Of a stretch of DNA of 64,000 nt, positions 1 to 64,000 are shown piece by piece; position 1 is the stretch's first letter; each line of letters begins with the position of its first letter. Source of the DNA: an alpha proteobacterium MED-G09 (GTDB lineage Bacteria > Pseudomonadota > Alphaproteobacteria > MED-G09); the NCBI GenBank assembly GCA_905182015.1, contig CAJIZT010000001.1, positions 32,928-96,927 on the forward strand. The letters are read 5' to 3'. The notes below the pieces were generated by a model. The model saw only the letters and a list, made by a program, of their open reading frames with translations. It made no database searches and had not been told where the DNA came from. Position numbers and translations under genes: made by a program.

Positions 1-1112
1 TAGGTGGGGGAACCATAACCCTTGAGCCAGCTGGGCAGCTTGAATTATCAGGTGCCCCCCTTAATAACCTTCATGAAACTTTTGACGAGCTTAATGAGCA
101 TAGAATCCAGATCAGTAAGGAAGGTTCAGAGTTAGGAATCGGCTTCTTGAGCGCTGGCTTAACCCCCGACTGGGCTATCGACGAGATGCCTGTGATGCCA
201 AAGAAACGATATGAAATTATGAGAAACTATATGCCGAAAAAAGGTAGTTTAGGGCTGGATATGATGTTTAGATCTACAACTATCCAAGTCAACTTAGATT
301 ACTCAAGTGAAGCTGATATGGTAAAAAAATTTAAAGTTTCATTAGCGTTGCAGCCCATTGCTACTGCTTTATTTTCCAATTCACCATTTCTAAATGGTAA
401 ACTTAATGGCTATAATTCATACAGAAGTCATATTTGGACAGACACGGACCCTGACAGAACTGGATTCCTGCCTTTTGTTTTTGAAGGTGACATGAGTTAT
501 GAAAAATATGTTGATTATGCGCTTAAGGTTCCAATGTATTTCATTTATAGAGATGGAAACTACATCGATGTTTCAGGTCTTTCTTTTGAGAATTTTTTAG
601 AGGGGAGGCTTGCTGAACTCCCGGGTGAAAAGCCAACTATTTTTGACTGGGAAAATCATTTAACTACAATTTTTCCGGAAGTAAGACTAAAAAGCTTTTT
701 AGAAATGAGAGGTGCGGATGGTGGAAAATTTGAGAGTGTTTGTGCACTCTCATCATTTTGGGTCGGATTACTTTACGACCAAATATCACTTGATTCTTCT
801 TGGGACTTAATCAAGGATTTTGATGTAGATAAAATACAAGATCTGAGATTACAGATTGTAAAAAATGGACTTAAATCATCTTTCGGTAATAGTACTGTTC
901 TTAGTTTAGTTACCAGTGTTTTAAATTTATCAAATGAAGGTCTTAAAAGAAGAGACGTTTTTAATGGAAATGGTCAAGATGAATCAATATTCTTAAATCC
1001 CTTAAGGAAAATTATAGAAACAGAAAGAACACCTAGTGATGAGCTAGTTAAAAAGTTTTTAGAAGATTGGGATAAAGATCTTGTAAATATGTATAAAGAA
1101 TATACATTTTAA
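1..1112 (+). CDS. gshA: Glutamate-cysteine ligase (5' end cut by the window)
   Basis: Catalyses ATP-dependent formation of gamma-glutamylcysteine, the first step of glutathione synthesis in the cytoplasm. The track begins at an internal TTG (147), but the same frame is open to the window edge and its upstream residues read EPAGQLELSGAPLNNLHETF, the signature of the plant/alphaproteobacterial GshA family. About 370 residues are visible, so roughly the first 80-100 of a normal protein of about 450 residues lie outside the window. Later segments (RSHIWTDTDPDRTGFLPFVF, then YFIYRDG) also fit the family. The stop is TAA at 1110-1112; a 44-base AT-rich gap separates it from the next gene. The family is confident; the true start is not visible. 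Confidence 0.93.
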   Translation, partial: GGGTITLEPAGQLELSGAPLNNLHETFDELNEHRIQISKEGSELGIGFLSAGLTPDWAIDEMPVMPKKRYEIMRNYMPKKGSLGLDMMFRSTTIQVNLDYSSEADMVKKFKVSLALQPIATALFSNSPFLNGKLNGYNSYRSHIWTDTDPDRTGFLPFVFEGDMSYEKYVDYALKVPMYFIYRDGNYIDVSGLSFENFLEGRLAELPGEKPTIFDWENHLTTIFPEVRLKSFLEMRGADGGKFESVCALSSFWVGLLYDQISLDSSWDLIKDFDVDKIQDLRLQIVKNGLKSSFGNSTVLSLVTSVLNLSNEGLKRRDVFNGNGQDESIFLNPLRKIIETERTPSDELVKKFLEDWDKDLVNMYKEYTF

Positions 1113-1156
1113 TAATATTTAACTATCAATATAATTTAATAATTTATGAGGAATAA

Positions 1157-2281
1157 ATGAATTTTGATTTTTCAGAAGATCAGAAGCTCTTAAAGGAACA
1201 GGTCGCTCGTTATCTTTCGGATAATTGTCCTATTGAGGTTGTGAGGGGTGTTTTAGAGGGTGATGATTATTATTCAAGCTCGGTGTGGAAGGGATTGGTT
1301 GACTTAGGTTTAACGGGTGCAACTATTCCTGAAGAATATGGCGGCCTTGGACTTGGTCCTCTAGAGTTATGTGTTATTGCGGGCGAATTGGGGAGAGTAT
1401 CGGCACCTGTTCCATTTTCATCTTCAGTTTATATGGCAACTGAGTCGTTAAAGTTATTTGGAACAGATCAGCAAAAAGAAAAATGGTTACCTAAATTAGC
1501 TTCTGGAGAAATTATCGCTACTTTTGCTTTATCAGAAAGCGCAATAGAGCCAAATCCAAATAATATAAAATGTTCATTCTCTTCTGGTAAACTCAATGGG
1601 ATAAAAATGCCGGTTCCAGACGGTAGTTATGCAGATTTATGCATAACAGTTGTAAACGATCAAAAAGGTGGCGCTGATAAGATTAAGATGGCAATAGTTC
1701 CGTTAGATGGGGTAGGTGTTAATAAAAAAAGCCTTAAAACATTGGATCAAACTAGAGATCATGCCGAACTCATTTTCGATAACGTTGATGCTGAGCTTAT
1801 GAATAATTCAGACGACGGCTGGAATGATGTTCAGCATATTTTTGATATTGCAGCCATTCTTATGGCGTTCGAGCAAATTGGTGGTGCAGAAGCATCATTA
1901 AGTATGGCAAAGGAGTATGCTTTAAATAGATTTGCCTTTGGTAGACAAATTGGTTCATATCAAGCCATAAAACATAAGCTTGCTGATATGTATATTAAGA
2001 TAGAGCTTGCTAAGTCTAATAGCTATTTTGGAGCAATGATGTTGAATGATGATGGTGCTGATTTAAAAATCGCCGCAGCTGCCTCTCGAGTTGCTGCCAC
2101 TGATGCATTTAATTACGCTTCTCAAGAAAATATTCAAACTCATGGGGGTATTGGATTTACCTGGGAGGCTGATACTCAATTTTATTATAGAAGAAGTCAG
2201 GTTCTTGGGTTGGCTCTAGGAAGTATTGCCTCATGGAAGGATAAGTTAGTTACTCAGTTAGAAGAAAAAAACATTAGTTAA
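1157..2281 (+). CDS. Acyl-CoA dehydrogenase, first of a tandem pair
   Basis: An FAD flavoprotein of 374 residues with the usual layout: N-terminal helical domain (FSEDQKLLKEQVARYL), middle beta domain, C-terminal helical domain (NRFAFGRQIGSYQAIKHKLADMY, then IQTHGGIGFTWEADTQFYYRR). It would oxidise an acyl-CoA to the enoyl-CoA. I see no glutamate at either usual catalytic position: the segment before GGAEASL reads HIFDIAAILMAFEQ, and the C-terminal EGT motif is absent. With the partner gene 11 bases downstream this resembles the alpha2beta2 enzymes of steroid side-chain catabolism, in which only one subunit is catalytic. The SD is GAGGAA a few bases before ATG. Family certain; substrate and heteromer inferred. 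Confidence 0.88.
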   Translation: MNFDFSEDQKLLKEQVARYLSDNCPIEVVRGVLEGDDYYSSSVWKGLVDLGLTGATIPEEYGGLGLGPLELCVIAGELGRVSAPVPFSSSVYMATESLKLFGTDQQKEKWLPKLASGEIIATFALSESAIEPNPNNIKCSFSSGKLNGIKMPVPDGSYADLCITVVNDQKGGADKIKMAIVPLDGVGVNKKSLKTLDQTRDHAELIFDNVDAELMNNSDDGWNDVQHIFDIAAILMAFEQIGGAEASLSMAKEYALNRFAFGRQIGSYQAIKHKLADMYIKIELAKSNSYFGAMMLNDDGADLKIAAAASRVAATDAFNYASQENIQTHGGIGFTWEADTQFYYRRSQVLGLALGSIASWKDKLVTQLEEKNIS

Positions 2282-2292
2282 GGAGGTTTACT

Positions 2293-3519
2293 TTGGACTT
2301 TAATGATACAGCAGAAGAAAATAATTTTCGATTAGAAGTTAGGGAATGGTTAGAAAAAAATGCACCTAAAGATAAAAAAATTGGTGGTTATGATTCTATC
2401 GATGTTGAAGAAAGCGCCCTAGAAAGAGCAAGAGAGTGGCAAGCAAAAAAAGCCGATGCAGGATATGCCGCAATAACATGGCCTAAAGAATATGGTGGTC
2501 TAGGGGCGTCGTCAATTCATTCTGTAATTTACTCTCAGGAAGAGGCAAAATACAATGTACCATCTGGTATCTATGATATTGGTTTAGGAATGTGTATTCC
2601 CACTATGATGGCCTGGGCAACAAAAGAACAAAATGAAAGATATGTTGAGCCGGCTTTATACGGTAAAGAAATATGGTGTCAATTATTTTCAGAACCTTCT
2701 GCTGGATCTGATGTTGCTGGTGTTCGAACAAAAGCTGAAAAAGACGGAGATGATTGGCTAATTAACGGACAAAAAGTTTGGACATCGGGAGCTCATTTTT
2801 GTGACTTCGGGATTATTGTTGTTAGAACCGATCCTAAAGCCCCAAAGCATAAAGGACTGTCATTTTTCTTTTTAGACATGAAATCTCCAGGTATTGACAT
2901 TAAACCAATACGTCAAATTTCCGGCGGTTCTAACTTTAATGAAGTTTTTTTTACAGACGTAAAAGTATCCGATAACCAACGTCTTGGCGAGGTCGGTGAG
3001 GGCTGGAAGGTAGCCTTAACAACTCTAATGAATGAAAGGCTTGCTATTGGTGTTCCAAAATCAGCTGATTACTCTTCATTAACTCAATTGGCAAAAAATG
3101 TTATCTTAAATAATAAACCTGCCATTAAGAATGATCTTGTTAGATCAAAAATTGCTGATTGGTATGTTCAGTCAGAGGGCTTAAAATATACAAAAATGAG
3201 ATCCTTAACATCCCTATCAAAAGGAGAGACCCCTGGACCAGAAAGTTCAATTGGTAAGATTGTCTCAGCTCCAAAGATGCAGGATTTAGCAAGTTTTGCT
3301 ATGGATTTACAAGGGGCTGCTGGAATTCTTAATGATCCTGATATTGCCTTAATGCATTCAATTTTTCAAAATCAATGGATGAGTGCTGCTGGTTATAGGA
3401 TAGCGGGTGGAACTGATGAAATTCTAAGAAATATTGTAGCAGAGAGAGTTTTAGGGCTTCCACAGGATATTCGTGTAGACAAAACAGTGCCATTCAACGA
3501 GCTTCCTTCAGGGCGCTGA
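2293..3519 (+). CDS. Acyl-CoA dehydrogenase, second of a tandem pair
   Basis: A 408-residue FAD-dependent acyl-CoA dehydrogenase starting at TTG behind a very strong SD (AAGGAGG, six bases before the start). Domains follow the family order: N-terminal helices, the flavin/substrate middle domain (WCQLFSEPSAGSDVAGVRTKA, then GQKVWTSGAHFCDFGIIVVRTD), and a C-terminal domain ending in GGTDEILRNIVAERVLGLP. The EGT glutamate of medium-chain enzymes is replaced (AGGTDE), but NERLAIG carries a glutamate where isovaleryl-CoA and long-chain dehydrogenases have theirs, so this is the likely catalytic subunit. Probably co-transcribed with the preceding gene. The substrate is unknown; branched or polycyclic side chains are possible. 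Confidence 0.9.
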   Translation: MDFNDTAEENNFRLEVREWLEKNAPKDKKIGGYDSIDVEESALERAREWQAKKADAGYAAITWPKEYGGLGASSIHSVIYSQEEAKYNVPSGIYDIGLGMCIPTMMAWATKEQNERYVEPALYGKEIWCQLFSEPSAGSDVAGVRTKAEKDGDDWLINGQKVWTSGAHFCDFGIIVVRTDPKAPKHKGLSFFFLDMKSPGIDIKPIRQISGGSNFNEVFFTDVKVSDNQRLGEVGEGWKVALTTLMNERLAIGVPKSADYSSLTQLAKNVILNNKPAIKNDLVRSKIADWYVQSEGLKYTKMRSLTSLSKGETPGPESSIGKIVSAPKMQDLASFAMDLQGAAGILNDPDIALMHSIFQNQWMSAAGYRIAGGTDEILRNIVAERVLGLPQDIRVDKTVPFNELPSGR

Positions 3520-3543
3520 TTAGTTGATGAGCATAAATTCTTG

Positions 3544-4623
3544 TTATTGGTATGACAATTCAATTTTATTGATTTTTTCCCCATCAATATCTTTTATAAA
3601 AATTGAAACATTCTTCTTTCCAAAAAATTCAATTAGTCCATAGTTTTCCATTGTGTACAAAGGCCCTATTCTATTAGGACCTGGCTCAGGACGAATATCT
3701 TCTTTTTTTAATAATCTACCAAGAGGCAAATTTAGAGAGCTTGAAGTAATTTCATATATTTCTGTTCCTAGTTTTGTCTTGTCTTTATAAATACCGCTTA
3801 CATGCCTATCACCAGATAAGAAAATAACATTCTTAATTTCTTTTTTATCGATAAGGTTGTAAAGTTTTTCTCTTTCTAGGGAAAAATTACCCCATCTTTC
3901 AAATCCATGGCCATTAGCTATTACCTGAATGCTCGATATAATAATTCTAAGGTCAACTTTTTCATCTAAAATTTTTGATAACCATTTCCACTGATCTTTC
4001 CCTAAAAAAGTTTTTGATGAATCGTTATCTTGAAGAAACCTCTCCTTATAAGGGGCGCCCCAGTTATCGGTATGCTTTAGAGATGATCTAAAATATCTAG
4101 TATCAAGAAATATAAATTGAACTATTGAATTATTAATATTTTTTTTTGTCTCAAAATAAATTCCCTCACGAAACCTTCGTGGGTCATTTTTTGGTATTTC
4201 CCAGAAATCAAGAAATAATTCTTTTGATTCTTTTTTATAAATATATTCAGAACCACCATCATTCTTTCCGTAATCATGATCATCCCATGTAGCAAAAATT
4301 TCATTACTTTGCTTTAGTCGATCAAAGGGTATTTTCTTTTTTTGCTTTTTGTAGGCCTGCTTTAATTTTTCAGTTTTCCCATTATTTTTATTATCACCGT
4401 AAACGTTATCTCCCATGAATATGAACATATCTGATTTTTCATCAATTATGCTATTCCAAATAGGCTGTTCTTCATCCTGAGATATACATGATCCAAATGT
4501 AATCTTCGTTTTCTTTTCTTTAGCATCTAATTGATTGATTACAGGAAGGGATGAAAGAAGTATAATAGCGCTTGCAAGAACAAATGATCGACGATCTATA
4601 CTATAATTTTTTTCATGTTTCAT
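3544..4623 (-). CDS. PhoD-like phosphatase/phosphodiesterase, Tat-exported
   Basis: A 359-residue protein of the alkaline phosphatase D family, which releases phosphate from mono- and diesters using Ca/Fe-type metal centres in the periplasm. The N terminus SIDRRSFVLASAIILLSSLP is a twin-arginine signal. Metal-site motifs are visible: FGSC near residue 43, FIFMGDNVYGD near 70, TWDDHDYGKNDGG near 113 and LSGDRHVSGIY near 270. It lies downstream of the large TonB receptor on the same strand but behind a hairpin terminator, and no good SD precedes its ATG, so expression may depend on readthrough. Phosphorus scavenging is inferred from the family and context. Confidence 0.88.
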   Translation of the reverse strand: MKHEKNYSIDRRSFVLASAIILLSSLPVINQLDAKEKKTKITFGSCISQDEEQPIWNSIIDEKSDMFIFMGDNVYGDNKNNGKTEKLKQAYKKQKKKIPFDRLKQSNEIFATWDDHDYGKNDGGSEYIYKKESKELFLDFWEIPKNDPRRFREGIYFETKKNINNSIVQFIFLDTRYFRSSLKHTDNWGAPYKERFLQDNDSSKTFLGKDQWKWLSKILDEKVDLRIIISSIQVIANGHGFERWGNFSLEREKLYNLIDKKEIKNVIFLSGDRHVSGIYKDKTKLGTEIYEITSSSLNLPLGRLLKKEDIRPEPGPNRIGPLYTMENYGLIEFFGKKNVSIFIKDIDGEKINKIELSYQ

Positions 4624-4637
4624 ATTTTAAGATATAC

Positions 4638-4669
4638 AAAAAAAGGGCGCAAATTAATAGCGCCCTTTT
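4638..4669 (-). terminator. Rho-independent terminator after the TonB receptor
   Basis: A perfect 10-base inverted repeat AAAAGGGCGC / GCGCCCTTTT with a 9-base loop. Read on the minus strand it ends in a run of T residues, as expected for an intrinsic terminator of the receptor gene. It lies between the receptor stop and the phoD-like start. Confidence 0.85.
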
Positions 4670-4689
4670 CTAAATATATTTATCTGATA

Positions 4690-7600
4690 TTAAAATTGAT
4701 ATTTAACACCAACCTTAATTTGCCAAACTGATTTATCTATTTTTTGGATAGGATTTTGATCAGAGACTTTAAATTTATTGTATACGTATCTACCTTGATC
4801 ATCTACTTCCGCTTCAACTATTCCCCTTGTATTAGTTGTCCCGTTACCGTTATAGTTTTCAAAACCACCCCAGTCGGAATTAAGGAAATTGAGGACATTT
4901 TTAATATCGAAATAGATAATTGCCTTTCCAGCTATAGATCCTGAAGGGATTTCTTGTGCAATTCTTAAATCAAATGTTCCTTCCCATGGACCGTTAAAGC
5001 TATTTCTTGGAACCACCGATCCTCTGTAAGCCGAAAGACCTGAGTCAGTTAGGAATTGATCAAATGCTGCTGCATCAAAATCATCTCCGTATAGGACATT
5101 AGGATCATTAACCTTTGGAATATATAGAATTTCTATATTCTCCCCATCAGTTCTGTAACCTGACATATCGCCTCGATATGTATAACTATAAGGATTTCCA
5201 GATTGCCTAAACCCATTGATGCCAATAGTTGTTTCAAGATCTCCAAAAACATTACCGGTCCACGTTAGCGCATAGTCAAAAGAATGTTCAACTTCATAAT
5301 GTGATGGACTATTAACAGGAGTAAGGTGATCAAAAATAGGCATTCTTACAGCGCTTGAAAAAATTATAGAACTTGTCATCATATGAGCCATTTCTCTATC
5401 TGTGTGTGCATAACCTAGATATAAATCAATACCATTATCAAAAGATTTTTCTACTGATACGCCCAACACATTAGTCTCAGGCTTAATATTTTTAAATGTT
5501 GTTAAGTAACCTACATAACTACATCCACCATACAAAGGTCGGTTATCAGCTAAAGCATTACCTTTTGGATCACATCCTCCGATATAAGCACCAACGGGAT
5601 TATCTTCTTCCATATGAACAAAATTAGCTCTTATGGTATAGCCTGAATAAAGGTCTGCAACTAAACCTATGCTCATTTTGGTAATTGATGGAATACCAAA
5701 ATCTTTATCCATCATATTAGTGTATCCGCCTGTATCTCCAGCTTCATTTAAAACTTGAGAAATTGCTGCCTCACCGGGAAAAACACCTGTAGCATTTTTA
5801 AGCTTATTTCCAGGTAAACGAAGACCATTATCATTATAAGGACCTCCAAACCAAACTGGAGGAAGGTTACCACTAAATTCACCCCATCCAAATGTTACTA
5901 ATAAATTATCCTTTGCTTGCCAGTCTAATGAAAATCTTGGCATTAAGATATCTTCGCCATCTAAGTTCACATCATTTTCAGGAGGAGCTGATGCATCACC
6001 AGTCCAGTTGTACCAGAATGTATTTTTTTCTGGAGTACTATCTTGACTTATTTCCTCATAACGGAAACCAAGTCTTACTGTTAAATCAGGTGAAATATTC
6101 CAAGTGTCTTGGAAATAAATTATAGTATAATCTGTATTAAAACGAGCTGCCGCATCTCTAGGATTGTTTGATGCAGCATTTCTATAATCTAATTCCCTTA
6201 AATTACCTGCAACAAAATCTTCAACTGAATTATAGTCATACTCACCGAGGCTATTTCTTGAAAACATATTAAACATATCATTTTCAATACTTTTATAACC
6301 AAGAGTAAAGCTATGATTTCCTACATCGTAATATCCAGTAACTTCAAATTGCTTTCTATTTGTTATAATTTCGTTAGCATGTCTATATTGATCAGGTCCA
6401 AAAAACACCGTACCTCCAGAAGGAACTTTAATTCCAACTTCACCAATAGAAGTTGAACCAACGGGAGTATTTAAATTCGTAACATCTGTATCTGCAAACA
6501 TTATTTTAGTTGAAAAGTTATCATTCCAATCAGAATTTAATTCAAAATTTATGGTTTTAAACTCTTTATTTATTCTGTACCAGTCACTTGAAAGTGGAAG
6601 CCCCCAAGATTGATTAAAATATTGGCTTTCTTTAAAGCCATCAACATAGATATACCTTGCTGTTAGAGTTTGAGTGTCTGAAATATTACCGTCTATTCTT
6701 AAAAATATTTTTTCCTCCTCCTCCTCTTCTGCTTTATTATATGATCCAGCATCATAGCCAATCACGCTTTTTGCTGCAGCAATAACGCTGTCTGCTTCTG
6801 CAATAGTAACCAGACCAGATTCTAAAGCTAGCATTGATACTGGTTTTGACCCCTCATAGCTTTCCAAACCTAAAGAAAAGAAAATCTTATCTTCAATAAT
6901 AGGACCGTTAAGAGTCGCTGAGAAAAGTTTTTGATCTGGCTTAGGGTTATCAGATTTTTCACCAAATGGTTCATCACCAGCTTCCTGAGTTGATTCAAAT
7001 GTTAATGACCCATGAAATTGATTTGTACCTGCTTTAGTTGTTAAAACAATATTACCACTTGAAGCTTCTCCTAATTCCGCATCATAGTTTGCCAATTTAA
7101 CTGAAACTTGATCAATAAGATCCATGGATATCGGCATTCTATTTGTTGGATATGTTTTATTGTCTCCAAGTCCATAAGAATCACCTGCACTAATTCCATC
7201 GATAATAAAACCAACAAGCCTTGGCATTCCTCCTGCAAATGACAAATCACCGTCTGAGCTAACAGTCACAAAAGGATCAAGTTTAGCAATATCTCTTATA
7301 TCCCTATCTATAGAGGCAAATTTGGAAATATCCTCAGCAGTAAATGTTGATCCAGGACCTACACCTAAGCTTTTAAAATCAACTGATTTGGCTGTAACAA
7401 TAATCTCTTCTATATCTCCTGATCCAAGTTTAAAATAAATATTTGATTCACTACCCAAGGTTGTAAAAATATTTGATTGAGTAGAGGAATCACCTGATTT
7501 AGTAACCATCACTTTAAATGGACCGCCCAATCTAAGGCCTCTAGAATAGAAAGCCCCTGTATTACCAGACGATGTCGAAGATTTGCTTCCTGAAGGAATA

Positions 7601-7773
7601 TGAACTATTTGGACTGAAGCTCCTGAGATGGGACTCCCTGACTCATCAACGACGGATCCTCTAATAACTCCGGTTGTTTGTTCAGCTGATACATTCAATG
7701 AGTTTAACGATAAGGTTAAAAACACAAAGATTGCTAAAAAAGATAGCTTCATTAGTCTTTTGAGATAATTCAT
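4690..7773 (-). CDS. TonB-dependent receptor with N-terminal carboxypeptidase-regulatory-like domain
   Basis: A 1027-residue outer-membrane active transporter. It has a signal peptide (residues 1-31, ending NVSAEQ), then a carboxypeptidase-regulatory-like beta-sandwich (GVIRGSVVDESGSPISGASVQI), a TonB-box-like EEIIVTA near 130, a plug domain (VGFIIDGISAGDSYG), and a long beta-barrel ending in the aromatic terminus KVGVKYQF. The architecture is that of Oar-like receptors; the substrate cannot be read from sequence. A run of six glutamates near residue 350, encoded by a trinucleotide repeat, sits in a barrel loop. The SD is AAAGGA before ATG. The PhoD-like gene downstream hints at import of organophosphorus compounds, but this is inference. 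Confidence 0.9.
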   Translation of the reverse strand: MNYLKRLMKLSFLAIFVFLTLSLNSLNVSAEQTTGVIRGSVVDESGSPISGASVQIVHIPSGSKSSTSSGNTGAFYSRGLRLGGPFKVMVTKSGDSSTQSNIFTTLGSESNIYFKLGSGDIEEIIVTAKSVDFKSLGVGPGSTFTAEDISKFASIDRDIRDIAKLDPFVTVSSDGDLSFAGGMPRLVGFIIDGISAGDSYGLGDNKTYPTNRMPISMDLIDQVSVKLANYDAELGEASSGNIVLTTKAGTNQFHGSLTFESTQEAGDEPFGEKSDNPKPDQKLFSATLNGPIIEDKIFFSLGLESYEGSKPVSMLALESGLVTIAEADSVIAAAKSVIGYDAGSYNKAEEEEEEKIFLRIDGNISDTQTLTARYIYVDGFKESQYFNQSWGLPLSSDWYRINKEFKTINFELNSDWNDNFSTKIMFADTDVTNLNTPVGSTSIGEVGIKVPSGGTVFFGPDQYRHANEIITNRKQFEVTGYYDVGNHSFTLGYKSIENDMFNMFSRNSLGEYDYNSVEDFVAGNLRELDYRNAASNNPRDAAARFNTDYTIIYFQDTWNISPDLTVRLGFRYEEISQDSTPEKNTFWYNWTGDASAPPENDVNLDGEDILMPRFSLDWQAKDNLLVTFGWGEFSGNLPPVWFGGPYNDNGLRLPGNKLKNATGVFPGEAAISQVLNEAGDTGGYTNMMDKDFGIPSITKMSIGLVADLYSGYTIRANFVHMEEDNPVGAYIGGCDPKGNALADNRPLYGGCSYVGYLTTFKNIKPETNVLGVSVEKSFDNGIDLYLGYAHTDREMAHMMTSSIIFSSAVRMPIFDHLTPVNSPSHYEVEHSFDYALTWTGNVFGDLETTIGINGFRQSGNPYSYTYRGDMSGYRTDGENIEILYIPKVNDPNVLYGDDFDAAAFDQFLTDSGLSAYRGSVVPRNSFNGPWEGTFDLRIAQEIPSGSIAGKAIIYFDIKNVLNFLNSDWGGFENYNGNGTTNTRGIVEAEVDDQGRYVYNKFKVSDQNPIQKIDKSVWQIKVGVKYQF

Positions 7774-7987
7774 TGGTTTCCTTTTGGATTAAAAATATTT
7801 CTTAAATTCACCAGTTTATATAAAATTATTGTAAAATTTATAATACAATTATATTATTTTTATTAATTAATAGTATGAATTAGTATTATTTATTAAAGAA
7901 ATAAACTATAGAGTGATTTAATAAAAGAAGTTTTTTAATTTTGATTAAATGTTATGAAAAAGTACAAAAACTGAAAGGAAATCCTAG
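7774..7987. promoter_or_regulatory. Divergent intergenic region (receptor / dusA)
   Basis: A very AT-rich 214-base gap between divergently transcribed genes. It must hold promoters for both. Several TATAAT-like blocks occur (TATAATAC near 7840 and others), but the composition makes any one call unsafe. No ORF, tRNA or riboswitch fold was recognised. The dusA SD (AAAGGA) is at its right edge. Confidence 0.4.
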
Positions 7988-8983
7988 ATGTCTCATAAAT
8001 TTTGTGTAGCACCAATGATAGATGTTACAAATAGACATTGTCGTTTTTTCTTTAGAAAATTTAGCAAGCACTCAAGACTTTATACTGAAATGATAGTGGC
8101 TGATGCCATTACCTACGGGGATAAAGATTTCCTTTTAGATTTTGATAGTATTGAACACCCTGTAGCTCTTCAATTGGCTGGATCGGATCCTACTGCTTTA
8201 GCTAGCGCAGCAGTATTAGGTGAAGAATATGGCTATGACGAAATTAATTTAAATATTGGGTGTCCTTCCAAAAGAGTTCAGGCAGGTAATTTTGGTGCTT
8301 GTTTGATGGCTGACCCTCATCTAGTAGCGAGGTGTGTAGAGAAAATTCAGGAAAAAGTAAAAATACCGGTCACAATCAAATGTCGAATAGGTATTGATGA
8401 GTATAATCCAGATGAGATGTTACCTGAATTTGTAGAAACTTTAATTCAAGCCGGGGTCTCAACCTTTATTATACATGCCCGAAAAGCAATGCTAGATGGC
8501 CTTGACCCCAAGCAAAACAGAGAAATTCCTCCCTTAGATTATGATATTGTAAGAATGATCAAGAGAAGATGGCCATATTTAAATATCATTTTAAATGGTG
8601 GCCTTCTTAATCCTTATTCTGCTAAAAATGAAATATCAGCCTCTAAAGGGGTAGAACTTGACGGTGCTATGATTGGTAGGGCTGTTTTAGAAAATCCGTA
8701 TTCAATAATTGATGTAGACAAATTATTTTATGATGATGGTAGGGCGATGCCTAGTAGATTTAAAATTGCTGAGGAAATGATTTCTTATCTCGAAATCTGT
8801 GTTCAAAAAGGTGTTCCGATTAATATTATTACACAGAATATGTTAGGGCTTTTTCACGGCTGTCGTGGCGCAAAGTTATGGAGAAGTTATTTGAGCCATC
8901 AGGCTCCAAGAAGGAGAGATGATCCTAAGGTTCTTTCCGAAGCCATTAATCAAGTTCTTGAAATTCAAAATGAGGCTGCTTAA
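7988..8983 (+). CDS. dusA: tRNA-dihydrouridine(20/20a) synthase
   Basis: An FMN-dependent reductase that forms dihydrouridine at positions 20/20a of the tRNA D-loop. The 331-residue protein is close to usual DusA length. Visible motifs are VAPMIDVTNRHCR at the N terminus (TIM-barrel entry), YTEMIVADAITYGD, the catalytic cysteine segment NIGCPSKRVQAGNFGACLM near residue 98, and HARKAMLDGL, which is DusA-like rather than DusB/DusC-like. The SD AAAGGA precedes ATG. Its stop overlaps the start of the permease gene (TAATG), so the two are probably translated from one mRNA. Confidence 0.95.
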   Translation: MSHKFCVAPMIDVTNRHCRFFFRKFSKHSRLYTEMIVADAITYGDKDFLLDFDSIEHPVALQLAGSDPTALASAAVLGEEYGYDEINLNIGCPSKRVQAGNFGACLMADPHLVARCVEKIQEKVKIPVTIKCRIGIDEYNPDEMLPEFVETLIQAGVSTFIIHARKAMLDGLDPKQNREIPPLDYDIVRMIKRRWPYLNIILNGGLLNPYSAKNEISASKGVELDGAMIGRAVLENPYSIIDVDKLFYDDGRAMPSRFKIAEEMISYLEICVQKGVPINIITQNMLGLFHGCRGAKLWRSYLSHQAPRRRDDPKVLSEAINQVLEIQNEAA

Positions 8984-9807
8984 TGGGTGATGAGGTTTTA
9001 TCTTTATTGCCCTTTGCTTTAATTATTTCTTTATCAGGATTTCTTTCTGGTTATATAGCCGGTCTTTTAGGAGTTGGTGGTGGTATAATTATTGTACCTC
9101 TCCTTTATCACTTTTTATCTCTGGCAGGAGTACAGCAAGATCTTATCATGCATATTTCTGTGGCTACATCTCTAGCGGTGATAATTCCAACCGGGTGGAG
9201 ATCTTTTAAATCGCACAAAGAAAAGAATGGAGTTGATTTTCAAGTACTCAGATTTTGGTTGTTACCGACCTTAGTGGGATCGGTTATTGGTGCAAATATT
9301 GCTGGTTTCATTTCTGGATTTTGGCTTACATTTATTTTTGCTTTAATTGCTCTTCTTGTTTCAATAAATCTATTTATCGCGAGAGACGGTTATAGACTAG
9401 GAGATTCTATTCCAAAAGGATTCTTAGGATTTAGTATACCTTGCTCTGTTGGAGCATTATCTGCAATGCTCGGTATTGGGGGAGGGACTTTTAATGTTAG
9501 CCTTATGACTTTATTTGGTCACCCAATTCACAAAGCGGTCGGAACAGCTTCTGGGTTAGGTTTTTATTTAGCTATTCCGGGAACATTATTTTTTATAATT
9601 ACCGGATGGAATGTTCAAAATCTACCCCCCGGCTCCCTAGGTTATGTAAATATTATTGGCCTATTATTGATAGCGCCTATTTCTTCACTTTCGGCTCCGA
9701 TTGGAGCAAGATCTGCGCATAATTTAAATAAGAAATTTTTGACAAATATTTTTGCATTTTTTTTACTCCTTACCTCAGCAAGAATGTTTCTAGAGATTTT
9801 TAGATAG
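8983..9807 (+). CDS. TSUP-family (TauE/SafE) membrane permease
   Basis: A 274-residue integral membrane protein with about eight hydrophobic segments. It carries the duplicated glycine-rich TSUP motif, first as GYIAGLLGVGGGIIIVPLL near residue 23 and again as GALSAMLGIGGGTFNVSLM near 157. The family exports or imports small organosulfur and sulfite-like anions; the substrate is not predictable here. It starts on the dusA stop (TAATG) and its 3' end overlaps the convergent phosphohexomutase gene by 8 bases. Function within the family is unknown. Confidence 0.88.
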   Translation: MGDEVLSLLPFALIISLSGFLSGYIAGLLGVGGGIIIVPLLYHFLSLAGVQQDLIMHISVATSLAVIIPTGWRSFKSHKEKNGVDFQVLRFWLLPTLVGSVIGANIAGFISGFWLTFIFALIALLVSINLFIARDGYRLGDSIPKGFLGFSIPCSVGALSAMLGIGGGTFNVSLMTLFGHPIHKAVGTASGLGFYLAIPGTLFFIITGWNVQNLPPGSLGYVNIIGLLLIAPISSLSAPIGARSAHNLNKKFLTNIFAFFLLLTSARMFLEIFR

Positions 9808-11284
9808 ACTGATCGTAATCCCCTACATCTTTAAATTCTCTTAACACTCCATCTATAAACATAAATATATCCTTCATTATACTTTCTGATACTAGGCTTT
9901 CGCAAACCACAACAAGGTTTGGAGTATTTGATGAGGCTCTTACTAACCCCCAGCTTCCATCACTTAGCGTAAACCTAATTCCGTTAACTGTTAGGATGGA
10001 TATAATTTCTTGATCAGCTATTTTTATATTTTTTTTGTACTTTTCTTTAATTATTTTAACAACCCCCTCTATTACTTGATATTTATTTTCATCTGGACAG
10101 GAAGGTGACATCGTAGGTGAATTATAAGTTTTAGGAAGCTGGGCAATTAAATCAGAAAGATTTTTCTTTGGATTTTGATCTAAAAGTTTGCATACCTCTA
10201 TGGCTGATAAACAGGCGTCATCATAACCTCTTCCGATTGGGGTATTAAAAAAATAATGCCCTGATCTTTCAAAGCCAGCCAAAGCTCCTAGCTCAGAGGT
10301 TTTTTGTTTGATGTAACTATGTCCGGTCTTCCAGAATTTAACAGAGGCATTGTTAGATCTCAATACATCATCAGTATTAAATAAACCGGTTGACTTAACA
10401 TCTACAATAAACTGAGAATTTTTATAATTCTTAGATAATTTTCTTGCAAGTAAAAGACCCATTATATCAGAGAATATTTCTTTGCCGTTATTATCAACAT
10501 AACCACATCTATCGCCATCTCCATCAAACGCAAACCCAATATCAGCATTGCTTTTAATAACTTCTTTGCTGAGATCCTTTAACATAACTAAATCCTCTGG
10601 ATTTGGGTTATAAAATGGAAAATTAAAATCTAAGTCACAATGTAGTCTGATTACCTCGATTCCTATTTTTTCCAACACCTCTGGTGAAAAAATTCCAGCC
10701 GTTCCATTCCCACAGGCTACAACAGCCTTAATTTTTCTATTAATTATAATATTTTTAGTTAAGTCTTTTATGTATTCCTTATTTAAGCCTTCAATAAATT
10801 TATATTTTCCAATATTTTTTTCAGATATTTTTTCCCCAAGGCTTATTTCTTTTAGGCGCTTCATGAGGTCGGGGCCAAATGTTAAAGGTCTTTCAATACC
10901 CATCTTGAATCCCGTCCAACCATTTGCATTGTGACTAGCTGTTACCATTGCTACTGATTTACAATCTAAATAAAACTGTGAAAAATATGCTCCAGGAGAA
11001 ACAGTTAACCCAATATCGTAAACATCTATACCTGACGAGAGTAATCCCGAAATTAAGGCCTCTTTTACATCTTCTGAATAGGATCTATAATCATGGCCAA
11101 CAATTATTTCAGGTGGAATCTTTCTTTCGGACATGAGAACGCCTAAACCCATTCCAAATTTCTTAATGCCACTAAGGTTTATTTGTTTGGGGTATTGCCA
11201 TCTAGCATCATACTCCCTAAATCCAAATTCAGATATAATTGGAGATTCTAAATAATCTTGAATCTTGAATTGACCGTTATTCAT
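9800..11284 (-). CDS. Phosphomannomutase/phosphoglucomutase
   Basis: A 494-residue member of the alpha-D-phosphohexomutase superfamily (AlgC/ManB type), interconverting hexose 6- and 1-phosphates for nucleotide-sugar, LPS or exopolysaccharide synthesis in the cytoplasm. The phosphoserine loop TASHNANGWTGFKMG lies near residue 115, the Mg-binding loop FDGDGDRCGYVD near 255, the sugar-binding loop GFERSGHYFF near 340, and the phosphate-binding RASSNTPNL near the C terminus. The N terminus (FGFREYDARWQYP) fits the PMM/PGM subgroup. It overlaps the convergent TSUP gene by 8 bases. The choice between mannose and glucose specificity is not possible from sequence. Confidence 0.9.
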   Translation of the reverse strand: MNNGQFKIQDYLESPIISEFGFREYDARWQYPKQINLSGIKKFGMGLGVLMSERKIPPEIIVGHDYRSYSEDVKEALISGLLSSGIDVYDIGLTVSPGAYFSQFYLDCKSVAMVTASHNANGWTGFKMGIERPLTFGPDLMKRLKEISLGEKISEKNIGKYKFIEGLNKEYIKDLTKNIIINRKIKAVVACGNGTAGIFSPEVLEKIGIEVIRLHCDLDFNFPFYNPNPEDLVMLKDLSKEVIKSNADIGFAFDGDGDRCGYVDNNGKEIFSDIMGLLLARKLSKNYKNSQFIVDVKSTGLFNTDDVLRSNNASVKFWKTGHSYIKQKTSELGALAGFERSGHYFFNTPIGRGYDDACLSAIEVCKLLDQNPKKNLSDLIAQLPKTYNSPTMSPSCPDENKYQVIEGVVKIIKEKYKKNIKIADQEIISILTVNGIRFTLSDGSWGLVRASSNTPNLVVVCESLVSESIMKDIFMFIDGVLREFKDVGDYDQSI

Positions 11285-11300
11285 AAAAATTTCTTATCAA

Positions 11301-12209
11301 TTATTTATTAATTGTCTCCATAGCTTTTTCAAAAACCTTACCAGTTTGTTCTCCCCCCATACTAAAAGGTTTAGCGTTGGAGAAATCAGAAATTTTATCC
11401 CAATTTTTTACAATATCTTCTGCTGTCGCATCCAAACCTAAGCTTAAGCCATCAGATTCCATAATTTTTGATACGGAATACACTCCCGCGCCAGCACATA
11501 AAATAATTCCATTTGGAGCATTTTCTGAAGCTAAATATATTACTGCAGGGGTAACACTCTCTGGAGTTAGAAGTTTCTTAGCCTCTGGCGGCATAAGATT
11601 CGAAGTCATTCTAGTATATGCAACAGGCGTTAGAGCGTTGCAATGAACATTATATTTTTGACCTTCGAGCTTAAGGGTGTTCATGAAACCAACAAGACCA
11701 AGCTTTGCTGCGCCATAGTTAGTTTGGCCAAAGTTTCCGTAAAGCCCTGACGATGAGGATGTGACAATTATTCTCCCATAATTTTGTTCCTTCATAATCT
11801 CCCAAACAGATTTAGTTGCTTTAACTGATCCAATAAGGTGAACGCTAAGGACTTTTTCAAAATCACTAATTTCCATTTTAGAAAAAGATTTATCAATCAA
11901 TATACCTGCGTTATTAATTAAAATATCAATACGACCATATTCACTTATGGTCTGATCAATCATTAATTTTATACCTTTATCATCTGTAACGGAAGAGCCA
12001 TTAGATATAGCCTCACCCCCTAATTTAAGAATCTCCCTTACAACCTGATCTGCTGAATCTGAGGAGCCTCCAGATCCATCTACTGATCCGCCGAGATCGT
12101 TGACAACCACTTTCGCACCTCTCCTGGCTAATTCTAATGCATGAGATTTCCCCAGCCCACCTCCGGCACCAGTTACAATCGCTACCTTACCCTTGAAATC
12201 AATAGTCAT
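11301..12209 (-). CDS. Short-chain dehydrogenase, MFE-2 (3R)-hydroxyacyl-CoA dehydrogenase-like
   Basis: A classical SDR with cofactor loop TGAGGGLGKSHA, VVVNDLGGSVDGSGGS, NNAGIL and the catalytic YxxxK (NYGAAKLG). The VNDLGG segment and the extended C terminus resemble the dehydrogenase part of peroxisomal multifunctional enzyme 2, which oxidises (3R)-hydroxyacyl-CoA in beta-oxidation. The track starts at 12221, but the second ATG (12209) has GGAG six bases upstream while the first has no SD, so I use the second (302 residues). It sits 16 bases from the phosphohexomutase on the same strand. A role alongside the acyl-CoA dehydrogenases at the window start is inferred. Confidence 0.85.
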   Translation of the reverse strand: MTIDFKGKVAIVTGAGGGLGKSHALELARRGAKVVVNDLGGSVDGSGGSSDSADQVVREILKLGGEAISNGSSVTDDKGIKLMIDQTISEYGRIDILINNAGILIDKSFSKMEISDFEKVLSVHLIGSVKATKSVWEIMKEQNYGRIIVTSSSSGLYGNFGQTNYGAAKLGLVGFMNTLKLEGQKYNVHCNALTPVAYTRMTSNLMPPEAKKLLTPESVTPAVIYLASENAPNGIILCAGAGVYSVSKIMESDGLSLGLDATAEDIVKNWDKISDFSNAKPFSMGGEQTGKVFEKAMETINK

Positions 12210-12317
12210 CCTCTTCTCCATAATTCTGATTATGTAATTAAATAAATAATAGTTAAATTAACAATTAACGATAGAATGTCATTAAAATTTTTAAGTTTTT
12301 AAAAAAAGGAGAGGAGT

Positions 12318-12926
12318 ATGATTTTTTTTGATGGAGGCGGTGCACCAAATGCTCGCAGGGTAAGGATTTATCTTTCAGAGAAGGGAATTGATGTCCCAAT
12401 GAAGGTTATTGATATTATGAAGGGTGAACATAAGACAGCTGAATATAAAAAAATAAGCCCTTTGTCTCAAGTTCCATCTTTAGAATTAGACGATGGATTT
12501 TGTATAACTGAGTCGATAGCTATATGCAGATATTTTGAAGCCTTACATCCCGAACCAAATCTAATGGGAGCTAACCCTAGAGAGATTGCTCAAATAGAGA
12601 TGTGGCAAAGACGTTTAGAGCTACTTTTAATGGCTCCAATAGCTGCTGTTTTTCGTCATGGGCATCCTGCAATGGCTCATCTTGAAGACCAAGTTTTAGA
12701 TTGGTCTGAATCCAATCGACCGAAGGTAATAAATTTTCTTAGGTGGCTGGATAAGCAAATGAAGGATAAAAAATTTATATGTTTAGACAGGCTTACCCTT
12801 GCAGATATTACAGCACTAACTTGTTTTGAATTTTCTAAATGGCCAAAAATAAATATTCCTGATGATTGTCAGAATCTTAAAAATTACTATGAAATGTTAT
12901 TGGAACGGCCAAGCGCAAGAGCTTAA
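12318..12926 (+). CDS. Glutathione S-transferase family protein
   Basis: A 202-residue cytosolic GST. The N-terminal thioredoxin-like domain contains GGGAPNARRVRIYLSEKGI, then the cis-proline region SQVPSLELDDG and the ESIAICRYFE motif that contacts glutathione; the C-terminal helical domain contains LTLADITALTCFEF. The SD is strong (AAAGGAGAGG before ATG). Divergent from the SDR gene. The substrate is not predictable. The gshA fragment at the window start shows the cell makes glutathione. Confidence 0.9.
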   Translation: MIFFDGGGAPNARRVRIYLSEKGIDVPMKVIDIMKGEHKTAEYKKISPLSQVPSLELDDGFCITESIAICRYFEALHPEPNLMGANPREIAQIEMWQRRLELLLMAPIAAVFRHGHPAMAHLEDQVLDWSESNRPKVINFLRWLDKQMKDKKFICLDRLTLADITALTCFEFSKWPKINIPDDCQNLKNYYEMLLERPSARA

Positions 12927-12972
12927 AAGTTCTTAAGTTCTTGACCTAGAATAGTTTTTTAAATAGAAAAAA

Positions 12973-13324
12973 GTGTCAGATGGTTGGATGATCGCTTTTA
13001 TAAAGAGGAAAGTCCGGGCTCCATGGGACACGGTGCCGGGTAACACCCGGCGAGGGTAACCTCAGGGAAAGTGCCACAGAAAATAAACCGCCGCAAGGTA
13101 AGGGTGAAATGGTGCGGTAAGAGCGCACCGCGTATATGGTAACATATACGGCAGGGTAAACCCCATCGGGAGCAAGACCAAATAGGAATAACGATGGGTA
13201 AAACCAGGAATGTCTCGTTCTAGTTATTCGGGTAGGTTGCTAGAGATATATGGTAACGTATATTCAAGATGAATGATCATCACCGTTTATTCGGACAGAA
13301 CCCGGCTTATAGACCGTCTGACAC
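12973..13324 (+). ncRNA. rnpB: RNase P RNA (bacterial class A)
   Basis: The catalytic RNA that trims tRNA 5' leaders. The conserved core is directly readable: GAGGAAAGTCCGGGCTCC (CR I), then CAGGGAAAGTGCCACAGAAA, CCGCCGCAAGGTAAGGGTG, and near the 3' end GGACAGAACCCGGCTTAT (CR V). The outer stem P1 is GTGTCAG at the 5' end pairing with CTGACAC at the 3' end, which sets the limits; the 3' strand is followed by TTTTT. Location directly upstream of mraZ is usual in alphaproteobacteria. Boundaries are good to a few bases. Confidence 0.97.
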
Positions 13325-13390
13325 TTTTTAAAAAAATTATTCAAAATTTTCAATACTTTAAGGGATATTAGTGATTTTTTTTATCATATT

Positions 13391-13425
13391 TCCCATTGAC
13401 TCCCATATTATCCCATGATAATCCA
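13391..13425 (-). promoter_or_regulatory. MraZ operator (three TGGGA repeats) over a probable mraZ promoter
   Basis: On the plus strand TCCCA occurs at 13391, 13401 and 13411, with a degenerate ATCCA at 13421. Read on the minus strand these are TGGGA repeats spaced every 10 bases, the known MraZ binding pattern. A -35-like TTGACT (13396) lies between the first two repeats and GATAAT (13417) overlaps the fourth, spacer 15. The operator would therefore cover the promoter, consistent with autorepression of the division cluster. The repeats are seen; the promoter and regulation are inferred. Confidence 0.85.
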
Positions 13426-13489
13426 TATATAAGCCTTAGTTAATAAGACTTAGGTATTATTTTGATTAAGTAAAATAAAGGATTTTATT

Positions 13490-13969
13490 TTGAAGATCTT
13501 TATGTCGAGCACGGTCAATAAGATAGATTCTAAAGGCAGAATATCTATTCCAGCACCATTTAGATCTGTTTTAGAGTTTCAGGGTTATCCAGGTGTCTAC
13601 CTTTTTCCTTCTTTTACCTCACGCGCAATAGATGGTGGAGGTCAGGAGCTAATAGATCAGATTTCATTGAGTGTAGAAAAAATGCAATTATTTTCAGAGG
13701 AAACAGATGCCCTTTCAACGGCATTATTTTCTGACACCTACAGTCTTTCGTATGATCAAGACGGAAGGATTTCATTACCTGAGCTTCTAATAGAACATGC
13801 TAATCTTCGTGAACGTGTAATATTTGTTGGCCAAGGTAGAAAATTTCAAATGTGGAATCCGGATGATTTTAAGTTATTCAAACGAGAAGCAAAAATAAAA
13901 GCGCTGGAAAATAGAAATTTAATTGGACCGTCGTCCATAGATATTAAAAATAATAAGACTGATGACTGA
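13490..13969 (+). CDS. mraZ: Transcriptional regulator MraZ
   Basis: A 159-residue DNA-binding protein with two AbrB-like SpoVT domains; it forms ring-shaped oligomers that bind TGGGN repeats and repress the dcw cluster. The first domain has VNKIDSKGRISIPAPFR and the second has LSYDQDGRISLPELLIEHA. The TTG start is chosen because AAGGA lies 7 bases upstream and MKIFMSSTVNKIDSKGR aligns with the usual MxxFxST start; the ATG at 13502 is a poorer alternative. It overlaps rsmH by one base. The operator upstream supports autoregulation. Confidence 0.95.
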   Translation: MKIFMSSTVNKIDSKGRISIPAPFRSVLEFQGYPGVYLFPSFTSRAIDGGGQELIDQISLSVEKMQLFSEETDALSTALFSDTYSLSYDQDGRISLPELLIEHANLRERVIFVGQGRKFQMWNPDDFKLFKREAKIKALENRNLIGPSSIDIKNNKTDD

Positions 13970-14946
13970 TGGAATCAGAAAGGTTTTCTCATAAATCGAT
14001 TATGCTCAATGAGGTTTTAGGTATTATAGAGCCATCTGAAAATGAAATTTATGTTGACTGTACTCTTGGGGCAGGTGGACATACTAAAGAAATTTTAAAA
14101 ACTGCTCAATGCAAGGTGATAGGTATCGACAGAGACCCTCTTGCTTTCTCTATGAATAATGATGAGTATAATTCGTATGGCGATAGGCTGGATCTTGTAC
14201 AAGGAAGGTTTGGTGATTTAGAAAAACATATTAATGGCCTTGGTATAAAAAAAGTTGATGCAATTTTTTTAGATCTAGGGGTCTCTTCTATGCAACTAGA
14301 TAATGTTGATAGGGGATTTTCTTTTAGGTTTGATGCTCCTCTAGATATGCGCATGGGAAACGATGGTCAAACCGCTTCCGATATAGTTAATAAGTTCAAG
14401 AAAGAAGATCTTGCAAACATAATTTATGGATATGGAGAGGAAAGAAAGTCTAGGAGAATAGCTCACGGAATAGTAGAAAGAAGAAAAATAAAAAGAATAG
14501 AGACCACCTTTGAGTTATCAGAGATAATTAAAAATTCATTAGGAAAAAAATACTCTAAGATCCACCCATCCACAAAAACATTTCAAGCCTTAAGAATATA
14601 TTTAAATGATGAGCTTAGAGAGCTTTATAAGGCATTAATAGTGTCCGACAGTCTTTTAAATGAGGGTGGTAGATTAATTGTCATAGCATTTCATTCCCTG
14701 GAGGATCGAATTGTTAAGAATTTTTTAAGATACAATTCCGTCTCTGAAAAAAAATTTAATTTAGGCGGTGTATCTAAGCCTTTTTTTTATAGAAATCGAA
14801 GAGCCTCCAAACCTACTGATGATGAGATAAAGATTAATCCAAGAGCTCGATCTGCTCGACTAAGGTATGCCTACAAAACATCATTTAATTATAAAGGTCA
14901 GGAAGCGGGTCATAGTTACAATAATTATGGAGGGGTAAGTGTTTAG
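13969..14946 (+). CDS. rsmH: 16S rRNA (cytosine(1402)-N(4))-methyltransferase RsmH
   Basis: Methylates C1402 in the decoding centre using S-adenosylmethionine. The 325-residue protein starts HKSIMLNEVLGIIEP and has the SAM loop YVDCTLGAGGHTKEIL near residue 30, FLDLGVSSMQLDNVDRGFSF, the TFQALRIYLNDEL segment near 205 and AFHSLEDRIVKNF near 245, all family hallmarks. It begins on the last base of the mraZ stop (TGATG) and overlaps ftsL, so it is the second gene of the dcw operon. Confidence 0.97.
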   Translation: MESERFSHKSIMLNEVLGIIEPSENEIYVDCTLGAGGHTKEILKTAQCKVIGIDRDPLAFSMNNDEYNSYGDRLDLVQGRFGDLEKHINGLGIKKVDAIFLDLGVSSMQLDNVDRGFSFRFDAPLDMRMGNDGQTASDIVNKFKKEDLANIIYGYGEERKSRRIAHGIVERRKIKRIETTFELSEIIKNSLGKKYSKIHPSTKTFQALRIYLNDELRELYKALIVSDSLLNEGGRLIVIAFHSLEDRIVKNFLRYNSVSEKKFNLGGVSKPFFYRNRRASKPTDDEIKINPRARSARLRYAYKTSFNYKGQEAGHSYNNYGGVSV

Positions 14947-15226
14947 AGTTTTTGTTTACAGCTTATTTTTCACTTTTATCAGCTTAATAGTTTTTAATCA
15001 GATAGTTAGCCATGAAATAAAAAATAAATCTCGTGATCTTAATGGAATTAATTTTTCAATTAGAAGCGAAGAGAGAAAGGAATCTCTTCTAAAAACTGAC
15101 TGGGTTGTCAGAACCAGTCCTGCAAGACTCATGGAGTTGGCTGAAAAACATCGTGTACTCCTTAAGCTTGTGCCTGCGCGAGGCGAAGACATTAAATTTA
15201 TAAAATTAAAAGAAGAAAATAATTAG
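14939..15226 (+). CDS. ftsL: Cell division protein FtsL
   Basis: A small bitopic inner-membrane protein of 95 residues: short N terminus, one transmembrane helix (residues 3-22, VFVYSLFFTFISLIVFNQIV), then a periplasmic coiled-coil-like stretch. FtsL joins FtsB and FtsQ at the septum and activates FtsWI. The call rests on size, topology and position between rsmH and ftsI; sequence conservation in this family is weak. The start is GTG behind GGAGGGG and lies inside rsmH. The stop is immediately followed by the ftsI ATG. Confidence 0.85.
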   Translation: MFRVFVYSLFFTFISLIVFNQIVSHEIKNKSRDLNGINFSIRSEERKESLLKTDWVVRTSPARLMELAEKHRVLLKLVPARGEDIKFIKLKEENN

Positions 15227-16993
15227 ATGGGAAGAATTTTTAAGAACAAACTAAGAAAAGCTAAAGTTATTGCAGGAGATGATTTAGTCCATCTCTTTGC
15301 CCCTGAGAAAATTGATTTAGATAATGATTTACTTAATACAAATATTCTTCAGGTAAGTAGGGAGAGAGTACATTTAGCTAAATTCTTCTTTATTTTTATT
15401 TTTGCTATTTTTATAACAAGAAGCACTACTTTGGCAATTTTTCCTGGAGAAATTCTTAGTGAACCAAGAAAGGTTGTGTCCAAGACAATAAGAAATCCTT
15501 TACCAGAAATTTTTGATCGAAATGACAAACTATTGGCCACGACTGTTAAAACAAAAAGAGCTTCGATAAGAAACCCTGTGAACCCAGAGGAAACAGCAAG
15601 ATTGATTAAGGCTGTTTTACCTTCATGGGATGAGGGTCGTTTAATAAAAAAGCTACAGAAAAAAAGTTATGTTGAGCTAGCTGACAATATAAGTGATATT
15701 GAGTATTACGATATTTTAAATTCAGGTGTTGCTGAGGTAGAGTTTCATCCAGTTTGGCGAAGAATATATACAAATCAAGAGTTAGCTTCTCATATTATTG
15801 GGTATTCAGGCAGGGACTTGGTTGGCTTATCTGGAATTGAAAAGACAATTACTAAATCAGAATTACTTCAGGAGGATATAAAGCTCAGCATAGATATTAC
15901 AGTTCAATTCCATCTGGAGAGTGAAATACAAAAAGGAATTGAGCTATATAATGCTGATAGCGGGTTTGGAATAATTATAGACGCAAAGAGTGGAGAAATT
16001 ATAGCCTCTGCGTCACTCCCAACCTTTGATCCTAACAGGATAAGCCAAAATTACTCTAAAGATAAAATAAAGGAATCAACATTTAATCAAGTGATGCAGG
16101 GTAGTTACGAGCTTGGATCAGTCATGAAAATTATGACTTTAGCAATGGCCTTAGAAGAAGATGAAATTAAACTCGATGATGTTTTTGATGACACAGTTTG
16201 TATTAAAATCTCTAAAAACAGATGTCTTAATAATTATAGAAACCAGAGCGCAGAAACTTTAATTACCCCCGTAGACTGTTTAGTAAAATCTTCAAATCGT
16301 TGTATGGCTCAAATCGCTCAAATTGTTGGAAGATCAAAGCAGCAATCCTTTTTGCAGGAAGTAGGCCTTCTTGACGAATATTTTCTTGAAATCCATGAGA
16401 CTGGAATACCTATTTTACCAAAAAAATGGTCTGATAATTCCATGATTACAATATCCTTTGGTCAAGGCCTTAGTGTGGTTCCCCTATCATTTGCATCTGG
16501 AGTTGCATCAATTGTTAATGGCGGATACAGGATTCAACCAACACTTTACCGCCAAATCAAAAACGATTTAAGAGGAAAATCTATAGTCAGTGAGGGTGTG
16601 AGTGAAAAAATACGATATGCAATGCGCCAAGTTGTGATTAAAGGATCTGGAAGCAAAGCAAATGTTCCTGGTTATGCAGTCATAGGTAAGACGGGAACGG
16701 CTGACATACCCTGCAATGGCTCTTATGGAGGGTGCGGAAATAGAACTGCATTTGTTGGTGCTTTTCCAGGGTGGGATCCTCAGTATATTCTTTTGGTTAG
16801 TTTTGAGAGACCGAAAACTAACATTAAGGAAGGAGTAAACGGTAATAGCTCATATTGGAATGCAGGACCAGCTGCTGGAGCAATTATCAAGTTAACCGCT
16901 CCATTACTAAGCGTTGAATACGATAAAGTAAGAGAGATTGAATACCCCTCATCAACGAAACGTATAGAGCAGTTTTCAAGAGAGAATTTATAA
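15227..16993 (+). CDS. ftsI: Septal peptidoglycan transpeptidase FtsI (PBP3)
   Basis: A class B penicillin-binding protein of 588 residues that cross-links septal peptidoglycan with FtsW. It has an N-terminal membrane anchor (FFFIFIFAIFITRSTTLAIF, about residues 49-68), a pedestal domain (LPEIFDRNDKLLATTVKTKRASI) and the transpeptidase domain with the three active-site motifs: SVMK (serine nucleophile) near 297, SSN near 359 and KTG (GKTGTADIP) near 487. It starts directly after ftsL with no gap and overlaps murE by one base (TAATG). Confidence 0.96.
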   Translation: MGRIFKNKLRKAKVIAGDDLVHLFAPEKIDLDNDLLNTNILQVSRERVHLAKFFFIFIFAIFITRSTTLAIFPGEILSEPRKVVSKTIRNPLPEIFDRNDKLLATTVKTKRASIRNPVNPEETARLIKAVLPSWDEGRLIKKLQKKSYVELADNISDIEYYDILNSGVAEVEFHPVWRRIYTNQELASHIIGYSGRDLVGLSGIEKTITKSELLQEDIKLSIDITVQFHLESEIQKGIELYNADSGFGIIIDAKSGEIIASASLPTFDPNRISQNYSKDKIKESTFNQVMQGSYELGSVMKIMTLAMALEEDEIKLDDVFDDTVCIKISKNRCLNNYRNQSAETLITPVDCLVKSSNRCMAQIAQIVGRSKQQSFLQEVGLLDEYFLEIHETGIPILPKKWSDNSMITISFGQGLSVVPLSFASGVASIVNGGYRIQPTLYRQIKNDLRGKSIVSEGVSEKIRYAMRQVVIKGSGSKANVPGYAVIGKTGTADIPCNGSYGGCGNRTAFVGAFPGWDPQYILLVSFERPKTNIKEGVNGNSSYWNAGPAAGAIIKLTAPLLSVEYDKVREIEYPSSTKRIEQFSRENL

Positions 16994-18432
16994 TGATATC
17001 TTTGAATGAGATAGATAAATCGCTATCTAAGGAAATCTTTATTTCAGGTGTTCAGGATAATAGTAAAAAAATAAAATCTGGCGATTTATTCATTGCAATT
17101 GATGGAGATAAAAAAAATGGTGAAGAGTTTATAGGTGAATCAATTGAATCCGGAGCTATTGCAGTGGTAACTTCAAATAAAAAAATAAAAAACTCTAAAC
17201 TTACGGTACCTATAATTTTCGATATTAGCCCTAGAAAGCGGTTATCTAAAATATCAAAATTATTTTATCCTAATTCTCCAGAAATAATCTGCGCGGTTAC
17301 AGGAACAAATGGAAAAACCTCAACTGTAGATTATTTATATCAAATATGGACTCATTTAGGGCTGGAGGCTGCCAGTATTGGAACACTTGGTGTAAAATCA
17401 AAAACTTTAAATTGTATTACTGAAAACACAACACCTGGTCCAATTGAGCTACATAAGATGTTAAATAAATTATCTTTACTAGGTGTTTCCCATTTAGCTC
17501 TTGAGGTATCAAGTCACGCCATCAATCAAAACCGAATTGATTCTATTGATTTGCACTCTGCCTGTTTTACAAATTTAAGCCAAGATCATTTAGATTATCA
17601 CAAATCCCTAAAGAGTTATTCGGATGTTAAATTTAAACTCTTTGAAGAGCTTCTTCCAACTAAAAATGCTTCTATTGTTTGTATTGATAGCGATCAAGGG
17701 GGTAAATTTTCAAAAAAAATAAAATCATTAAATAGAAAGGTTTTTGATGTAGGCGAGGGTGCTGAATTTATTAACATAGTTTCTGTTGAGGAATATAGTA
17801 ATGGTAAAAAAGTTGAAATTCTTTTTAAAAACAAAACATATATAATTTTTTTAGAGGTTAATGCTCATTTTGAGGTCCTAAATATTTTATGTGCTGCTGG
17901 CTTAGCAATAGAATCCGGATGTAATTATAGTAAAGTTTTTTCGAGCTTGGAATTTATTAAACCTGTTAAGGGCCGGTTAGAAAAAATTTCAACAAATGAT
18001 AGCTCTAATATAATTATTGATTATGCTCACACCCCTGATGCCCTAAGGCATGTTTTGGAAAGCATCAAAAAAGAAACTTCTGGAAAAATAGTTCTTGTTT
18101 TTGGATGCGGGGGTGATCGAGACAAATCAAAAAGAATTCTTATGGGAGGAGTTGCTCAAAAATTCTGTGAAGAAATAATTATAACAAACGATAATCCAAG
18201 AAATGAAGACCCCTCGAATATAGCAAATCAAATTATCAAGGGGTGCCCTAAAGCAATTATCTCTCTGGATAGGTTTAGCGCGATCAAGCTTGGTATTTCA
18301 AAGATAAGAAATCAAGATACTTTGCTTATCGCAGGCAAAGGGCACGAGGAGCTTCAAATTATTGGTGGCCAAGAATTACCCTTTTCTGATCATAAAGTGG
18401 TTGAAGAAATTTTAAGGACAACCCATGGGTAA
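16993..18432 (+). CDS. murE: UDP-MurNAc-L-Ala-D-Glu:meso-diaminopimelate ligase
   Basis: Adds the third stem residue to the UDP-MurNAc dipeptide using ATP. The 479-residue protein has three Mur ligase domains: N-terminal uridine-binding (SKKIKSGDLFIAI), central ATPase with P-loop VTGTNGKTSTV near residue 102, and a C-terminal domain (KGRLEKIS, VFGCGGDRDKSKR). DNPRNEDP near 394 is the motif associated with meso-diaminopimelate rather than lysine. Overlaps ftsI by one base and murF by eight. Confidence 0.96.
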   Translation: MISLNEIDKSLSKEIFISGVQDNSKKIKSGDLFIAIDGDKKNGEEFIGESIESGAIAVVTSNKKIKNSKLTVPIIFDISPRKRLSKISKLFYPNSPEIICAVTGTNGKTSTVDYLYQIWTHLGLEAASIGTLGVKSKTLNCITENTTPGPIELHKMLNKLSLLGVSHLALEVSSHAINQNRIDSIDLHSACFTNLSQDHLDYHKSLKSYSDVKFKLFEELLPTKNASIVCIDSDQGGKFSKKIKSLNRKVFDVGEGAEFINIVSVEEYSNGKKVEILFKNKTYIIFLEVNAHFEVLNILCAAGLAIESGCNYSKVFSSLEFIKPVKGRLEKISTNDSSNIIIDYAHTPDALRHVLESIKKETSGKIVLVFGCGGDRDKSKRILMGGVAQKFCEEIIITNDNPRNEDPSNIANQIIKGCPKAIISLDRFSAIKLGISKIRNQDTLLIAGKGHEELQIIGGQELPFSDHKVVEEILRTTHG

Positions 18433-19828
18433 AATTTTGTGGAAAGGTGATGAAGTTGTAACTGCAATTAATGGATCTGGACCATCAAATTGGACGGCAT
18501 CTGGAGTATCGATCGATACAAGAAGTTTAAAAAAAAGTGATATATTTTTTGCGTTATCTGGGCCTAATTACGATGGTCATCAGTTTATCTCTTCAGCGAT
18601 AAAAAAAGGAGCTTCCGCAGTGGTATCAAATGCTCCATCAATAGAATTTAATGATAAAATAATTATTGTTAACGATGTTTTAAGTGCTTTAATTGCCTTA
18701 GGAAGAGCTTCAAGGGAGAGAAATAAAGGAAAAATTATTGCTATAACTGGAAGCTCAGGAAAAACAACGGTTAAAGAAATGCTCGCTTTGTCACTTAGAA
18801 AATTTGGCAAGCTGCATTATTCCGAAGCATCTTATAATAATAAAATTGGCGTTTCATTATCTTTGGCCCGAATGCCGAGTGACTCAGACTTTTCTATTTA
18901 TGAGCTTGGAATGAATCATCCAGGCGAAATTTCCTTTTTGAGTAAGTTGGTTAAGCCTAATATTGCATTAATTAATAATGTTGGTAATGCTCATATAGGA
19001 TTTTTTGATTCTAAAAAGGGAATTGAAAATGCTAAACTTGAAATAATAGACGGCGTAACTATAAATGGAAAAATTTTATTTCATGATCAATTGTCAATAA
19101 GCGAATCAATTAAAAAAACTTTAAAACAGAAAAATATAGAAATATTTTACTTCGGCGATAAAAGGGATTCTAATTTTTCTTTAAAAAAATATCAATATTT
19201 TCTTAATTTATCATTGGTTGATGTATTAATTAAATCATTAAAAATATCTTTTAATTTAAATATACCAGGTAAGCATATGGCAATGAATTCTTTAGCTGTA
19301 ATCGGTATCTGTAATGAATTAAACGTTGATCTAAAAATCATCATAAAAGAGTTATTAAAATTCGAGCCTATAAAAGGTCGCGGGAATATTAGCAATTATT
19401 GCGTGATGGGTAAGGGGATTAAGGTTATTGATGAAAGTTATAATGCTAACCCAGAATCCATTATGGCCTCAATAAATCTTTTGTCCGAGATTAATTTTTT
19501 GGAATTCAAAAATAAAATTATAATATTAGGAGATATGTTTGAGTTGGGAAAATTATCAAAATTCTTTCACAGCGAGATGGCATCAGTTATCAATAAGTCT
19601 AATATTAATTCAGTTTTTTGTGCTGGTAGTGAGATGCTTAATCTTTGGAATAGCCTTTCTATTGATAAAAAGGGTTACTATTCAAGTAACCCAAGGGATA
19701 TAATTAAGCCTTTGATAAAAAAAATTAAAAAAAATGATATAATACTGATTAAAGGGTCATATAAAAGCGGAATAAAAATAGTTCTCAATTCTCTAAATGA
19801 AGAAAATTTAAAAAGGAAAATTATATAA
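18425..19828 (+). CDS. murF: UDP-MurNAc-tripeptide:D-Ala-D-Ala ligase
   Basis: Adds D-alanyl-D-alanine to complete the UDP-MurNAc pentapeptide. The 467-residue Mur ligase has an N-terminal domain (GVSIDTRSLKKSDIFFAL), the ATP loop ITGSSGKTTVKEML near 116, the YNNKIGVSLSLARM segment near 140, and the C-terminal VIDESYNANPESIMASI typical of MurF. It starts inside murE and its stop overlaps the mraY start (TAATG). Confidence 0.95.
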   Translation: MGKILWKGDEVVTAINGSGPSNWTASGVSIDTRSLKKSDIFFALSGPNYDGHQFISSAIKKGASAVVSNAPSIEFNDKIIIVNDVLSALIALGRASRERNKGKIIAITGSSGKTTVKEMLALSLRKFGKLHYSEASYNNKIGVSLSLARMPSDSDFSIYELGMNHPGEISFLSKLVKPNIALINNVGNAHIGFFDSKKGIENAKLEIIDGVTINGKILFHDQLSISESIKKTLKQKNIEIFYFGDKRDSNFSLKKYQYFLNLSLVDVLIKSLKISFNLNIPGKHMAMNSLAVIGICNELNVDLKIIIKELLKFEPIKGRGNISNYCVMGKGIKVIDESYNANPESIMASINLLSEINFLEFKNKIIILGDMFELGKLSKFFHSEMASVINKSNINSVFCAGSEMLNLWNSLSIDKKGYYSSNPRDIIKPLIKKIKKNDIILIKGSYKSGIKIVLNSLNEENLKRKII

Positions 19829-20916
19829 TGGTTTTATATTTTTTAAATAATTTTTTTTCAGATATTCCTGGATTAGCAATATTCAATTACCTAACCGTTA
19901 GGTCGGTATGTGCTATTTTAACTTCGCTATCGATTTGTCTTATTGTGGGGCCAAGATTCATAAAGTTTATGGAGAATAAACAAAAAAAAGGACAACCAAT
20001 AAGAATTGACGGACCTCCGTCACATCTATTAAGTAAAAAAGGTACACCAACTATGGGAGGAATTTTAATACTCCTCTCTTTGATCGTAAGTACACTAATT
20101 TGGTCAGACCTAGAAAATAATTTTATTTGGATTGTGCTGTATTCAACTTTGAGTTTTGGAATTCTTGGTTTTATTGATGATATGAAGAAGATTCTAAATT
20201 CTTCATCTGATGGAGTGTTGTGGAAAATTAAATTAATTTTCCAAATTTTAATTTCCCTGTCTGTAATATATTTAATTATTAATAGTGTTCCTGAATTTAT
20301 AAATTATTCTATTTCTCTTCCTTTTTTAAAATCTCCATGGGCGGTTTATAATTGGGTTTTTGTATTATTTTCTCTTTGTGTTCTAGTTGGAACCTCTAAC
20401 GCCGTGAACCTTACTGACGGTCTTGATGGGCTTGCTATTATTCCAGTTATGATAACTGCATCATCTATGGGATTGATAGCGTATTTAGCAGGTAATTATA
20501 TTTTTTCACATTATCTTTATATTCAATTTATTCCTGGTGCTGGAGAACTAACTGTCATATGCGCAGCCCTTTTTGGATCTGGGTTAGGATTTTTATGGTT
20601 TAATGCTCCTCCGGCTATGATCTTTATGGGGGATACTGGCTCACTGTCTCTTGGCGCATTATTAGCTTCTGTGGCTATTTCAGTTAAACATGAAATCGTT
20701 CTTTTTATTATTGGCGGTATTTTTGTTTTAGAGGCGGCTTCTGTGATTATTCAGGTCTCGTCATATAAACTAACAGGAAGAAGAGTTTTTATGATGGCTC
20801 CATTACACCATCATTATGAACAAAAGGGGTGGTCTGAAGCAACAGTAGTAATAAGGTTTTGGATTGTTTCCTTAATATTAGCAATCATAGGACTGGCTAC
20901 CCTTAAGGTGAGGTGA
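19828..20916 (+). CDS. mraY: Phospho-MurNAc-pentapeptide translocase MraY
   Basis: Integral membrane enzyme that transfers phospho-MurNAc-pentapeptide to undecaprenyl phosphate, making lipid I. The 362-residue sequence has about ten transmembrane helices and the conserved cytoplasmic loops: KKGTPTMGGILIL near 68, FIDDMKKI near 115, NLTDGLDGLAI near 193, FMGDTGSLSLGALL near 266 and the histidine loop MAPLHHHYEQKGWSE near 326. One-base overlap with murF, one-base gap to murD. Confidence 0.97.
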   Translation: MVLYFLNNFFSDIPGLAIFNYLTVRSVCAILTSLSICLIVGPRFIKFMENKQKKGQPIRIDGPPSHLLSKKGTPTMGGILILLSLIVSTLIWSDLENNFIWIVLYSTLSFGILGFIDDMKKILNSSSDGVLWKIKLIFQILISLSVIYLIINSVPEFINYSISLPFLKSPWAVYNWVFVLFSLCVLVGTSNAVNLTDGLDGLAIIPVMITASSMGLIAYLAGNYIFSHYLYIQFIPGAGELTVICAALFGSGLGFLWFNAPPAMIFMGDTGSLSLGALLASVAISVKHEIVLFIIGGIFVLEAASVIIQVSSYKLTGRRVFMMAPLHHHYEQKGWSEATVVIRFWIVSLILAIIGLATLKVR

Positions 20917-20917
20917 A

Positions 20918-22201
20918 ATGATTAATTTAAAAAAATTTAATTCAAAAAAAGTTGGTATTTATGGTCTTGGGCTAACTGGGAAATCCATTAATAAAGCATT
21001 GGATTCTAGTGGAGCTGAAATTTATCTATGGGATGATAGTGCTAATCTAAGAAGCCAGTATTCAAGGAGCCATCAGGTAGTAATGGATCCAATAAAATGG
21101 CCATGGGATAAACTGGATTATTTTTTTCCTTCCCCTGGTCTAAATTTAAATAATAATAAAAAAACAAAAAATTTTAATTGTAAAAAAACTAAGTTGATGA
21201 GTGATATTTCTTTATTTGAAGAGGGTAGGGGTATAATTTTTCCTTCTGGGAAGATGATTGCCGTAACTGGAACAAATGGTAAATCTTCTACTGTAACGTT
21301 ACTATATGAGATCTTAAAAAATGAAGGATTTGATGTGAGGTTGGCTGGTAACATCGGAATACCAATCCTTAGCCTGAAGCCGGGTACAGAAAAGACTATA
21401 TACATTATAGAGGTTTCATCTTTTCAGCTTGAATTAACAAAAAATATTAAACCTGAGATAGCAATCTTATTAAATATATCTGAAGATCATTTAGATAAGC
21501 ACATTACTATTGAGGAGTATAGAAATATTAAGAGTCAGATATTTTGTAACCAAGATTCTAATGACTACTCTATAATATGCAATACTGATAAACATACTGA
21601 GACTGTTTCTAAAAATAAGTTTCTATCAAAAAAAATAGTTCTCAAGGAATCCAGTAACTTTCTTGATGAAAGGTATTACTCAAAAAACCTAAATGCAATA
21701 TGGGAAACTTTAAAAATTCTTAATATATCAAATAGCTCTATCTTAAATGGGTTTAATAATTTTAAAGGATTAAAGCACAGAATGGAGTTAATTTATGATA
21801 CTGGAAAGATAAGGTTTATTAATGACTCAAAGGCAACTAATCCTTCGGCAACAAATATGGCCTTTGATCTAAATAAAAATATTTTTTGGATTGGAGGGGG
21901 GGATGATAAAGGTAATGATTTATCAAAAATTAATTTAGATTCCGATAACCTTAAGCGAGTTTTTTTAATAGGGTCTGCCGCAGTGAAATTACTTTCATTA
22001 ACACCTGAAGTTAAGAAACCATTAATTTTTAAAAGCTTAACTTTAGCCCTAGAGGCAGCATATAAAGCTGCAAAAAAGGCTGGGGGTGGGAGCATTGTCC
22101 TTTCCCCTGGCTGTAGCTCTCATGATCAATTTGATGGTTATGAGGAAAGGGGGGATATATTTTCAAAAACTGCCCTATCGTTAATTGAGATGAAAAATTA
22201 A
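20918..22201 (+). CDS. murD: UDP-N-acetylmuramoylalanine:D-glutamate ligase
   Basis: Adds D-glutamate to UDP-MurNAc-L-alanine. A 427-residue Mur ligase with a Rossmann-like N terminus (KVGIYGLGLTGKSINKAL), the P-loop VTGTNGKSSTVTLLYE near 116, NISEDHLDKH near 185, FINDSKATNPSA near 301 and LSPGCSSHDQFDGYEERGD near the C terminus, the last being a clear MurD signature. The next gene, ftsW, begins on the base after its stop. Confidence 0.96.
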   Translation: MINLKKFNSKKVGIYGLGLTGKSINKALDSSGAEIYLWDDSANLRSQYSRSHQVVMDPIKWPWDKLDYFFPSPGLNLNNNKKTKNFNCKKTKLMSDISLFEEGRGIIFPSGKMIAVTGTNGKSSTVTLLYEILKNEGFDVRLAGNIGIPILSLKPGTEKTIYIIEVSSFQLELTKNIKPEIAILLNISEDHLDKHITIEEYRNIKSQIFCNQDSNDYSIICNTDKHTETVSKNKFLSKKIVLKESSNFLDERYYSKNLNAIWETLKILNISNSSILNGFNNFKGLKHRMELIYDTGKIRFINDSKATNPSATNMAFDLNKNIFWIGGGDDKGNDLSKINLDSDNLKRVFLIGSAAVKLLSLTPEVKKPLIFKSLTLALEAAYKAAKKAGGGSIVLSPGCSSHDQFDGYEERGDIFSKTALSLIEMKN

Positions 22202-23377
22202 ATGCTAAGAATTTCTAGAAATAATATGGGGCCAGTTGGCTTGTGGTGGTACACTGTTGATAGATGGATGCTCTTCGGATTAATTATTCTTGGCTGTATT
22301 GGTTTATTCTTTTCTCTAGCAGTGAGTCCTGCTGAAGCTATAAGCATAAAGGCCGATACATATTTTTTTCTCACAAGGCATCTTATTTATTGCTGTGTGT
22401 CTTTGTTTTTTTTGATTTTCATTTCTATTTTATCTCCACATATCACAAGAAAATTATCATTGTTAATTTTTTTTATGAGTTTAATTGGAGTCTTTTTAAC
22501 GTTAATTATAGGGATTAGTAGCGGAGGTGCATCTCGGTGGTTACCCTTTTTTGGTTTCACCATTCAGCCTTCCGAATTTTTAAAGCCATCTTTAATTGTT
22601 GTCATTGCTTGGTTTTTGGCTAGATCTCAAATCGAAAATAATAAGTGGATACAGCTTATTCCACTCTTTCTAATATCATTAACCGTTATTCTTTTATTGC
22701 AGCAGCCGGACATAGGTCAAATAGTTCTTATAGTCCTAACGGTTATGGGACTCATGTTTTTTAATGGTCTTCCTTGGAAAATTGTCATTGGTTTGGTTTC
22801 CTCAGTTATCTTAGGATTTATTTTTCTATATTTTAACTTTTCACATGTATCTTTACGAGTTGATAATTGGCTAAACGTATGGTTTAAAACGGAATCATTG
22901 GACACTAGACCAACTCAAATATCGTCTGCAATAGATGCATTTGAAAATGGCGGACTTTTTGGCCAAGGTATTGGAGAGGGTTGGATGAAGTATAACTTAC
23001 CTGATGCGTATACAGATTTTATTTTTGCTGCTGTCGCAGAGGAGGGTGGCTTATTTATTATTTTATTAATTATTTTTGTTTATGGATTTTTAATAATGAG
23101 AGGGTTTTCAAAGATCCTAGGGATTAGAAATTATTTTAATCAACTCGCTGCTTCAGGATTACTATTAATTTTTGGACTTCAAACATTATTTCATATGGCT
23201 GTTAATCTAAGCTTAGTTCCCGCCAAAGGCATGACACTTCCCTTCATCTCTTATGGAGGATCTTCAATAATGGCATTAGGGATATGTATGGGAATGTTTT
23301 TATCTTTGACCAAAAAAAATAATCCTAGGGCTGAGCAAGAAAAAACAGAATACAATTATTCGGGGATACAATTTTAA
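22202..23377 (+). CDS. ftsW: Septal peptidoglycan glycosyltransferase FtsW
   Basis: SEDS-family polytopic membrane protein (391 residues, about ten helices) that polymerises lipid II at the septum with FtsI. Diagnostic segments are GGASRWLPFFGFTIQPSEFLKPSLIV near 106, TRPTQISSAIDAFENGGLFGQGIGEG near 237 and the family signature LPFISYGGSSIMALGICMGM near 342. It starts one base after murD, without a separate SD of note, so translation is probably coupled. Confidence 0.96.
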   Translation: MLRISRNNMGPVGLWWYTVDRWMLFGLIILGCIGLFFSLAVSPAEAISIKADTYFFLTRHLIYCCVSLFFLIFISILSPHITRKLSLLIFFMSLIGVFLTLIIGISSGGASRWLPFFGFTIQPSEFLKPSLIVVIAWFLARSQIENNKWIQLIPLFLISLTVILLLQQPDIGQIVLIVLTVMGLMFFNGLPWKIVIGLVSSVILGFIFLYFNFSHVSLRVDNWLNVWFKTESLDTRPTQISSAIDAFENGGLFGQGIGEGWMKYNLPDAYTDFIFAAVAEEGGLFIILLIIFVYGFLIMRGFSKILGIRNYFNQLAASGLLLIFGLQTLFHMAVNLSLVPAKGMTLPFISYGGSSIMALGICMGMFLSLTKKNNPRAEQEKTEYNYSGIQF

Positions 23378-23380
23378 CTA

Positions 23381-24478
23381 ATGAATGGTGTAAATAAAAA
23401 TATATTATTAGCAGCTGGTGGAACTGGGGGACATCTTCATGGGGCGCAAAGTGTTGCACTAGAGCTCGATTCTCAGGGCTGTAATGTTTATCTTCTAACC
23501 GACAGGAGGGTTGAAAGCTTAATAAAGGGCTTCAAGCTAGATAATATTAAAGAGGTTTCATCTGCCTCCTTCACCAATGAGAGAATATATAAGTGGCCAT
23601 TAGTATTCGCTAGATTACTGTTTGGTTTTGTATCTTCATTGATATGGATAAAAAAATTCAAACCAAAATTAGTTATTGGGTTTGGAGGTTATCCTACTGT
23701 ACCAGTTATCCTTGCTGCAAAAGTATTCGGGTTAAAGATTATTATTCATGAACAGAATATGATTCTTGGTAGGGCCAATAAGCTTTTAGCTAATTTAGCA
23801 GACATTATAACCTTGGGTTTTATTGATGCATCTGGGGTTTCAGACAAACATAGAGATAAAACTTCTTTTTCTGGTAACCCAATTCGACATGAGTTGATTA
23901 ACACAATAAATCCCTACAAAGTTTTTAGCGGAAGCGGTAAGTTTAGGTTAATTATTTTTGGAGGTAGTCAAGGTGCTTCTTTTTTTTCAAAAACCATTCC
24001 CGCCAGCTTAAAAATGTTATCAAGCAAGAAGAGATTATCGTTAGAAGTTTTTCATCAAGTAAGGCCTGAGGAGGTTCAGAATATTAAGAATTTTTATAAT
24101 TCAAATAAAATTATTGCTGAGGTTTCTTGTTTTTTTGATAATTTACCAGCATTATTAAATTCATCTCATTTGATAATTTCTAGATCTGGCGCCTCTACAG
24201 TAAGTGAGATTGCTGCAATTGGCAGACCGGCTATATTTATTCCCCTCCCTCACTCGATAGATAATGATCAAAAATTAAATGCTTCTTTGTTAGAAAAATC
24301 CGGACAAGCGATTGTTCAAAAAGAGAAAGAGGCTAATTCTGATTGGTTCTATAAGACAATAGATAAATTAATAGATTCTCCAGATACTTTGATAAAAATG
24401 AATAAAAAGACAAATGTTAATAAGCATAAAAACGGAGCTGCCAATATTGGAAAAATAGTTAGAGGGTTTTTAAATTAA
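23381..24478 (+). CDS. murG: UDP-GlcNAc:lipid I GlcNAc transferase MurG
   Basis: A GT28 glycosyltransferase that makes lipid II on the inner face of the membrane. The 365-residue protein has the two Rossmann domains of the family: G-loop 1 (LAAGGTGGHLHGAQ near residue 10), VIGFGGYPTVP near 99, IIHEQNMILGRANKLLA near 122, IIFGGSQGASFFSKTIP near 192 and SRSGASTVSEIAAIGRPAIFIPLPHSIDNDQKLNA near 265. In G-loop 1 the usual GGHxFPA is GGHLHGA here, an uncommon change next to a conserved motif. Three bases separate it from ftsW. Confidence 0.95.
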   Translation: MNGVNKNILLAAGGTGGHLHGAQSVALELDSQGCNVYLLTDRRVESLIKGFKLDNIKEVSSASFTNERIYKWPLVFARLLFGFVSSLIWIKKFKPKLVIGFGGYPTVPVILAAKVFGLKIIIHEQNMILGRANKLLANLADIITLGFIDASGVSDKHRDKTSFSGNPIRHELINTINPYKVFSGSGKFRLIIFGGSQGASFFSKTIPASLKMLSSKKRLSLEVFHQVRPEEVQNIKNFYNSNKIIAEVSCFFDNLPALLNSSHLIISRSGASTVSEIAAIGRPAIFIPLPHSIDNDQKLNASLLEKSGQAIVQKEKEANSDWFYKTIDKLIDSPDTLIKMNKKTNVNKHKNGAANIGKIVRGFLN

Positions 24479-24493
24479 AATGAAGGTATTATC

Positions 24494-25876
24494 TTGAAAA
24501 ATATTCACTTAGTGGGAATTGGCGGAATTGGTATGAGTGGAATAGCTGAGATTATGAATAATCTCGGATACAGCATAACTGGCTCTGACCAAGAGGATAA
24601 TTCTAATGTAAGACGGCTAAAAGCTAACGGAATAAAGATTTTTCTTGGACATAACCCTGATAATATTTCTGGCGCATCCTTGGTTGTTTATTCTTCAGCA
24701 ATACCAAACGATAACTGCGAGTTAATAGGTGCTCGAGAGCTTAATGTTCCTATTATAGGGCGCTCCGATATGTTGAGAGAGCTCATGAGAATGAAACAAA
24801 CTATTACAGTTTCGGGTAGTCATGGGAAGACTACAACAGTGTCAATTATCGCTGAAATTTTAGATCAAGCCAGCTTCGATCCAACTGTGATTAACGGAGG
24901 AATTATTAATTCTTATGGGTCAAATACGAAACTAGGGTCTGGTGATTTAATGCTTGTTGAAACAGATGAATCTGACGGAAGTTTTTCTTTTCTACCTTCT
25001 TTTTCTGGGGTTATAACATCCATCGATAATGAGCATGTAGATTATTATGGAAGCTATAGTAAATTACTAGATTCGTTTCGCGCCTATTGTAATAATATTT
25101 CACCTTTCGGTTTTCTCGCTGTTTCGGAAAAAGATAAACATATTAAAGATCTTATTAAAAATATTCATTCTTTGAATATTTTTAAATATGGCTTTAGTGA
25201 TGACTGCGATGTACGTGGTGAAATTATTCGTAAGGACAGAAATGGGACTTTCTTTAATATTGTTATAAAAGAAAAAAAAGAACAAGAAATTCATATCAAA
25301 AATATATACTTTCCAATGTTAGGAGAGCACAATATTGAAAACGCACTTGCTGCTGTAACTGTTGCTTATAATTTTAAGATTAATGATAAGGTAATAAAAA
25401 AAGCATTGGAGTCTTTTAGTGGTGTAGGTCGAAGACTTAGTAAAATATACGAATATAATGATATTTTTTTTTATGATGACTATGCCCATCACCCTACTGA
25501 AATTCAAGAAACAATAAGGGCTCTAAAGTCAAATAAAGGCAGGTTGATTTGTGTTCTACAACCACATCGATATTCCAGATTGAGAGATACATACAAGGAT
25601 TATTGCAGTTGCTTTAATGGAGCAGATATAACTATTATTTTACCAATATATGAAGCGGGTGAAGCTATGATTGAAGGTATAAGGGGAGATATTTTAGTAA
25701 ACGATATATTTAAAAATGGTTACTCAGAGGCTATTTATGTAGATAACTTTTCTGAAGTTAAGGAGAGAATTTTGGGGATGCTTAGACCCCATGACACAGT
25801 AGTCTTTATGGGGGCTGGATCGATTTCTTCCTGGTGTAATATTTTTTCTGAAGAAATGAAATTGAAAAATTTATAA
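24494..25876 (+). CDS. murC: UDP-N-acetylmuramate:L-alanine ligase
   Basis: Adds the first stem residue, L-alanine, to UDP-MurNAc. A 460-residue Mur ligase with VGIGGIGMSGIAEIMNNLGY at the N terminus, the P-loop VSGSHGKTTTVSII near 109, TDESDGSF near 157, DDYAHHPTEIQETI near 328 and LQPHRYSRL near 353, all MurC marks. The start is TTG with AAGG seven bases upstream. Its stop overlaps the murB start (TAATG). Confidence 0.96.
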   Translation: MKNIHLVGIGGIGMSGIAEIMNNLGYSITGSDQEDNSNVRRLKANGIKIFLGHNPDNISGASLVVYSSAIPNDNCELIGARELNVPIIGRSDMLRELMRMKQTITVSGSHGKTTTVSIIAEILDQASFDPTVINGGIINSYGSNTKLGSGDLMLVETDESDGSFSFLPSFSGVITSIDNEHVDYYGSYSKLLDSFRAYCNNISPFGFLAVSEKDKHIKDLIKNIHSLNIFKYGFSDDCDVRGEIIRKDRNGTFFNIVIKEKKEQEIHIKNIYFPMLGEHNIENALAAVTVAYNFKINDKVIKKALESFSGVGRRLSKIYEYNDIFFYDDYAHHPTEIQETIRALKSNKGRLICVLQPHRYSRLRDTYKDYCSCFNGADITIILPIYEAGEAMIEGIRGDILVNDIFKNGYSEAIYVDNFSEVKERILGMLRPHDTVVFMGAGSISSWCNIFSEEMKLKNL

Positions 25877-26799
25877 TGAATAAAAGTTTCCTAGATATAT
25901 TGGTCTATCCAGAAATTTTTTCTCAATTATCTGGTAAAAGCTTTTGTAATAAATCAGTCGGAAGTCTTTCCTGGCTAAAAGTTGGTGGATCAGCAGAATA
26001 CCTCTACATCCCCTCTAATGAGGAGGACCTTTCGTTGCTACTCGGCTCCCTTCATGATGAAATCAATTTGCATATTTTCGGAAAATTATCGAATACACTT
26101 ATTCGAGATGGTGGTATTTCTGGCTTAACTATCTTAATCCCTTCTTCTTTTTGCGGTATTGAGCTGGTGAGCGATACAAAACTTCAGGTTGGATCAGGCG
26201 TTTCTGATAAAGTTTTGGCAAATAGATGTCTTAGCCTAGGAATAGGAGGAATGGAATTTTTATCTGGAATTCCAGGCAGTATAGGTGGCGGTGTATTTAT
26301 GAATGCCGGCTCTTTTGGTTCGGAATTTAAGGATATTGTTTTAGAGGTAAATTTCATTTCGAAAAGTGGAAAAAAAATTATAAAAAAAAGGGATGAAATA
26401 GATTTTGGATATAGAAAAACCAATCTTTGCGATAATATGATTATAACTTCAGTATTAATGGAGGGGTTTTTGAAAGACTCCTTCGATATAAAAGAAATAA
26501 TGAAAGATATCAATCTTCAGAGAACTTTGTCGCAACCTCAAGGACGACCAACTGGAGGCAGTACCTTTAAAAATACTAAAAACTATAAGGCTTGGGAGCT
26601 AATAAATAAATCTGGAATGTCTAAAGCTTATTGTGGGGAAGCAATTGTCTCCAATGTCCATAGCAATTTTTTAATCAATAAAGGTAAAGCAACCGCAAAA
26701 GACTTTGAGAATCTAGGTAATATGATTATTGAAGAAGTTAAAAATGAATTAGGTATTTTGCTCGAATGGGAAATTCAAATTGTTGGTGATAATGAGTAG
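25876..26799 (+). CDS. murB: UDP-N-acetylenolpyruvoylglucosamine reductase
   Basis: FAD- and NADPH-dependent enzyme that makes UDP-MurNAc. The 307-residue type II MurB has LKVGGSAEYLYIP near 35, GIPGSIGGGVFMNAGSFGSEFKDI near 135, the active-site region RPTGGSTFKN near 226, and SNVHSNFLINKGKATAKDFENL at the C terminus. Presence of murB here between murC and ddl is the alphaproteobacterial arrangement; in E. coli it lies elsewhere. It overlaps murC by one base and ddl by eight. Confidence 0.95.
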   Translation: MNKSFLDILVYPEIFSQLSGKSFCNKSVGSLSWLKVGGSAEYLYIPSNEEDLSLLLGSLHDEINLHIFGKLSNTLIRDGGISGLTILIPSSFCGIELVSDTKLQVGSGVSDKVLANRCLSLGIGGMEFLSGIPGSIGGGVFMNAGSFGSEFKDIVLEVNFISKSGKKIIKKRDEIDFGYRKTNLCDNMIITSVLMEGFLKDSFDIKEIMKDINLQRTLSQPQGRPTGGSTFKNTKNYKAWELINKSGMSKAYCGEAIVSNVHSNFLINKGKATAKDFENLGNMIIEEVKNELGILLEWEIQIVGDNE

Positions 26800-27721
26800 A
26801 TGGGTTCATAATAAGCATATTGCTGTTTTAATGGGAGGTGATTCATCAGAGAGAGACGTAAGCCTCTCTTCTGGAAATAATGTTTTGTATTCGTTAAGTA
26901 ATATGGGGTTTAAGACCACAGCGATAGATTGTATAGAAGATTTTCTTGATGTTTTAATGGAGGTTAACCCTGATATTTGTTTTAATGCATTGCATGGGGG
27001 CGACGGAGAGAATGGCTCTATGCAAAGGCTGCTTGAAAGAGAGGGTATTCATTATACTCATTCAGGAGTTACAGCATCGATGAATGCAATGAATAAGCTT
27101 TTTTCAAAGAATTTATTTTTAGAAAACGATATCAATACCCCTCCATATGAAATAGTTAATGTGGATAAACTAAATATGATTCAGCGCAAAAATCCTTTTG
27201 TTATAAAGCCCATTAACGGTGGTTCAAGTAAAGGTGTTTATGCTATTTTAAATGAATCAGATAAGCTCGGTATTTCAAGCATTCAGAATTTTTGGTGCTA
27301 TGGAGATAAGGTTTTGATTGAAGACTATATAGAAGGAAAAGAGCTTACTTGTGCTGTTTTCAACGGTAATCCTACGGGTGTTATGGAGGTAATAGCTAAA
27401 AATAATTTTTATGATTATGATTCCAAGTACAGTGATGATGGTTCTGAACATATTATTCCTGCTGAAATTCCTTCTGAGATTTATAGTTTAGTTCAGGATA
27501 TTTCCCTTAAAACACATAAAATATTTGGGTGCAGAGGTGTTACTAGATCTGATTTTCGATGGAATAATAAATTAAATTCAAAGGGGTTATTCATTTTAGA
27601 AATAAATACACAGCCCGGTATGACTTCGAAATCTTTAGTTCCTGAATTGGTTAAGAAATTAGGTTTCAGCTTTAACGATCTTGTCTTGTCTCTAGTGGAG
27701 GGTGCATCTTGCAATCGTTAA
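26792..27721 (+). CDS. ddl: D-alanine:D-alanine ligase
   Basis: ATP-grasp enzyme that makes D-Ala-D-Ala for MurF. Motifs include IAVLMGGDSSERDVSLSSG at the N terminus, NALHGGDGENGSMQRLLE near 70, PFVIKPINGGSSKGVY near 135, and the Mg/ATP end FILEINTQPGMTSKSLVPEL near 270. The track begins at TTG 26780, giving MLVIMSRW; I prefer the ATG at 26792 (309 residues), which gives MSRWVHNKHIAVLMGG, though no strong SD decides it. It overlaps both murB and ftsQ. Confidence 0.94.
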   Translation: MSRWVHNKHIAVLMGGDSSERDVSLSSGNNVLYSLSNMGFKTTAIDCIEDFLDVLMEVNPDICFNALHGGDGENGSMQRLLEREGIHYTHSGVTASMNAMNKLFSKNLFLENDINTPPYEIVNVDKLNMIQRKNPFVIKPINGGSSKGVYAILNESDKLGISSIQNFWCYGDKVLIEDYIEGKELTCAVFNGNPTGVMEVIAKNNFYDYDSKYSDDGSEHIIPAEIPSEIYSLVQDISLKTHKIFGCRGVTRSDFRWNNKLNSKGLFILEINTQPGMTSKSLVPELVKKLGFSFNDLVLSLVEGASCNR

Positions 27722-28443
27722 AAATAAAAAAATACCTCATTCTTTCTGGAACGTTAATTATTATTCTATCAATTGTTGGGATACTTTTTTATAAGGAAGG
27801 AGTTCTTAACGATCATATAGTAAAAAAAGTAGAAGAATTCTTTTTAGTTAAAAATATTGAAACGATTGGCAGGAAGAGAGCCTCCAAGCCTAAGTTATTG
27901 TCTATTTTAAAAAATTATCAGAATACCACTCTTTTATCCTTAGACCTAGAAAGCATTCAAATGGAAGTTGAAAAAGTTCCTTGGATTAAGAAGGTTATCA
28001 TTAGGAGAATTCTTCCTAACAAATTAAGCCTAACAATTGAAGAGTTCATTCCAAAAGCAGTTTGGGTGAGAGGTCGGGACCGATTTGTTCTAGATAGAAA
28101 TGGTTATTTAATAGAAAAAATATTTGATCAGGAGTATAAAAATTATTTTACAGTCAAGGGAGTAGAAGCAGATTTAAACCTTATGATGCTAATTGAAAAT
28201 CTTGAAAATTTTCCTGAAATTTATAACCAAATAGATTATGCAAACTTCATAGGAAGAAGGCGCTGGGATTTACATTACAAAACTGGAGTTAAAATTCTCC
28301 TACCGCAGGATAAAGTCAATGATTCACTTTCCATCCTTCAATCTTACATTAAAAATAATAGACTGATTGAGAAAGGTCATAAGAAAATAGACTTAAGGGT
28401 GGATGGAAAAATAACAACAGATAGAGTAATGAAAAATGATTAA
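27709..28443 (+). CDS. ftsQ: Cell division protein FtsQ
   Basis: Bitopic division protein (244 residues) with a short cytoplasmic tail, one transmembrane helix (LILSGTLIIILSIVGILFY, about residues 9-27), a POTRA domain (LVKNIETIGRKRASKPKLLSIL) and a beta domain (VPWIKKVIIRRILPNKLSLTIEE, then FVLDRNGYLI). It links FtsL/FtsB to the septum. The start is TTG inside ddl, 13 bases before the ddl stop, with GGAGGG upstream. A 23-base gap to ftsA follows. Confidence 0.92.
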   Translation: MQSLKIKKYLILSGTLIIILSIVGILFYKEGVLNDHIVKKVEEFFLVKNIETIGRKRASKPKLLSILKNYQNTTLLSLDLESIQMEVEKVPWIKKVIIRRILPNKLSLTIEEFIPKAVWVRGRDRFVLDRNGYLIEKIFDQEYKNYFTVKGVEADLNLMMLIENLENFPEIYNQIDYANFIGRRRWDLHYKTGVKILLPQDKVNDSLSILQSYIKNNRLIEKGHKKIDLRVDGKITTDRVMKND

Positions 28444-28466
28444 CTCTCAATTAGGTTTTCTTATCA

Positions 28467-29756
28467 ATGGTTAATATAAAAAATAAACAGCATGATTTTT
28501 TTATCGATAGTAAGATTAACTATCAGACAGATAATATTATTACCTCTATTGATATTGGTTCGGATAAAATTATTTGTTTTATAGCAAAAGTTGATAGGAT
28601 TTTAGATAAAAAAAAGCCTCGTGTAATAGGCTTTGGATGCTCCCAGTCGAAGGGTTTAAAGAACGCTGGTATTACTGATATCACCGACCTGGAGAAGTCG
28701 ATAAGGAAAGCGGTTAATCAAGCTGAAAATTCAGCAGGAGTGGAAGTTAAGAATGTATCAGTCAATATCTCAGGAAATTATATCAAAACTGAACGTTTAT
28801 TTGGCGAGATAATCATTGGTAATAGTATAATCAATCATAACCATGTTGCTCAGGTGATTAGTATAGCTAAAAAGAAGTTTAATTCTAAAAATAAAAAAGT
28901 GCTTCATGTTATTCCTTCTCACTTTACAGCTGACGGTATTAAAAACATCGCCAACCCAAACGGTATGAGCGCAAATAAACTTGGCGTTAAATTACTTTTT
29001 ATATATGGAATGCCTAACCACCTAGATAACCTTGAAATGATTGTAAAAAATTGTTTTTTAAATGTAATAAATTTTACAGCCAAGCCATACGTCTCAGCTT
29101 TATCTACCCTAACTAAGGAAGAGCAGCATTCGGGCGCTGTTTGCCTTGATATTGGATCGGGAAGTACCTCTATTTCTATTTTTATTGATGGTTCAATGGT
29201 TTTTGCAAAATCTATTAATATTGGAGGGTGGTATATATCAAGTGACATTTCTAAAATTTTATCAACACCCTTTGAGCAAGCAGAAGCTTTAAAAACTCTC
29301 TATGGCAGCGCTTTAAGGGGACCAAATGACGGAGAATATATTTATCAAACACCTCTAATGGGAAGTGATTCCGACGAAAGATTATCATTTTCAAGATCAA
29401 AATTAATTTCAATTATTCGGCCTCGTTTCTACGAAATACTTATCCATGCAAAGAGGTGTATTGAGCAATCAGGATATTACGATATTGCAAAAAGAAACAC
29501 TGTTATTACAGGCGGAGGTTCGGAATTAATAGGTAGTATTGAATTTTCTGAAAGAATTTTAGAATCCAGAGTTCGGTCAGGTAAACCATTAAATATTGAT
29601 GGGTTGAATGAAGAAATCTCTGGCCCAGCTTTTTCATCATGTGCCGGTATGCTTATTCATTCGATATTATCTTTGAAAAAAGATATGAATGATAAGCCTA
29701 ACCAACAAAATTTTGCTTCTAAATTTATACAAAAAATTATGGGTTCTGGTTTTTAA
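28467..29756 (+). CDS. ftsA: Cell division protein FtsA
   Basis: Actin-like ATPase (429 residues) that tethers FtsZ to the membrane. Nucleotide-site segments are SIDIGSDKIICFIA near 27, VCLDIGSGSTSISIF near 224 and VITGGGSEL near 349. The C terminus FASKFIQKIMGSGF looks like the membrane-binding amphipathic helix. There is a longer than usual polar N-terminal tail (about 25 residues) before the first strand. Followed by a small hairpin and then ftsZ. Confidence 0.95.
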   Translation: MVNIKNKQHDFFIDSKINYQTDNIITSIDIGSDKIICFIAKVDRILDKKKPRVIGFGCSQSKGLKNAGITDITDLEKSIRKAVNQAENSAGVEVKNVSVNISGNYIKTERLFGEIIIGNSIINHNHVAQVISIAKKKFNSKNKKVLHVIPSHFTADGIKNIANPNGMSANKLGVKLLFIYGMPNHLDNLEMIVKNCFLNVINFTAKPYVSALSTLTKEEQHSGAVCLDIGSGSTSISIFIDGSMVFAKSINIGGWYISSDISKILSTPFEQAEALKTLYGSALRGPNDGEYIYQTPLMGSDSDERLSFSRSKLISIIRPRFYEILIHAKRCIEQSGYYDIAKRNTVITGGGSELIGSIEFSERILESRVRSGKPLNIDGLNEEISGPAFSSCAGMLIHSILSLKKDMNDKPNQQNFASKFIQKIMGSGF

Positions 29757-29775
29757 TCAATAACTTATTATTGAT
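29756..29775 (+). other. Small RNA hairpin between ftsA and ftsZ
   Basis: A perfect inverted repeat ATCAATAA-CTTA-TTATTGAT starting at the last base of the ftsA stop codon. It is AT-rich and not followed by a T-run, so it is unlikely to terminate transcription; it could be an mRNA stability or processing element. Function inferred only. Confidence 0.4.
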
Positions 29776-29825
29776 AAATGAATAGAATCAGTTGAAAATT
29801 AAAGTATTCTCAAACGAGGTGTATT

Positions 29826-31214
29826 ATGACCACGCATAAAGATGAAAATTTTGTTTCAAATAGCAGTATTACTCTTGAGGCTCCCGAAGTCGAAAAATTA
29901 AGACCGCGTATTTCCTTAATTGGAGTTGGCGGTGGAGGAGGAAATGCTCTAAAAACCATGGTCGATCAGGAGCTTGATGGGGTGGAATTATTTGCAGTCA
30001 ATACTGACGTCCAAGACTTAGAAAATTTAAATGGCGTAACATCTATTCCTATTGGATCTCATTCTACTCAAGGCATGGGGGCTGGTGCTGATCCTAAGGT
30101 TGGTAAAAAGGCGGCAGAAGAGTCCCAGGAAGAGATCAGGCGATACCTTGAGGGTACTCATATGCTTTTTATCACAGCCTGTCTTGGCGGTGGAACTGGA
30201 ACTGGTGCTGCACCAGTAATTGCCCAGCTGGCGAAAGATATGGGGATTCTTACCGTAGGTATTGTTACCACCCCATGGAGATTTGAAGGTAAAAAAAGAA
30301 TGGTATCGGCTCAAGCTGGAGTTGATGAATTGTGTAGTATCCTTGATACCGTTATAGTGATACCTAATCAAAATATTTTTAGAGTTATCAATGAAAAGAC
30401 TCCAATGAAAGAATGCGAGGATTTGGTGAATAAAACCCTACATGATGGCGTTTCTGCAATTAGCGCCTTAATTATGAAGAATGGTTCTATTAATATTGAT
30501 TTTGCAGATGTTCAGACTATCATGCAACATAAAGGTAAGGCGATATTTGGTGTTGGAACAGCATCTGGAGAGGATAGAGCTGTTTTATCGGCCGAAGCAG
30601 CGATTTCAAATCCAATGCTAGACGACTTATCCCTAAAAGGAACAAAAGGATTGCTAGTATCTCTTACTGCAGGATCAGATATTAATCCTTTTGAAATTGA
30701 TAGCGCATTATCTCTAATTCAAAAAGATGTCGGGGAGGATTGTGAAGTTATTTTTGGTGTTTTCCCGGATGATGAAATTGGTGATAATTTTAGAACTGCA
30801 GTCATTGCGACTGGAATGAATCAGGGCTCAGAAGAAATCGTTGTTGATATTAATAAGGCTGAGAAGAATCCCTTAGGACAAAATTTTATTGATATAATAG
30901 AAGAAAAAAATTCATTGTTAGGCGATAATGATGAAAGTATTGACCTAGAGATTAAGACAGTTTCCTCTGAAGAACCTCATAATATGTCCTCAGAGGAGGA
31001 TTTTTCTTTTGAAGAAGACTTTTCCAAAGGTACTGATTTGTTAGCGGATGAAAATATATCAAACTTACCTGATCCTGAAGACTGGGAAAATGATGATGGT
31101 GTTCCCCTCTTTAATAATGATAGGTTTGACCCGTCAGAGGATGATAAGGAAGAAGAATCCCAGTTGGAAATACCAGCCTTTCAAAGGTTTTTAGGAAGAA
31201 TAAAGGGTAATTAG
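29826..31214 (+). CDS. ftsZ: Cell division GTPase FtsZ
   Basis: Tubulin-like GTPase forming the Z ring. The N-terminal GTPase domain has [17 protein letters not shown] near 30, the tubulin signature [20 protein letters not shown] near 112, and [12 protein letters not shown] near 150. At 462 residues it is much longer than the E. coli protein because of an acidic linker (about residues 345-445) rich in Glu/Asp/Ser, as is common in alphaproteobacteria. The conserved C-terminal peptide for FtsA binding appears as [20 protein letters not shown] before ATG. Confidence 0.98.
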
Positions 31215-31273
31215 AAATTTTCTTAGTTACAATAAGTGACAATCATTTATTCGTTATAGCTTATCCTTAATGA

Positions 31274-31305
31274 TACCAGTGTATAATTGCTGGTAGATAA
31301 ATATA
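31274..31305 (+). promoter_or_regulatory. Candidate lpxC promoter and hairpin
   Basis: TACCAG and CTGGTA (31274-31295) form a 6-base stem with a 10-base loop, and the loop contains a consensus TATAAT (31282). If this is a -10 box, transcription would start about 10 bases before the lpxC ATG. No convincing -35 box and no SD are visible. The overlap of the two signals suggests an alternative reading as an operator. Confidence 0.35.
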
Positions 31306-32292
31306 ATGAATAAAAATAATGTTAATTTGGAAGATAATTTTAAAAGCATGGATATTTCAAGAATTTCAGATAGAAGTCATTTTGATTCATTTTTAGCCAC
31401 AGGAAAAAATTGCTGGCAAACAACATTAAAGCTAGTCAAGAAATTTAATGGAATTGGTCTCCACTCGGGTAATAAAGTTAATATTACGATTAAACCCGGA
31501 GCAGAAAATTCAGGGATTGTTTTTGTTAGAACTGATTTAGACGGTGATCTAGAAAAACGTACAATAAGGGCTAACTATAAATTTGTTTCTGATACAAGTT
31601 TGTGTACAACAATTACAAATAGCTTTGGTATACAAGTATCAACAATCGAACATATTATGGCGGCTTTCAATGGCAGCGGTATTGACAACGCTTTAGTTGA
31701 AATAGATAACTCTGAGGTTCCTATAATGGACGGAAGCTCATTACCATTCTTAAATATAATGGAGGATGCGGGAATTATTGAACAGCCATCTAAGAGGCGA
31801 GTAATAAAAATACTTAAAGTAATAGAAGTTAGTGAAGGTGATAAATTTTGTTCATTTAGTCCAAGTAATGGGTCTGATTTTTCTGCTCAAATAGATTTCG
31901 AAAGTCTTGTTATAGGTAAACAGGAGGCTTCTTTATCTATAGAAGGGTATGGGTTTAAAGAATTTGCCGCCAACGCACGCACCTTCGGGTTCATGAAGGA
32001 TGTTGAACACATGAAGTCATTAGGTCTTGGACTAGGTGGTAGTTTAGATAATTGTATTATCATTGATAATAACGAAGTTATTAACCCCGGTGGCTTGAGG
32101 CATAAAAATGAGTTTTCTAGACATAAACTTCTTGATGCTGTTGGTGATATTTATACTGCTGGATTCCGAATCCAGGGCTTGTACCGAGGTATTAGGGCAG
32201 GGCATTACATGAATAATCTTCTTTTGAAAGAGTTATTCGCTCTAGCCTCAAATTATGAAATAATAGATTATCCTGACCCTTCTTTAAATTAA
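31306..32292 (+). CDS. lpxC: UDP-3-O-acyl-N-acetylglucosamine deacetylase
   Basis: Zinc enzyme for the committed step of lipid A synthesis. Zn/catalytic motifs are IEHIMAAFNGSGIDNALVEIDN, PIMDGSSLPFL and NEFSRHKLLDAVGDIYTAG, followed by RAGHYMNNLL. At 328 residues it carries about 35 extra residues before the usual start of the fold (TLKLVKKFNGIGLHSG). ATG at 31348 would shorten this by 14 residues. Position after ftsZ is the usual one. Confidence 0.96.
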   Translation: MNKNNVNLEDNFKSMDISRISDRSHFDSFLATGKNCWQTTLKLVKKFNGIGLHSGNKVNITIKPGAENSGIVFVRTDLDGDLEKRTIRANYKFVSDTSLCTTITNSFGIQVSTIEHIMAAFNGSGIDNALVEIDNSEVPIMDGSSLPFLNIMEDAGIIEQPSKRRVIKILKVIEVSEGDKFCSFSPSNGSDFSAQIDFESLVIGKQEASLSIEGYGFKEFAANARTFGFMKDVEHMKSLGLGLGGSLDNCIIIDNNEVINPGGLRHKNEFSRHKLLDAVGDIYTAGFRIQGLYRGIRAGHYMNNLLLKELFALASNYEIIDYPDPSLN

Positions 32293-32391
32293 TATGAGTT
32301 GGGTAAGGGTTCTAAAATGCTAGTAAGTTAATTTTATAAAGACATATTCCTTGTAGAGGTTTATAATAGATTCTTTATTAAATCTTTAATA

Positions 32392-33174
32392 ATGTCTTTA
32401 TTGAGAAGAGATATCTTGAAAAAAATAAATTTAAATAAAGTTATAATAATCTTTTTACTCACTCTTGTCGGTTGCTCAGGTAGTGAAGAGCGACCAGAGT
32501 ATAGAGAAAGATCTCTAGCTTCGATATATAATAATGCTGTTTATAACCTCGAGAGAGGAAGAGTTCAGCAGGCTGCATTTGAATTTGATGAAGTTGAAAG
32601 GCAGCACCCCTATTCTTCTTGGGCGAGACGTTCCATGCTAATGTCAGCCTATGCTTATTATCTACAAAATAAATATGATCAGGCAATATCTACGGCGCAG
32701 AGGTTTATATCCTTACATCCTGGAAACAAAAATGCAGTGTATGCATATTATTTGATAGCTCAATCGTATTATGAAAGAATTCAAGATGTTGCTAGAGATC
32801 AAAGAATTACTGAGCTGGCTTTAGAGTCTTTTGTTGAAGTGATAAGAAGATACCCTGAAACTGATTATGCAAAAGATTCACAGATGAAGGTTGATTTAAC
32901 TCAAGACCACCTGGCTGGAAAGGAGATGTATATTGGAAGATATTATCTAGAGAAAAAGGCCTTTCTTGCCGCTATTAATAGATTTCGAACTGTAACAGTT
33001 GACTATCAAACAACAAGCCACGTCCCTGAGGCGCTTCATAGAACTGTCGAATCCTACATATCGATGGGGTTATTTGATGAGGCTTATAAAACAGCTTCAG
33101 TCCTAGGTCACAATTTTCCAGAAAGTATTTGGTATAAAGATAGTTACGAGTTGATAAAGGATACTACTGAATAA
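32392..33174 (+). CDS. bamD: Outer membrane assembly lipoprotein BamD
   Basis: Essential lipoprotein of the BAM complex that inserts beta-barrel proteins into the outer membrane. The 260-residue protein has a lipoprotein signal ending in LLTLVGC, then five TPR-like repeats beginning YNNAVYNLERGRVQQAAFEFDEVERQHPYSSWARRS, a strong BamD signature. The track starts at ATG 32392, without an SD; TTG at 32416 has AGAAGAG five bases upstream and would give the tidier signal KKINLNKVIIIFLLTLVGC, so it may be the real start. Six bases separate it from ligA; recN, often found here in relatives, is absent. Confidence 0.93.
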   Translation: MSLLRRDILKKINLNKVIIIFLLTLVGCSGSEERPEYRERSLASIYNNAVYNLERGRVQQAAFEFDEVERQHPYSSWARRSMLMSAYAYYLQNKYDQAISTAQRFISLHPGNKNAVYAYYLIAQSYYERIQDVARDQRITELALESFVEVIRRYPETDYAKDSQMKVDLTQDHLAGKEMYIGRYYLEKKAFLAAINRFRTVTVDYQTTSHVPEALHRTVESYISMGLFDEAYKTASVLGHNFPESIWYKDSYELIKDTTE

Positions 33175-33180
33175 TAAAAA

Positions 33181-35316
33181 ATGAAAAAACTTAAAAGTGC
33201 AGAAGGTCTTGGTTCCGAGCTCGAGGTAAAAGATAAACTTTCAAATCTATACTCAGAAGTAAAAAAGCATGACGATCTTTATTATAAAAAACATAACCCT
33301 GTAATTTCCGATAACGAATATGATGAGTTAAGACGGTCTATTGATAAAATAGAAAAAGACTTTCCGTTATTGATTTCATCCTTATCCCCATCATCAAGAG
33401 TGGGTGCTAATCCATCGGAGAAGTTTGGAAAAATAAAGCATTCTGTTCCAATGCTCTCAATACAAAATGCTAAAAATAAAGAAGAGATTATATCTTGGAG
33501 TGACGGCTTAAAAAATTTTCTTAGAATTGAAGATAATATAAGTATCGACTATGTTGCTGAACCAAAAATCGATGGACTATCCGCTAGTATAATTTATGTA
33601 GATGGTGTTCTTAAGGTTGGAGCCACAAGAGGCAATGGTTCATTGGGTGAGGATGTAACTGAAAATATTAAAACAATTAGAGGGATTCCCTTAACTATAG
33701 ATAAAAATAAAGCTCCAAAAATTTTAGAAATTAGGGGTGAAGTGTATATGTCGCATGATAATTTTTATGCATTAAATAGAACACAAGAGCTTGAAGGCAA
33801 GGAGCCTTTTAAGAATCCTCGTAACGCTGCCGCAGGATCATTAAAACAATTGGATCCTAAGGAAACTGCAAAAAGATCACTTGAGTTTTTTGCTTATGCA
33901 TGGGGAAGCACATCTTCATTGCCCTACGACAATCATTATGACTTAATGATTTTTTTTAAAGAACTTGGGTTTCCTATTAATTCTCATTTTGGTGTGTTTG
34001 AAACTATTGATGAGCTCCTTGTTTTTTATAATAATGTTTTGGAGAAAAGACCGAGCCTTGGTTATGATATTGATGGAATCGTTTATAAGATTAATAGACT
34101 AGACTGGCGTGAAAGATTGCAATCGACAGATCATCACCCTAGGTGGGCTATTGCACACAAGTTTCCTGCAGAAAGAGCAGTTACAAAAATAATTGATATT
34201 GATATACAAGTTGGAAGAACTGGTGTCCTTACCCCGGTAGCAAGATTACAACCTATATCCATTGGAGGTGCTTTAATTTCAAATGCTAGCCTTCATAATT
34301 TTGAAGAAATTCAACGAAAAGATATTCGTATAGGCGATATGGTTTGGGTTCAAAGAGCGGGTGATGTGATACCTCAGGTAATTAGCGCCATTAAAGAAAA
34401 AAGATTAGAAAATCTTTCAGTTATAGACGCGCCAAGTCATTGTCCTGTTTGTGGCTCTATTGCTGAAAAAGAACTTGTTTTATCAGGTAATACAAAAAAA
34501 TATGAGAAGTATATTCGTTGTATGGGAGGTTTTAGCTGCGATGCTCAGGCAATTGAAAGAATTAAGCATTTTTCTTCTAAGGCCGCATTTGATATTGAAG
34601 GGCTTGGTCAAAAACAAATTGATGATTATTTTATAAATAAAATGATTAAGTCACCTGTCGACATCTTTTTTTTGGAGGATAGATATAAAAGTAATCCGCC
34701 TTCTTTTTGGCAATACACATCTGGACCTAAAGAAAAAATAGGGACTATTAAGGAAAGTGCCTTAAAATTATTCAAGTCGATTGATGATAGACGAGAGGTT
34801 GACTTAGATCGATTCCTTTTTGCACTTGGGATAAGGCACTTGGGATTATCCACCGCTAGTCTTATTGCTAATCACTACAAATCTATTAAAGTTATGCTTG
34901 ATACCTTTTCTGTTGAACGTTCCTCAAGTTCTTTAGAAGACCTTCAATCTTTGGGTGGTGTAGGAGAGAAGGTTGCAATTTCAATTACTGAGTTCTTTGA
35001 GAATTCTGAAACTAGGAGTTTAGTCATAGAACTAATTGAATCTGGAGTTGTCGTTAAAAAATTTAATAGAGAAATAAAAGAAACTAAAATATCAAATAAA
35101 ATTATTTTAATAACAGGAAGCTTGCAAAGTATGAGCAGGGCGGAGGCAAAGGTTAAAATCGAAATATTGGGTGCTAAACTTTCCTCCTCTTTATCTAAAA
35201 AAACAGATTTTCTTATTGCGGGAATAAAGCCTACTTTATCAAAAATTGAAAAAGCTAAAGAATTAGGCGTAAAAGTTTTTTTAGAGGATGAGTGGAATAA
35301 TTATATTAACGAATAG
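33181..35316 (+). CDS. ligA: NAD-dependent DNA ligase
   Basis: Seals nicks in replication and repair. The 711-residue protein has all LigA parts in order: domain Ia (YYKKHNPVISDNEYDELRR), adenylation domain with active-site lysine in AEPKIDGLSASI near 122, the OB fold (VGRTGVLTPVARLQPI), a four-cysteine zinc finger (CPVCGS, then RCMGGFSCDAQ), the helix-hairpin-helix region and a C-terminal BRCT domain (KIILITGSLQSMSRAEAKVKIEILGAKL). The stop overlaps the convergent peptidase gene by 11 bases. Confidence 0.97.
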   Translation: MKKLKSAEGLGSELEVKDKLSNLYSEVKKHDDLYYKKHNPVISDNEYDELRRSIDKIEKDFPLLISSLSPSSRVGANPSEKFGKIKHSVPMLSIQNAKNKEEIISWSDGLKNFLRIEDNISIDYVAEPKIDGLSASIIYVDGVLKVGATRGNGSLGEDVTENIKTIRGIPLTIDKNKAPKILEIRGEVYMSHDNFYALNRTQELEGKEPFKNPRNAAAGSLKQLDPKETAKRSLEFFAYAWGSTSSLPYDNHYDLMIFFKELGFPINSHFGVFETIDELLVFYNNVLEKRPSLGYDIDGIVYKINRLDWRERLQSTDHHPRWAIAHKFPAERAVTKIIDIDIQVGRTGVLTPVARLQPISIGGALISNASLHNFEEIQRKDIRIGDMVWVQRAGDVIPQVISAIKEKRLENLSVIDAPSHCPVCGSIAEKELVLSGNTKKYEKYIRCMGGFSCDAQAIERIKHFSSKAAFDIEGLGQKQIDDYFINKMIKSPVDIFFLEDRYKSNPPSFWQYTSGPKEKIGTIKESALKLFKSIDDRREVDLDRFLFALGIRHLGLSTASLIANHYKSIKVMLDTFSVERSSSSLEDLQSLGGVGEKVAISITEFFENSETRSLVIELIESGVVVKKFNREIKETKISNKIILITGSLQSMSRAEAKVKIEILGAKLSSSLSKKTDFLIAGIKPTLSKIEKAKELGVKVFLEDEWNNYINE

Positions 35317-37087
35317 GTTCGCAGCTTTTTTTTAACCACTTAACCTCATCTTTATTGAGAAAAGGCGAAAGCGACCTACAGACTTCTTGATGGTAATCAT
35401 TTAGCCATTTTTTTTCTTTCGTGTTCATTAAATTTAGATCTATAAGTGTTTTGTCTATAGGTGAGAGTGTTAAAGTCTCAAAATACAAGAGCTTGTTATT
35501 GTCACTACTTTCTTTGGTAAAAACTAAATTTTCAATTCGAATTCCATATTCGTTTTCTTTGTAATACCCCGGTTCGTTGGAGATAATCATACCTTTTTTT
35601 ATTTCCTGAGTTCCTGAGGGGGATATATTTTGTGGACCCTCGTGAACCCCTAAAAACGAACCAACCCCATGGCCTGTTCCGTGACTATAGTTTAATCCAA
35701 CTTCAAGAAGATATTTCCGTGCTAATGGATCCAAGTCAGAGCCCTTGGTGCCTTTAATAAATATGGAGCTTGCGATCGCAATATGACCTTTTAATACCCT
35801 TGTGAATCTATCTTTTTTTTCATCACATATATCCTTTTCACCGCTAAGAACAGCTACAGTCCTAGTAACATCTGTTGTTCCGTCAAAATATTGTCCGCCA
35901 GAATCTAGCAATAAAAGATCACCCCTTCTTAATATTTTATTTGTTTTCTTATTAGCCTTATAGTGAACGATTGCAGCATTTTCTGCAGTGCCAGCAATTG
36001 TATTAAATGATAAAGATTTTAATTCTTTATTCTCCTTTCTAAATTCAAGAAGTTTATTTTCAACTGTTAACTCATCAACTTCATCCTTTTCACTAATAGA
36101 ACTAAGCCAAAATAAAAATCTAGTTAAGGCAACCCCATCTCGTAGATGAGCATTTTTCGATCCGTTAATTTCAGTAGAGTTTTTACAGGCTTTCATTAGG
36201 CTGCACGGATTAGATTTTTGAATTTGCGAAGCAGTATTTAATTTAATTATCTTTGCTATTTCCAATGGAGTCGTTTTCGGATCAAATATAGTTTTTTTGT
36301 AATTTTTAATTTTTATAAATTTTTCGATATCACCTATTTTCATGTGTGTAATATTGTTTTTATTAAAGTGCTTTTCTATTTCTGCCGAGGTATTATGATT
36401 GGAAAAAAGAGTAGTTTTGGCATTTTTCTCAAAAATTGCAAAGCACCTTAGAACTGGTGTGTAATCAAGGTCATTACCTCTAATATTAAGTAACCAGCAA
36501 GTGTTTTCAGATTCTGATATAAAAAGTGAATCAGCTTTTTCATCGGTAAGTTCTTTTACTAAACTATGAAATTTTTCAGTACAGCTCTTTCCCGAGAACT
36601 CTATACTATGATGAATCACCAATCCGCTCGGCTCTTTTGGTCTGTCCAACCATATTTTATCAATAATATTTTTAGTTTCCACAAGAGCTATACTCTTTTT
36701 ATCGAATATTTTTTTTAATAAGAGGTGTTTACTTAATGATAATGTTTTTGGACTAAATCCAACCCTCTCTCCACCTTTAAATTTTCTCTCTACCCAATTT
36801 TCTTGGCTAGCAGGATCAAGATTTTCAAAATTAAACAAACTTGTAGAGCATTCCATTTTAACTTGCGTGGTGTACCTTCCATCGACAAAGATAACAGCAC
36901 TGTCTTTAGTTATAATTGATAGACCTGCAGACCCTGTAAACCCGGTAGCCCAAGCTAATCTCTCTGATGATTTAGGGATATACTCTGTAAGAAACTCATC
37001 TTCGTGAGGGATAATAAAGCCGTCAATCTCTTCTTTTTCTAAAAAAGAGCGGATTTGTATTATATTATTTTTTGTACTATTTATCAT
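35306..37087 (-). CDS. Xaa-Pro aminopeptidase (M24 family, long form)
   Basis: Metallopeptidase of 593 residues resembling aminopeptidase P, which removes the residue before proline from peptides. It has two creatinase-like N-terminal domains (FIIPHEDEFLTEYIPKSSERLAWATGFTGSAG) and a C-terminal pita-bread domain with the dinuclear metal ligands: LLLDSGGQYFDGTTDVTRT near 400, SHGTGHGVGSFLGVHEGP near 480 and SNEPGYYKENEYGIRIENL near 515. Convergent with ligA and on the same strand as the helicase gene upstream, 43 bases away. Confidence 0.92.
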   Translation of the reverse strand: MINSTKNNIIQIRSFLEKEEIDGFIIPHEDEFLTEYIPKSSERLAWATGFTGSAGLSIITKDSAVIFVDGRYTTQVKMECSTSLFNFENLDPASQENWVERKFKGGERVGFSPKTLSLSKHLLLKKIFDKKSIALVETKNIIDKIWLDRPKEPSGLVIHHSIEFSGKSCTEKFHSLVKELTDEKADSLFISESENTCWLLNIRGNDLDYTPVLRCFAIFEKNAKTTLFSNHNTSAEIEKHFNKNNITHMKIGDIEKFIKIKNYKKTIFDPKTTPLEIAKIIKLNTASQIQKSNPCSLMKACKNSTEINGSKNAHLRDGVALTRFLFWLSSISEKDEVDELTVENKLLEFRKENKELKSLSFNTIAGTAENAAIVHYKANKKTNKILRRGDLLLLDSGGQYFDGTTDVTRTVAVLSGEKDICDEKKDRFTRVLKGHIAIASSIFIKGTKGSDLDPLARKYLLEVGLNYSHGTGHGVGSFLGVHEGPQNISPSGTQEIKKGMIISNEPGYYKENEYGIRIENLVFTKESSDNNKLLYFETLTLSPIDKTLIDLNLMNTKEKKWLNDYHQEVCRSLSPFLNKDEVKWLKKSCEPIR

Positions 37088-37130
37088 AATTTTTTATATC
37101 ACATAATAAGAAAAACTAATAAATAGAGAT

Positions 37131-39365
37131 TTATCCAGCTATCTCTATAAAATTTTCCATAACCTTTCTAGTGCCATTATTTCCAAAATTTATTGTTAGT
37201 TTCTTCCCGTCCACAGACATCACCTTACCTCGACCAAACTTTTTATGAACAACAGCCGATCCTAAAGAAAATTTAGAGTCTAAATTGATTGAACTAGAGA
37301 CCTTTTCTTGCGGCAGCTTTCTAATGACTGAGCTCTGCATTTTAGCTCTATTCCATCCTGGCGTGCTATAATCTGACTGATCAAAAATATCTTCTTTTAT
37401 ATCGGTAAAATTACCCCTATTCCCTGAAAAATGTGAAAGATTTATTTCAATATTGTCTTCTGGGAGTTCATTAATAAACCTTGATGGTATGCTTGAAAGC
37501 CACTGATTGTGCATTTTTCTATTTGCTGAATAAAAGATGGATGATTTAATCTTTGCTCTTGTTATCCCAACATAAGCCAGTCTTCTTTCTTCTTCTAGCG
37601 ATTTAATTCCGCCTTCGTCTAATGATCGTTGGTTTGGGAAAACTCCTTCCTCCCAACCAGGAAGGTACACATAATCAAACTCTAAACCTTTAGCTGCATG
37701 AAGAGTCATCAGGCTTACCTTGTTTCCTTCTGGATTTTTATCTATCTCCATAACTAGAGAAATATGCTCAAGATAGGCTTTTAAGCTTTCAAAAGGTTCT
37801 ATCGATTTAAATAATTCCTTTATATTATCGAGTTTTCCTCCAGCAGTTATTGAGTCATCGCTTCGCAACATTTCTAAATAACCGGAATCCTCTAAGATTA
37901 TCTCTGCTAATTCATGATGGCTTCTGTTTTCAACTAGGTCATTCCATCGCTCGGTAAGATCAACAAAATGCTTTAAGGAGGCTTTTGTTTTGGGTTTTAT
38001 TTCGGAGGTTTGAATTAATTCTTTAATGGAGTTAATAGTAGGAATATTATTATTTTTTGAATATTCTTTTATTTTTTTTATAGTTGTTTCTCCTACGCCT
38101 CTCTTAGGAACATTTAATACCCTTTCAATTGCTAGACTATCGCTTGGCTGAATTGCAAGTCTGAAGTAAGCGTTTGCATCCCGTATTTCCTTTCTTTCAT
38201 AGAATCTTGGACCTCCAACAACTTTGTAAGGAAGTCCAATTGATATAAAACGATCCTCAAATTCCCTCATTTGAAAACTTGCTCTAACTAAAATAGCAGT
38301 CTCATCTAAATTTTTTTGCTGAAGGGACTGTTGTTCTAGTTCATCGGTTATAATTCTTGCTTCCTCCTCGCCATCCCAAGTCGAAGTTACGGATACTTTT
38401 TCTCCATCACTCGCTGATGTCCACAATGTTTTGCCAAATCTTGATTCATTGGATTCAATTAATTTTGATGCTGCGGCAAGTATATTGCCTGTTGATCTGT
38501 AGTTTTGCTCTAATCTAATAACTTTCGCATCAGCAAAATCTTTTTCAAACCTAAGTATATTTGTAACTTCCGCCCCTCTCCAAGAATAAATTGATTGATC
38601 GTCATCACCAACGCAACAAATATTCTTCCATTTTCCTGATAGCAGCCTTAGTAAATTGTATTGAGATGTATTGGTATCTTGATATTCATCAACAAGCATA
38701 TATTTGAAACGATTTTGAAAAGACTCTAAAATATCTTTATTTTCATTAAACAACCTTATGCATTCAAGGATTAAATCGCCAAAGTCAGCGGCATTGAAAA
38801 ACTTTAATTGATCTTGATATTTTTTATATAAGGTCTTGCCTCTTCCGTTTGCAAAATAATCACCATCGTCTGAGGTAATGTTTGCCGGAATCAAGCCTTT
38901 ATTTTTCCATCGATCAATTAGAGATAACAGTCCTTTGGCAGACCATTTTTTTTCATCAATATTCTCATCCCTAATAAGTTGCTTTAGAAGCCTAAGTTGA
39001 TCATCGGTGTTTAATATAATAAAGCCATCTTTTAGGCCTACTTTTTCAGGGTACTGCCTTAAAATTTGAGCCCCAACAGAATGGAAAGTTCCTAACCACT
39101 TTAAACCAGTAACCATATCACCTATATGACTGGCAACCCTGGTCCTCATTTCATTAGCAGCTTTGTTCGTGAAGGTTACAGATAATATTTCACCAGGCAG
39201 GGCCATATTTTCCATAAGCAATCTGGCTAATCTTGTTGTAAGAACGCCAGTCTTACCTGTTCCAGCACCCGCTAGTACTAGTAATGGCCCGTCATTATGG
39301 AGTACTGCCTCCTTTTGTGCATCATTAAATTTTTTGAATGAATCAAGTTCATTTATATTTAGCAT
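37131..39365 (-). CDS. uvrD: UvrD/PcrA-type ATP-dependent DNA helicase
   Basis: Superfamily 1A 3'-5' helicase for excision and mismatch repair (744 residues). Motifs: Q motif FNDAQKEAV, Walker A LAGAGTGKTGVLTTRL near 32, Ia (SVTFTNKAANEM), Walker B MLVDEYQDTN near 225, III (CVGDDDQSIYSWRGAE), IV (LEQNYRS), V (VSLMTLHAAKGLEFDYVYLPGWEEGVFP) and VI (EEERRLAYVGITRAK). The C-terminal Tudor-like segment (VVHKKFGRGKVMSVDGKKL) is the RNA-polymerase-interacting domain of PcrA/UvrD. Whether to call it uvrD or pcrA is a matter of naming. Confidence 0.93.
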   Translation of the reverse strand: MLNINELDSFKKFNDAQKEAVLHNDGPLLVLAGAGTGKTGVLTTRLARLLMENMALPGEILSVTFTNKAANEMRTRVASHIGDMVTGLKWLGTFHSVGAQILRQYPEKVGLKDGFIILNTDDQLRLLKQLIRDENIDEKKWSAKGLLSLIDRWKNKGLIPANITSDDGDYFANGRGKTLYKKYQDQLKFFNAADFGDLILECIRLFNENKDILESFQNRFKYMLVDEYQDTNTSQYNLLRLLSGKWKNICCVGDDDQSIYSWRGAEVTNILRFEKDFADAKVIRLEQNYRSTGNILAAASKLIESNESRFGKTLWTSASDGEKVSVTSTWDGEEEARIITDELEQQSLQQKNLDETAILVRASFQMREFEDRFISIGLPYKVVGGPRFYERKEIRDANAYFRLAIQPSDSLAIERVLNVPKRGVGETTIKKIKEYSKNNNIPTINSIKELIQTSEIKPKTKASLKHFVDLTERWNDLVENRSHHELAEIILEDSGYLEMLRSDDSITAGGKLDNIKELFKSIEPFESLKAYLEHISLVMEIDKNPEGNKVSLMTLHAAKGLEFDYVYLPGWEEGVFPNQRSLDEGGIKSLEEERRLAYVGITRAKIKSSIFYSANRKMHNQWLSSIPSRFINELPEDNIEINLSHFSGNRGNFTDIKEDIFDQSDYSTPGWNRAKMQSSVIRKLPQEKVSSSINLDSKFSLGSAVVHKKFGRGKVMSVDGKKLTINFGNNGTRKVMENFIEIAG

Positions 39366-39420
39366 TTCTTTAACTGTGTATTTTGAGAGAGCATTGAGTT
39401 TATAAATATTTTTATATTTG

Positions 39421-39454
39421 TTAATGAATTTTTTACTCTACATCGATTCATTAA
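39421..39454. other. Inverted repeat between uvrD and the RHH gene
   Basis: TTAATGAA (39421-39428) and TTCATTAA (39447-39454) form a perfect 8-base inverted repeat around an 18-base loop. It lies upstream of uvrD and downstream of the RHH gene, both minus strand. No terminal T-run, so either a weak terminator or an operator for the helicase gene; unassigned. Confidence 0.35.
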
Positions 39455-39466
39455 TAATTCACCTTA

Positions 39467-39670
39467 TTATAAAGAATTAAGAATAAAAACTCTTATGGCC
39501 GAAGCTAAGCTTCCATCCCTCTCGTCCTGATCTATATTTTGAATGAGGGATTCTATAGTAATATTTTTATTTTTTGCAATCTTATCTAAGGCTATCCAGA
39601 AATCTTTTTCAATGGCTACACTTGTTTTATGACCAGATAAAATCAAAGATTTTTTTATTTGATTAACCAT
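39467..39670 (-). CDS. Small ribbon-helix-helix domain protein
   Basis: A 67-residue protein of the RHH_4-type family found in alphaproteobacteria next to fumC. The sequence ILSGHKTSVAIEKDFWIALDKIAKNKNITIESLIQNID fits a ribbon strand followed by two helices, then the family end SLASAIRVFILNSL. It begins three bases after the fumC stop, so the two are almost certainly co-transcribed. The fold suggests a DNA-binding dimer, but its target and role are unknown; regulation of the fumC operon is only a guess. Confidence 0.8.
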   Translation of the reverse strand: MVNQIKKSLILSGHKTSVAIEKDFWIALDKIAKNKNITIESLIQNIDQDERDGSLASAIRVFILNSL

Positions 39671-39673
39671 AGC

Positions 39674-41065
39674 CTAGGACGGTGAAATCATCCTTTCAGG
39701 TTTTACTATTTTATCATATTCAGATTCAGTAATAAAACCTAATTTTACAGCCTCTTCTTTTAGTGTTGTTCCATTTTTATGAGATGTTTTGGCTATTTTT
39801 GAAGCATTATCGTAACCAATTACAGGGGCTAAAGCGGTAACAAGCATTAAAGAGCTATTTAAAAGCTCTTTAATTTTTTCTTTATTTGGCTTTACCCCAT
39901 CAATACAATTACTTGTAAAGCTTAAGCACCCATCACCTAATAACTTAATTGATTGAAGAATATTATAGGCTATGACGGGTTTAAAAACATTTAATTCAAA
40001 ATGACCCTGACTACCTGCCATGCTTATTGTTGAGTGATTTCCCATTACCTGAAGGCAAAGCATAGTCATTGCCTCACATTGAGTTGGATTTACCTTTCCC
40101 GGCATGATTGATGAGCCCGGTTCATTTTCTGGTAATTGAATTTCTCCTAAGCCAGACCTTGGTCCTGAACCAAGGAGCCTTATGTCATTTGCAATTTTGA
40201 ATAATGAAATGGCTACAGTATTTAAGCTGCCAGACACCTCAACCATGGAATCGTGACTTGCTAGCGCTTCAAATTTATTTGGAGCCGTCTTGAACGGCAA
40301 CCCTGTTATTTTTTTACACTCTAATGCAAATTTCTTATCAAAGCCTTTTTTTGAATTTAACCCTGTCCCAACAGCAGTTCCTCCTTGCGCTAGATAGTAA
40401 AGTTCTTCAGATGACTTTTTTATTCTCTCTATCCCTCTATTTACCTGAGTAAAATATCCTGAGAATTCTTGCCCCAGGGTTACTGGCGTAGCATCTTGCA
40501 AATGAGTTCGTCCGATTTTAATTATTTTATTAAATTCTTTTGATTTTTTTTCTAATGACAGAGACAATTTTTCCATTGAAGGGATAAGATTATTGGAAAT
40601 TTCTAATGCAGCAGCTATATGCATTGCTGTTGGGAAGGTATCGTTTGACGACTGTGATAAATTACAATGATCATTGGGGTGAACTGGAGTCTTTGAACCA
40701 ATTTTACCACCTAGACTTTCAATTGCTCTATTGGAAATAACCTCATTAGCATTCATATTTGATTGAGTACCTGAGCCTGTTTGCCAAACTACTAAAGGAA
40801 AATGATCGTCTAATTTACCGTTTATTATTTCTTTTGCTGCTTTTTTAATAGCATTTGCAATTTTGGGTTGAAGAATTCCCATCTCTTTATTAACTGATGA
40901 GGCCGCTAACTTAACAACCCCTAAGGCCCTTATAAGAGGGGTAGGCATTATTTCTCCACCAATTTTAAAGTTTTTTAGAGATCTTTGTGTTTGTGCTCCC
41001 CAATACTTGTCATTAGGAACACTTATTTTGCCAAACGCATCAGTTTCTTCTCTTTTATCTTTCAA
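39674..41065 (-). CDS. fumC: Fumarate hydratase, class II
   Basis: Iron-independent TCA-cycle enzyme converting fumarate to malate (463 residues, homotetramer). Active-site signatures: [16 protein letters not shown] near 95, [24 protein letters not shown] near 129, [20 protein letters not shown] near 184 and the fumarase/aspartase loop [17 protein letters not shown] near 315. The start is TTG with GGAG seven bases upstream. It lies immediately downstream of the tmRNA gene on the same strand. Confidence 0.97.
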
Positions 41066-41079
41066 TAGCTATCTCCAAA

Positions 41080-41402
41080 GGTTTCATCCGGTAAGAATTA
41101 AGCAAGGAGCTTCTGTTGCCAGGTGCCCCTCAAACCCCGCCTAATTATGCAAATAATTAGGAGTTAAGTTGAGTTACTCACACATTAAGCTGCGAGAGCG
41201 TACTCTGCATAGTCGCTTTTTGCTTCTATATAATAGCCCGATAACGGCGGAACAATGCCGAGTAAAAAGAAGATTTTTACACTCTCGTCGATCCTATTTC
41301 ACCCCCATAACAAAACTTTGAAATGGTGGAGGTGCCGGGTACCGCCCCCGGGTCCGAATAGTTTATTATATCAACCGTTTATCACTATATCTGGTAAACC
41401 AG
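41080..41402 (-). ncRNA. ssrA: Circularly permuted two-piece tmRNA (tag AKSDYAEYALAA)
   Basis: Rescues stalled ribosomes. On the minus strand the acceptor piece comes first and ends GGCACCTCCACCA (CCA at 41324-41326). A 17-base spacer follows, then the coding piece starts GGGGGTGAAATAGGATCGACG (from 41306). GGGGGTG pairs with CACCTCC as a 7-bp acceptor stem, which is possible only in the permuted order. The acceptor T-arm is CCGGG/CCCGG. The tag ORF (41185-41223) reads AKSDYAEYALAA then TAA. An 8-bp hairpin CTAATTAT/ATAATTAG follows. The outer limits are approximate. Confidence 0.92.
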
Positions 41403-41484
41403 CACTTTCTTTATACATTCTATTAATTAAAATTTGAAGAGACAAAAAGGTAGTTTATAATTAAAATAAGAATCGGAGTTTATT
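41403..41484. promoter_or_regulatory. Short divergent region between ssrA and thyA
   Basis: An 82-base AT-rich gap that must hold the ssrA promoter (minus) and the thyA promoter (plus). No individual box is convincing. The thyA SD CGGAG lies at its right edge, seven bases before the TTG start. Confidence 0.3.
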
Positions 41485-42279
41485 TTGCAGGAATATCATA
41501 GCCTACTAAAGCAAGTATTAGAGAACGGATCTGACAAAAATGACAGAACCGGAACTGGAACGCGATCTATTTTTGGACATCAGATGCGATTCGACCTTCA
41601 GAAAGGTTTTCCTTTACTAACAACAAAAAAAGTTCATTTAAAATCAATAATTTATGAGTTACTGTGGTTTCTCAAGGGCGAAACAAATATACGTTATTTA
41701 AAAGAAAACAACGTTAGTATATGGGATGATTGGGCTGATAAAAGTGGAGAGCTTGGCCCAGTTTATGGTCATCAATGGCGCTCCTGGCCAACAGAGACTG
41801 GTGGAAAAATTGATCAAATAACTGGACTAATAGATCAAATTAAATCAAACCCCGATTCTAGAAGGTTAATTGTAACGGCTTGGAATCCTGCAGATGTGGA
41901 AAAAATGGCCTTACCTCCGTGTCATTGTCTTTTTCAATTTTATGTCGCTAACGGTAAACTCTCATGTCAATTATACCAACGCTCTGCTGATATATTTCTT
42001 GGTGTTCCTTTTAATATTGCATCATATGCACTTTTAACAATGATGATTGCAAAGGTAACTAATCTTGAGGTAGGGGATTTTATTCACACTCTTGGTGATG
42101 CTCACTTATATTCAAATCATCTTAATCAAGCAAATGAGCAACTAAGTAGGGATTTTAAAAAGTTACCAAATATGAAAATTAAATCCAACCATAGTTCTAT
42201 TTTTGATTTTAAATATGAGGACTTTATTTTAGAAGACTATATTTTTCACCCCCACATACCCGCGCCAATAGCAGTTTGA
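41485..42279 (+). CDS. thyA: Thymidylate synthase ThyA
   Basis: Converts dUMP to dTMP with methylene-tetrahydrofolate. The 264-residue protein begins [35 protein letters not shown]. The nucleophile is in [42 protein letters not shown] (first cysteine of PPCHC, near residue 153). [15 protein letters not shown] and the C-terminal [10 protein letters not shown] complete the active site. TTG start after CGGAG. folA follows four bases later and recycles the dihydrofolate made by this reaction. Confidence 0.97.
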
Positions 42280-42283
42280 TGAT

Positions 42284-42796
42284 ATGAAAAAACATAGTTT
42301 AATAGTTGCCGTTGCTAAGAATAAAGTTATTGGTCATGAGGGCGGTATGCCTTGGGATTTACCATCAGATTTATCAAATTTTAAAAGGATCACAATGAAT
42401 AAGCCAATGATTATGGGTAGAAAAACATTTGATTCAATAGGAAGGCCTCTTCCAGGCAGAGACAATATAGTAGTTAGTAGGAATCCTGATATTTTTATAG
42501 AAGGGGTTACTTTATGTAATAATATTGAGTCAGCAATTTTAGAAGCAAGCAAGTGTGCCAACAAAAGAAATACTGATGAAATTATGATAATTGGTGGTGA
42601 ATATATTTTTAAGTCATTCATTAACACTGCTCATAAAATATATTTGACTGAGGTTGATTCTTCACCGGAGGGTGATGTTTTTTTCCCTAACTTAAATTTG
42701 AATGATTTCACGGTGGTTTCAAAAAGTCCCTTCGTTAAAGAAGAGGGGGATAGCTGTTCTCATCGTCTTGTTATTTATGAAAAAAACAATAACTAA
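42284..42796 (+). CDS. folA: Dihydrofolate reductase
   Basis: NADPH-dependent enzyme of 170 residues that regenerates tetrahydrofolate after ThyA. Motifs are IVAVAKNKVIGHEGGMPWDLPSDLSNFKRIT (substrate and cofactor site), MIMGRKTFDSIGRPLPGRDNIVVSRN and IMIIGGEYIFKSFINTAHKIYLTEVD. Co-transcribed with thyA. The last four bases overlap the convergent mrp gene. Confidence 0.96.
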   Translation: MKKHSLIVAVAKNKVIGHEGGMPWDLPSDLSNFKRITMNKPMIMGRKTFDSIGRPLPGRDNIVVSRNPDIFIEGVTLCNNIESAILEASKCANKRNTDEIMIIGGEYIFKSFINTAHKIYLTEVDSSPEGDVFFPNLNLNDFTVVSKSPFVKEEGDSCSHRLVIYEKNNN

Positions 42797-43860
42797 GATT
42801 TTTTTGATAAGATCTCGTCAATTTTTTTAGCAAAAGAAATAAATATATCTTTTATAAGGCTTTTTGGTTGAGAAAAAACAAAAGGAATTCCGTCATCACA
42901 GCTTTCTCTTATTTCTTTGTCTAATGGAATTTCACCAATGAACTCAATATTTAATTTTTTAGCCATTTCTTTAGCACCATCTTCTCCGAATATATTCTCT
43001 TTAGTTCCATCATTGAGAACCAGGTAAGACATATTCTCTATTATTCCTAAAATCTCTATATTTACTTTTTTGAACATTCCTATTGCCTTAACCGCATCAT
43101 TCACTGCAACAGGCTGAGGGGTTGAGACTATTATGGCCCCATCCAATGGTAAGTGTTGTGATACAGTTATTTGAGCATCGCCAGTGCCAGGCGGCATATC
43201 TATAATTAAAAAATCTAATTCACCCCAGTTAGTATCTGTGGCCATTTGTTTGATTGCGGAATGAACCATTGGACCCCTCCAAACTACAGGCTGATCTTCG
43301 TTTATCAAAAAGCCAATAGACATCACCTTCATATTCTCAAATTCAAATGGAACTATTTTCTTATTTTCATTAACTTCCGGCTTTCCTTTTAACGCAAGCA
43401 TGTGTGGAATAGATGGGCCGTGAATATCGGCATCTAAAATACCAACCCTTTTTCCAATTGAAGATAGTGCTGATGCAATATTAATAGACATAGTGGACTT
43501 ACCAACACCACCTTTACCACTCGCAATTGCTATAATATTTTTTATACCTTGTATTTTCTCAACCGGCTTGGGTTCTTTCGGCTGTTTAGCCTCTTTAGAT
43601 GCATTTTGTTTTAATGGTTCGTTTGTCAAGACGCTAGTAACACTTATCATTCCCTTGATTGAAGACAGCTCCTTTTCAATTAGCTTTCCCACCTTTTCAA
43701 TTTCTTCAATATTATCCTTATTGGCATAAAGAGAGATTTGAACATGGCCATCCTTATGGCTAATGCCCTCTATTATATTTTCCTCAACTAAGCTTTTCTT
43801 ATTTCCTAGAACTATTGAAGTTAATTTTTTTTCTATTATTTCTTTGGTAATATCTGTCAT
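42793..43860 (-). CDS. Mrp/ApbC-family iron-sulfur carrier ATPase
   Basis: A 355-residue P-loop protein of the Mrp/NBP35 family, which carries Fe-S clusters to apoproteins. It has an N-terminal MIP18/DUF59-like domain (residues 5-80), then the deviant Walker A IASGKGGVGKSTMSINIA near 112, ILDADIHGPSIPHML, VVWRGPMVHSAIKQM and LIIDMPPGTGDAQIT. The CxxC pair seen in many homologues after IENMSY is absent (IENMSYLVLNDGTKENIFG). Convergent with folA, divergent from hflK. Confidence 0.92.
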   Translation of the reverse strand: MTDITKEIIEKKLTSIVLGNKKSLVEENIIEGISHKDGHVQISLYANKDNIEEIEKVGKLIEKELSSIKGMISVTSVLTNEPLKQNASKEAKQPKEPKPVEKIQGIKNIIAIASGKGGVGKSTMSINIASALSSIGKRVGILDADIHGPSIPHMLALKGKPEVNENKKIVPFEFENMKVMSIGFLINEDQPVVWRGPMVHSAIKQMATDTNWGELDFLIIDMPPGTGDAQITVSQHLPLDGAIIVSTPQPVAVNDAVKAIGMFKKVNIEILGIIENMSYLVLNDGTKENIFGEDGAKEMAKKLNIEFIGEIPLDKEIRESCDDGIPFVFSQPKSLIKDIFISFAKKIDEILSKKS

Positions 43861-43956
43861 TTATTTTATTAAATTTTGTTAATGTTGATGAATTTCGTTT
43901 ACTCAATGGTTGAAGATGGCATATAAGGACAAATAGAGGAAATAGAAAGTAAAAAA

Positions 43957-45054
43957 ATGAAACAAAATATTATTAATAAAAACAATAACGGCTGGAACGA
44001 AAATAATCAAAATCCATGGGGGAAAAGTAACCCTGGCCAAGATTTTGATAATGCGTTTGACGGTCTTCAAAAATTATTAACCAGATTTCTTCCGGGAGGA
44101 GGAAGAGGTTGGAGAGGTTTTTTTGCAATATTGCTTGTGTTATTTGGTCTATGGTCTTTAAGTGGACTGTATCGTGTTAATGCCGATGAACAAGGCGTGG
44201 TTTTAAGATTCGGAAAATTTACCAGTCAGACTGGTCCCGGCCTTCATTATCACCTTCCGTTTCCAATCGAAACAGCCCTTACACCAAAAGTTACAACGGT
44301 TAATAGAATTGATATAGGGATGAGGAGTCCTTCTGGAACTGGATTTTCTAATCCATCAAGATCCTTGAGAGATGTTCCAGAAGAAAGCTTAATGTTAACA
44401 GGCGATGAAAATATTGTTGATATTGATTTTTCAGTATTTTGGGTAATTAAAGATGCTGGAGCTTTCTTATTTAAAATTCAATATCCAGAGAGAACAATTA
44501 AAGCAGTCTCAGAGAGCGCTATGCGTGAGATTGTTGGGGGCTCAGATATACAGCCAATACTTACTGGTGCTAGACAAAAAACAGAGGATGATGTTAAGGC
44601 GTTAATGCAATCTACATTAGATTCTTATGGGTCTGGTATTCAAGTCAGGGAAGTAAAAATGCAAAAAGTAGACCCTCCTTCTGCGGTAATAGATTCATTT
44701 AGAGATGTGCAAGCAGCCAGGGCTGATCAGGAACGAGCAAGAAACGAAGCAAATGCATATGCAAATAAGATAGTGCCTGAAGCCCAAGGTGAGGCATCAA
44801 AAATATTAAGAGAATCAGAGGCTTATCAGTCCCAAACTGTTGCCGAGGCCGAGGGTCAGGCCACAAGGTTTGTTTCAATTTATTCAGAATATATTCAGGC
44901 CAAAGATGTTACTCGTCAACGAATGTTTTTAGAAACAATGGAAAAAGTTTTTGGGAGTATGAATAAAATTATTGTTGATAATGAATCGATAGGTGGGCAA
45001 GGTGTTGTCCCATATCTTCCGCTTAATGAAATTAATAAAAGAGGTCAAAGATAA
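43957..45054 (+). CDS. hflK: FtsH protease modulator HflK
   Basis: SPFH/band-7 membrane protein (365 residues) that with HflC encloses the FtsH protease and limits its access to substrates. A Gly/Asn-rich cytoplasmic N terminus is followed by one transmembrane helix (FFAILLVLFGLWSLSGLYRV, about residues 54-73), the SPFH domain (NADEQGVVLRFGKFTSQTGPGLHYHLPFP) and a long helix rich in Ala/Glu/Arg. It overlaps hflC by one base (TAATG). Confidence 0.95.
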   Translation: MKQNIINKNNNGWNENNQNPWGKSNPGQDFDNAFDGLQKLLTRFLPGGGRGWRGFFAILLVLFGLWSLSGLYRVNADEQGVVLRFGKFTSQTGPGLHYHLPFPIETALTPKVTTVNRIDIGMRSPSGTGFSNPSRSLRDVPEESLMLTGDENIVDIDFSVFWVIKDAGAFLFKIQYPERTIKAVSESAMREIVGGSDIQPILTGARQKTEDDVKALMQSTLDSYGSGIQVREVKMQKVDPPSAVIDSFRDVQAARADQERARNEANAYANKIVPEAQGEASKILRESEAYQSQTVAEAEGQATRFVSIYSEYIQAKDVTRQRMFLETMEKVFGSMNKIIVDNESIGGQGVVPYLPLNEINKRGQR

Positions 45055-46037
45055 TGGGTATTAAACAGACCGTTTCAGTTGTTTTTTTGGGAATATTTGT
45101 ATTATTAGTTTTTAATACATTTTTTTCTGTTCATGAAACTCGTCAGGCAATAGTTCTTCAGTTTGGTAGACCAGTGGGTGCGCCAATAACTGATCCAGGG
45201 TTGAAGATAAAGATGCCCTTTATTCAACAAGTTAAATATTTAGATAAAAGAATATTGGCATTAGATTCACCGGCCGAAGAAGTAATAGCTGCTGATCAAA
45301 AGAGGTTAGTTGTCGATTCCTTTACTCGGTGGACAATCATTGACCCTCTGCAATTTTATGTAAGTGTTAGAGATGAGAGAATAGCCCGCTCTAGGTTGCA
45401 GGCAATCGTCTCATCAAGTTTAAGGTCAATTTTAGGTGCTGAAGAATTTGCTGCTGTTGTTAGAGATAACAGAGACGACCTAATGAAACAAATTACTGAG
45501 CGAGCAAACGAGCAAGCTCTCGATCTTGGTATTAAAATTGTTGATATAAAAATTAAACGCGCTGATTTACCTGATGCAAATAGTCAAGCCATATATAGAA
45601 GAATGCAGACTGAAAGACAGCAAGAAGCAGCTGAGTTTAGAGGTAAGGGGCAGGAGATATCTAGAGGAATTAGAGCTGAAGCTGAGAAAACTGTTACTGT
45701 CTTGCTTTCAGAGGCAACACGCGATGCTGAAATAAATAGAGGTATTGGTGATGCTTGTCGAAATAGGATTTTTGCAACAGCATACGGTTTGGATAAAGAC
45801 TTTTTTGCTTTTTATCGTTCGATGATGTCTTATGAGAAATCCTTGGATGATCAGACCACTATAGTTTTATCACCCGATAGTGAGTTTTTTAAATTTCTTA
45901 ATAATCCAAATGCATCTTCGATAACCACAAACTCAACTGAAAAGTTAAGTTCGGATAGTAAGAAGCTTATCAACCTTATTGATAATAATAGTAGATTAAG
46001 GGATGTTTTGTGCCCTAACCTATCTAGCCAACAATAA
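45054..46037 (+). CDS. hflC: FtsH protease modulator HflC
   Basis: Partner of HflK, also an SPFH protein (327 residues) with an N-terminal anchor (VSVVFLGIFVLLVFNTFFSV), VHETRQAIVLQFGRPVGAPITDPGLKIKMPF, and the coiled region MQTERQQEAAEFRGKGQEISRGIRAEAE. A low-complexity Asn/Ser/Thr tail (about residues 280-320) extends beyond the usual end. The degP ATG lies 10 bases after its stop. Confidence 0.94.
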   Translation: MGIKQTVSVVFLGIFVLLVFNTFFSVHETRQAIVLQFGRPVGAPITDPGLKIKMPFIQQVKYLDKRILALDSPAEEVIAADQKRLVVDSFTRWTIIDPLQFYVSVRDERIARSRLQAIVSSSLRSILGAEEFAAVVRDNRDDLMKQITERANEQALDLGIKIVDIKIKRADLPDANSQAIYRRMQTERQQEAAEFRGKGQEISRGIRAEAEKTVTVLLSEATRDAEINRGIGDACRNRIFATAYGLDKDFFAFYRSMMSYEKSLDDQTTIVLSPDSEFFKFLNNPNASSITTNSTEKLSSDSKKLINLIDNNSRLRDVLCPNLSSQQ

Positions 46038-46047
46038 TAGAGAAAAA

Positions 46048-47520
46048 ATGAAAAACCTAAAATCTAAGGTCCTAGCAATAGTATTTAATGTGGTTTTGTT
46101 TTTAAACACTCCTGCAATTTCGTCTTTACCTGATTTTACAATTTTAGCAGAGGAGTATTCCTCGTCTGTTGTTAATGTATCTGTTGTCAGAAAACAAAAA
46201 GAAAAAGAAACCTCGAATAAAATGAGGCAGATCCCACCTAGCTCACCCTTTGACTACTTTAATGATGAAAGATTAAAAGATTTTTTTCGCAATCAACCAC
46301 AAAAAAGAGCCCCTCAAAAAACAGCAGGTTCAGGTTTTATAATTTCAAATGACGGCTATATTGTTACTAATAATCATGTTGTCGAAGATGCTGCTACTAT
46401 TAAGATAACGCTAAGTAACGATAAAGTTTATGATGCGGAGGTTGTTGGGTTGGACCCAAGAATGGATTTAGCATTATTAAAGATAGATTCTAAAGAAAAA
46501 TTTCCCTTTATAACATTTGGTAATAGTAAGGAATCAAGAGTTGGTGAATGGGTGGTAGCAATAGGAAATCCCTTTGGTTTAGGCGGAACTGTTACAGCAG
46601 GAATTATATCTGCTTTAGGACGAAATATTGGTTCAGGACCATATGATAAATTTATTCAAACAGATGCACCAATCAATAAAGGTAATTCTGGAGGGCCATT
46701 ATTTAATATGAGCGGTGAAGTGATTGGTGTTAATACTATGATATATTCACAAACAGGTGGCTCAGTTGGTATAGGTTTTTCAATTCCCTCAGAGCTCGTG
46801 ATGCCAGTCATTGAGCAACTTAAGGACTATGGTGAAACGAGAAGAGGATGGCTCGGAGTGATGATCCAAAACGTCACTGAAGAATCAGCGAAAGATATGG
46901 ATCTTGAGGAGGCCAGAGGTGCGTTAATAGCGAAAGTTGCTGATAATGGACCTGCTGAAAAGGCCGGTATTGAAGAGAATGATGTTATTATTTCTTATAA
47001 CGGAGAAGATATTAAGGATGTAAGAGACTTAACAACAAAAGTTGCCAATACAGACATTGGCAAGAATGTCAAAATTCAGGCTATTCGTTTTGGAAAGATA
47101 ATCGATTTGAAGGTTAAGATTGGAAGACTTGAGGGGAATGAAGATTCCTTAAAATCGAAACCTTCCGGTGAAATAAAAGAAATACTAGGTTTAGGTTTAG
47201 GGGATTTAACCGATGACTTCAGAAGGGAAAATCAAGTACCTGGAACCATTAAAGGTGTTGCTGTTATAGAGGTTAATGAGGAATCTGAGGCTTTTTCTAA
47301 AAAGATCACTAAAGGTAGCGTCATTGTTAGTCTTACTCATAAAAGAGTTTCTGGAAATATGACATTACAATCTACTGTTAAAGCTAAAGATTCAAATCAA
47401 GTGCACGCCCTTCTTATTGAAAGAAAGAGAGCTGGCGATGAGAAAATTTATATAAAAGTTTGGCGCCCTGAGCTTAGATTAGTTTCAGTTGTTGCCTTGT
47501 CATTTAGTACAGAAGATTAA
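46048..47520 (+). CDS. degP: Periplasmic serine protease of the DegP/Do (HtrA) family
   Basis: Protease/chaperone for misfolded envelope proteins. The track begins at 46003 inside hflC, but the ATG at 46048 (490 residues) starts a proper signal peptide (MKNLKSKVLAIVFNVVLFLNTPAISS). The catalytic triad is visible as TNNHVVEDA (His), MDLALLKID (Asp) and NKGNSGGPLFNMSGEVIGVNT (Ser), followed by two PDZ domains (RRGWLGVMIQNV, GALIAKVADNGPAEKAGI). Grouping with hflKC fits a shared envelope quality-control role and is usual in alphaproteobacteria. Confidence 0.93.
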   Translation: MKNLKSKVLAIVFNVVLFLNTPAISSLPDFTILAEEYSSSVVNVSVVRKQKEKETSNKMRQIPPSSPFDYFNDERLKDFFRNQPQKRAPQKTAGSGFIISNDGYIVTNNHVVEDAATIKITLSNDKVYDAEVVGLDPRMDLALLKIDSKEKFPFITFGNSKESRVGEWVVAIGNPFGLGGTVTAGIISALGRNIGSGPYDKFIQTDAPINKGNSGGPLFNMSGEVIGVNTMIYSQTGGSVGIGFSIPSELVMPVIEQLKDYGETRRGWLGVMIQNVTEESAKDMDLEEARGALIAKVADNGPAEKAGIEENDVIISYNGEDIKDVRDLTTKVANTDIGKNVKIQAIRFGKIIDLKVKIGRLEGNEDSLKSKPSGEIKEILGLGLGDLTDDFRRENQVPGTIKGVAVIEVNEESEAFSKKITKGSVIVSLTHKRVSGNMTLQSTVKAKDSNQVHALLIERKRAGDEKIYIKVWRPELRLVSVVALSFSTED

Positions 47521-47530
47521 GTTAATAATT

Positions 47531-48769
47531 TTAAATTTTATGTGATAAAAGCCCATCTAGCAACTTTGGTTCAAACCATGTGGACTTTGGTGGCATAACT
47601 TTGTTAGCATTAGCTACGTCTATTAAGGCTTCAATAGGTGTCGGAAATAGAGAAAAAGCAACTTTAAATCCTTGGTTATCAACTCTCCTCTCAAGCTCAC
47701 TAAGACCTCTTGCTCCTCCAACAAAATCTATTCTTTGATCTGTTCTTTCGTCTTGAATTCCGAGAAAAGGTTCAATTAAAAAATCATGGAGGATAGATAC
47801 ATCTAAGGACTTAACTGGGTCCTCTTTATCTATTTTATCTTCTTTAATTTTTAATTTATACCATTCCTTTTTAATATACATACCAAACTCACCTTTTTGA
47901 GCAGGCCTACATTGCTCTAAACTCTTAGTTACATGGAAGTTCTCTTCAATAGATAAAAGTAACTCATCTTCAGTGTGATTGTTTAATTCTTTAATAATCC
48001 TATTATAATCCAAAATAGTCATTTCTGAATGTGGGAAAGCGACTGATAGAAAAAAATTATAATCCTCCTCCCCGGTATGATTTTCATTATCTTTTGACAT
48101 AGAGTTTTTTACTCTAGATGCTGCGGCTGACCTATGGTGTCCATCGGCAATAAATAAAGATTCCATTGAGTTAATTTCACTTAAAATCGATTGAATTTCC
48201 TTCGGATCACTCACTAACCATACCTTATGACTCGATCCATCTGGCGCACTAACACTATAAAGGGCTTTTTCTTCCTTTGCTTTAGTTAAGAGCTTTGAGA
48301 TTATAATGGTATTTTTATAAGCAAGTAAAACTGGTCCAGTTTGAGCCTTTAGCTCAGTAATATTCATTACTCTGTCATCTTCTTTGACTGGTTTGGTAAA
48401 CTCATGTTTTTTAATATGATTTTTTTCATAAGCATCAACTGATGCTACACAAGCGATACCTGTCTGCATTGTATCATTAATCGTAATTTCATAAACATAG
48501 ATGCACTCACTCTCCTCTTGAATCAAAACTTTATCATTTATCATTTTTAAAAGGTTTTCTGCACCTTTCTTATATACCTCAGGATTATCAGTTTTTATTC
48601 CCAAGGGTAAATCTATTTCAGGCTTTGATATGTGTAAAAAACTGTAAGGTTTATTTATAGACATTTCCCTTGCCTCTTCAGAGTTTAAAACGTCATAAGG
48701 GGGGGCGATAACTTCATCTGCTTTTTCTGGAGAAGGTCTTAACGCTTTAAATGATTTTATTAGTTGCAT
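47531..48769 (-). CDS. DUF1015 family protein
   Basis: A 412-residue soluble protein matching the DUF1015 family in its N terminus (IKSFKALRPSPEKADEVIAPPYDVLNSEEAREM), in the HEFTKPVKEDDRVMNITELKAQTGPVLLAY segment, in ADGHHRSAAASRV near residue 208 and in the end (KSTWFEPKLLDGLL). The HGHHR-like motif suggests a nucleotide or metal site. Function is not established here; a role in serine or nucleotide metabolism has been proposed for some homologues. Convergent with degP, divergent from miaA. Confidence 0.85.
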   Translation of the reverse strand: MQLIKSFKALRPSPEKADEVIAPPYDVLNSEEAREMSINKPYSFLHISKPEIDLPLGIKTDNPEVYKKGAENLLKMINDKVLIQEESECIYVYEITINDTMQTGIACVASVDAYEKNHIKKHEFTKPVKEDDRVMNITELKAQTGPVLLAYKNTIIISKLLTKAKEEKALYSVSAPDGSSHKVWLVSDPKEIQSILSEINSMESLFIADGHHRSAAASRVKNSMSKDNENHTGEEDYNFFLSVAFPHSEMTILDYNRIIKELNNHTEDELLLSIEENFHVTKSLEQCRPAQKGEFGMYIKKEWYKLKIKEDKIDKEDPVKSLDVSILHDFLIEPFLGIQDERTDQRIDFVGGARGLSELERRVDNQGFKVAFSLFPTPIEALIDVANANKVMPPKSTWFEPKLLDGLLSHKI

Positions 48770-48885
48770 TTGAAATCCTGTAATGAAATTTAATTTATTT
48801 TAATTAACATATATAATAATTAATGTTTGATAATAATTTTAAATATTTTAATTATAAAAATATGAGCTAGTGAAGTAAAAAATTT

Positions 48886-49797
48886 ATGAAAAAAAAAATT
48901 ATTTTAATATCAGGTCCAACCGCAACAGGTAAATCCTCTTTAGCTATAAAAATTTCTGAACTGGTTGATGGTGAAATCATCAATGCTGATTCTATCCAGC
49001 TATATAAGGATTTAACTATTTTAACTGCACGCCCTTCTCTAGAAAAAGAAAAAATAAAACACCATTTGTACGGGGTTTTGGATGCGGAAATAAGTTGGTC
49101 AGTTGGACGGTGGGTAAATGAAGTAAAGGTGCTTAGTGAGGAAATTATCCAAAACAATAAAACTCCTATAATTGTTGGGGGTACAGGATTCTATTTTAAG
49201 GCTATTACTGATGGGCTTTCACCAATACCTGATATCAACCCCTCTATAAGGGAGGAGTTAAATAGGGGTGTTCTAAAAAACGGCCTTGAATCCGTTTACA
49301 AGGATTTACAATTAGCAGATCCCGATGCTTCAAAAAAAATTAATCCGAATGATAAACAAAGAATAATTAGAGCGCTTGAGGTCTTTAGAGGAACAAAAAG
49401 AAAAATTTCTGACTACTGGTTGCTAAAGCGTGAAAAAATTATAGAGAATCCAACTATTAACTTTAAGATCGAAGCGGATAGAGAATGGATTTACAATAAT
49501 TGCGACCTAAGGGTCGATGAAATGTTCCGAGAAGGTGCTGTTGACGAGGTTGAGGGGTTGGGGAAAAAGAAGTATCCCCTAAAGACTCCTATAATGAAGG
49601 CTATTGGAGTTGCGGAAATTCTATCTTTTCTTAAGGGAGATATTTCTATTGATAAAGCCTCTGACCTTATAAAGTTTAAAACACATCAGTATGCTAAGCG
49701 TCAAATTACCTGGATTAATAATCAGATGATTACGTGGAATGACATAAATACGCAATATTCAGATAAAATTATAGATGAAATTATAAAAAAATTATAA
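48886..49797 (+). CDS. miaA: tRNA dimethylallyltransferase
   Basis: Adds an isopentenyl group to A37 of tRNAs reading codons that begin with U. The 303-residue protein has the P-loop ISGPTATGKSSLAIKI at residues 6-21, NADSIQLYKDLTILTARPS near 36, PIIVGGTGFYFKAITDGLSPIPD near 95, DKQRIIRALEV near 161 and PIMKAIGVAEI near 240. Of general note, MiaA modifies tRNA-Leu(UUA/UUG), so it could affect decoding of the Leu leader further downstream; that link is inference. It sits just upstream of ilvI. Confidence 0.96.
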   Translation: MKKKIILISGPTATGKSSLAIKISELVDGEIINADSIQLYKDLTILTARPSLEKEKIKHHLYGVLDAEISWSVGRWVNEVKVLSEEIIQNNKTPIIVGGTGFYFKAITDGLSPIPDINPSIREELNRGVLKNGLESVYKDLQLADPDASKKINPNDKQRIIRALEVFRGTKRKISDYWLLKREKIIENPTINFKIEADREWIYNNCDLRVDEMFREGAVDEVEGLGKKKYPLKTPIMKAIGVAEILSFLKGDISIDKASDLIKFKTHQYAKRQITWINNQMITWNDINTQYSDKIIDEIIKKL

Positions 49798-49804
49798 AAA
49801 AATA

Positions 49805-49833
49805 TTGACCTTAGGTATAGAACTGGCTAATTT
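49805..49833 (+). promoter_or_regulatory. Candidate ilvI promoter
   Basis: TTGACC (49805) and TAATTT (49828) are separated by 17 bases in the 97-base gap before ilvI. The -35 match is good, the -10 match is weak. No Leu/Val/Ile-rich leader with stem-loops like that of leuA is seen in the gap. Confidence 0.35.
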
Positions 49834-49894
49834 TCAGCATATTTTAATGTATTTATTAATTGAGAAGATATTTTTTAATTTTAAGGGGTTTTAA

Positions 49895-51640
49895 ATGACT
49901 AAAATGACCGGAGCTGAGGTAATTATTAAAGCGCTTAAAGAGCATGGCGTTGATCATATTTTCGGATACCCCGGAGGTGCAGTTCTTCCTTTGTATGATG
50001 AATTATTTAAAAGTAATGATGCCCCGGAACATATTTTAGTTCGTCATGAGCAAGGTGCTGTTCATGCCGCAGAAGGCTATGCTCGTTCATCAGGCAAGCC
50101 TGGCGTTGTTCTAGTAACATCTGGACCTGGAGCCACTAATGCTGTTACGGGTCTAACAGATGCGCTTATGGATTCTATACCTTTGGTGTGTATATCTGGG
50201 CAAGTTCCAAGTCACTTAATTGGAACGGATGCTTTTCAGGAGTGCGATACTGTTGGGATAACAAGACCTTGCACCAAACATAATTGGCTAGTCAGGCGAC
50301 CTGAAGATCTTGCAAAAACAATACACTTAGCTTTTTTAGTGGCTACCACTGGACGCCCTGGGCCGGTTTTAATTGATATCCCTAAGGATGTGCAATTTGC
50401 TGATGCTGATTATTGCTCGATGACTGAGGTAGAGCACTCTAGCTATAAACCCGTCATCAAGCCTGAGATATCAGAAATAGAAAAGGCTATTGATTTGATG
50501 TCAAAAGCAAAAAAGCCTGTCTTCTATACTGGTGGAGGTGTTATTAATTCAGGACCTGAGGCTAGCCATCTTCTTAGAGAGCTTGTTTCTATAACTGGTT
50601 TCCCAATTACATCAACATTAATGGGGTTAGGAGCTTTTCCAGCATCTGATGATAAATGGTTAGGCATGCTAGGTATGCACGGAACATATGAAGCAAATAT
50701 GTCTATGCACGACTGTGATTTGATTATTAATGTTGGGGCTCGTTTTGACGATAGGGTAACTGGTAGGTTGGATGCTTTTTCACCTAATTCAAAAAAAATT
50801 CATATCGATATTGATCCCTCTTCAATAAACAAGACGATTGATGTAGATGTTCCTGTTATTGGAGATTGCGCTCATGTTTTAGAGAATATGCTTATTCTTT
50901 GGAAATCGAAGGGTATAAAGACTGATACATCAAAATGGTGGAAAGAAATTAGTTACTGGAGACAAAAAAAATCATTAAATTACACTAAATCTAAAAAAAC
51001 TATAAAACCTCAATATGCAATTGAGCGCTTGTATGAGTTAACCAAGGATAGGGAAACCTATATAACTACAGAGGTTGGGCAACATCAAATGTGGGCTGCT
51101 CAGCACTATCACTTTGATAAACCAAACAGGTGGATGACATCGGGCGGATTAGGAACAATGGGTTATGGATTGCCAGCAGCTGTAGGTACTCAGGTGGCTT
51201 TTCCAAAGGCAACCGTTATTGATATTGCTGGTGAGGCATCTGTATTAATGAATATGCAAGAGCTTTCGACAGCTGTTCAACACAAACTGCCTGTTAAGAT
51301 CTTTATCATAAATAATCAATACATGGGTATGGTAAGGCAATGGCAAGAACTCCTTCACGGAGGAAGGTATTCACATTCATATACGGAATCTCTTCCTGAT
51401 TTTGTTAAATTAGCAGAGGCTTATGGCGCTTATGGCGTAAGGGCTCAGACGCCTGATGAATTAGATGCTAAAATAAATGAAATGCTTGATGTTGACCTAC
51501 CTGTTTTATTTGATTGTGTTGTTGATAAAAATGAAAACTGTTATCCAATGATACCTTCTGGGGCCGGGCACCATGAGATGTTATTTAATGATGAGGGCAT
51601 TAATATGGAAGTTGGCGACGAAGGCAAGGTATTGATATGA
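49895..51640 (+). CDS. ilvI: Acetolactate synthase large (catalytic) subunit
   Basis: Thiamine-diphosphate enzyme for the first shared step of valine, leucine and isoleucine synthesis. The 581-residue protein has the PYR domain (HIFGYPGGAVLPLYDEL, HEQGAVHAAEGYAR with the catalytic glutamate), the FAD-binding centre and the PP domain (RWMTSGGLGTMGYGLPAAVG, then the GEASVLMNMQELSTAVQ to NNQYMGMVRQWQ stretch of the ThDP site). The SD is AAGGGG. The ilvN ATG overlaps its stop (ATGA), coupling the two subunits. Confidence 0.97.
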   Translation: MTKMTGAEVIIKALKEHGVDHIFGYPGGAVLPLYDELFKSNDAPEHILVRHEQGAVHAAEGYARSSGKPGVVLVTSGPGATNAVTGLTDALMDSIPLVCISGQVPSHLIGTDAFQECDTVGITRPCTKHNWLVRRPEDLAKTIHLAFLVATTGRPGPVLIDIPKDVQFADADYCSMTEVEHSSYKPVIKPEISEIEKAIDLMSKAKKPVFYTGGGVINSGPEASHLLRELVSITGFPITSTLMGLGAFPASDDKWLGMLGMHGTYEANMSMHDCDLIINVGARFDDRVTGRLDAFSPNSKKIHIDIDPSSINKTIDVDVPVIGDCAHVLENMLILWKSKGIKTDTSKWWKEISYWRQKKSLNYTKSKKTIKPQYAIERLYELTKDRETYITTEVGQHQMWAAQHYHFDKPNRWMTSGGLGTMGYGLPAAVGTQVAFPKATVIDIAGEASVLMNMQELSTAVQHKLPVKIFIINNQYMGMVRQWQELLHGGRYSHSYTESLPDFVKLAEAYGAYGVRAQTPDELDAKINEMLDVDLPVLFDCVVDKNENCYPMIPSGAGHHEMLFNDEGINMEVGDEGKVLI

Positions 51641-52152
51641 TAACAATTAATGAGGGGGCTCAAGAAACTCATACTTTTTCTATTCTCGTAGATAATGAGG
51701 CCGGAGTTTTAGCTAGGGTAATTGGCCTTTTCTCTGGGCGCGGCTATAACATTGAAAGTTTAACAGTTGCTGAAATTGATAAGGATTCTCACACCTCAAG
51801 AATAACAATTGTTACACTCGGTAGCCCGAAAACAATTGCGCAAATTAAAAGTCAACTAGAACGACTTGTCCCTGTTCATAAAGTTACTGACCTTACGATT
51901 CAAGGTCCATCAGTTGAGCGAGAGATGGCGCTGATAAAGGTTTTATACTCCCCCGAAACGAAAGAAGAAATTTTAAGGCTGTCTGAGATTTATAGGGCTA
52001 AAATTGTTGATACAACTGAGAATTCATTTATTTTTGAATTAACTGGTGCAATGGATAAAATAAATTCATTCATTGACCTTTTGCGCCCACTAGGGTTGAA
52101 CGATATATCTAGAACTGGTCTTGCTGCTATTTTACGTGGTTCAAAAGAATAA
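51637..52152 (+). CDS. ilvN: Acetolactate synthase small (regulatory) subunit
   Basis: The 171-residue regulatory partner of IlvI that gives valine feedback control. The N-terminal ACT domain begins THTFSILVDNEAGVLARVIGLFSGRGYNIESLTVAEID, and a second domain runs from REMALIKVLYS to FIDLLRPLGLNDISRTGLAAILRG. The start overlaps the ilvI stop by four bases. The symbol ilvH is used in some genomes. Confidence 0.96.
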   Translation: MITINEGAQETHTFSILVDNEAGVLARVIGLFSGRGYNIESLTVAEIDKDSHTSRITIVTLGSPKTIAQIKSQLERLVPVHKVTDLTIQGPSVEREMALIKVLYSPETKEEILRLSEIYRAKIVDTTENSFIFELTGAMDKINSFIDLLRPLGLNDISRTGLAAILRGSKE

Positions 52153-52173
52153 AATTATTTTTTATGGAGATGA

Positions 52174-53199
<1,026 letters not shown>

Positions 53200-53243
53200 T
53201 TTTAACTTGATCGTTATTAAAAATTAAGGCATTTAAATTAAGT

Positions 53244-53351
53244 ATGAATAAAAACAGTTCAAATATTTTGTATTTAGAAAGTAATAATTTTTTACTTAAC
53301 GCTGTTTTAACGCCCTTAGCTCTTTTATCACTGCTGACTATTTGCCTCTAG
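53244..53351 (+). CDS. Leucine-rich leader peptide upstream of leuA
   Basis: A 35-codon ORF below the track's size limit: MNKNSSNILYLESNNFLLNA, then VLTPLALLSLLTICL and TAG. Eleven of 35 codons are Leu (TTG, TTA, CTT, CTG and CTC all used), with clusters TTA-CTT, CTT-TTA and CTG-CTG near the end. Such enrichment just before leuA and before alternative stem-loops is the hallmark of an amino-acid attenuator. No strong SD is seen (AAGG is 14 bases upstream of ATG). The peptide itself probably has no function; its translation is the sensor. Confidence 0.82.
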   Translation: MNKNSSNILYLESNNFLLNAVLTPLALLSLLTICL

Positions 53352-53416
53352 GACTGTCTTTTGGCGAGGTGTCTTAGGGGAGAATTTTTAAGCCAAAAAT
53401 AATTAATTTTTTGGAG
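53345..53416 (+). promoter_or_regulatory. leuA attenuator: three alternative helices, the last masking the SD
   Basis: Helix A pairs CCTCTAGGAC (53345-53354, containing the leader stop) with GTCTTAGGGG (53371-53380), ten pairs, two of them G-U. Helix B pairs TTTTGGC (53359-53365, in the loop of A) with GCCAAAA (53392-53398). Helix C pairs CCAAAAA (53393-53399) with TTTTTGG (53408-53414), covering the GG of the leuA SD GGAG (53413-53416). A excludes B and B excludes C. A ribosome stalled at the Leu codons would open A, allow B, prevent C and free the SD. Helices are seen; the mechanism is inferred. Confidence 0.7.
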
Positions 53417-53422
53417 ATAGTG

Positions 53423-54970
53423 ATGAGTAAAATAAACAATTACGTTAAGATTTTTGATACAACATTAAGGGATGGAGAGCAATCGCCTGGCGCTTCGATG
53501 TCTTTGAGTGAAAAAATTCAAATTGCAGAAATTTTTGATACAATGGGTATTGATATAATCGAGGCTGGATTCCCTATAGCATCTGAAGGAGATTTTGAGG
53601 CAGTTTCAGAGATTTCGAAAATTGTAAAAAATGTCCAAGTATGTGGATTGGCTAGAGCTGGACAAAAAGACGTTGATCGAGCAGGTGCTGCAGTTAAAAA
53701 TGCCGTACACCCAAGAATACACACTTTTATCGCCACTAGCCCCATTCATATGAAGTTTAAATTACAGATGGATGAAGAGCAAGTTTTAGAGGCTATAAAT
53801 CAATCTGTTTCAAGAGCAAGGAATTTAGTCGAAGATGTCCAATGGTCCGCTGAAGACGCCACCAGAACCGATCGTGAATTTTTATTTAGATGTGTTGAAG
53901 CGGCTATCTTTTCAGGAGCCTCGACAATCAATATACCTGATACCGTAGGTTATACGACACCAGAAGAGTATTATGAGATTATAGAGTCTTTAATTAATAA
54001 TATTCCGTCATCCGACAAAGTAACTTTTTCTACACACTGCCATAATGATTTGGGGCTAGCAGTTGCGAACTCATTATCCGGAGTAAGGGCAGGGGCTCGA
54101 CAAATTGAATGTACAATGAATGGGATTGGGGAAAGAGCGGGCAACGCAGCACTTGAAGAGATTGTTATGTCCATGAAGGTAAGAAAGGATATTCTGAACT
54201 ATGATTCAAATGTCGATACTAAATTATTTACCCGTGCGTCAAAATTAGTTTCGTCAGTCACATCCTTTCCGGTTCAGTTTAATAAAGCTATTGTTGGAAA
54301 AAATGCATTTGCTCATGAATCAGGAATTCATCAAGATGGGATGCTTAAAAATAATGAGACATATGAAATCATGACACCGGAGAGTGTGGGTCTAAGTGAA
54401 TCTACTCTTGTGATGGGAAAGCACTCGGGTCGCCACGCCTTTAAAGAAAAGGCACGTGAACTTGGTTATGAGCTGGGTGACAATCAATTGAATGATTCTT
54501 TTTATAGGTTTAAGGACCTTGCGGATAAAAAGAAAGAAATCTTTGATGATGATATTATCGCAATAATTGATGATGAGTTTTCTTCAAGCGTTGATCAAAT
54601 AAAACTTGTATCATTAAAAATTCAAGCCGGTACATCAGGACCTCAAATTGCTGATTTGGTATTGAGCATAAATGACAAAGAAAAACATTCTGTCTGTGAG
54701 GGGTCTGGACCAGTAGACGCTATTTTTAATTCTATTAGAGATTTATTTCCTCATGATGCTGATCTTCAACTTTATCAAGTACATGCTGTGACACAAGGAA
54801 CTGATGCTCAAGCAGAAGTAAGTGTTCGTTTGCATGAGGGTGGTAAGACAGTGGTTGGGCGAGGAGCGGATACTGATACTTTAGTTGCTTCAGCTAGAGC
54901 TTATATTAGCGCACTGAATCGACTGATCATCAAAAGAAAAAAAGTAAATCCAAGTTTTATTAAAATTTAA
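53423..54970 (+). CDS. leuA: 2-isopropylmalate synthase
   Basis: Condenses acetyl-CoA with 2-ketoisovalerate, the first committed step to leucine. The track's TTG (53411) lies within the attenuator; ATG at 53423 has GGAG six bases upstream and gives MSKINNYVKIFDTTLRDGEQSPGASM (515 residues). The TIM barrel has DTTLRDGEQSPG, the metal site THCHNDLGLAVANSL near 203 and GAFAHESGIHQDG-like KNAFAHESGIHQDGML near 297. The C-terminal leucine-feedback domain is present (VKLVSLKIQAG-like, KTVVGRGADTDTLVASARAY). Probably controlled by the leader and attenuator directly upstream. Confidence 0.96.
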   Translation: MSKINNYVKIFDTTLRDGEQSPGASMSLSEKIQIAEIFDTMGIDIIEAGFPIASEGDFEAVSEISKIVKNVQVCGLARAGQKDVDRAGAAVKNAVHPRIHTFIATSPIHMKFKLQMDEEQVLEAINQSVSRARNLVEDVQWSAEDATRTDREFLFRCVEAAIFSGASTINIPDTVGYTTPEEYYEIIESLINNIPSSDKVTFSTHCHNDLGLAVANSLSGVRAGARQIECTMNGIGERAGNAALEEIVMSMKVRKDILNYDSNVDTKLFTRASKLVSSVTSFPVQFNKAIVGKNAFAHESGIHQDGMLKNNETYEIMTPESVGLSESTLVMGKHSGRHAFKEKARELGYELGDNQLNDSFYRFKDLADKKKEIFDDDIIAIIDDEFSSSVDQIKLVSLKIQAGTSGPQIADLVLSINDKEKHSVCEGSGPVDAIFNSIRDLFPHDADLQLYQVHAVTQGTDAQAEVSVRLHEGGKTVVGRGADTDTLVASARAYISALNRLIIKRKKVNPSFIKI

Positions 54971-54984
54971 CACTATGGTAATTT

Positions 54985-55803
54985 ATGCATCCAATTGACG
55001 AAATTATGGAAGAAAGATGTCCTAATCTTATGAAAAATAAGATTTTTTGGTCATTTATAAAACCATCGATTTATAAAATTTTTAGATATGAAGAAGCAAA
55101 AAAAATTGTTGATGAAATAAATAATAAATCAGGTTTTGAATGTTTTACATATCTTACAGAATTTTTAAAAGCTGAAAATAAAGTAATAAATTTATCGAAT
55201 GTTCCCAAAAAAGGTCCTATAATTTTGGCAGGTAATCATCCAACCGGTCTAACAGACGGTATAGTGATGTTCGATGTTCTTAAAAAACATAGGCCGGATT
55301 ATACTCTATACGCTAATTCAGATATGGTTAAAATTTCTAAAGGATTTCAAGATATAATTATTCCCGTTGACTGGAATCAGGAAAATAAAACATCCAAAAA
55401 AAGTAGAATTATTTTAAAATTAACAAAAGAAACGCTTAGTAACGAAAAAGCTCTTCTAACCTTTCCCTCATCTAGACTTTCAAAAAGAAGGGGTTTAAAG
55501 CTTTATGAAAGACCTTGGTTAACAACGGTTATAAAATTATCAAAAAAATTTAATGTTCCAATAATCCCCTTTCACATGGATGGATCAAATTCGCTTTTAT
55601 TTTATTTTTTAGAATTGATAAACACAGAATTAAAGGATGTAAGTTTGTTTCGAGAGTTAATTAATAAAAAAGATTTTAACTATAAAATAATTTTTGGTAA
55701 ACCAATTTATCCTAATGATTTAAATGAAAATATAGAAAAACAAACTGAGGATATTCAGAACTATGTAGAATATGATTTAGGAAAACCACCCTCGATATTA
55801 TAA
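54985..55803 (+). CDS. Lysophospholipid acyltransferase family protein (PlsC-like)
   Basis: A 272-residue protein with the acyltransferase motif I as ILAGNHPTGLTDGIVMFDVL (NHx4D-like; the His is near residue 86), a block III-like LLTFPSSRLSKRRG near 160 and a proline block VPIIPFHMDG near 193. The layout resembles lysophospholipid and ornithine-lipid O-acyltransferases more than classical PlsC. No clear transmembrane helix. It follows leuA by 14 bases on the same strand but is unrelated in pathway. An inverted repeat TATACT/AGTATA (55809-55828) lies just after its stop. Confidence 0.8.
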   Translation: MHPIDEIMEERCPNLMKNKIFWSFIKPSIYKIFRYEEAKKIVDEINNKSGFECFTYLTEFLKAENKVINLSNVPKKGPIILAGNHPTGLTDGIVMFDVLKKHRPDYTLYANSDMVKISKGFQDIIIPVDWNQENKTSKKSRIILKLTKETLSNEKALLTFPSSRLSKRRGLKLYERPWLTTVIKLSKKFNVPIIPFHMDGSNSLLFYFLELINTELKDVSLFRELINKKDFNYKIIFGKPIYPNDLNENIEKQTEDIQNYVEYDLGKPPSIL

Positions 55804-55907
55804 ATTTCTATACTTGAGGGCGAGTATAAAAAAGATCATTTTCCGAATTTCAGCTTTGTTTAATTGAAATATTATAATAACTTCATTTTATTGTTAGGAA
55901 AAATTTT

Positions 55908-57866
55908 ATGAAATCTTTTATTCTTATTTTTAGTGCTTTTATTTCAGTATCCTCCTTTGCGCAAGAGGATGATTGGACTTCTTACGGTAAGGATACAGGG
56001 GGTGGCCATTATTCAAAAGCTTCAGAAATAAATCCAAATAATGTTAAAAAATTAGAAAATGTTTGGACTCATCGTTCCGGCGATTACAAGGGTGGAGCTA
56101 ATGCAGCAGGAGTTAAGGGTGACCAATTGCAAACAAATTTCCAAGCAACTCCGCTTTTAGTTGATGAAACTCTTTTTTATTGTACACCATACAATAGGGT
56201 TTTTGCTTTAAATCCAGAAACTGGTGAAGAGAAATGGGTTTTTGACCCAAAGATAAAAACAAATGGTAGGGCGCTTTTAACTTGTAGAGGTTTGAGTAGC
56301 TGGAAAGATAAAACAAAATCCCCAGGTGATAAATGTTTCCATCGAATAATTGGAGCAACAGTAGACGCTGAATTATTTTCTATTGATGGAAGTAATGGTG
56401 AACTGTGTGAAGATTTTGGTAGTAAGGGTAGGGTTGACTTGAGGGAAGGTCTGGGAGAGCACCCAGACTTGTATTATTGGAGCACATCTCCACCAGCAAT
56501 TATAAATGAAAGTCTTATTGTTGGAGGAAGTGTTATTGATAATTTATCAACTGATATTCCAGGTGGCGTTGTAAGAGCTTTTGATATTAGAACAGGCGAG
56601 TTGAAATGGTACTGGGATCCAATACCTCCAGGAGAAGCAACGGTAATTGATGACAATGGAGACCCTCTTTATCGACGAGGAACAGCTAATGTTTGGTCTA
56701 TTATATCTGCAGACCCCGAGCTGAATATGGTGTATCTTCCCACAGGTAATGCATCCCCTGATTATTTTGGAGGCCATAGGGAGGGCCTGGAAGAATATTC
56801 TAGCTCTATTGTTGCGTTAGATGCCGATACTGGTAAAGTGAAGTGGAGCTTTCAAACAGTGCACCATGATATTTGGGATTATGATGTTCCGTCCCAACCA
56901 ACTTTCTATGAATTTGAACGCGATGGAAAAATAATTAAAGCATTGGCGCAAACAACAAAAACTGGCCTTGTTTTTTTATTGAATAGAGAAACGGGTGAAC
57001 CCATTTTTCCTATTGAGGAAAGGGAGGTTCCGCAAGGTGCTGTAGAGGGTGATTATGTTTCTAAAACTCAACCTTTTCCAACTAAGCCAGCACCACTTAA
57101 TCCGATATATTTTGATCCTGATAAAGCATTTGGTTTCACTTTTTGGGATCGTGGTCATTGCAAAAGAACTGCTAAAAAATTAAGAAATGAGGGTCTTTTC
57201 ACACCACCATCACTTCAGGGAAGTATTCATTACCCAAGTGGGGTTGGTGGAAATAATTGGGGCGGGCCGGCAATTGACCCTGAAAGAAATATCATGGTTG
57301 TTAATACTAATAATATGGCAAGTTTAATTGTCATGGTTCCTCGTGAAGATTGTAAAAAATCTCTTAAAGAACTCTCGGTTAATAGAACTCAAGAAAGGTT
57401 TACAAATATAGAGCCAAATGAAGGAGCGCCATATTGTAATTTACGATCTATGGGATTTTTCTCTCCTTTGGGAGTTCCTTGTACAGAGCCTCCGTGGGGT
57501 ACTTTAACAGCAATTGACTTGGATACAGGGGATCATTTGTGGAATGTTCCATTGGGAACATCAAAGGATCTTGCTCCTTTTCCATTTCACTGGATTAAAG
57601 GTGCTCCAAATATTGGAGGTCCAACAGTAACGGCATCCGGGTTAGTGTTTATCGCAGCGACAAGCGATCATTATCTAAGGGCGTTTAGTACCGAGACTGG
57701 TGATGAGTTGGCAAAATTTAGACTTCCGACAGGTGGTCACGCAACACCCATGACATATAAAAATAAAAATGGTCGTCAATTTGTTATAATTGCAGCCGGC
57801 GGTCATTGGGCTATCGGAACACCTGCCTCCGATCACCTTATGGCATTTGCTCTTCCTGATGAATAA
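55908..57866 (+). CDS. PQQ-dependent glucose-dehydrogenase-like quinoprotein, secreted
   Basis: A 652-residue eight-bladed propeller dehydrogenase. A signal peptide (residues 1-18, ending SSFAQ) sends it to the periplasm, and it lacks the N-terminal five-helix anchor of membrane glucose dehydrogenase. Signatures: WTSYGKDTGGGHYSKASEIN, LTCRGLSSWKD and CFHRIIGATVDAELFSIDG near 145, YYWSTSPPAIINESLIVGG, HHDIWDYDVPSQPTFYE near 308 and YPSGVGGNNWGGPAIDP near 430. These match the mGDH/quinate-type subfamily. The substrate is unknown. No PQQ biosynthesis gene is in the window. The start has AGGA upstream. Confidence 0.9.
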   Translation: MKSFILIFSAFISVSSFAQEDDWTSYGKDTGGGHYSKASEINPNNVKKLENVWTHRSGDYKGGANAAGVKGDQLQTNFQATPLLVDETLFYCTPYNRVFALNPETGEEKWVFDPKIKTNGRALLTCRGLSSWKDKTKSPGDKCFHRIIGATVDAELFSIDGSNGELCEDFGSKGRVDLREGLGEHPDLYYWSTSPPAIINESLIVGGSVIDNLSTDIPGGVVRAFDIRTGELKWYWDPIPPGEATVIDDNGDPLYRRGTANVWSIISADPELNMVYLPTGNASPDYFGGHREGLEEYSSSIVALDADTGKVKWSFQTVHHDIWDYDVPSQPTFYEFERDGKIIKALAQTTKTGLVFLLNRETGEPIFPIEEREVPQGAVEGDYVSKTQPFPTKPAPLNPIYFDPDKAFGFTFWDRGHCKRTAKKLRNEGLFTPPSLQGSIHYPSGVGGNNWGGPAIDPERNIMVVNTNNMASLIVMVPREDCKKSLKELSVNRTQERFTNIEPNEGAPYCNLRSMGFFSPLGVPCTEPPWGTLTAIDLDTGDHLWNVPLGTSKDLAPFPFHWIKGAPNIGGPTVTASGLVFIAATSDHYLRAFSTETGDELAKFRLPTGGHATPMTYKNKNGRQFVIIAAGGHWAIGTPASDHLMAFALPDE

Positions 57867-58620
57867 AACTGCACTAATAACGGGCGCTTCTTCTGGCTTA
57901 GGCAAGGATTTTGCAAATCTTTATGCCGAGAAAGGTTATAACCTAGTTTTAACTGCGAGAAGGGAGGATAATTTAAAATTAATTGCAGCTGATCTTATTG
58001 AAAAACATAAGGTAGATATTTTAATTATTTCCGCTGACCTTGGGAAGCAAGATGCCCCGTCCAAAATTTTTAGTTTCTGTAATGAAAATAATGTGAAAAT
58101 TGACATTCTAATAAATAATGCAGGTTATGGACTGGTTGGAGAATTTGATAAATTATCCTGGGAAAAGCATAATGCCTTTATTAATGTTTTATCAACCTCA
58201 GCCATAGCTTTAACAAGGCTACTCTTACCCAGTATGCTTGCAGAAAAGTATGGGAGGATTATTAATATTTCATCTGTTGCCGCATTTGCTCCTTATACAA
58301 ATTCAGGAGGAATGTATATTGCAACTAAACTGATGATTCTTAAGTTTTCAGAGATGATACATAATGAATATAAATCTAGGAACATATATTCATGTGCAGT
58401 ATGCCCTGGCTTTACGCATACTGAATTTCACAAAGATATGGGTGAATTTAAAAGCTCTATTCCGTCCTTTATGTGGATGGATTCAAGAAAAGTTGTTGAA
58501 CAATCTTACGCTGCTTCGATGTCAGGAAAAGACATTATTATTAATGGTTGGTTTTATAAAGTTTTAGTCTTTTTTATGAAAATAACTCCTAAATGGCTTG
58601 TTAAGTTAGGATCAAATTAG
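57859..58620 (+). CDS. Short-chain dehydrogenase/reductase
   Basis: A 253-residue classical SDR. The track starts at 57790 inside the quinoprotein gene; the ATG at 57859 gives MNKTALITGASSGLGKDFANLYAEKGYNLVLTARR, a normal N terminus, with an 8-base overlap. NNAGYG near 90, NISSVAAFAP and YIATK (catalytic Tyr/Lys) near 153 complete the active site. The C-terminal stretch VLVFFMKITPKWLVK may be membrane-associating. NADP preference is likely from TARRE. The overlap suggests translation coupled to the PQQ enzyme, hence a possible shared pathway; the substrate is unknown. Confidence 0.86.
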   Translation: MNKTALITGASSGLGKDFANLYAEKGYNLVLTARREDNLKLIAADLIEKHKVDILIISADLGKQDAPSKIFSFCNENNVKIDILINNAGYGLVGEFDKLSWEKHNAFINVLSTSAIALTRLLLPSMLAEKYGRIINISSVAAFAPYTNSGGMYIATKLMILKFSEMIHNEYKSRNIYSCAVCPGFTHTEFHKDMGEFKSSIPSFMWMDSRKVVEQSYAASMSGKDIIINGWFYKVLVFFMKITPKWLVKLGSN

Positions 58621-58662
58621 TAAGTTCTTGAAAATAAGCATAACTAAATAAAGGGAATTTTT

Positions 58663-59598
58663 ATGACAACCGTAACAGTTTTTGGTGCCTCTGGAAGAAT
58701 GGGGCAAGCTCAAGTAAGGCAACTTTTATTAGCTGACTATAAGGTAAGAGCGATTACTCGAAAAAAAGGTGTATTTTCTGACAGTAACGTAACAGAAGTT
58801 TCAGCAGATTATAACGATCCACAAAGCCTTGACGATGCGATAGCTGGTTCAGAAGCTGCTTTTTATAATAAGCCTTCCTTTGAGCAAGTAACAAAAATGA
58901 TAGATTTTTGTGCTGCCGTTGGCGCAGCTGCAGCTAGGGCTGATGTTCGTTTAGTATATCAAACTGCGGCTTACGCTCCTGATGAAGAAATAGGGCAGTA
59001 TAATTATGACCGTGTTTTAGCTACGGAGAGAGCTTTAAAGCAAGGAGGAGCTCGAACAACTATTTTTAGACCAGTGTTATTTATGGATAATACTCTTACA
59101 AAATGGGCAAGGAACGATATTCTAGAAAAAAATGAATTTGCTTATCCTCACAAAGCTGGACTTGAAGCAAACTGGATTTGCCTTGATGATGTTGCTAAAT
59201 TTATGGTAGCAGCCTTAAAGCGTGATGACTTAATAGGAAGAGCAATGGTTATTGGAGGCCCTGAAGTTTTAACACCGCAAAGGATTGCAGATACTTTATC
59301 AGGACATCTTGGCCGATCAATCAAGCAAAAAACCTTAACTCCAAATGAATTTGCTATTCGAATGGCAGATATTTTTGAAGGTGTTAGTGATATTGGAAGA
59401 GAGGATTATATTGCTGCTATGCAAGGGTTTTATGAATATAATAATGACAATACTGATGATTTAAATCCTTTTGAAGTTGATATGAATGAAGTTCTTAAAG
59501 AGATTCCAATAAAACTAACAACATTCAGTGAGTGGGTTAAGCAGCAGGATTGGGTTCCTATTGATGATGACGATATTACAACCCCATCAGGTGGTTAA
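58663..59598 (+). CDS. NmrA-like NAD(P)-binding protein
   Basis: A 311-residue atypical/extended SDR with the N-terminal motif VTVFGASGRMGQAQVRQLLLADYKVRAITRK, then a FRPVLFMDN segment near 145 and VIGGPEVLTPQRIADTLSGHLGR near 200. There is no obvious catalytic YxxxK, as in redox-sensing NmrA/HSCARG or azoreductase-like members, so it may be a sensor or a reductase. AAGGG SD before ATG. Its stop abuts the end of the convergent 5-alpha-reductase-like gene with no gap. Confidence 0.8.
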   Translation: MTTVTVFGASGRMGQAQVRQLLLADYKVRAITRKKGVFSDSNVTEVSADYNDPQSLDDAIAGSEAAFYNKPSFEQVTKMIDFCAAVGAAAARADVRLVYQTAAYAPDEEIGQYNYDRVLATERALKQGGARTTIFRPVLFMDNTLTKWARNDILEKNEFAYPHKAGLEANWICLDDVAKFMVAALKRDDLIGRAMVIGGPEVLTPQRIADTLSGHLGRSIKQKTLTPNEFAIRMADIFEGVSDIGREDYIAAMQGFYEYNNDNTDDLNPFEVDMNEVLKEIPIKLTTFSEWVKQQDWVPIDDDDITTPSGG

Positions 59599-60339
59599 TT
59601 ATAAAATTTTTGGAATAATTGCCTTACGTTCCTTTGGATAATCATCGAATTTTTCTTTGTACCATGAGTGATGCTTAAGGGCTCTTGGAAAAAGATTAAA
59701 GGTTGTCCATAGAGCAAATACAAAACCTGAAAAGCTCCATGTCATTATTGCCCATCCAATCCACTCTATTATTTCACCAAAATAGTTTGGACTTGATATC
59801 CATTTATAAAATCCTCCATAAGGAATTTGATAACCATTTTTTTGTTTGGATAATTTTAATAAGATTTTATCGGAATGAATATTGATAATCATACCAAAAA
59901 GAAAAATACATAAGCCTATTAAGAAAGCTGGAGTTAGAAACCAAGAACTATCATATTGATTGTCCATCAATAAGAACCAATAACCATGAAAAGATGCATT
60001 AAAGATATTGAATATAAAGGCTAGAAGGGCAACTACTAATGGCATAGATCCATTTTTATCAATTAAGAAAGGCCATATAATACTTCTGTTTGTATAGTGA
60101 ATGGACCAAAGAGCCAGAAAGACAATAAGAACAATATTATTAAACCCGCCATAAATAAAATAAAACAACCACATGACATAAAGAGCAGGGGTTTCCATGA
60201 GTATCCACCCAAGTCTTTTTGGAAGAAGAGGACCCCATCCAGACCTTAAATGTCGTCCATAAGGCGCGCTTATAAAAAGAAGAATAAAAAAGGTTATAAC
60301 ACCAATACCAATCCAAGAATTTATAAGAATTTGAAACAT
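59599..60339 (-). CDS. Steroid 5-alpha-reductase-like membrane protein
   Basis: A 246-residue polytopic protein (about six helices). The N-terminal APYGRHLRSGWGPLLPKRLGWILMETPAL matches the start of the SRD5A-type 3-oxo-5-alpha-steroid 4-dehydrogenase family, and the C-terminal half has YQIPYGGFYKWISSPNYFGEIIEWIGWA and NLFPRALKHHSWYKEKFDDYPKERKAIIPKIL, the conserved NADPH-site end. Eukaryotic members reduce steroid or polyprenal double bonds; bacterial substrates are mostly unknown. No SD is visible before ATG. Divergent, 50 bases from the aminotransferase. Confidence 0.82.
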   Translation of the reverse strand: MFQILINSWIGIGVITFFILLFISAPYGRHLRSGWGPLLPKRLGWILMETPALYVMWLFYFIYGGFNNIVLIVFLALWSIHYTNRSIIWPFLIDKNGSMPLVVALLAFIFNIFNASFHGYWFLLMDNQYDSSWFLTPAFLIGLCIFLFGMIINIHSDKILLKLSKQKNGYQIPYGGFYKWISSPNYFGEIIEWIGWAIMTWSFSGFVFALWTTFNLFPRALKHHSWYKEKFDDYPKERKAIIPKIL

Positions 60340-60389
60340 AATATTTTTAGGTTAAGTTAAAATTTGATTCTTAACGAAGGGGAAAGTAT

Positions 60390-61313
60390 TTGCAAAGAAA
60401 AATTTGGATGAACGGAGATTATGTTAACTGGGAAGACGCTCAAGTTCATATTCTTTCTCATTCGCATCAACGCGGATCGCTTATTTTTGGATTTATTCCG
60501 ATTTTCGAAAATGAAGGGGTGGTCTCTCTCTTTCGCCTCAAAGATCACATTGATAGACTCTTTACATCATGCGCTTCAGCTGGGATTTCTCTAGACTATT
60601 CTTCTGAGGATATTCATGTGGCAATAAAAGATACTGTTACAAAGAATCCAGGAAGTAAATTTGTTAAAATAAGTGTTTATATAGCATCCATTGAAATTGA
60701 TGTTGTGCCTCAAGATTCTTTTTCAACTGTTGCCATTGCAGCATACGAGCCTCTAGCAGATATTGCATCTAAACATACACAACCTTTTCATTCATCAAAA
60801 GAGTTAAGCGTTTGGTTAGAGAAAGAAAAGCATCAAAGAAGGCCTGATATCATTCCTCCTCAGATAAAAATCGCTGGGAACTATACATCATCAATGATGG
60901 CTAAGTGGCAGGCAAGAAAGAATGGTTATGATGAGATTATACTTACGGATGAGGATGGTTTTATTACTGAGGCCCCGACCTCCAATGTCTTTTTGGTAAA
61001 TGAAGATAATGTTTTATTGACCGCTCCCGAAGAAGAAGTTCTTTATGGGATTACAAGAAAAAGTATTCTTGATATTGCCGATAATGAAGGTATTAAAACC
61101 AAAGTAGAAAGAATACCTCTTTCAGAATTAGAAAATGCTAAAGAAGTTTTTATAACTTCATCTTCCCACCTTGTTTGCCCAGTCATCAAAATAGACAACA
61201 ACCCTATTGGTAGTGGGGCTATTGGAGCTTTAACAGATAAATTAAAGCAAAGATTTTTAAAAATTTCTCAAGGCCAGGACAGCTTTTTCAATAATTGGCT
61301 AGAAAGTATTTAA
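60390..61313 (+). CDS. Class IV aminotransferase (branched-chain type)
   Basis: A PLP enzyme of 307 residues. Fold-type IV marks: the N-terminal WMNGDYVNWEDAQVHILSHSHQRGSLIFGF, the catalytic lysine in PPQIKIAGNYTSSMMAKWQA near 158, GYDEIILTDEDGFITEAPTSNVFLV near 180 and YGITRKSILDIA near 219. The first segment (AxxxHxLSHxxxRG) is typical of IlvE. It could supply the final transamination for Val/Leu/Ile made by the ilv/leu genes, or act on D-amino acids or aminodeoxychorismate. TTG start with AAGGGG seven bases upstream. Confidence 0.85.
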   Translation: MQRKIWMNGDYVNWEDAQVHILSHSHQRGSLIFGFIPIFENEGVVSLFRLKDHIDRLFTSCASAGISLDYSSEDIHVAIKDTVTKNPGSKFVKISVYIASIEIDVVPQDSFSTVAIAAYEPLADIASKHTQPFHSSKELSVWLEKEKHQRRPDIIPPQIKIAGNYTSSMMAKWQARKNGYDEIILTDEDGFITEAPTSNVFLVNEDNVLLTAPEEEVLYGITRKSILDIADNEGIKTKVERIPLSELENAKEVFITSSSHLVCPVIKIDNNPIGSGAIGALTDKLKQRFLKISQGQDSFFNNWLESI

Positions 61314-61400
61314 TTTATTATTATTATTTCTTTGCGCATATTTAAAATCTTACTTTAAATAAAGTATGAATCAATTAATTCTATAGTTTAGGAGAATGAA

Positions 61401-61610
61401 ATGAAAAAAGTAGCCTTATTGGCCGTAATGGTCTCAAGTTTTTTATCAACTAATGTCCATGCGCATGTAAAAACTCTTTATTCTGATAAAGGTGTTACCA
61501 CTTACTGTGTTGATGGTCTTAAATTTGCTGTTGCAGGTGGTGAAAGTATTGTTCAGGTAATGGAAAACGTTGATAACCATGCTGTACCCAAAAGCTGCTC
61601 CATGCAGTAA
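61401..61610 (+). CDS. Small secreted protein, unknown
   Basis: A 69-residue ORF with strong coding signs: SD AGGAG six bases before ATG and a clean signal peptide (MKKVALLAVMVSSFLSTNVHA) leaving about 48 mature residues that begin HVKTLYSDKG. Two cysteines (YCVDG and KSCSMQ) could form a disulfide. I recognise no family. The mature length and the HxKxLYS start give no function. An interrupted palindrome TACTTT-AAAT-AAAGTA (61351-61366) lies upstream, possibly an operator. It precedes a 29-codon ORF and then a TonB receptor. Confidence 0.75.
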   Translation: MKKVALLAVMVSSFLSTNVHAHVKTLYSDKGVTTYCVDGLKFAVAGGESIVQVMENVDNHAVPKSCSMQ

Positions 61611-61699
61611 TGAAGAGGATATTCTTAGCAATTATTATATTGATAATAATGGGGGCATGTCTGTCACCCATTATTTTCTTAGCTATCAATTTATTTTAG
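61610..61699 (+). CDS. 29-residue membrane peptide, coupled to the preceding gene
   Basis: A tiny ORF starting on the last base of the preceding stop (TAATG): MKRIFLAIIILIIMGACLSP followed by IIFLAINLF. Nearly the whole peptide is one hydrophobic helix after a KR start. MGAC is faintly lipobox-like, but only twelve residues follow. The exact coupling and the hydrophobic composition argue for translation, but with only 29 codons chance cannot be excluded. Function unknown. Confidence 0.5.
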   Translation: MKRIFLAIIILIIMGACLSPIIFLAINLF

Positions 61700-61752
61700 A
61701 GAAAATTATACTTTAAATACAAGTATATATTTGCCTAAAACATCAAAATATG

Positions 61753-61767
61753 ACAGAAATATTCTGT
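61753..61767. promoter_or_regulatory. Candidate operator upstream of the second TonB receptor
   Basis: ACAGAA-ATA-TTCTGT, a perfect 6-base inverted repeat with a 3-base spacer, 32 bases before the receptor ATG. It could be a repressor or activator site or overlap the promoter. The regulator is not known. Confidence 0.4.
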
Positions 61768-61798
61768 TATTTTATATTTTATTAATTCTTGGGGGAAA

Positions 61799-63967
61799 AT
61801 GATGAATCATTTCAAACTATTTACAATGGGCTTAGTTAGTTTATCTCTTCTAACTTTTGCCAATGCTGATGAAGCAGTAACTGGCAATATGTCTGGTCAA
61901 GAGGCTAACAGTCTTGGTCTAGAAGAAATTATCGTAACAGCTAGAAAAAGAGAGGAAAGTCTTTTAGATATTCCTGAAACTGTTGTTGCTATTTCTGGTA
62001 AAACTATCTCACGTCAAAATATTAAGAATTTAGATAAAATTGGGATGTCTATTCCAAATCTGAATCTAAATACTAGAGCAGATGGATGGCCAAATGTTAC
62101 TATGAGAGGGATGGGGGCGTTTAGTCTTACCCAAGGTGTTGGATTTTATCTTGATGATGTTCAGCTTTTTGGTGATGCATCTTCAAGATTTGGTGACCTA
62201 GATAGAATAGAAGTTCTTAAAGGTCCTCAGGGCGTTTTATATGGTGGAAGTAATATTGGTGGAGCTGTTAAATTTATTAGCACTAGACCATCACCTGATG
62301 AGACAACTGGACACTTTAAAATGATGGTTGGTGAACAAAATTCAACTGATATCGAAGGTTCAATTAATATGCCAGTAGGCGATGGTTGGGCAGTACGTCT
62401 TTTTGCATTTACAAGAGAAGATGATGGTTTTATGTACAATCCAAGTACGGGTGACGATAGCGTTGCTGGCTATGAGGAAAGTGGCGGAAGAATTGCAATT
62501 GCTGGACCTTTGTCTGATAATTTATCACTTTATGCCTCTGTAAGATCTAATCAGTATGATGGACCAAATAATAATTGGGCTATGGAAAGAGGAACTCCTC
62601 CAAATTTTGAATATCCATATATCAATAATATTGAGACTCCTTCAAACAATGATAAAGAAACTTTTGGAGCTCATTTAGAGCTAGTATGGGAACTTGATGG
62701 ATACGATATAACAAGTATAACATCTTATACTGATACTGAAGCAGACAGATTGACAGATGTCGATCTTGAGCCTCAATTATGGCTTAATGCTTTTCAAAAT
62801 GAATCATTTGAAGCTACTATTCAAGAGATACGTTTTTCTTCAAACACAACCAATGATCTTCAATGGCAGGCAGGTTTGTACTCTTCGAAAATGGAGTGGG
62901 TCGAGAGATCTACAACTAGGTTTGGTCCACAAATATTTGGTGTTGATTTAACCGTTCCAGCTAAACACGATAATACGGAAACATCTCATTTGGCTGCCTT
63001 TGGTAACCTTACTTATACTACTGGTCCATGGGAAATCGGATTTGGTTTAAGAGTTGATTCTTGGGAAAGAGAAAAACTTGTTCCAGCCGAAGTTACTGAG
63101 AGTGGTCTAGATCATGCAAATAAAGTTGATGGAACCGAAGTTCTTCCAAGACTTTCAATATCTAGAACTATGGATGATGACACAATGATATACCTTACTA
63201 TCTCTAAAGGTTATGAGCCTGGTGGATTAAGACACGAGCCAGTAACTTTTGATTCTGCAGGTAATCCATCTCTTTCTACATATACTAAAGAAGAAGCTGT
63301 ACAGACTGAGATTGGTATAAAAGGTTCATTTATGAATGGTAGAGGTAATTTTTCAGCTGCAGCCTTCATGATTGATTATGAAGATAGACTGTTTACAACT
63401 ATTATCCAGTCAGCGACAGGTCCTTTTGAATCCATTGGTAATTCTGGTAATTCAGAGAATGTTGGTTTTGAATTAGAACTTGCTTTCCAAGCAACAGAAA
63501 ATCTTTCATTAGCAGCTGCATTTGGTACTTTAAATGCTGAGTGGGATGCTGGAACTGTTATTAATGGTGTTGATATGGGTGGAAGAACTCCTTCAGGATC
63601 TATTGATAATGGAGCTTCTATAGCTATCAATTATGAAAAGCCTCTTGATAATGGTATGGAATTCATTGCTGACGTTCAGTATAACAGACGTGGGTCAAGC
63701 ACAAGTATGCCTGCACACAGTTATATAGATGTTCCTAGTTATTATACTTTAAATCTAGCAACAGGTGTCAGATCAGGTAATTGGGAGTTTTTGATTCATG
63801 CGGAAAATCTAACGGATGAGCAGTATTACACTGACTTAGAAAACTGGGTAAACCTTGGATCAGGCGGTGCATTAGATCCAGTTAGTCCAATGTCAGATCC
63901 ATTCTATATTATTGGAACACATGGTCACCCAAGAATGCTTTCTGCAAGTCTATCTTATAGATTTTAA
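61799..63967 (+). CDS. TonB-dependent receptor
   Basis: A 722-residue outer-membrane active transporter. Signal peptide at residues 1-23 (ending FANADEA), TonB box LEEIIVTARKREESLLDIPETV near 42, plug domain with NVTMRGMGAF, GVGFYLDDVQLFGD and DRIEVLKGPQGVLYGGSNIGGAVKFIS near 130, then a 22-strand-type barrel ending in the aromatic terminus MLSASLSYRF. It is of the proteobacterial (sphingomonad-like) type and lacks the regulatory N-terminal domain of the first receptor. Substrate unknown. GGGGGA SD before ATG. An incomplete inverted repeat in the last bases of the window may be its terminator. Confidence 0.93.
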   Translation: MMNHFKLFTMGLVSLSLLTFANADEAVTGNMSGQEANSLGLEEIIVTARKREESLLDIPETVVAISGKTISRQNIKNLDKIGMSIPNLNLNTRADGWPNVTMRGMGAFSLTQGVGFYLDDVQLFGDASSRFGDLDRIEVLKGPQGVLYGGSNIGGAVKFISTRPSPDETTGHFKMMVGEQNSTDIEGSINMPVGDGWAVRLFAFTREDDGFMYNPSTGDDSVAGYEESGGRIAIAGPLSDNLSLYASVRSNQYDGPNNNWAMERGTPPNFEYPYINNIETPSNNDKETFGAHLELVWELDGYDITSITSYTDTEADRLTDVDLEPQLWLNAFQNESFEATIQEIRFSSNTTNDLQWQAGLYSSKMEWVERSTTRFGPQIFGVDLTVPAKHDNTETSHLAAFGNLTYTTGPWEIGFGLRVDSWEREKLVPAEVTESGLDHANKVDGTEVLPRLSISRTMDDDTMIYLTISKGYEPGGLRHEPVTFDSAGNPSLSTYTKEEAVQTEIGIKGSFMNGRGNFSAAAFMIDYEDRLFTTIIQSATGPFESIGNSGNSENVGFELELAFQATENLSLAAAFGTLNAEWDAGTVINGVDMGGRTPSGSIDNGASIAINYEKPLDNGMEFIADVQYNRRGSSTSMPAHSYIDVPSYYTLNLATGVRSGNWEFLIHAENLTDEQYYTDLENWVNLGSGGALDPVSPMSDPFYIIGTHGHPRMLSASLSYRF

Positions 63968-64000
63968 TTCTTGAAAAGATACTAAATTAAAAGGCCCTTT

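Follow-up and report, generated by a model that had tools for sequence, protein, structure and literature searches.

A leucine leader ahead of alphaproteobacterial leuA, whose leucine codons probably also mask the leuA start site

The leuA gene of the window (the whole 64,000-nt stretch of DNA analysed) is preceded by a short leucine-rich ORF and a hairpin that are conserved among alphaproteobacterial relatives. This element was interpreted as a ribosome-mediated translational attenuator, which is probably what it is: the leucine codons of the leader would mask the leuA start site, and a ribosome stalled upon them would unmask it. The interpretation draws on several features of the compared sequences, namely the leader itself, a hairpin at its end (helix A), covariation between the leader and the leuA ribosome-binding site (RBS), the scarcity of terminators and the position of the element next to leuA. 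Searches of the open literature found no account of such a leuA leader in Alphaproteobacteria, although the earlier comparative surveys of Vitreschak (2004) and Lopatovskaya (2010) may have noted part of it.

By its relatives, the genome containing the window is an alphaproteobacterium of the PS1 clade (OCS116 cluster). Its leader occupies part of a 223 bp gap between ilvC, which ends at 53199, and the leuA start codon. An earlier note on this DNA had described an ORF of 35 codons here, 11 of them for leucine, and this was confirmed; the translation is MNKNSSNILYLESNNFLLNAVLTPLALLSLLTICL, followed by the stop codon. When the PS1-family sequences were aligned, two blocks resembling CTTGAW and (G)GCATTTA were seen at near-constant spacing in 16 sequences, and these we infer to be the promoter of the leader transcript. 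The ATG of the leader in the window is positioned 8 nt 3' of the CATTTA block, so that the 5' UTR ahead of the leader may be vanishingly short. All features are listed in Table 1.

Table 1. Positions of the leuA leader, its predicted helices and adjacent features in the window.
Feature	Position	Strand	Remarks
Candidate promoter of leader transcript, CTTGAT-18 nt-CATTTA	53206..53235	+	Putative, from PS1-family alignment
Leu leader peptide ORF	53244..53351	+	35 codons, 11 Leu; kept in 16/16 PS1-family loci
Helix D alternative 1, 5' strand, TTTACTTA/CGCTGTTTT	53291..53308	+	Pairs with 53414-53431; whole-leader minimum-energy fold and helix list
Helix D alternative 2, 5' strand, TTTATCACTG (Leu codons)	53324..53333	+	Pairs with 53418-53427, TAGTGATGAG
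Segment matched by covariance model R1	53330..53383	+	28.6 bits; window in training set
Helix A, 5' strand, CCTCTAGGAC	53345..53354	+	Contains leader stop TAG, 53349-53351
Helix B, 5' strand, TTTTGGC (loop of A)	53359..53365	+	9/9 genus leaders; weak class-wide signal
Helix A, 3' strand, GTCTTAGGGG	53371..53380	+	
Helix B, 3' strand, GCCAAAA	53392..53398	+	9/9 genus leaders; weak class-wide signal
Helix C hairpin, CCAAAAA (53393-53399)/TTTTTGG (53408-53414)	53393..53414	+	Folds of the genus; reaches Shine-Dalgarno (SD) sequence
leuA SD GGAG (53413-53416) and start codon, the putative masked site	53413..53427	+	Predicted accessibility
leuA, 2-isopropylmalate synthase, 515 aa	53423..54970	+	

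Conservation of the leader ORF and of helix A among relatives had been named as a check by the earlier note, and both were found at all 16 PS1-family leuA loci recovered, where the stop codon of the leader usually fell within helix A. Leader length varied across the family, and indels within the ORF were multiples of three. Substitutions in the PS1-family alignment showed no third-position bias, and the peptide sequence itself is therefore without clear purifying selection.

Beyond the family, 112 of 144 leuA upstream regions passed the leader finder, three of which were later removed as doubtful. Across the class the ORF ended with Leu-(Leu or Arg)-Leu-x-x-Pro-stop, while the hairpin comprised CCC-TGA as its 5' strand and TCAGGGG as its 3' strand. 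Among 85 non-redundant leaders, codon -4 (counted from the stop) was leucine in 99%, with CTT in 79, and codon -6 was leucine in 93%; codon -5 was CGA for arginine in 46 leaders and leucine in 42%. The sole exception at codon -4 was the window itself, where ACT (Thr) is present at 53337-53339 and leucine is retained at codons -5 and -6. A CGA codon between two conserved leucine codons produces the motif CTNCGACTTA, which may reflect slow decoding or else base pairing, such as GACTTAGGT/ACCTAAGTC.

The hairpin showed strong covariation. Standard base pairs accounted for 95.3% of helix A pair cells in 36 distinct sequences, and there were 44 double-sided changes against 14.7 when shuffled (0 of 500 shuffles), with a sharp fall when the strands were slid out of register. 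The stop codon of the leader itself covaried with the 3' strand, TGA being matched by TCA in 45 cases and TAG or TAA by TTA in 10. At four loci (L202, L207, L222 and L226), the reading frame passed through the usual stop position, which read CCC TGG or CCC AAA, and ended deeper within a hairpin that was otherwise kept. Given these deeper stops, the position of the stop codon varies more than the distance from the last leucine codon to helix A.

A fourth pairing, besides the helices A, B and C that the earlier note had described, was observed in the full-length minimum-energy fold, and joined codons of the leader to the RBS and start codon of leuA. It has two alternatives in the window, of which the second comprises 10 bp (-12.0 kcal/mol) and gives way to TTTTATCTCT/GGAGATAAAA in the sister species (L005-L009). 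Within the PS1 family, the helix upon the leuA start region had been rewired between sister groups, such that UUUAUCACUG/UAGUGAUGAG was found in the group including the window and UUUUAUCUCU/GGAGAUAAAA in the other; counterparts were UUACUCC/GGAGUAA in genus g2 and UACUCCU/AGGAGUA in L016. In predicted ensembles, leader positions -22 to -14 from the stop were most often paired with the region following helix A (0.63-0.71), and their partners were centred on positions -14 to +2 of leuA.

Leucine codons are pyrimidine-rich and SD sequences are purine-rich, so that some complementarity between them is free. This was controlled for by a cross-species test, in which the strands belonging to one species were compared with strands swapped between species, after removing row, column and GC effects (n = 85). 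The strands of helix A gave z = -11.0 under this test. Pairing of the leucine stretch of the leader with the leuA SD region (D) gave z = -7.8 (0 of 5000 permutations), and pairing of the leader with the middle segment just upstream of the RBS (E) gave z = -6.5; when the leader was compared with everything after helix A (D+E), the value was -11.6 (0 of 5000 permutations), or -10.7 after thinning to 70 leaders. An independent set of 26 leaders returned the same direction with a smaller effect for D+E (z = -2.7, 28 of 5000), while D alone scored -1.9 and E alone was non-significant (-0.5, 1501 of 5000). In the cross-table, the native pair was not the strongest in every case, and the evidence for pairing between leader and RBS is therefore statistical. 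The 3' strand of helix A was also tried against the middle segment as a possible anti-structure and produced no signal (z = +1.0, n = 85).

These results bear on the explanation that there is no regulation at all, the ORF being non-functional and the pyrimidine tracts of its leucine codons complementing purine-rich SDs by chance. Such an explanation would accommodate the lack of third-position bias and the resemblance of leucine codons to anti-SD sequence, but it is contradicted by leucine positions that are conserved class-wide, by covariation in helix A, by a location almost exclusively before leuA and by the positive outcome of the cross-species test; we consider it scarcely credible.

The window had originally been thought to contain a three-helix switch of translation, in which helix A prevents B from forming, B in turn prevents C, and the SD is hidden by C; stalling would open A and so allow B to free the SD. 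All three helices were present in the window at the coordinates reported for them, and in 9 of 9 leaders of its genus. The segment from 53330 to 53430 folded at -29.6 kcal/mol (z = -2.89), and 4 of 200 dinucleotide shuffles were as good; the fold of 53340-53425 that had been proposed as a check gave -23.3 kcal/mol (z = -2.28). When this region was shortened from its 5' end, the expectation that B would form and leave the SD open was borne out by folds begun at 53360, inside helix A, but not by folds begun at 53350, because ACUGUCU then paired with the SD side. A B-like pairing was also kept in L016 (TTTGGCTT/AAGCCGAA). However, no counterparts of helices B and C could be recognised in genus g2, within the PS1 family, and their strands were nearly invariant among the nine leaders of the window's own genus, where no covariation was visible. 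Class-wide, helix B (loop of A with the middle segment) produced a weak signal (z = -2.7), while complementarity in helix C (middle segment with SD) was below expectation (z = +4.1, 85 leaders in both cases), and neither was supported by the independent 26 leaders (-0.8 and +0.7 respectively). B and C were thus rejected as class-wide features. Furthermore, the loop of A could pair with the 3' strand of B while A remains intact, as a pseudoknot, and mutual exclusion of A and B is not assured. What stands of the original proposal is a conserved leucine leader, a helix A that contains the stop codon and a probable action on translation initiation; B and C do not stand as a general switch, and a three-helix mechanism is unlikely. 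The two helices may represent an added, genus-specific layer of control.

The absence of a terminator-like element from the leader in the window, as the earlier note had reported, was confirmed, and this was not peculiar to the window: an intrinsic terminator-like hairpin followed by a T-run was identified in just 4 of 109 leaders. A leucine-rich leader followed by a strong hairpin containing the stop codon is also what a classic attenuator of the enterobacterial leu leader type would display, and there is precedent for termination before leuA in gammaproteobacteria such as Shewanella (PMC2659441). Yet with terminators so scarce, and no match to the Leu_leader family of Rfam, this is a very improbable description of the element. 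The scarcity of intrinsic terminators calls for a mechanism that works without them, and Rho-dependent termination would provide one, if completed translation of the leader and formation of helix A exposed RNA to Rho ahead of leuA and stalling prevented this. Some leaders do appear to have unstructured spacers. However, the covarying partner of the leader is centred on the RBS (-14 to +2 of leuA), for which Rho-dependent control has no need, and we regard this mechanism as rather improbable.

Control of translation was examined through the predicted accessibility of the SD. With the leader present, this was 0.04-0.17 in L001-L004 and 0.02-0.05 in L005-L009. When only downstream RNA was folded, values for the window's genus ranged from 0.02 to 0.19 by group while the leader was free of ribosomes, were approximately 0.35 with the ribosome edge placed over the leucine codons, and 0.4-0.5 once helix A had been opened. 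The class-wide mean rose from 0.35 to 0.53 with the ribosome edge at 10 nt before the stop, again folding downstream RNA only, and the gain was small (0.35 to 0.42) where upstream RNA was allowed to pair past the ribosome; these class-wide differences are modest and depend on the thermodynamic model. In L001-L004, the SD stays partly paired through helix C. Low SD accessibility that rises with the ribosome, together with the near absence of terminators, makes a translational attenuator the best reading. The suggestion that translation initiation is the point of control was therefore supported in preference to an intrinsic terminator, although the masking strand appears to be the leucine codons and not helix C.

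According to the translational reading, in RNA without ribosomes, or once the leader ribosome has departed, the 3' coding stretch with its leucine codons would pair with the RBS and start codon of leuA and with the segment upstream (D and E). Helix A, carrying the stop codon of the leader, would close the fold, and the start site of leuA would be masked. Where charged tRNA-Leu is scarce, a ribosome would stall on leucine codons some 4-6 codons before the stop, and its footprint would take in the masking strand as well as the 5' side of helix A, leaving the RBS free for leuA to be translated. A ribosome of usual footprint size, standing at codons -4 or -6, reaches the 5' strand of A. The leucine codons would then serve as sensor and masking strand at once. 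That the leader is translated, that ribosomes stall on it and unmask leuA, and that the system responds to leucine are all conjectured here from sequence comparison.

To evaluate the distribution of the element, a covariance model (R1) was made of the leader end and helix A, using 41 training sequences that included the window. Matches occurred in at least 133 of 385 alphaproteobacterial genomes, with one copy in nearly all of these; such tallies are lower bounds, since the genome search missed the window's own copy, which cmsearch found when applied to the window. In a draw of genomes across the phylum, where the number from other classes is unspecified, 42 of 42 matching genomes were Alphaproteobacteria. 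Inspection of 70 matching loci, for two of which (L178 and L192) the script made no call of gene context, placed nearly all of them ahead of leuA, mostly of type I. At L196, L205, L212 and L214, the element preceded a LeuA-like protein of approximately 555 aa that is distant from LeuA of the window (26-27% identity where measured), so that the element seems to be tied to the function of leuA and not to a single leuA family. An ORF of 118 aa was situated between the element and leuA at L210, and probably at L208 too. Two matches, L201 and L203, were not ahead of leuA and look like false matches. At the gathering threshold, no Rfam family, the Leu operon leader (RF00512) included, matched the site either in the window or in 13 relatives, nor did any match the region 53150-53480 at a relaxed threshold (E <= 5).

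Several known systems resemble the element in part. In translational attenuators of the ermC type, a stalled leader ribosome frees a masked SD, as is proposed here; unlike these, the signal would be starvation at leucine codons, and the masking strand would be the coding sequence of the leader itself. The Leu operon leader of Enterobacteria and gammaproteobacteria (RF00512; Shewanella version, PMC2659441) shares a leucine-rich leader peptide before leuA and alternative folds set by ribosome position, but acts through intrinsic termination. Leaders of trp (rnTrpL of Sinorhizobium, PMC10117765) and ilv (Caulobacter, PMC4117421) come from Alphaproteobacteria and likewise encode amino acid-specific peptides, and the trpL leader ORF of S. 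meliloti is leaderless (PMC10117765), where that described here may be nearly so; in contrast, both were reported to be transcription attenuators.

Of the systems already described, the actinobacterial LEU element comes closest; in it, a run of leucine codons upstream of leuA pairs with the leuA SD (Seliverstov et al. 2005, PMC1262725). The two have in common an upstream ORF with a run of leucine codons before leuA, a base stem between leucine codons and the leuA SD (helix D here, weaker in the independent set) and no obvious terminator. They differ in phylum, and in that the closing hairpin described here usually holds the stop codon of the leader (CCCCTGA/TCAGGGG). The LEU element has a pseudoknot within its base stem; by the complementarity test used here, as opposed to a dedicated pseudoknot search, the loop of A showed weak signals with both the SD (z = -2.1, n = 85) and the middle segment. 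R1 was searched within Alphaproteobacteria and the phylum draw, and the likeness to LEU described here is one of logic. We tentatively suggest, with the case for it nearly balanced, that this is an undescribed element found throughout Alphaproteobacteria, either parallel or related to LEU, in which leucine codons double as the strand masking the RBS, with neither a terminator nor a separate anti-SD.

Textbook accounts of amino-acid attenuation in proteobacteria usually describe termination of transcription. If the suggestion is correct, a class-wide, terminator-free leucine leader would shift one of the commonest forms of biosynthetic control to translation in Alphaproteobacteria, by means of a compact design in which one set of codons both senses and masks, and would account for unannotated small ORFs before leuA. 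Being absent from Rfam as searched, the element could be added there as a family.

Other observations concerned the remainder of the genome. A second, 28-nt match to the leader (G000:C6:71864) had no leucine leader nearby and was set aside as an apparent chance AT-rich likeness. The window also contains two structured RNAs, namely an RNase P class A RNA at 12976-13325 on the forward strand and a permuted alphaproteobacterial tmRNA at 41101-41442 on the reverse strand.
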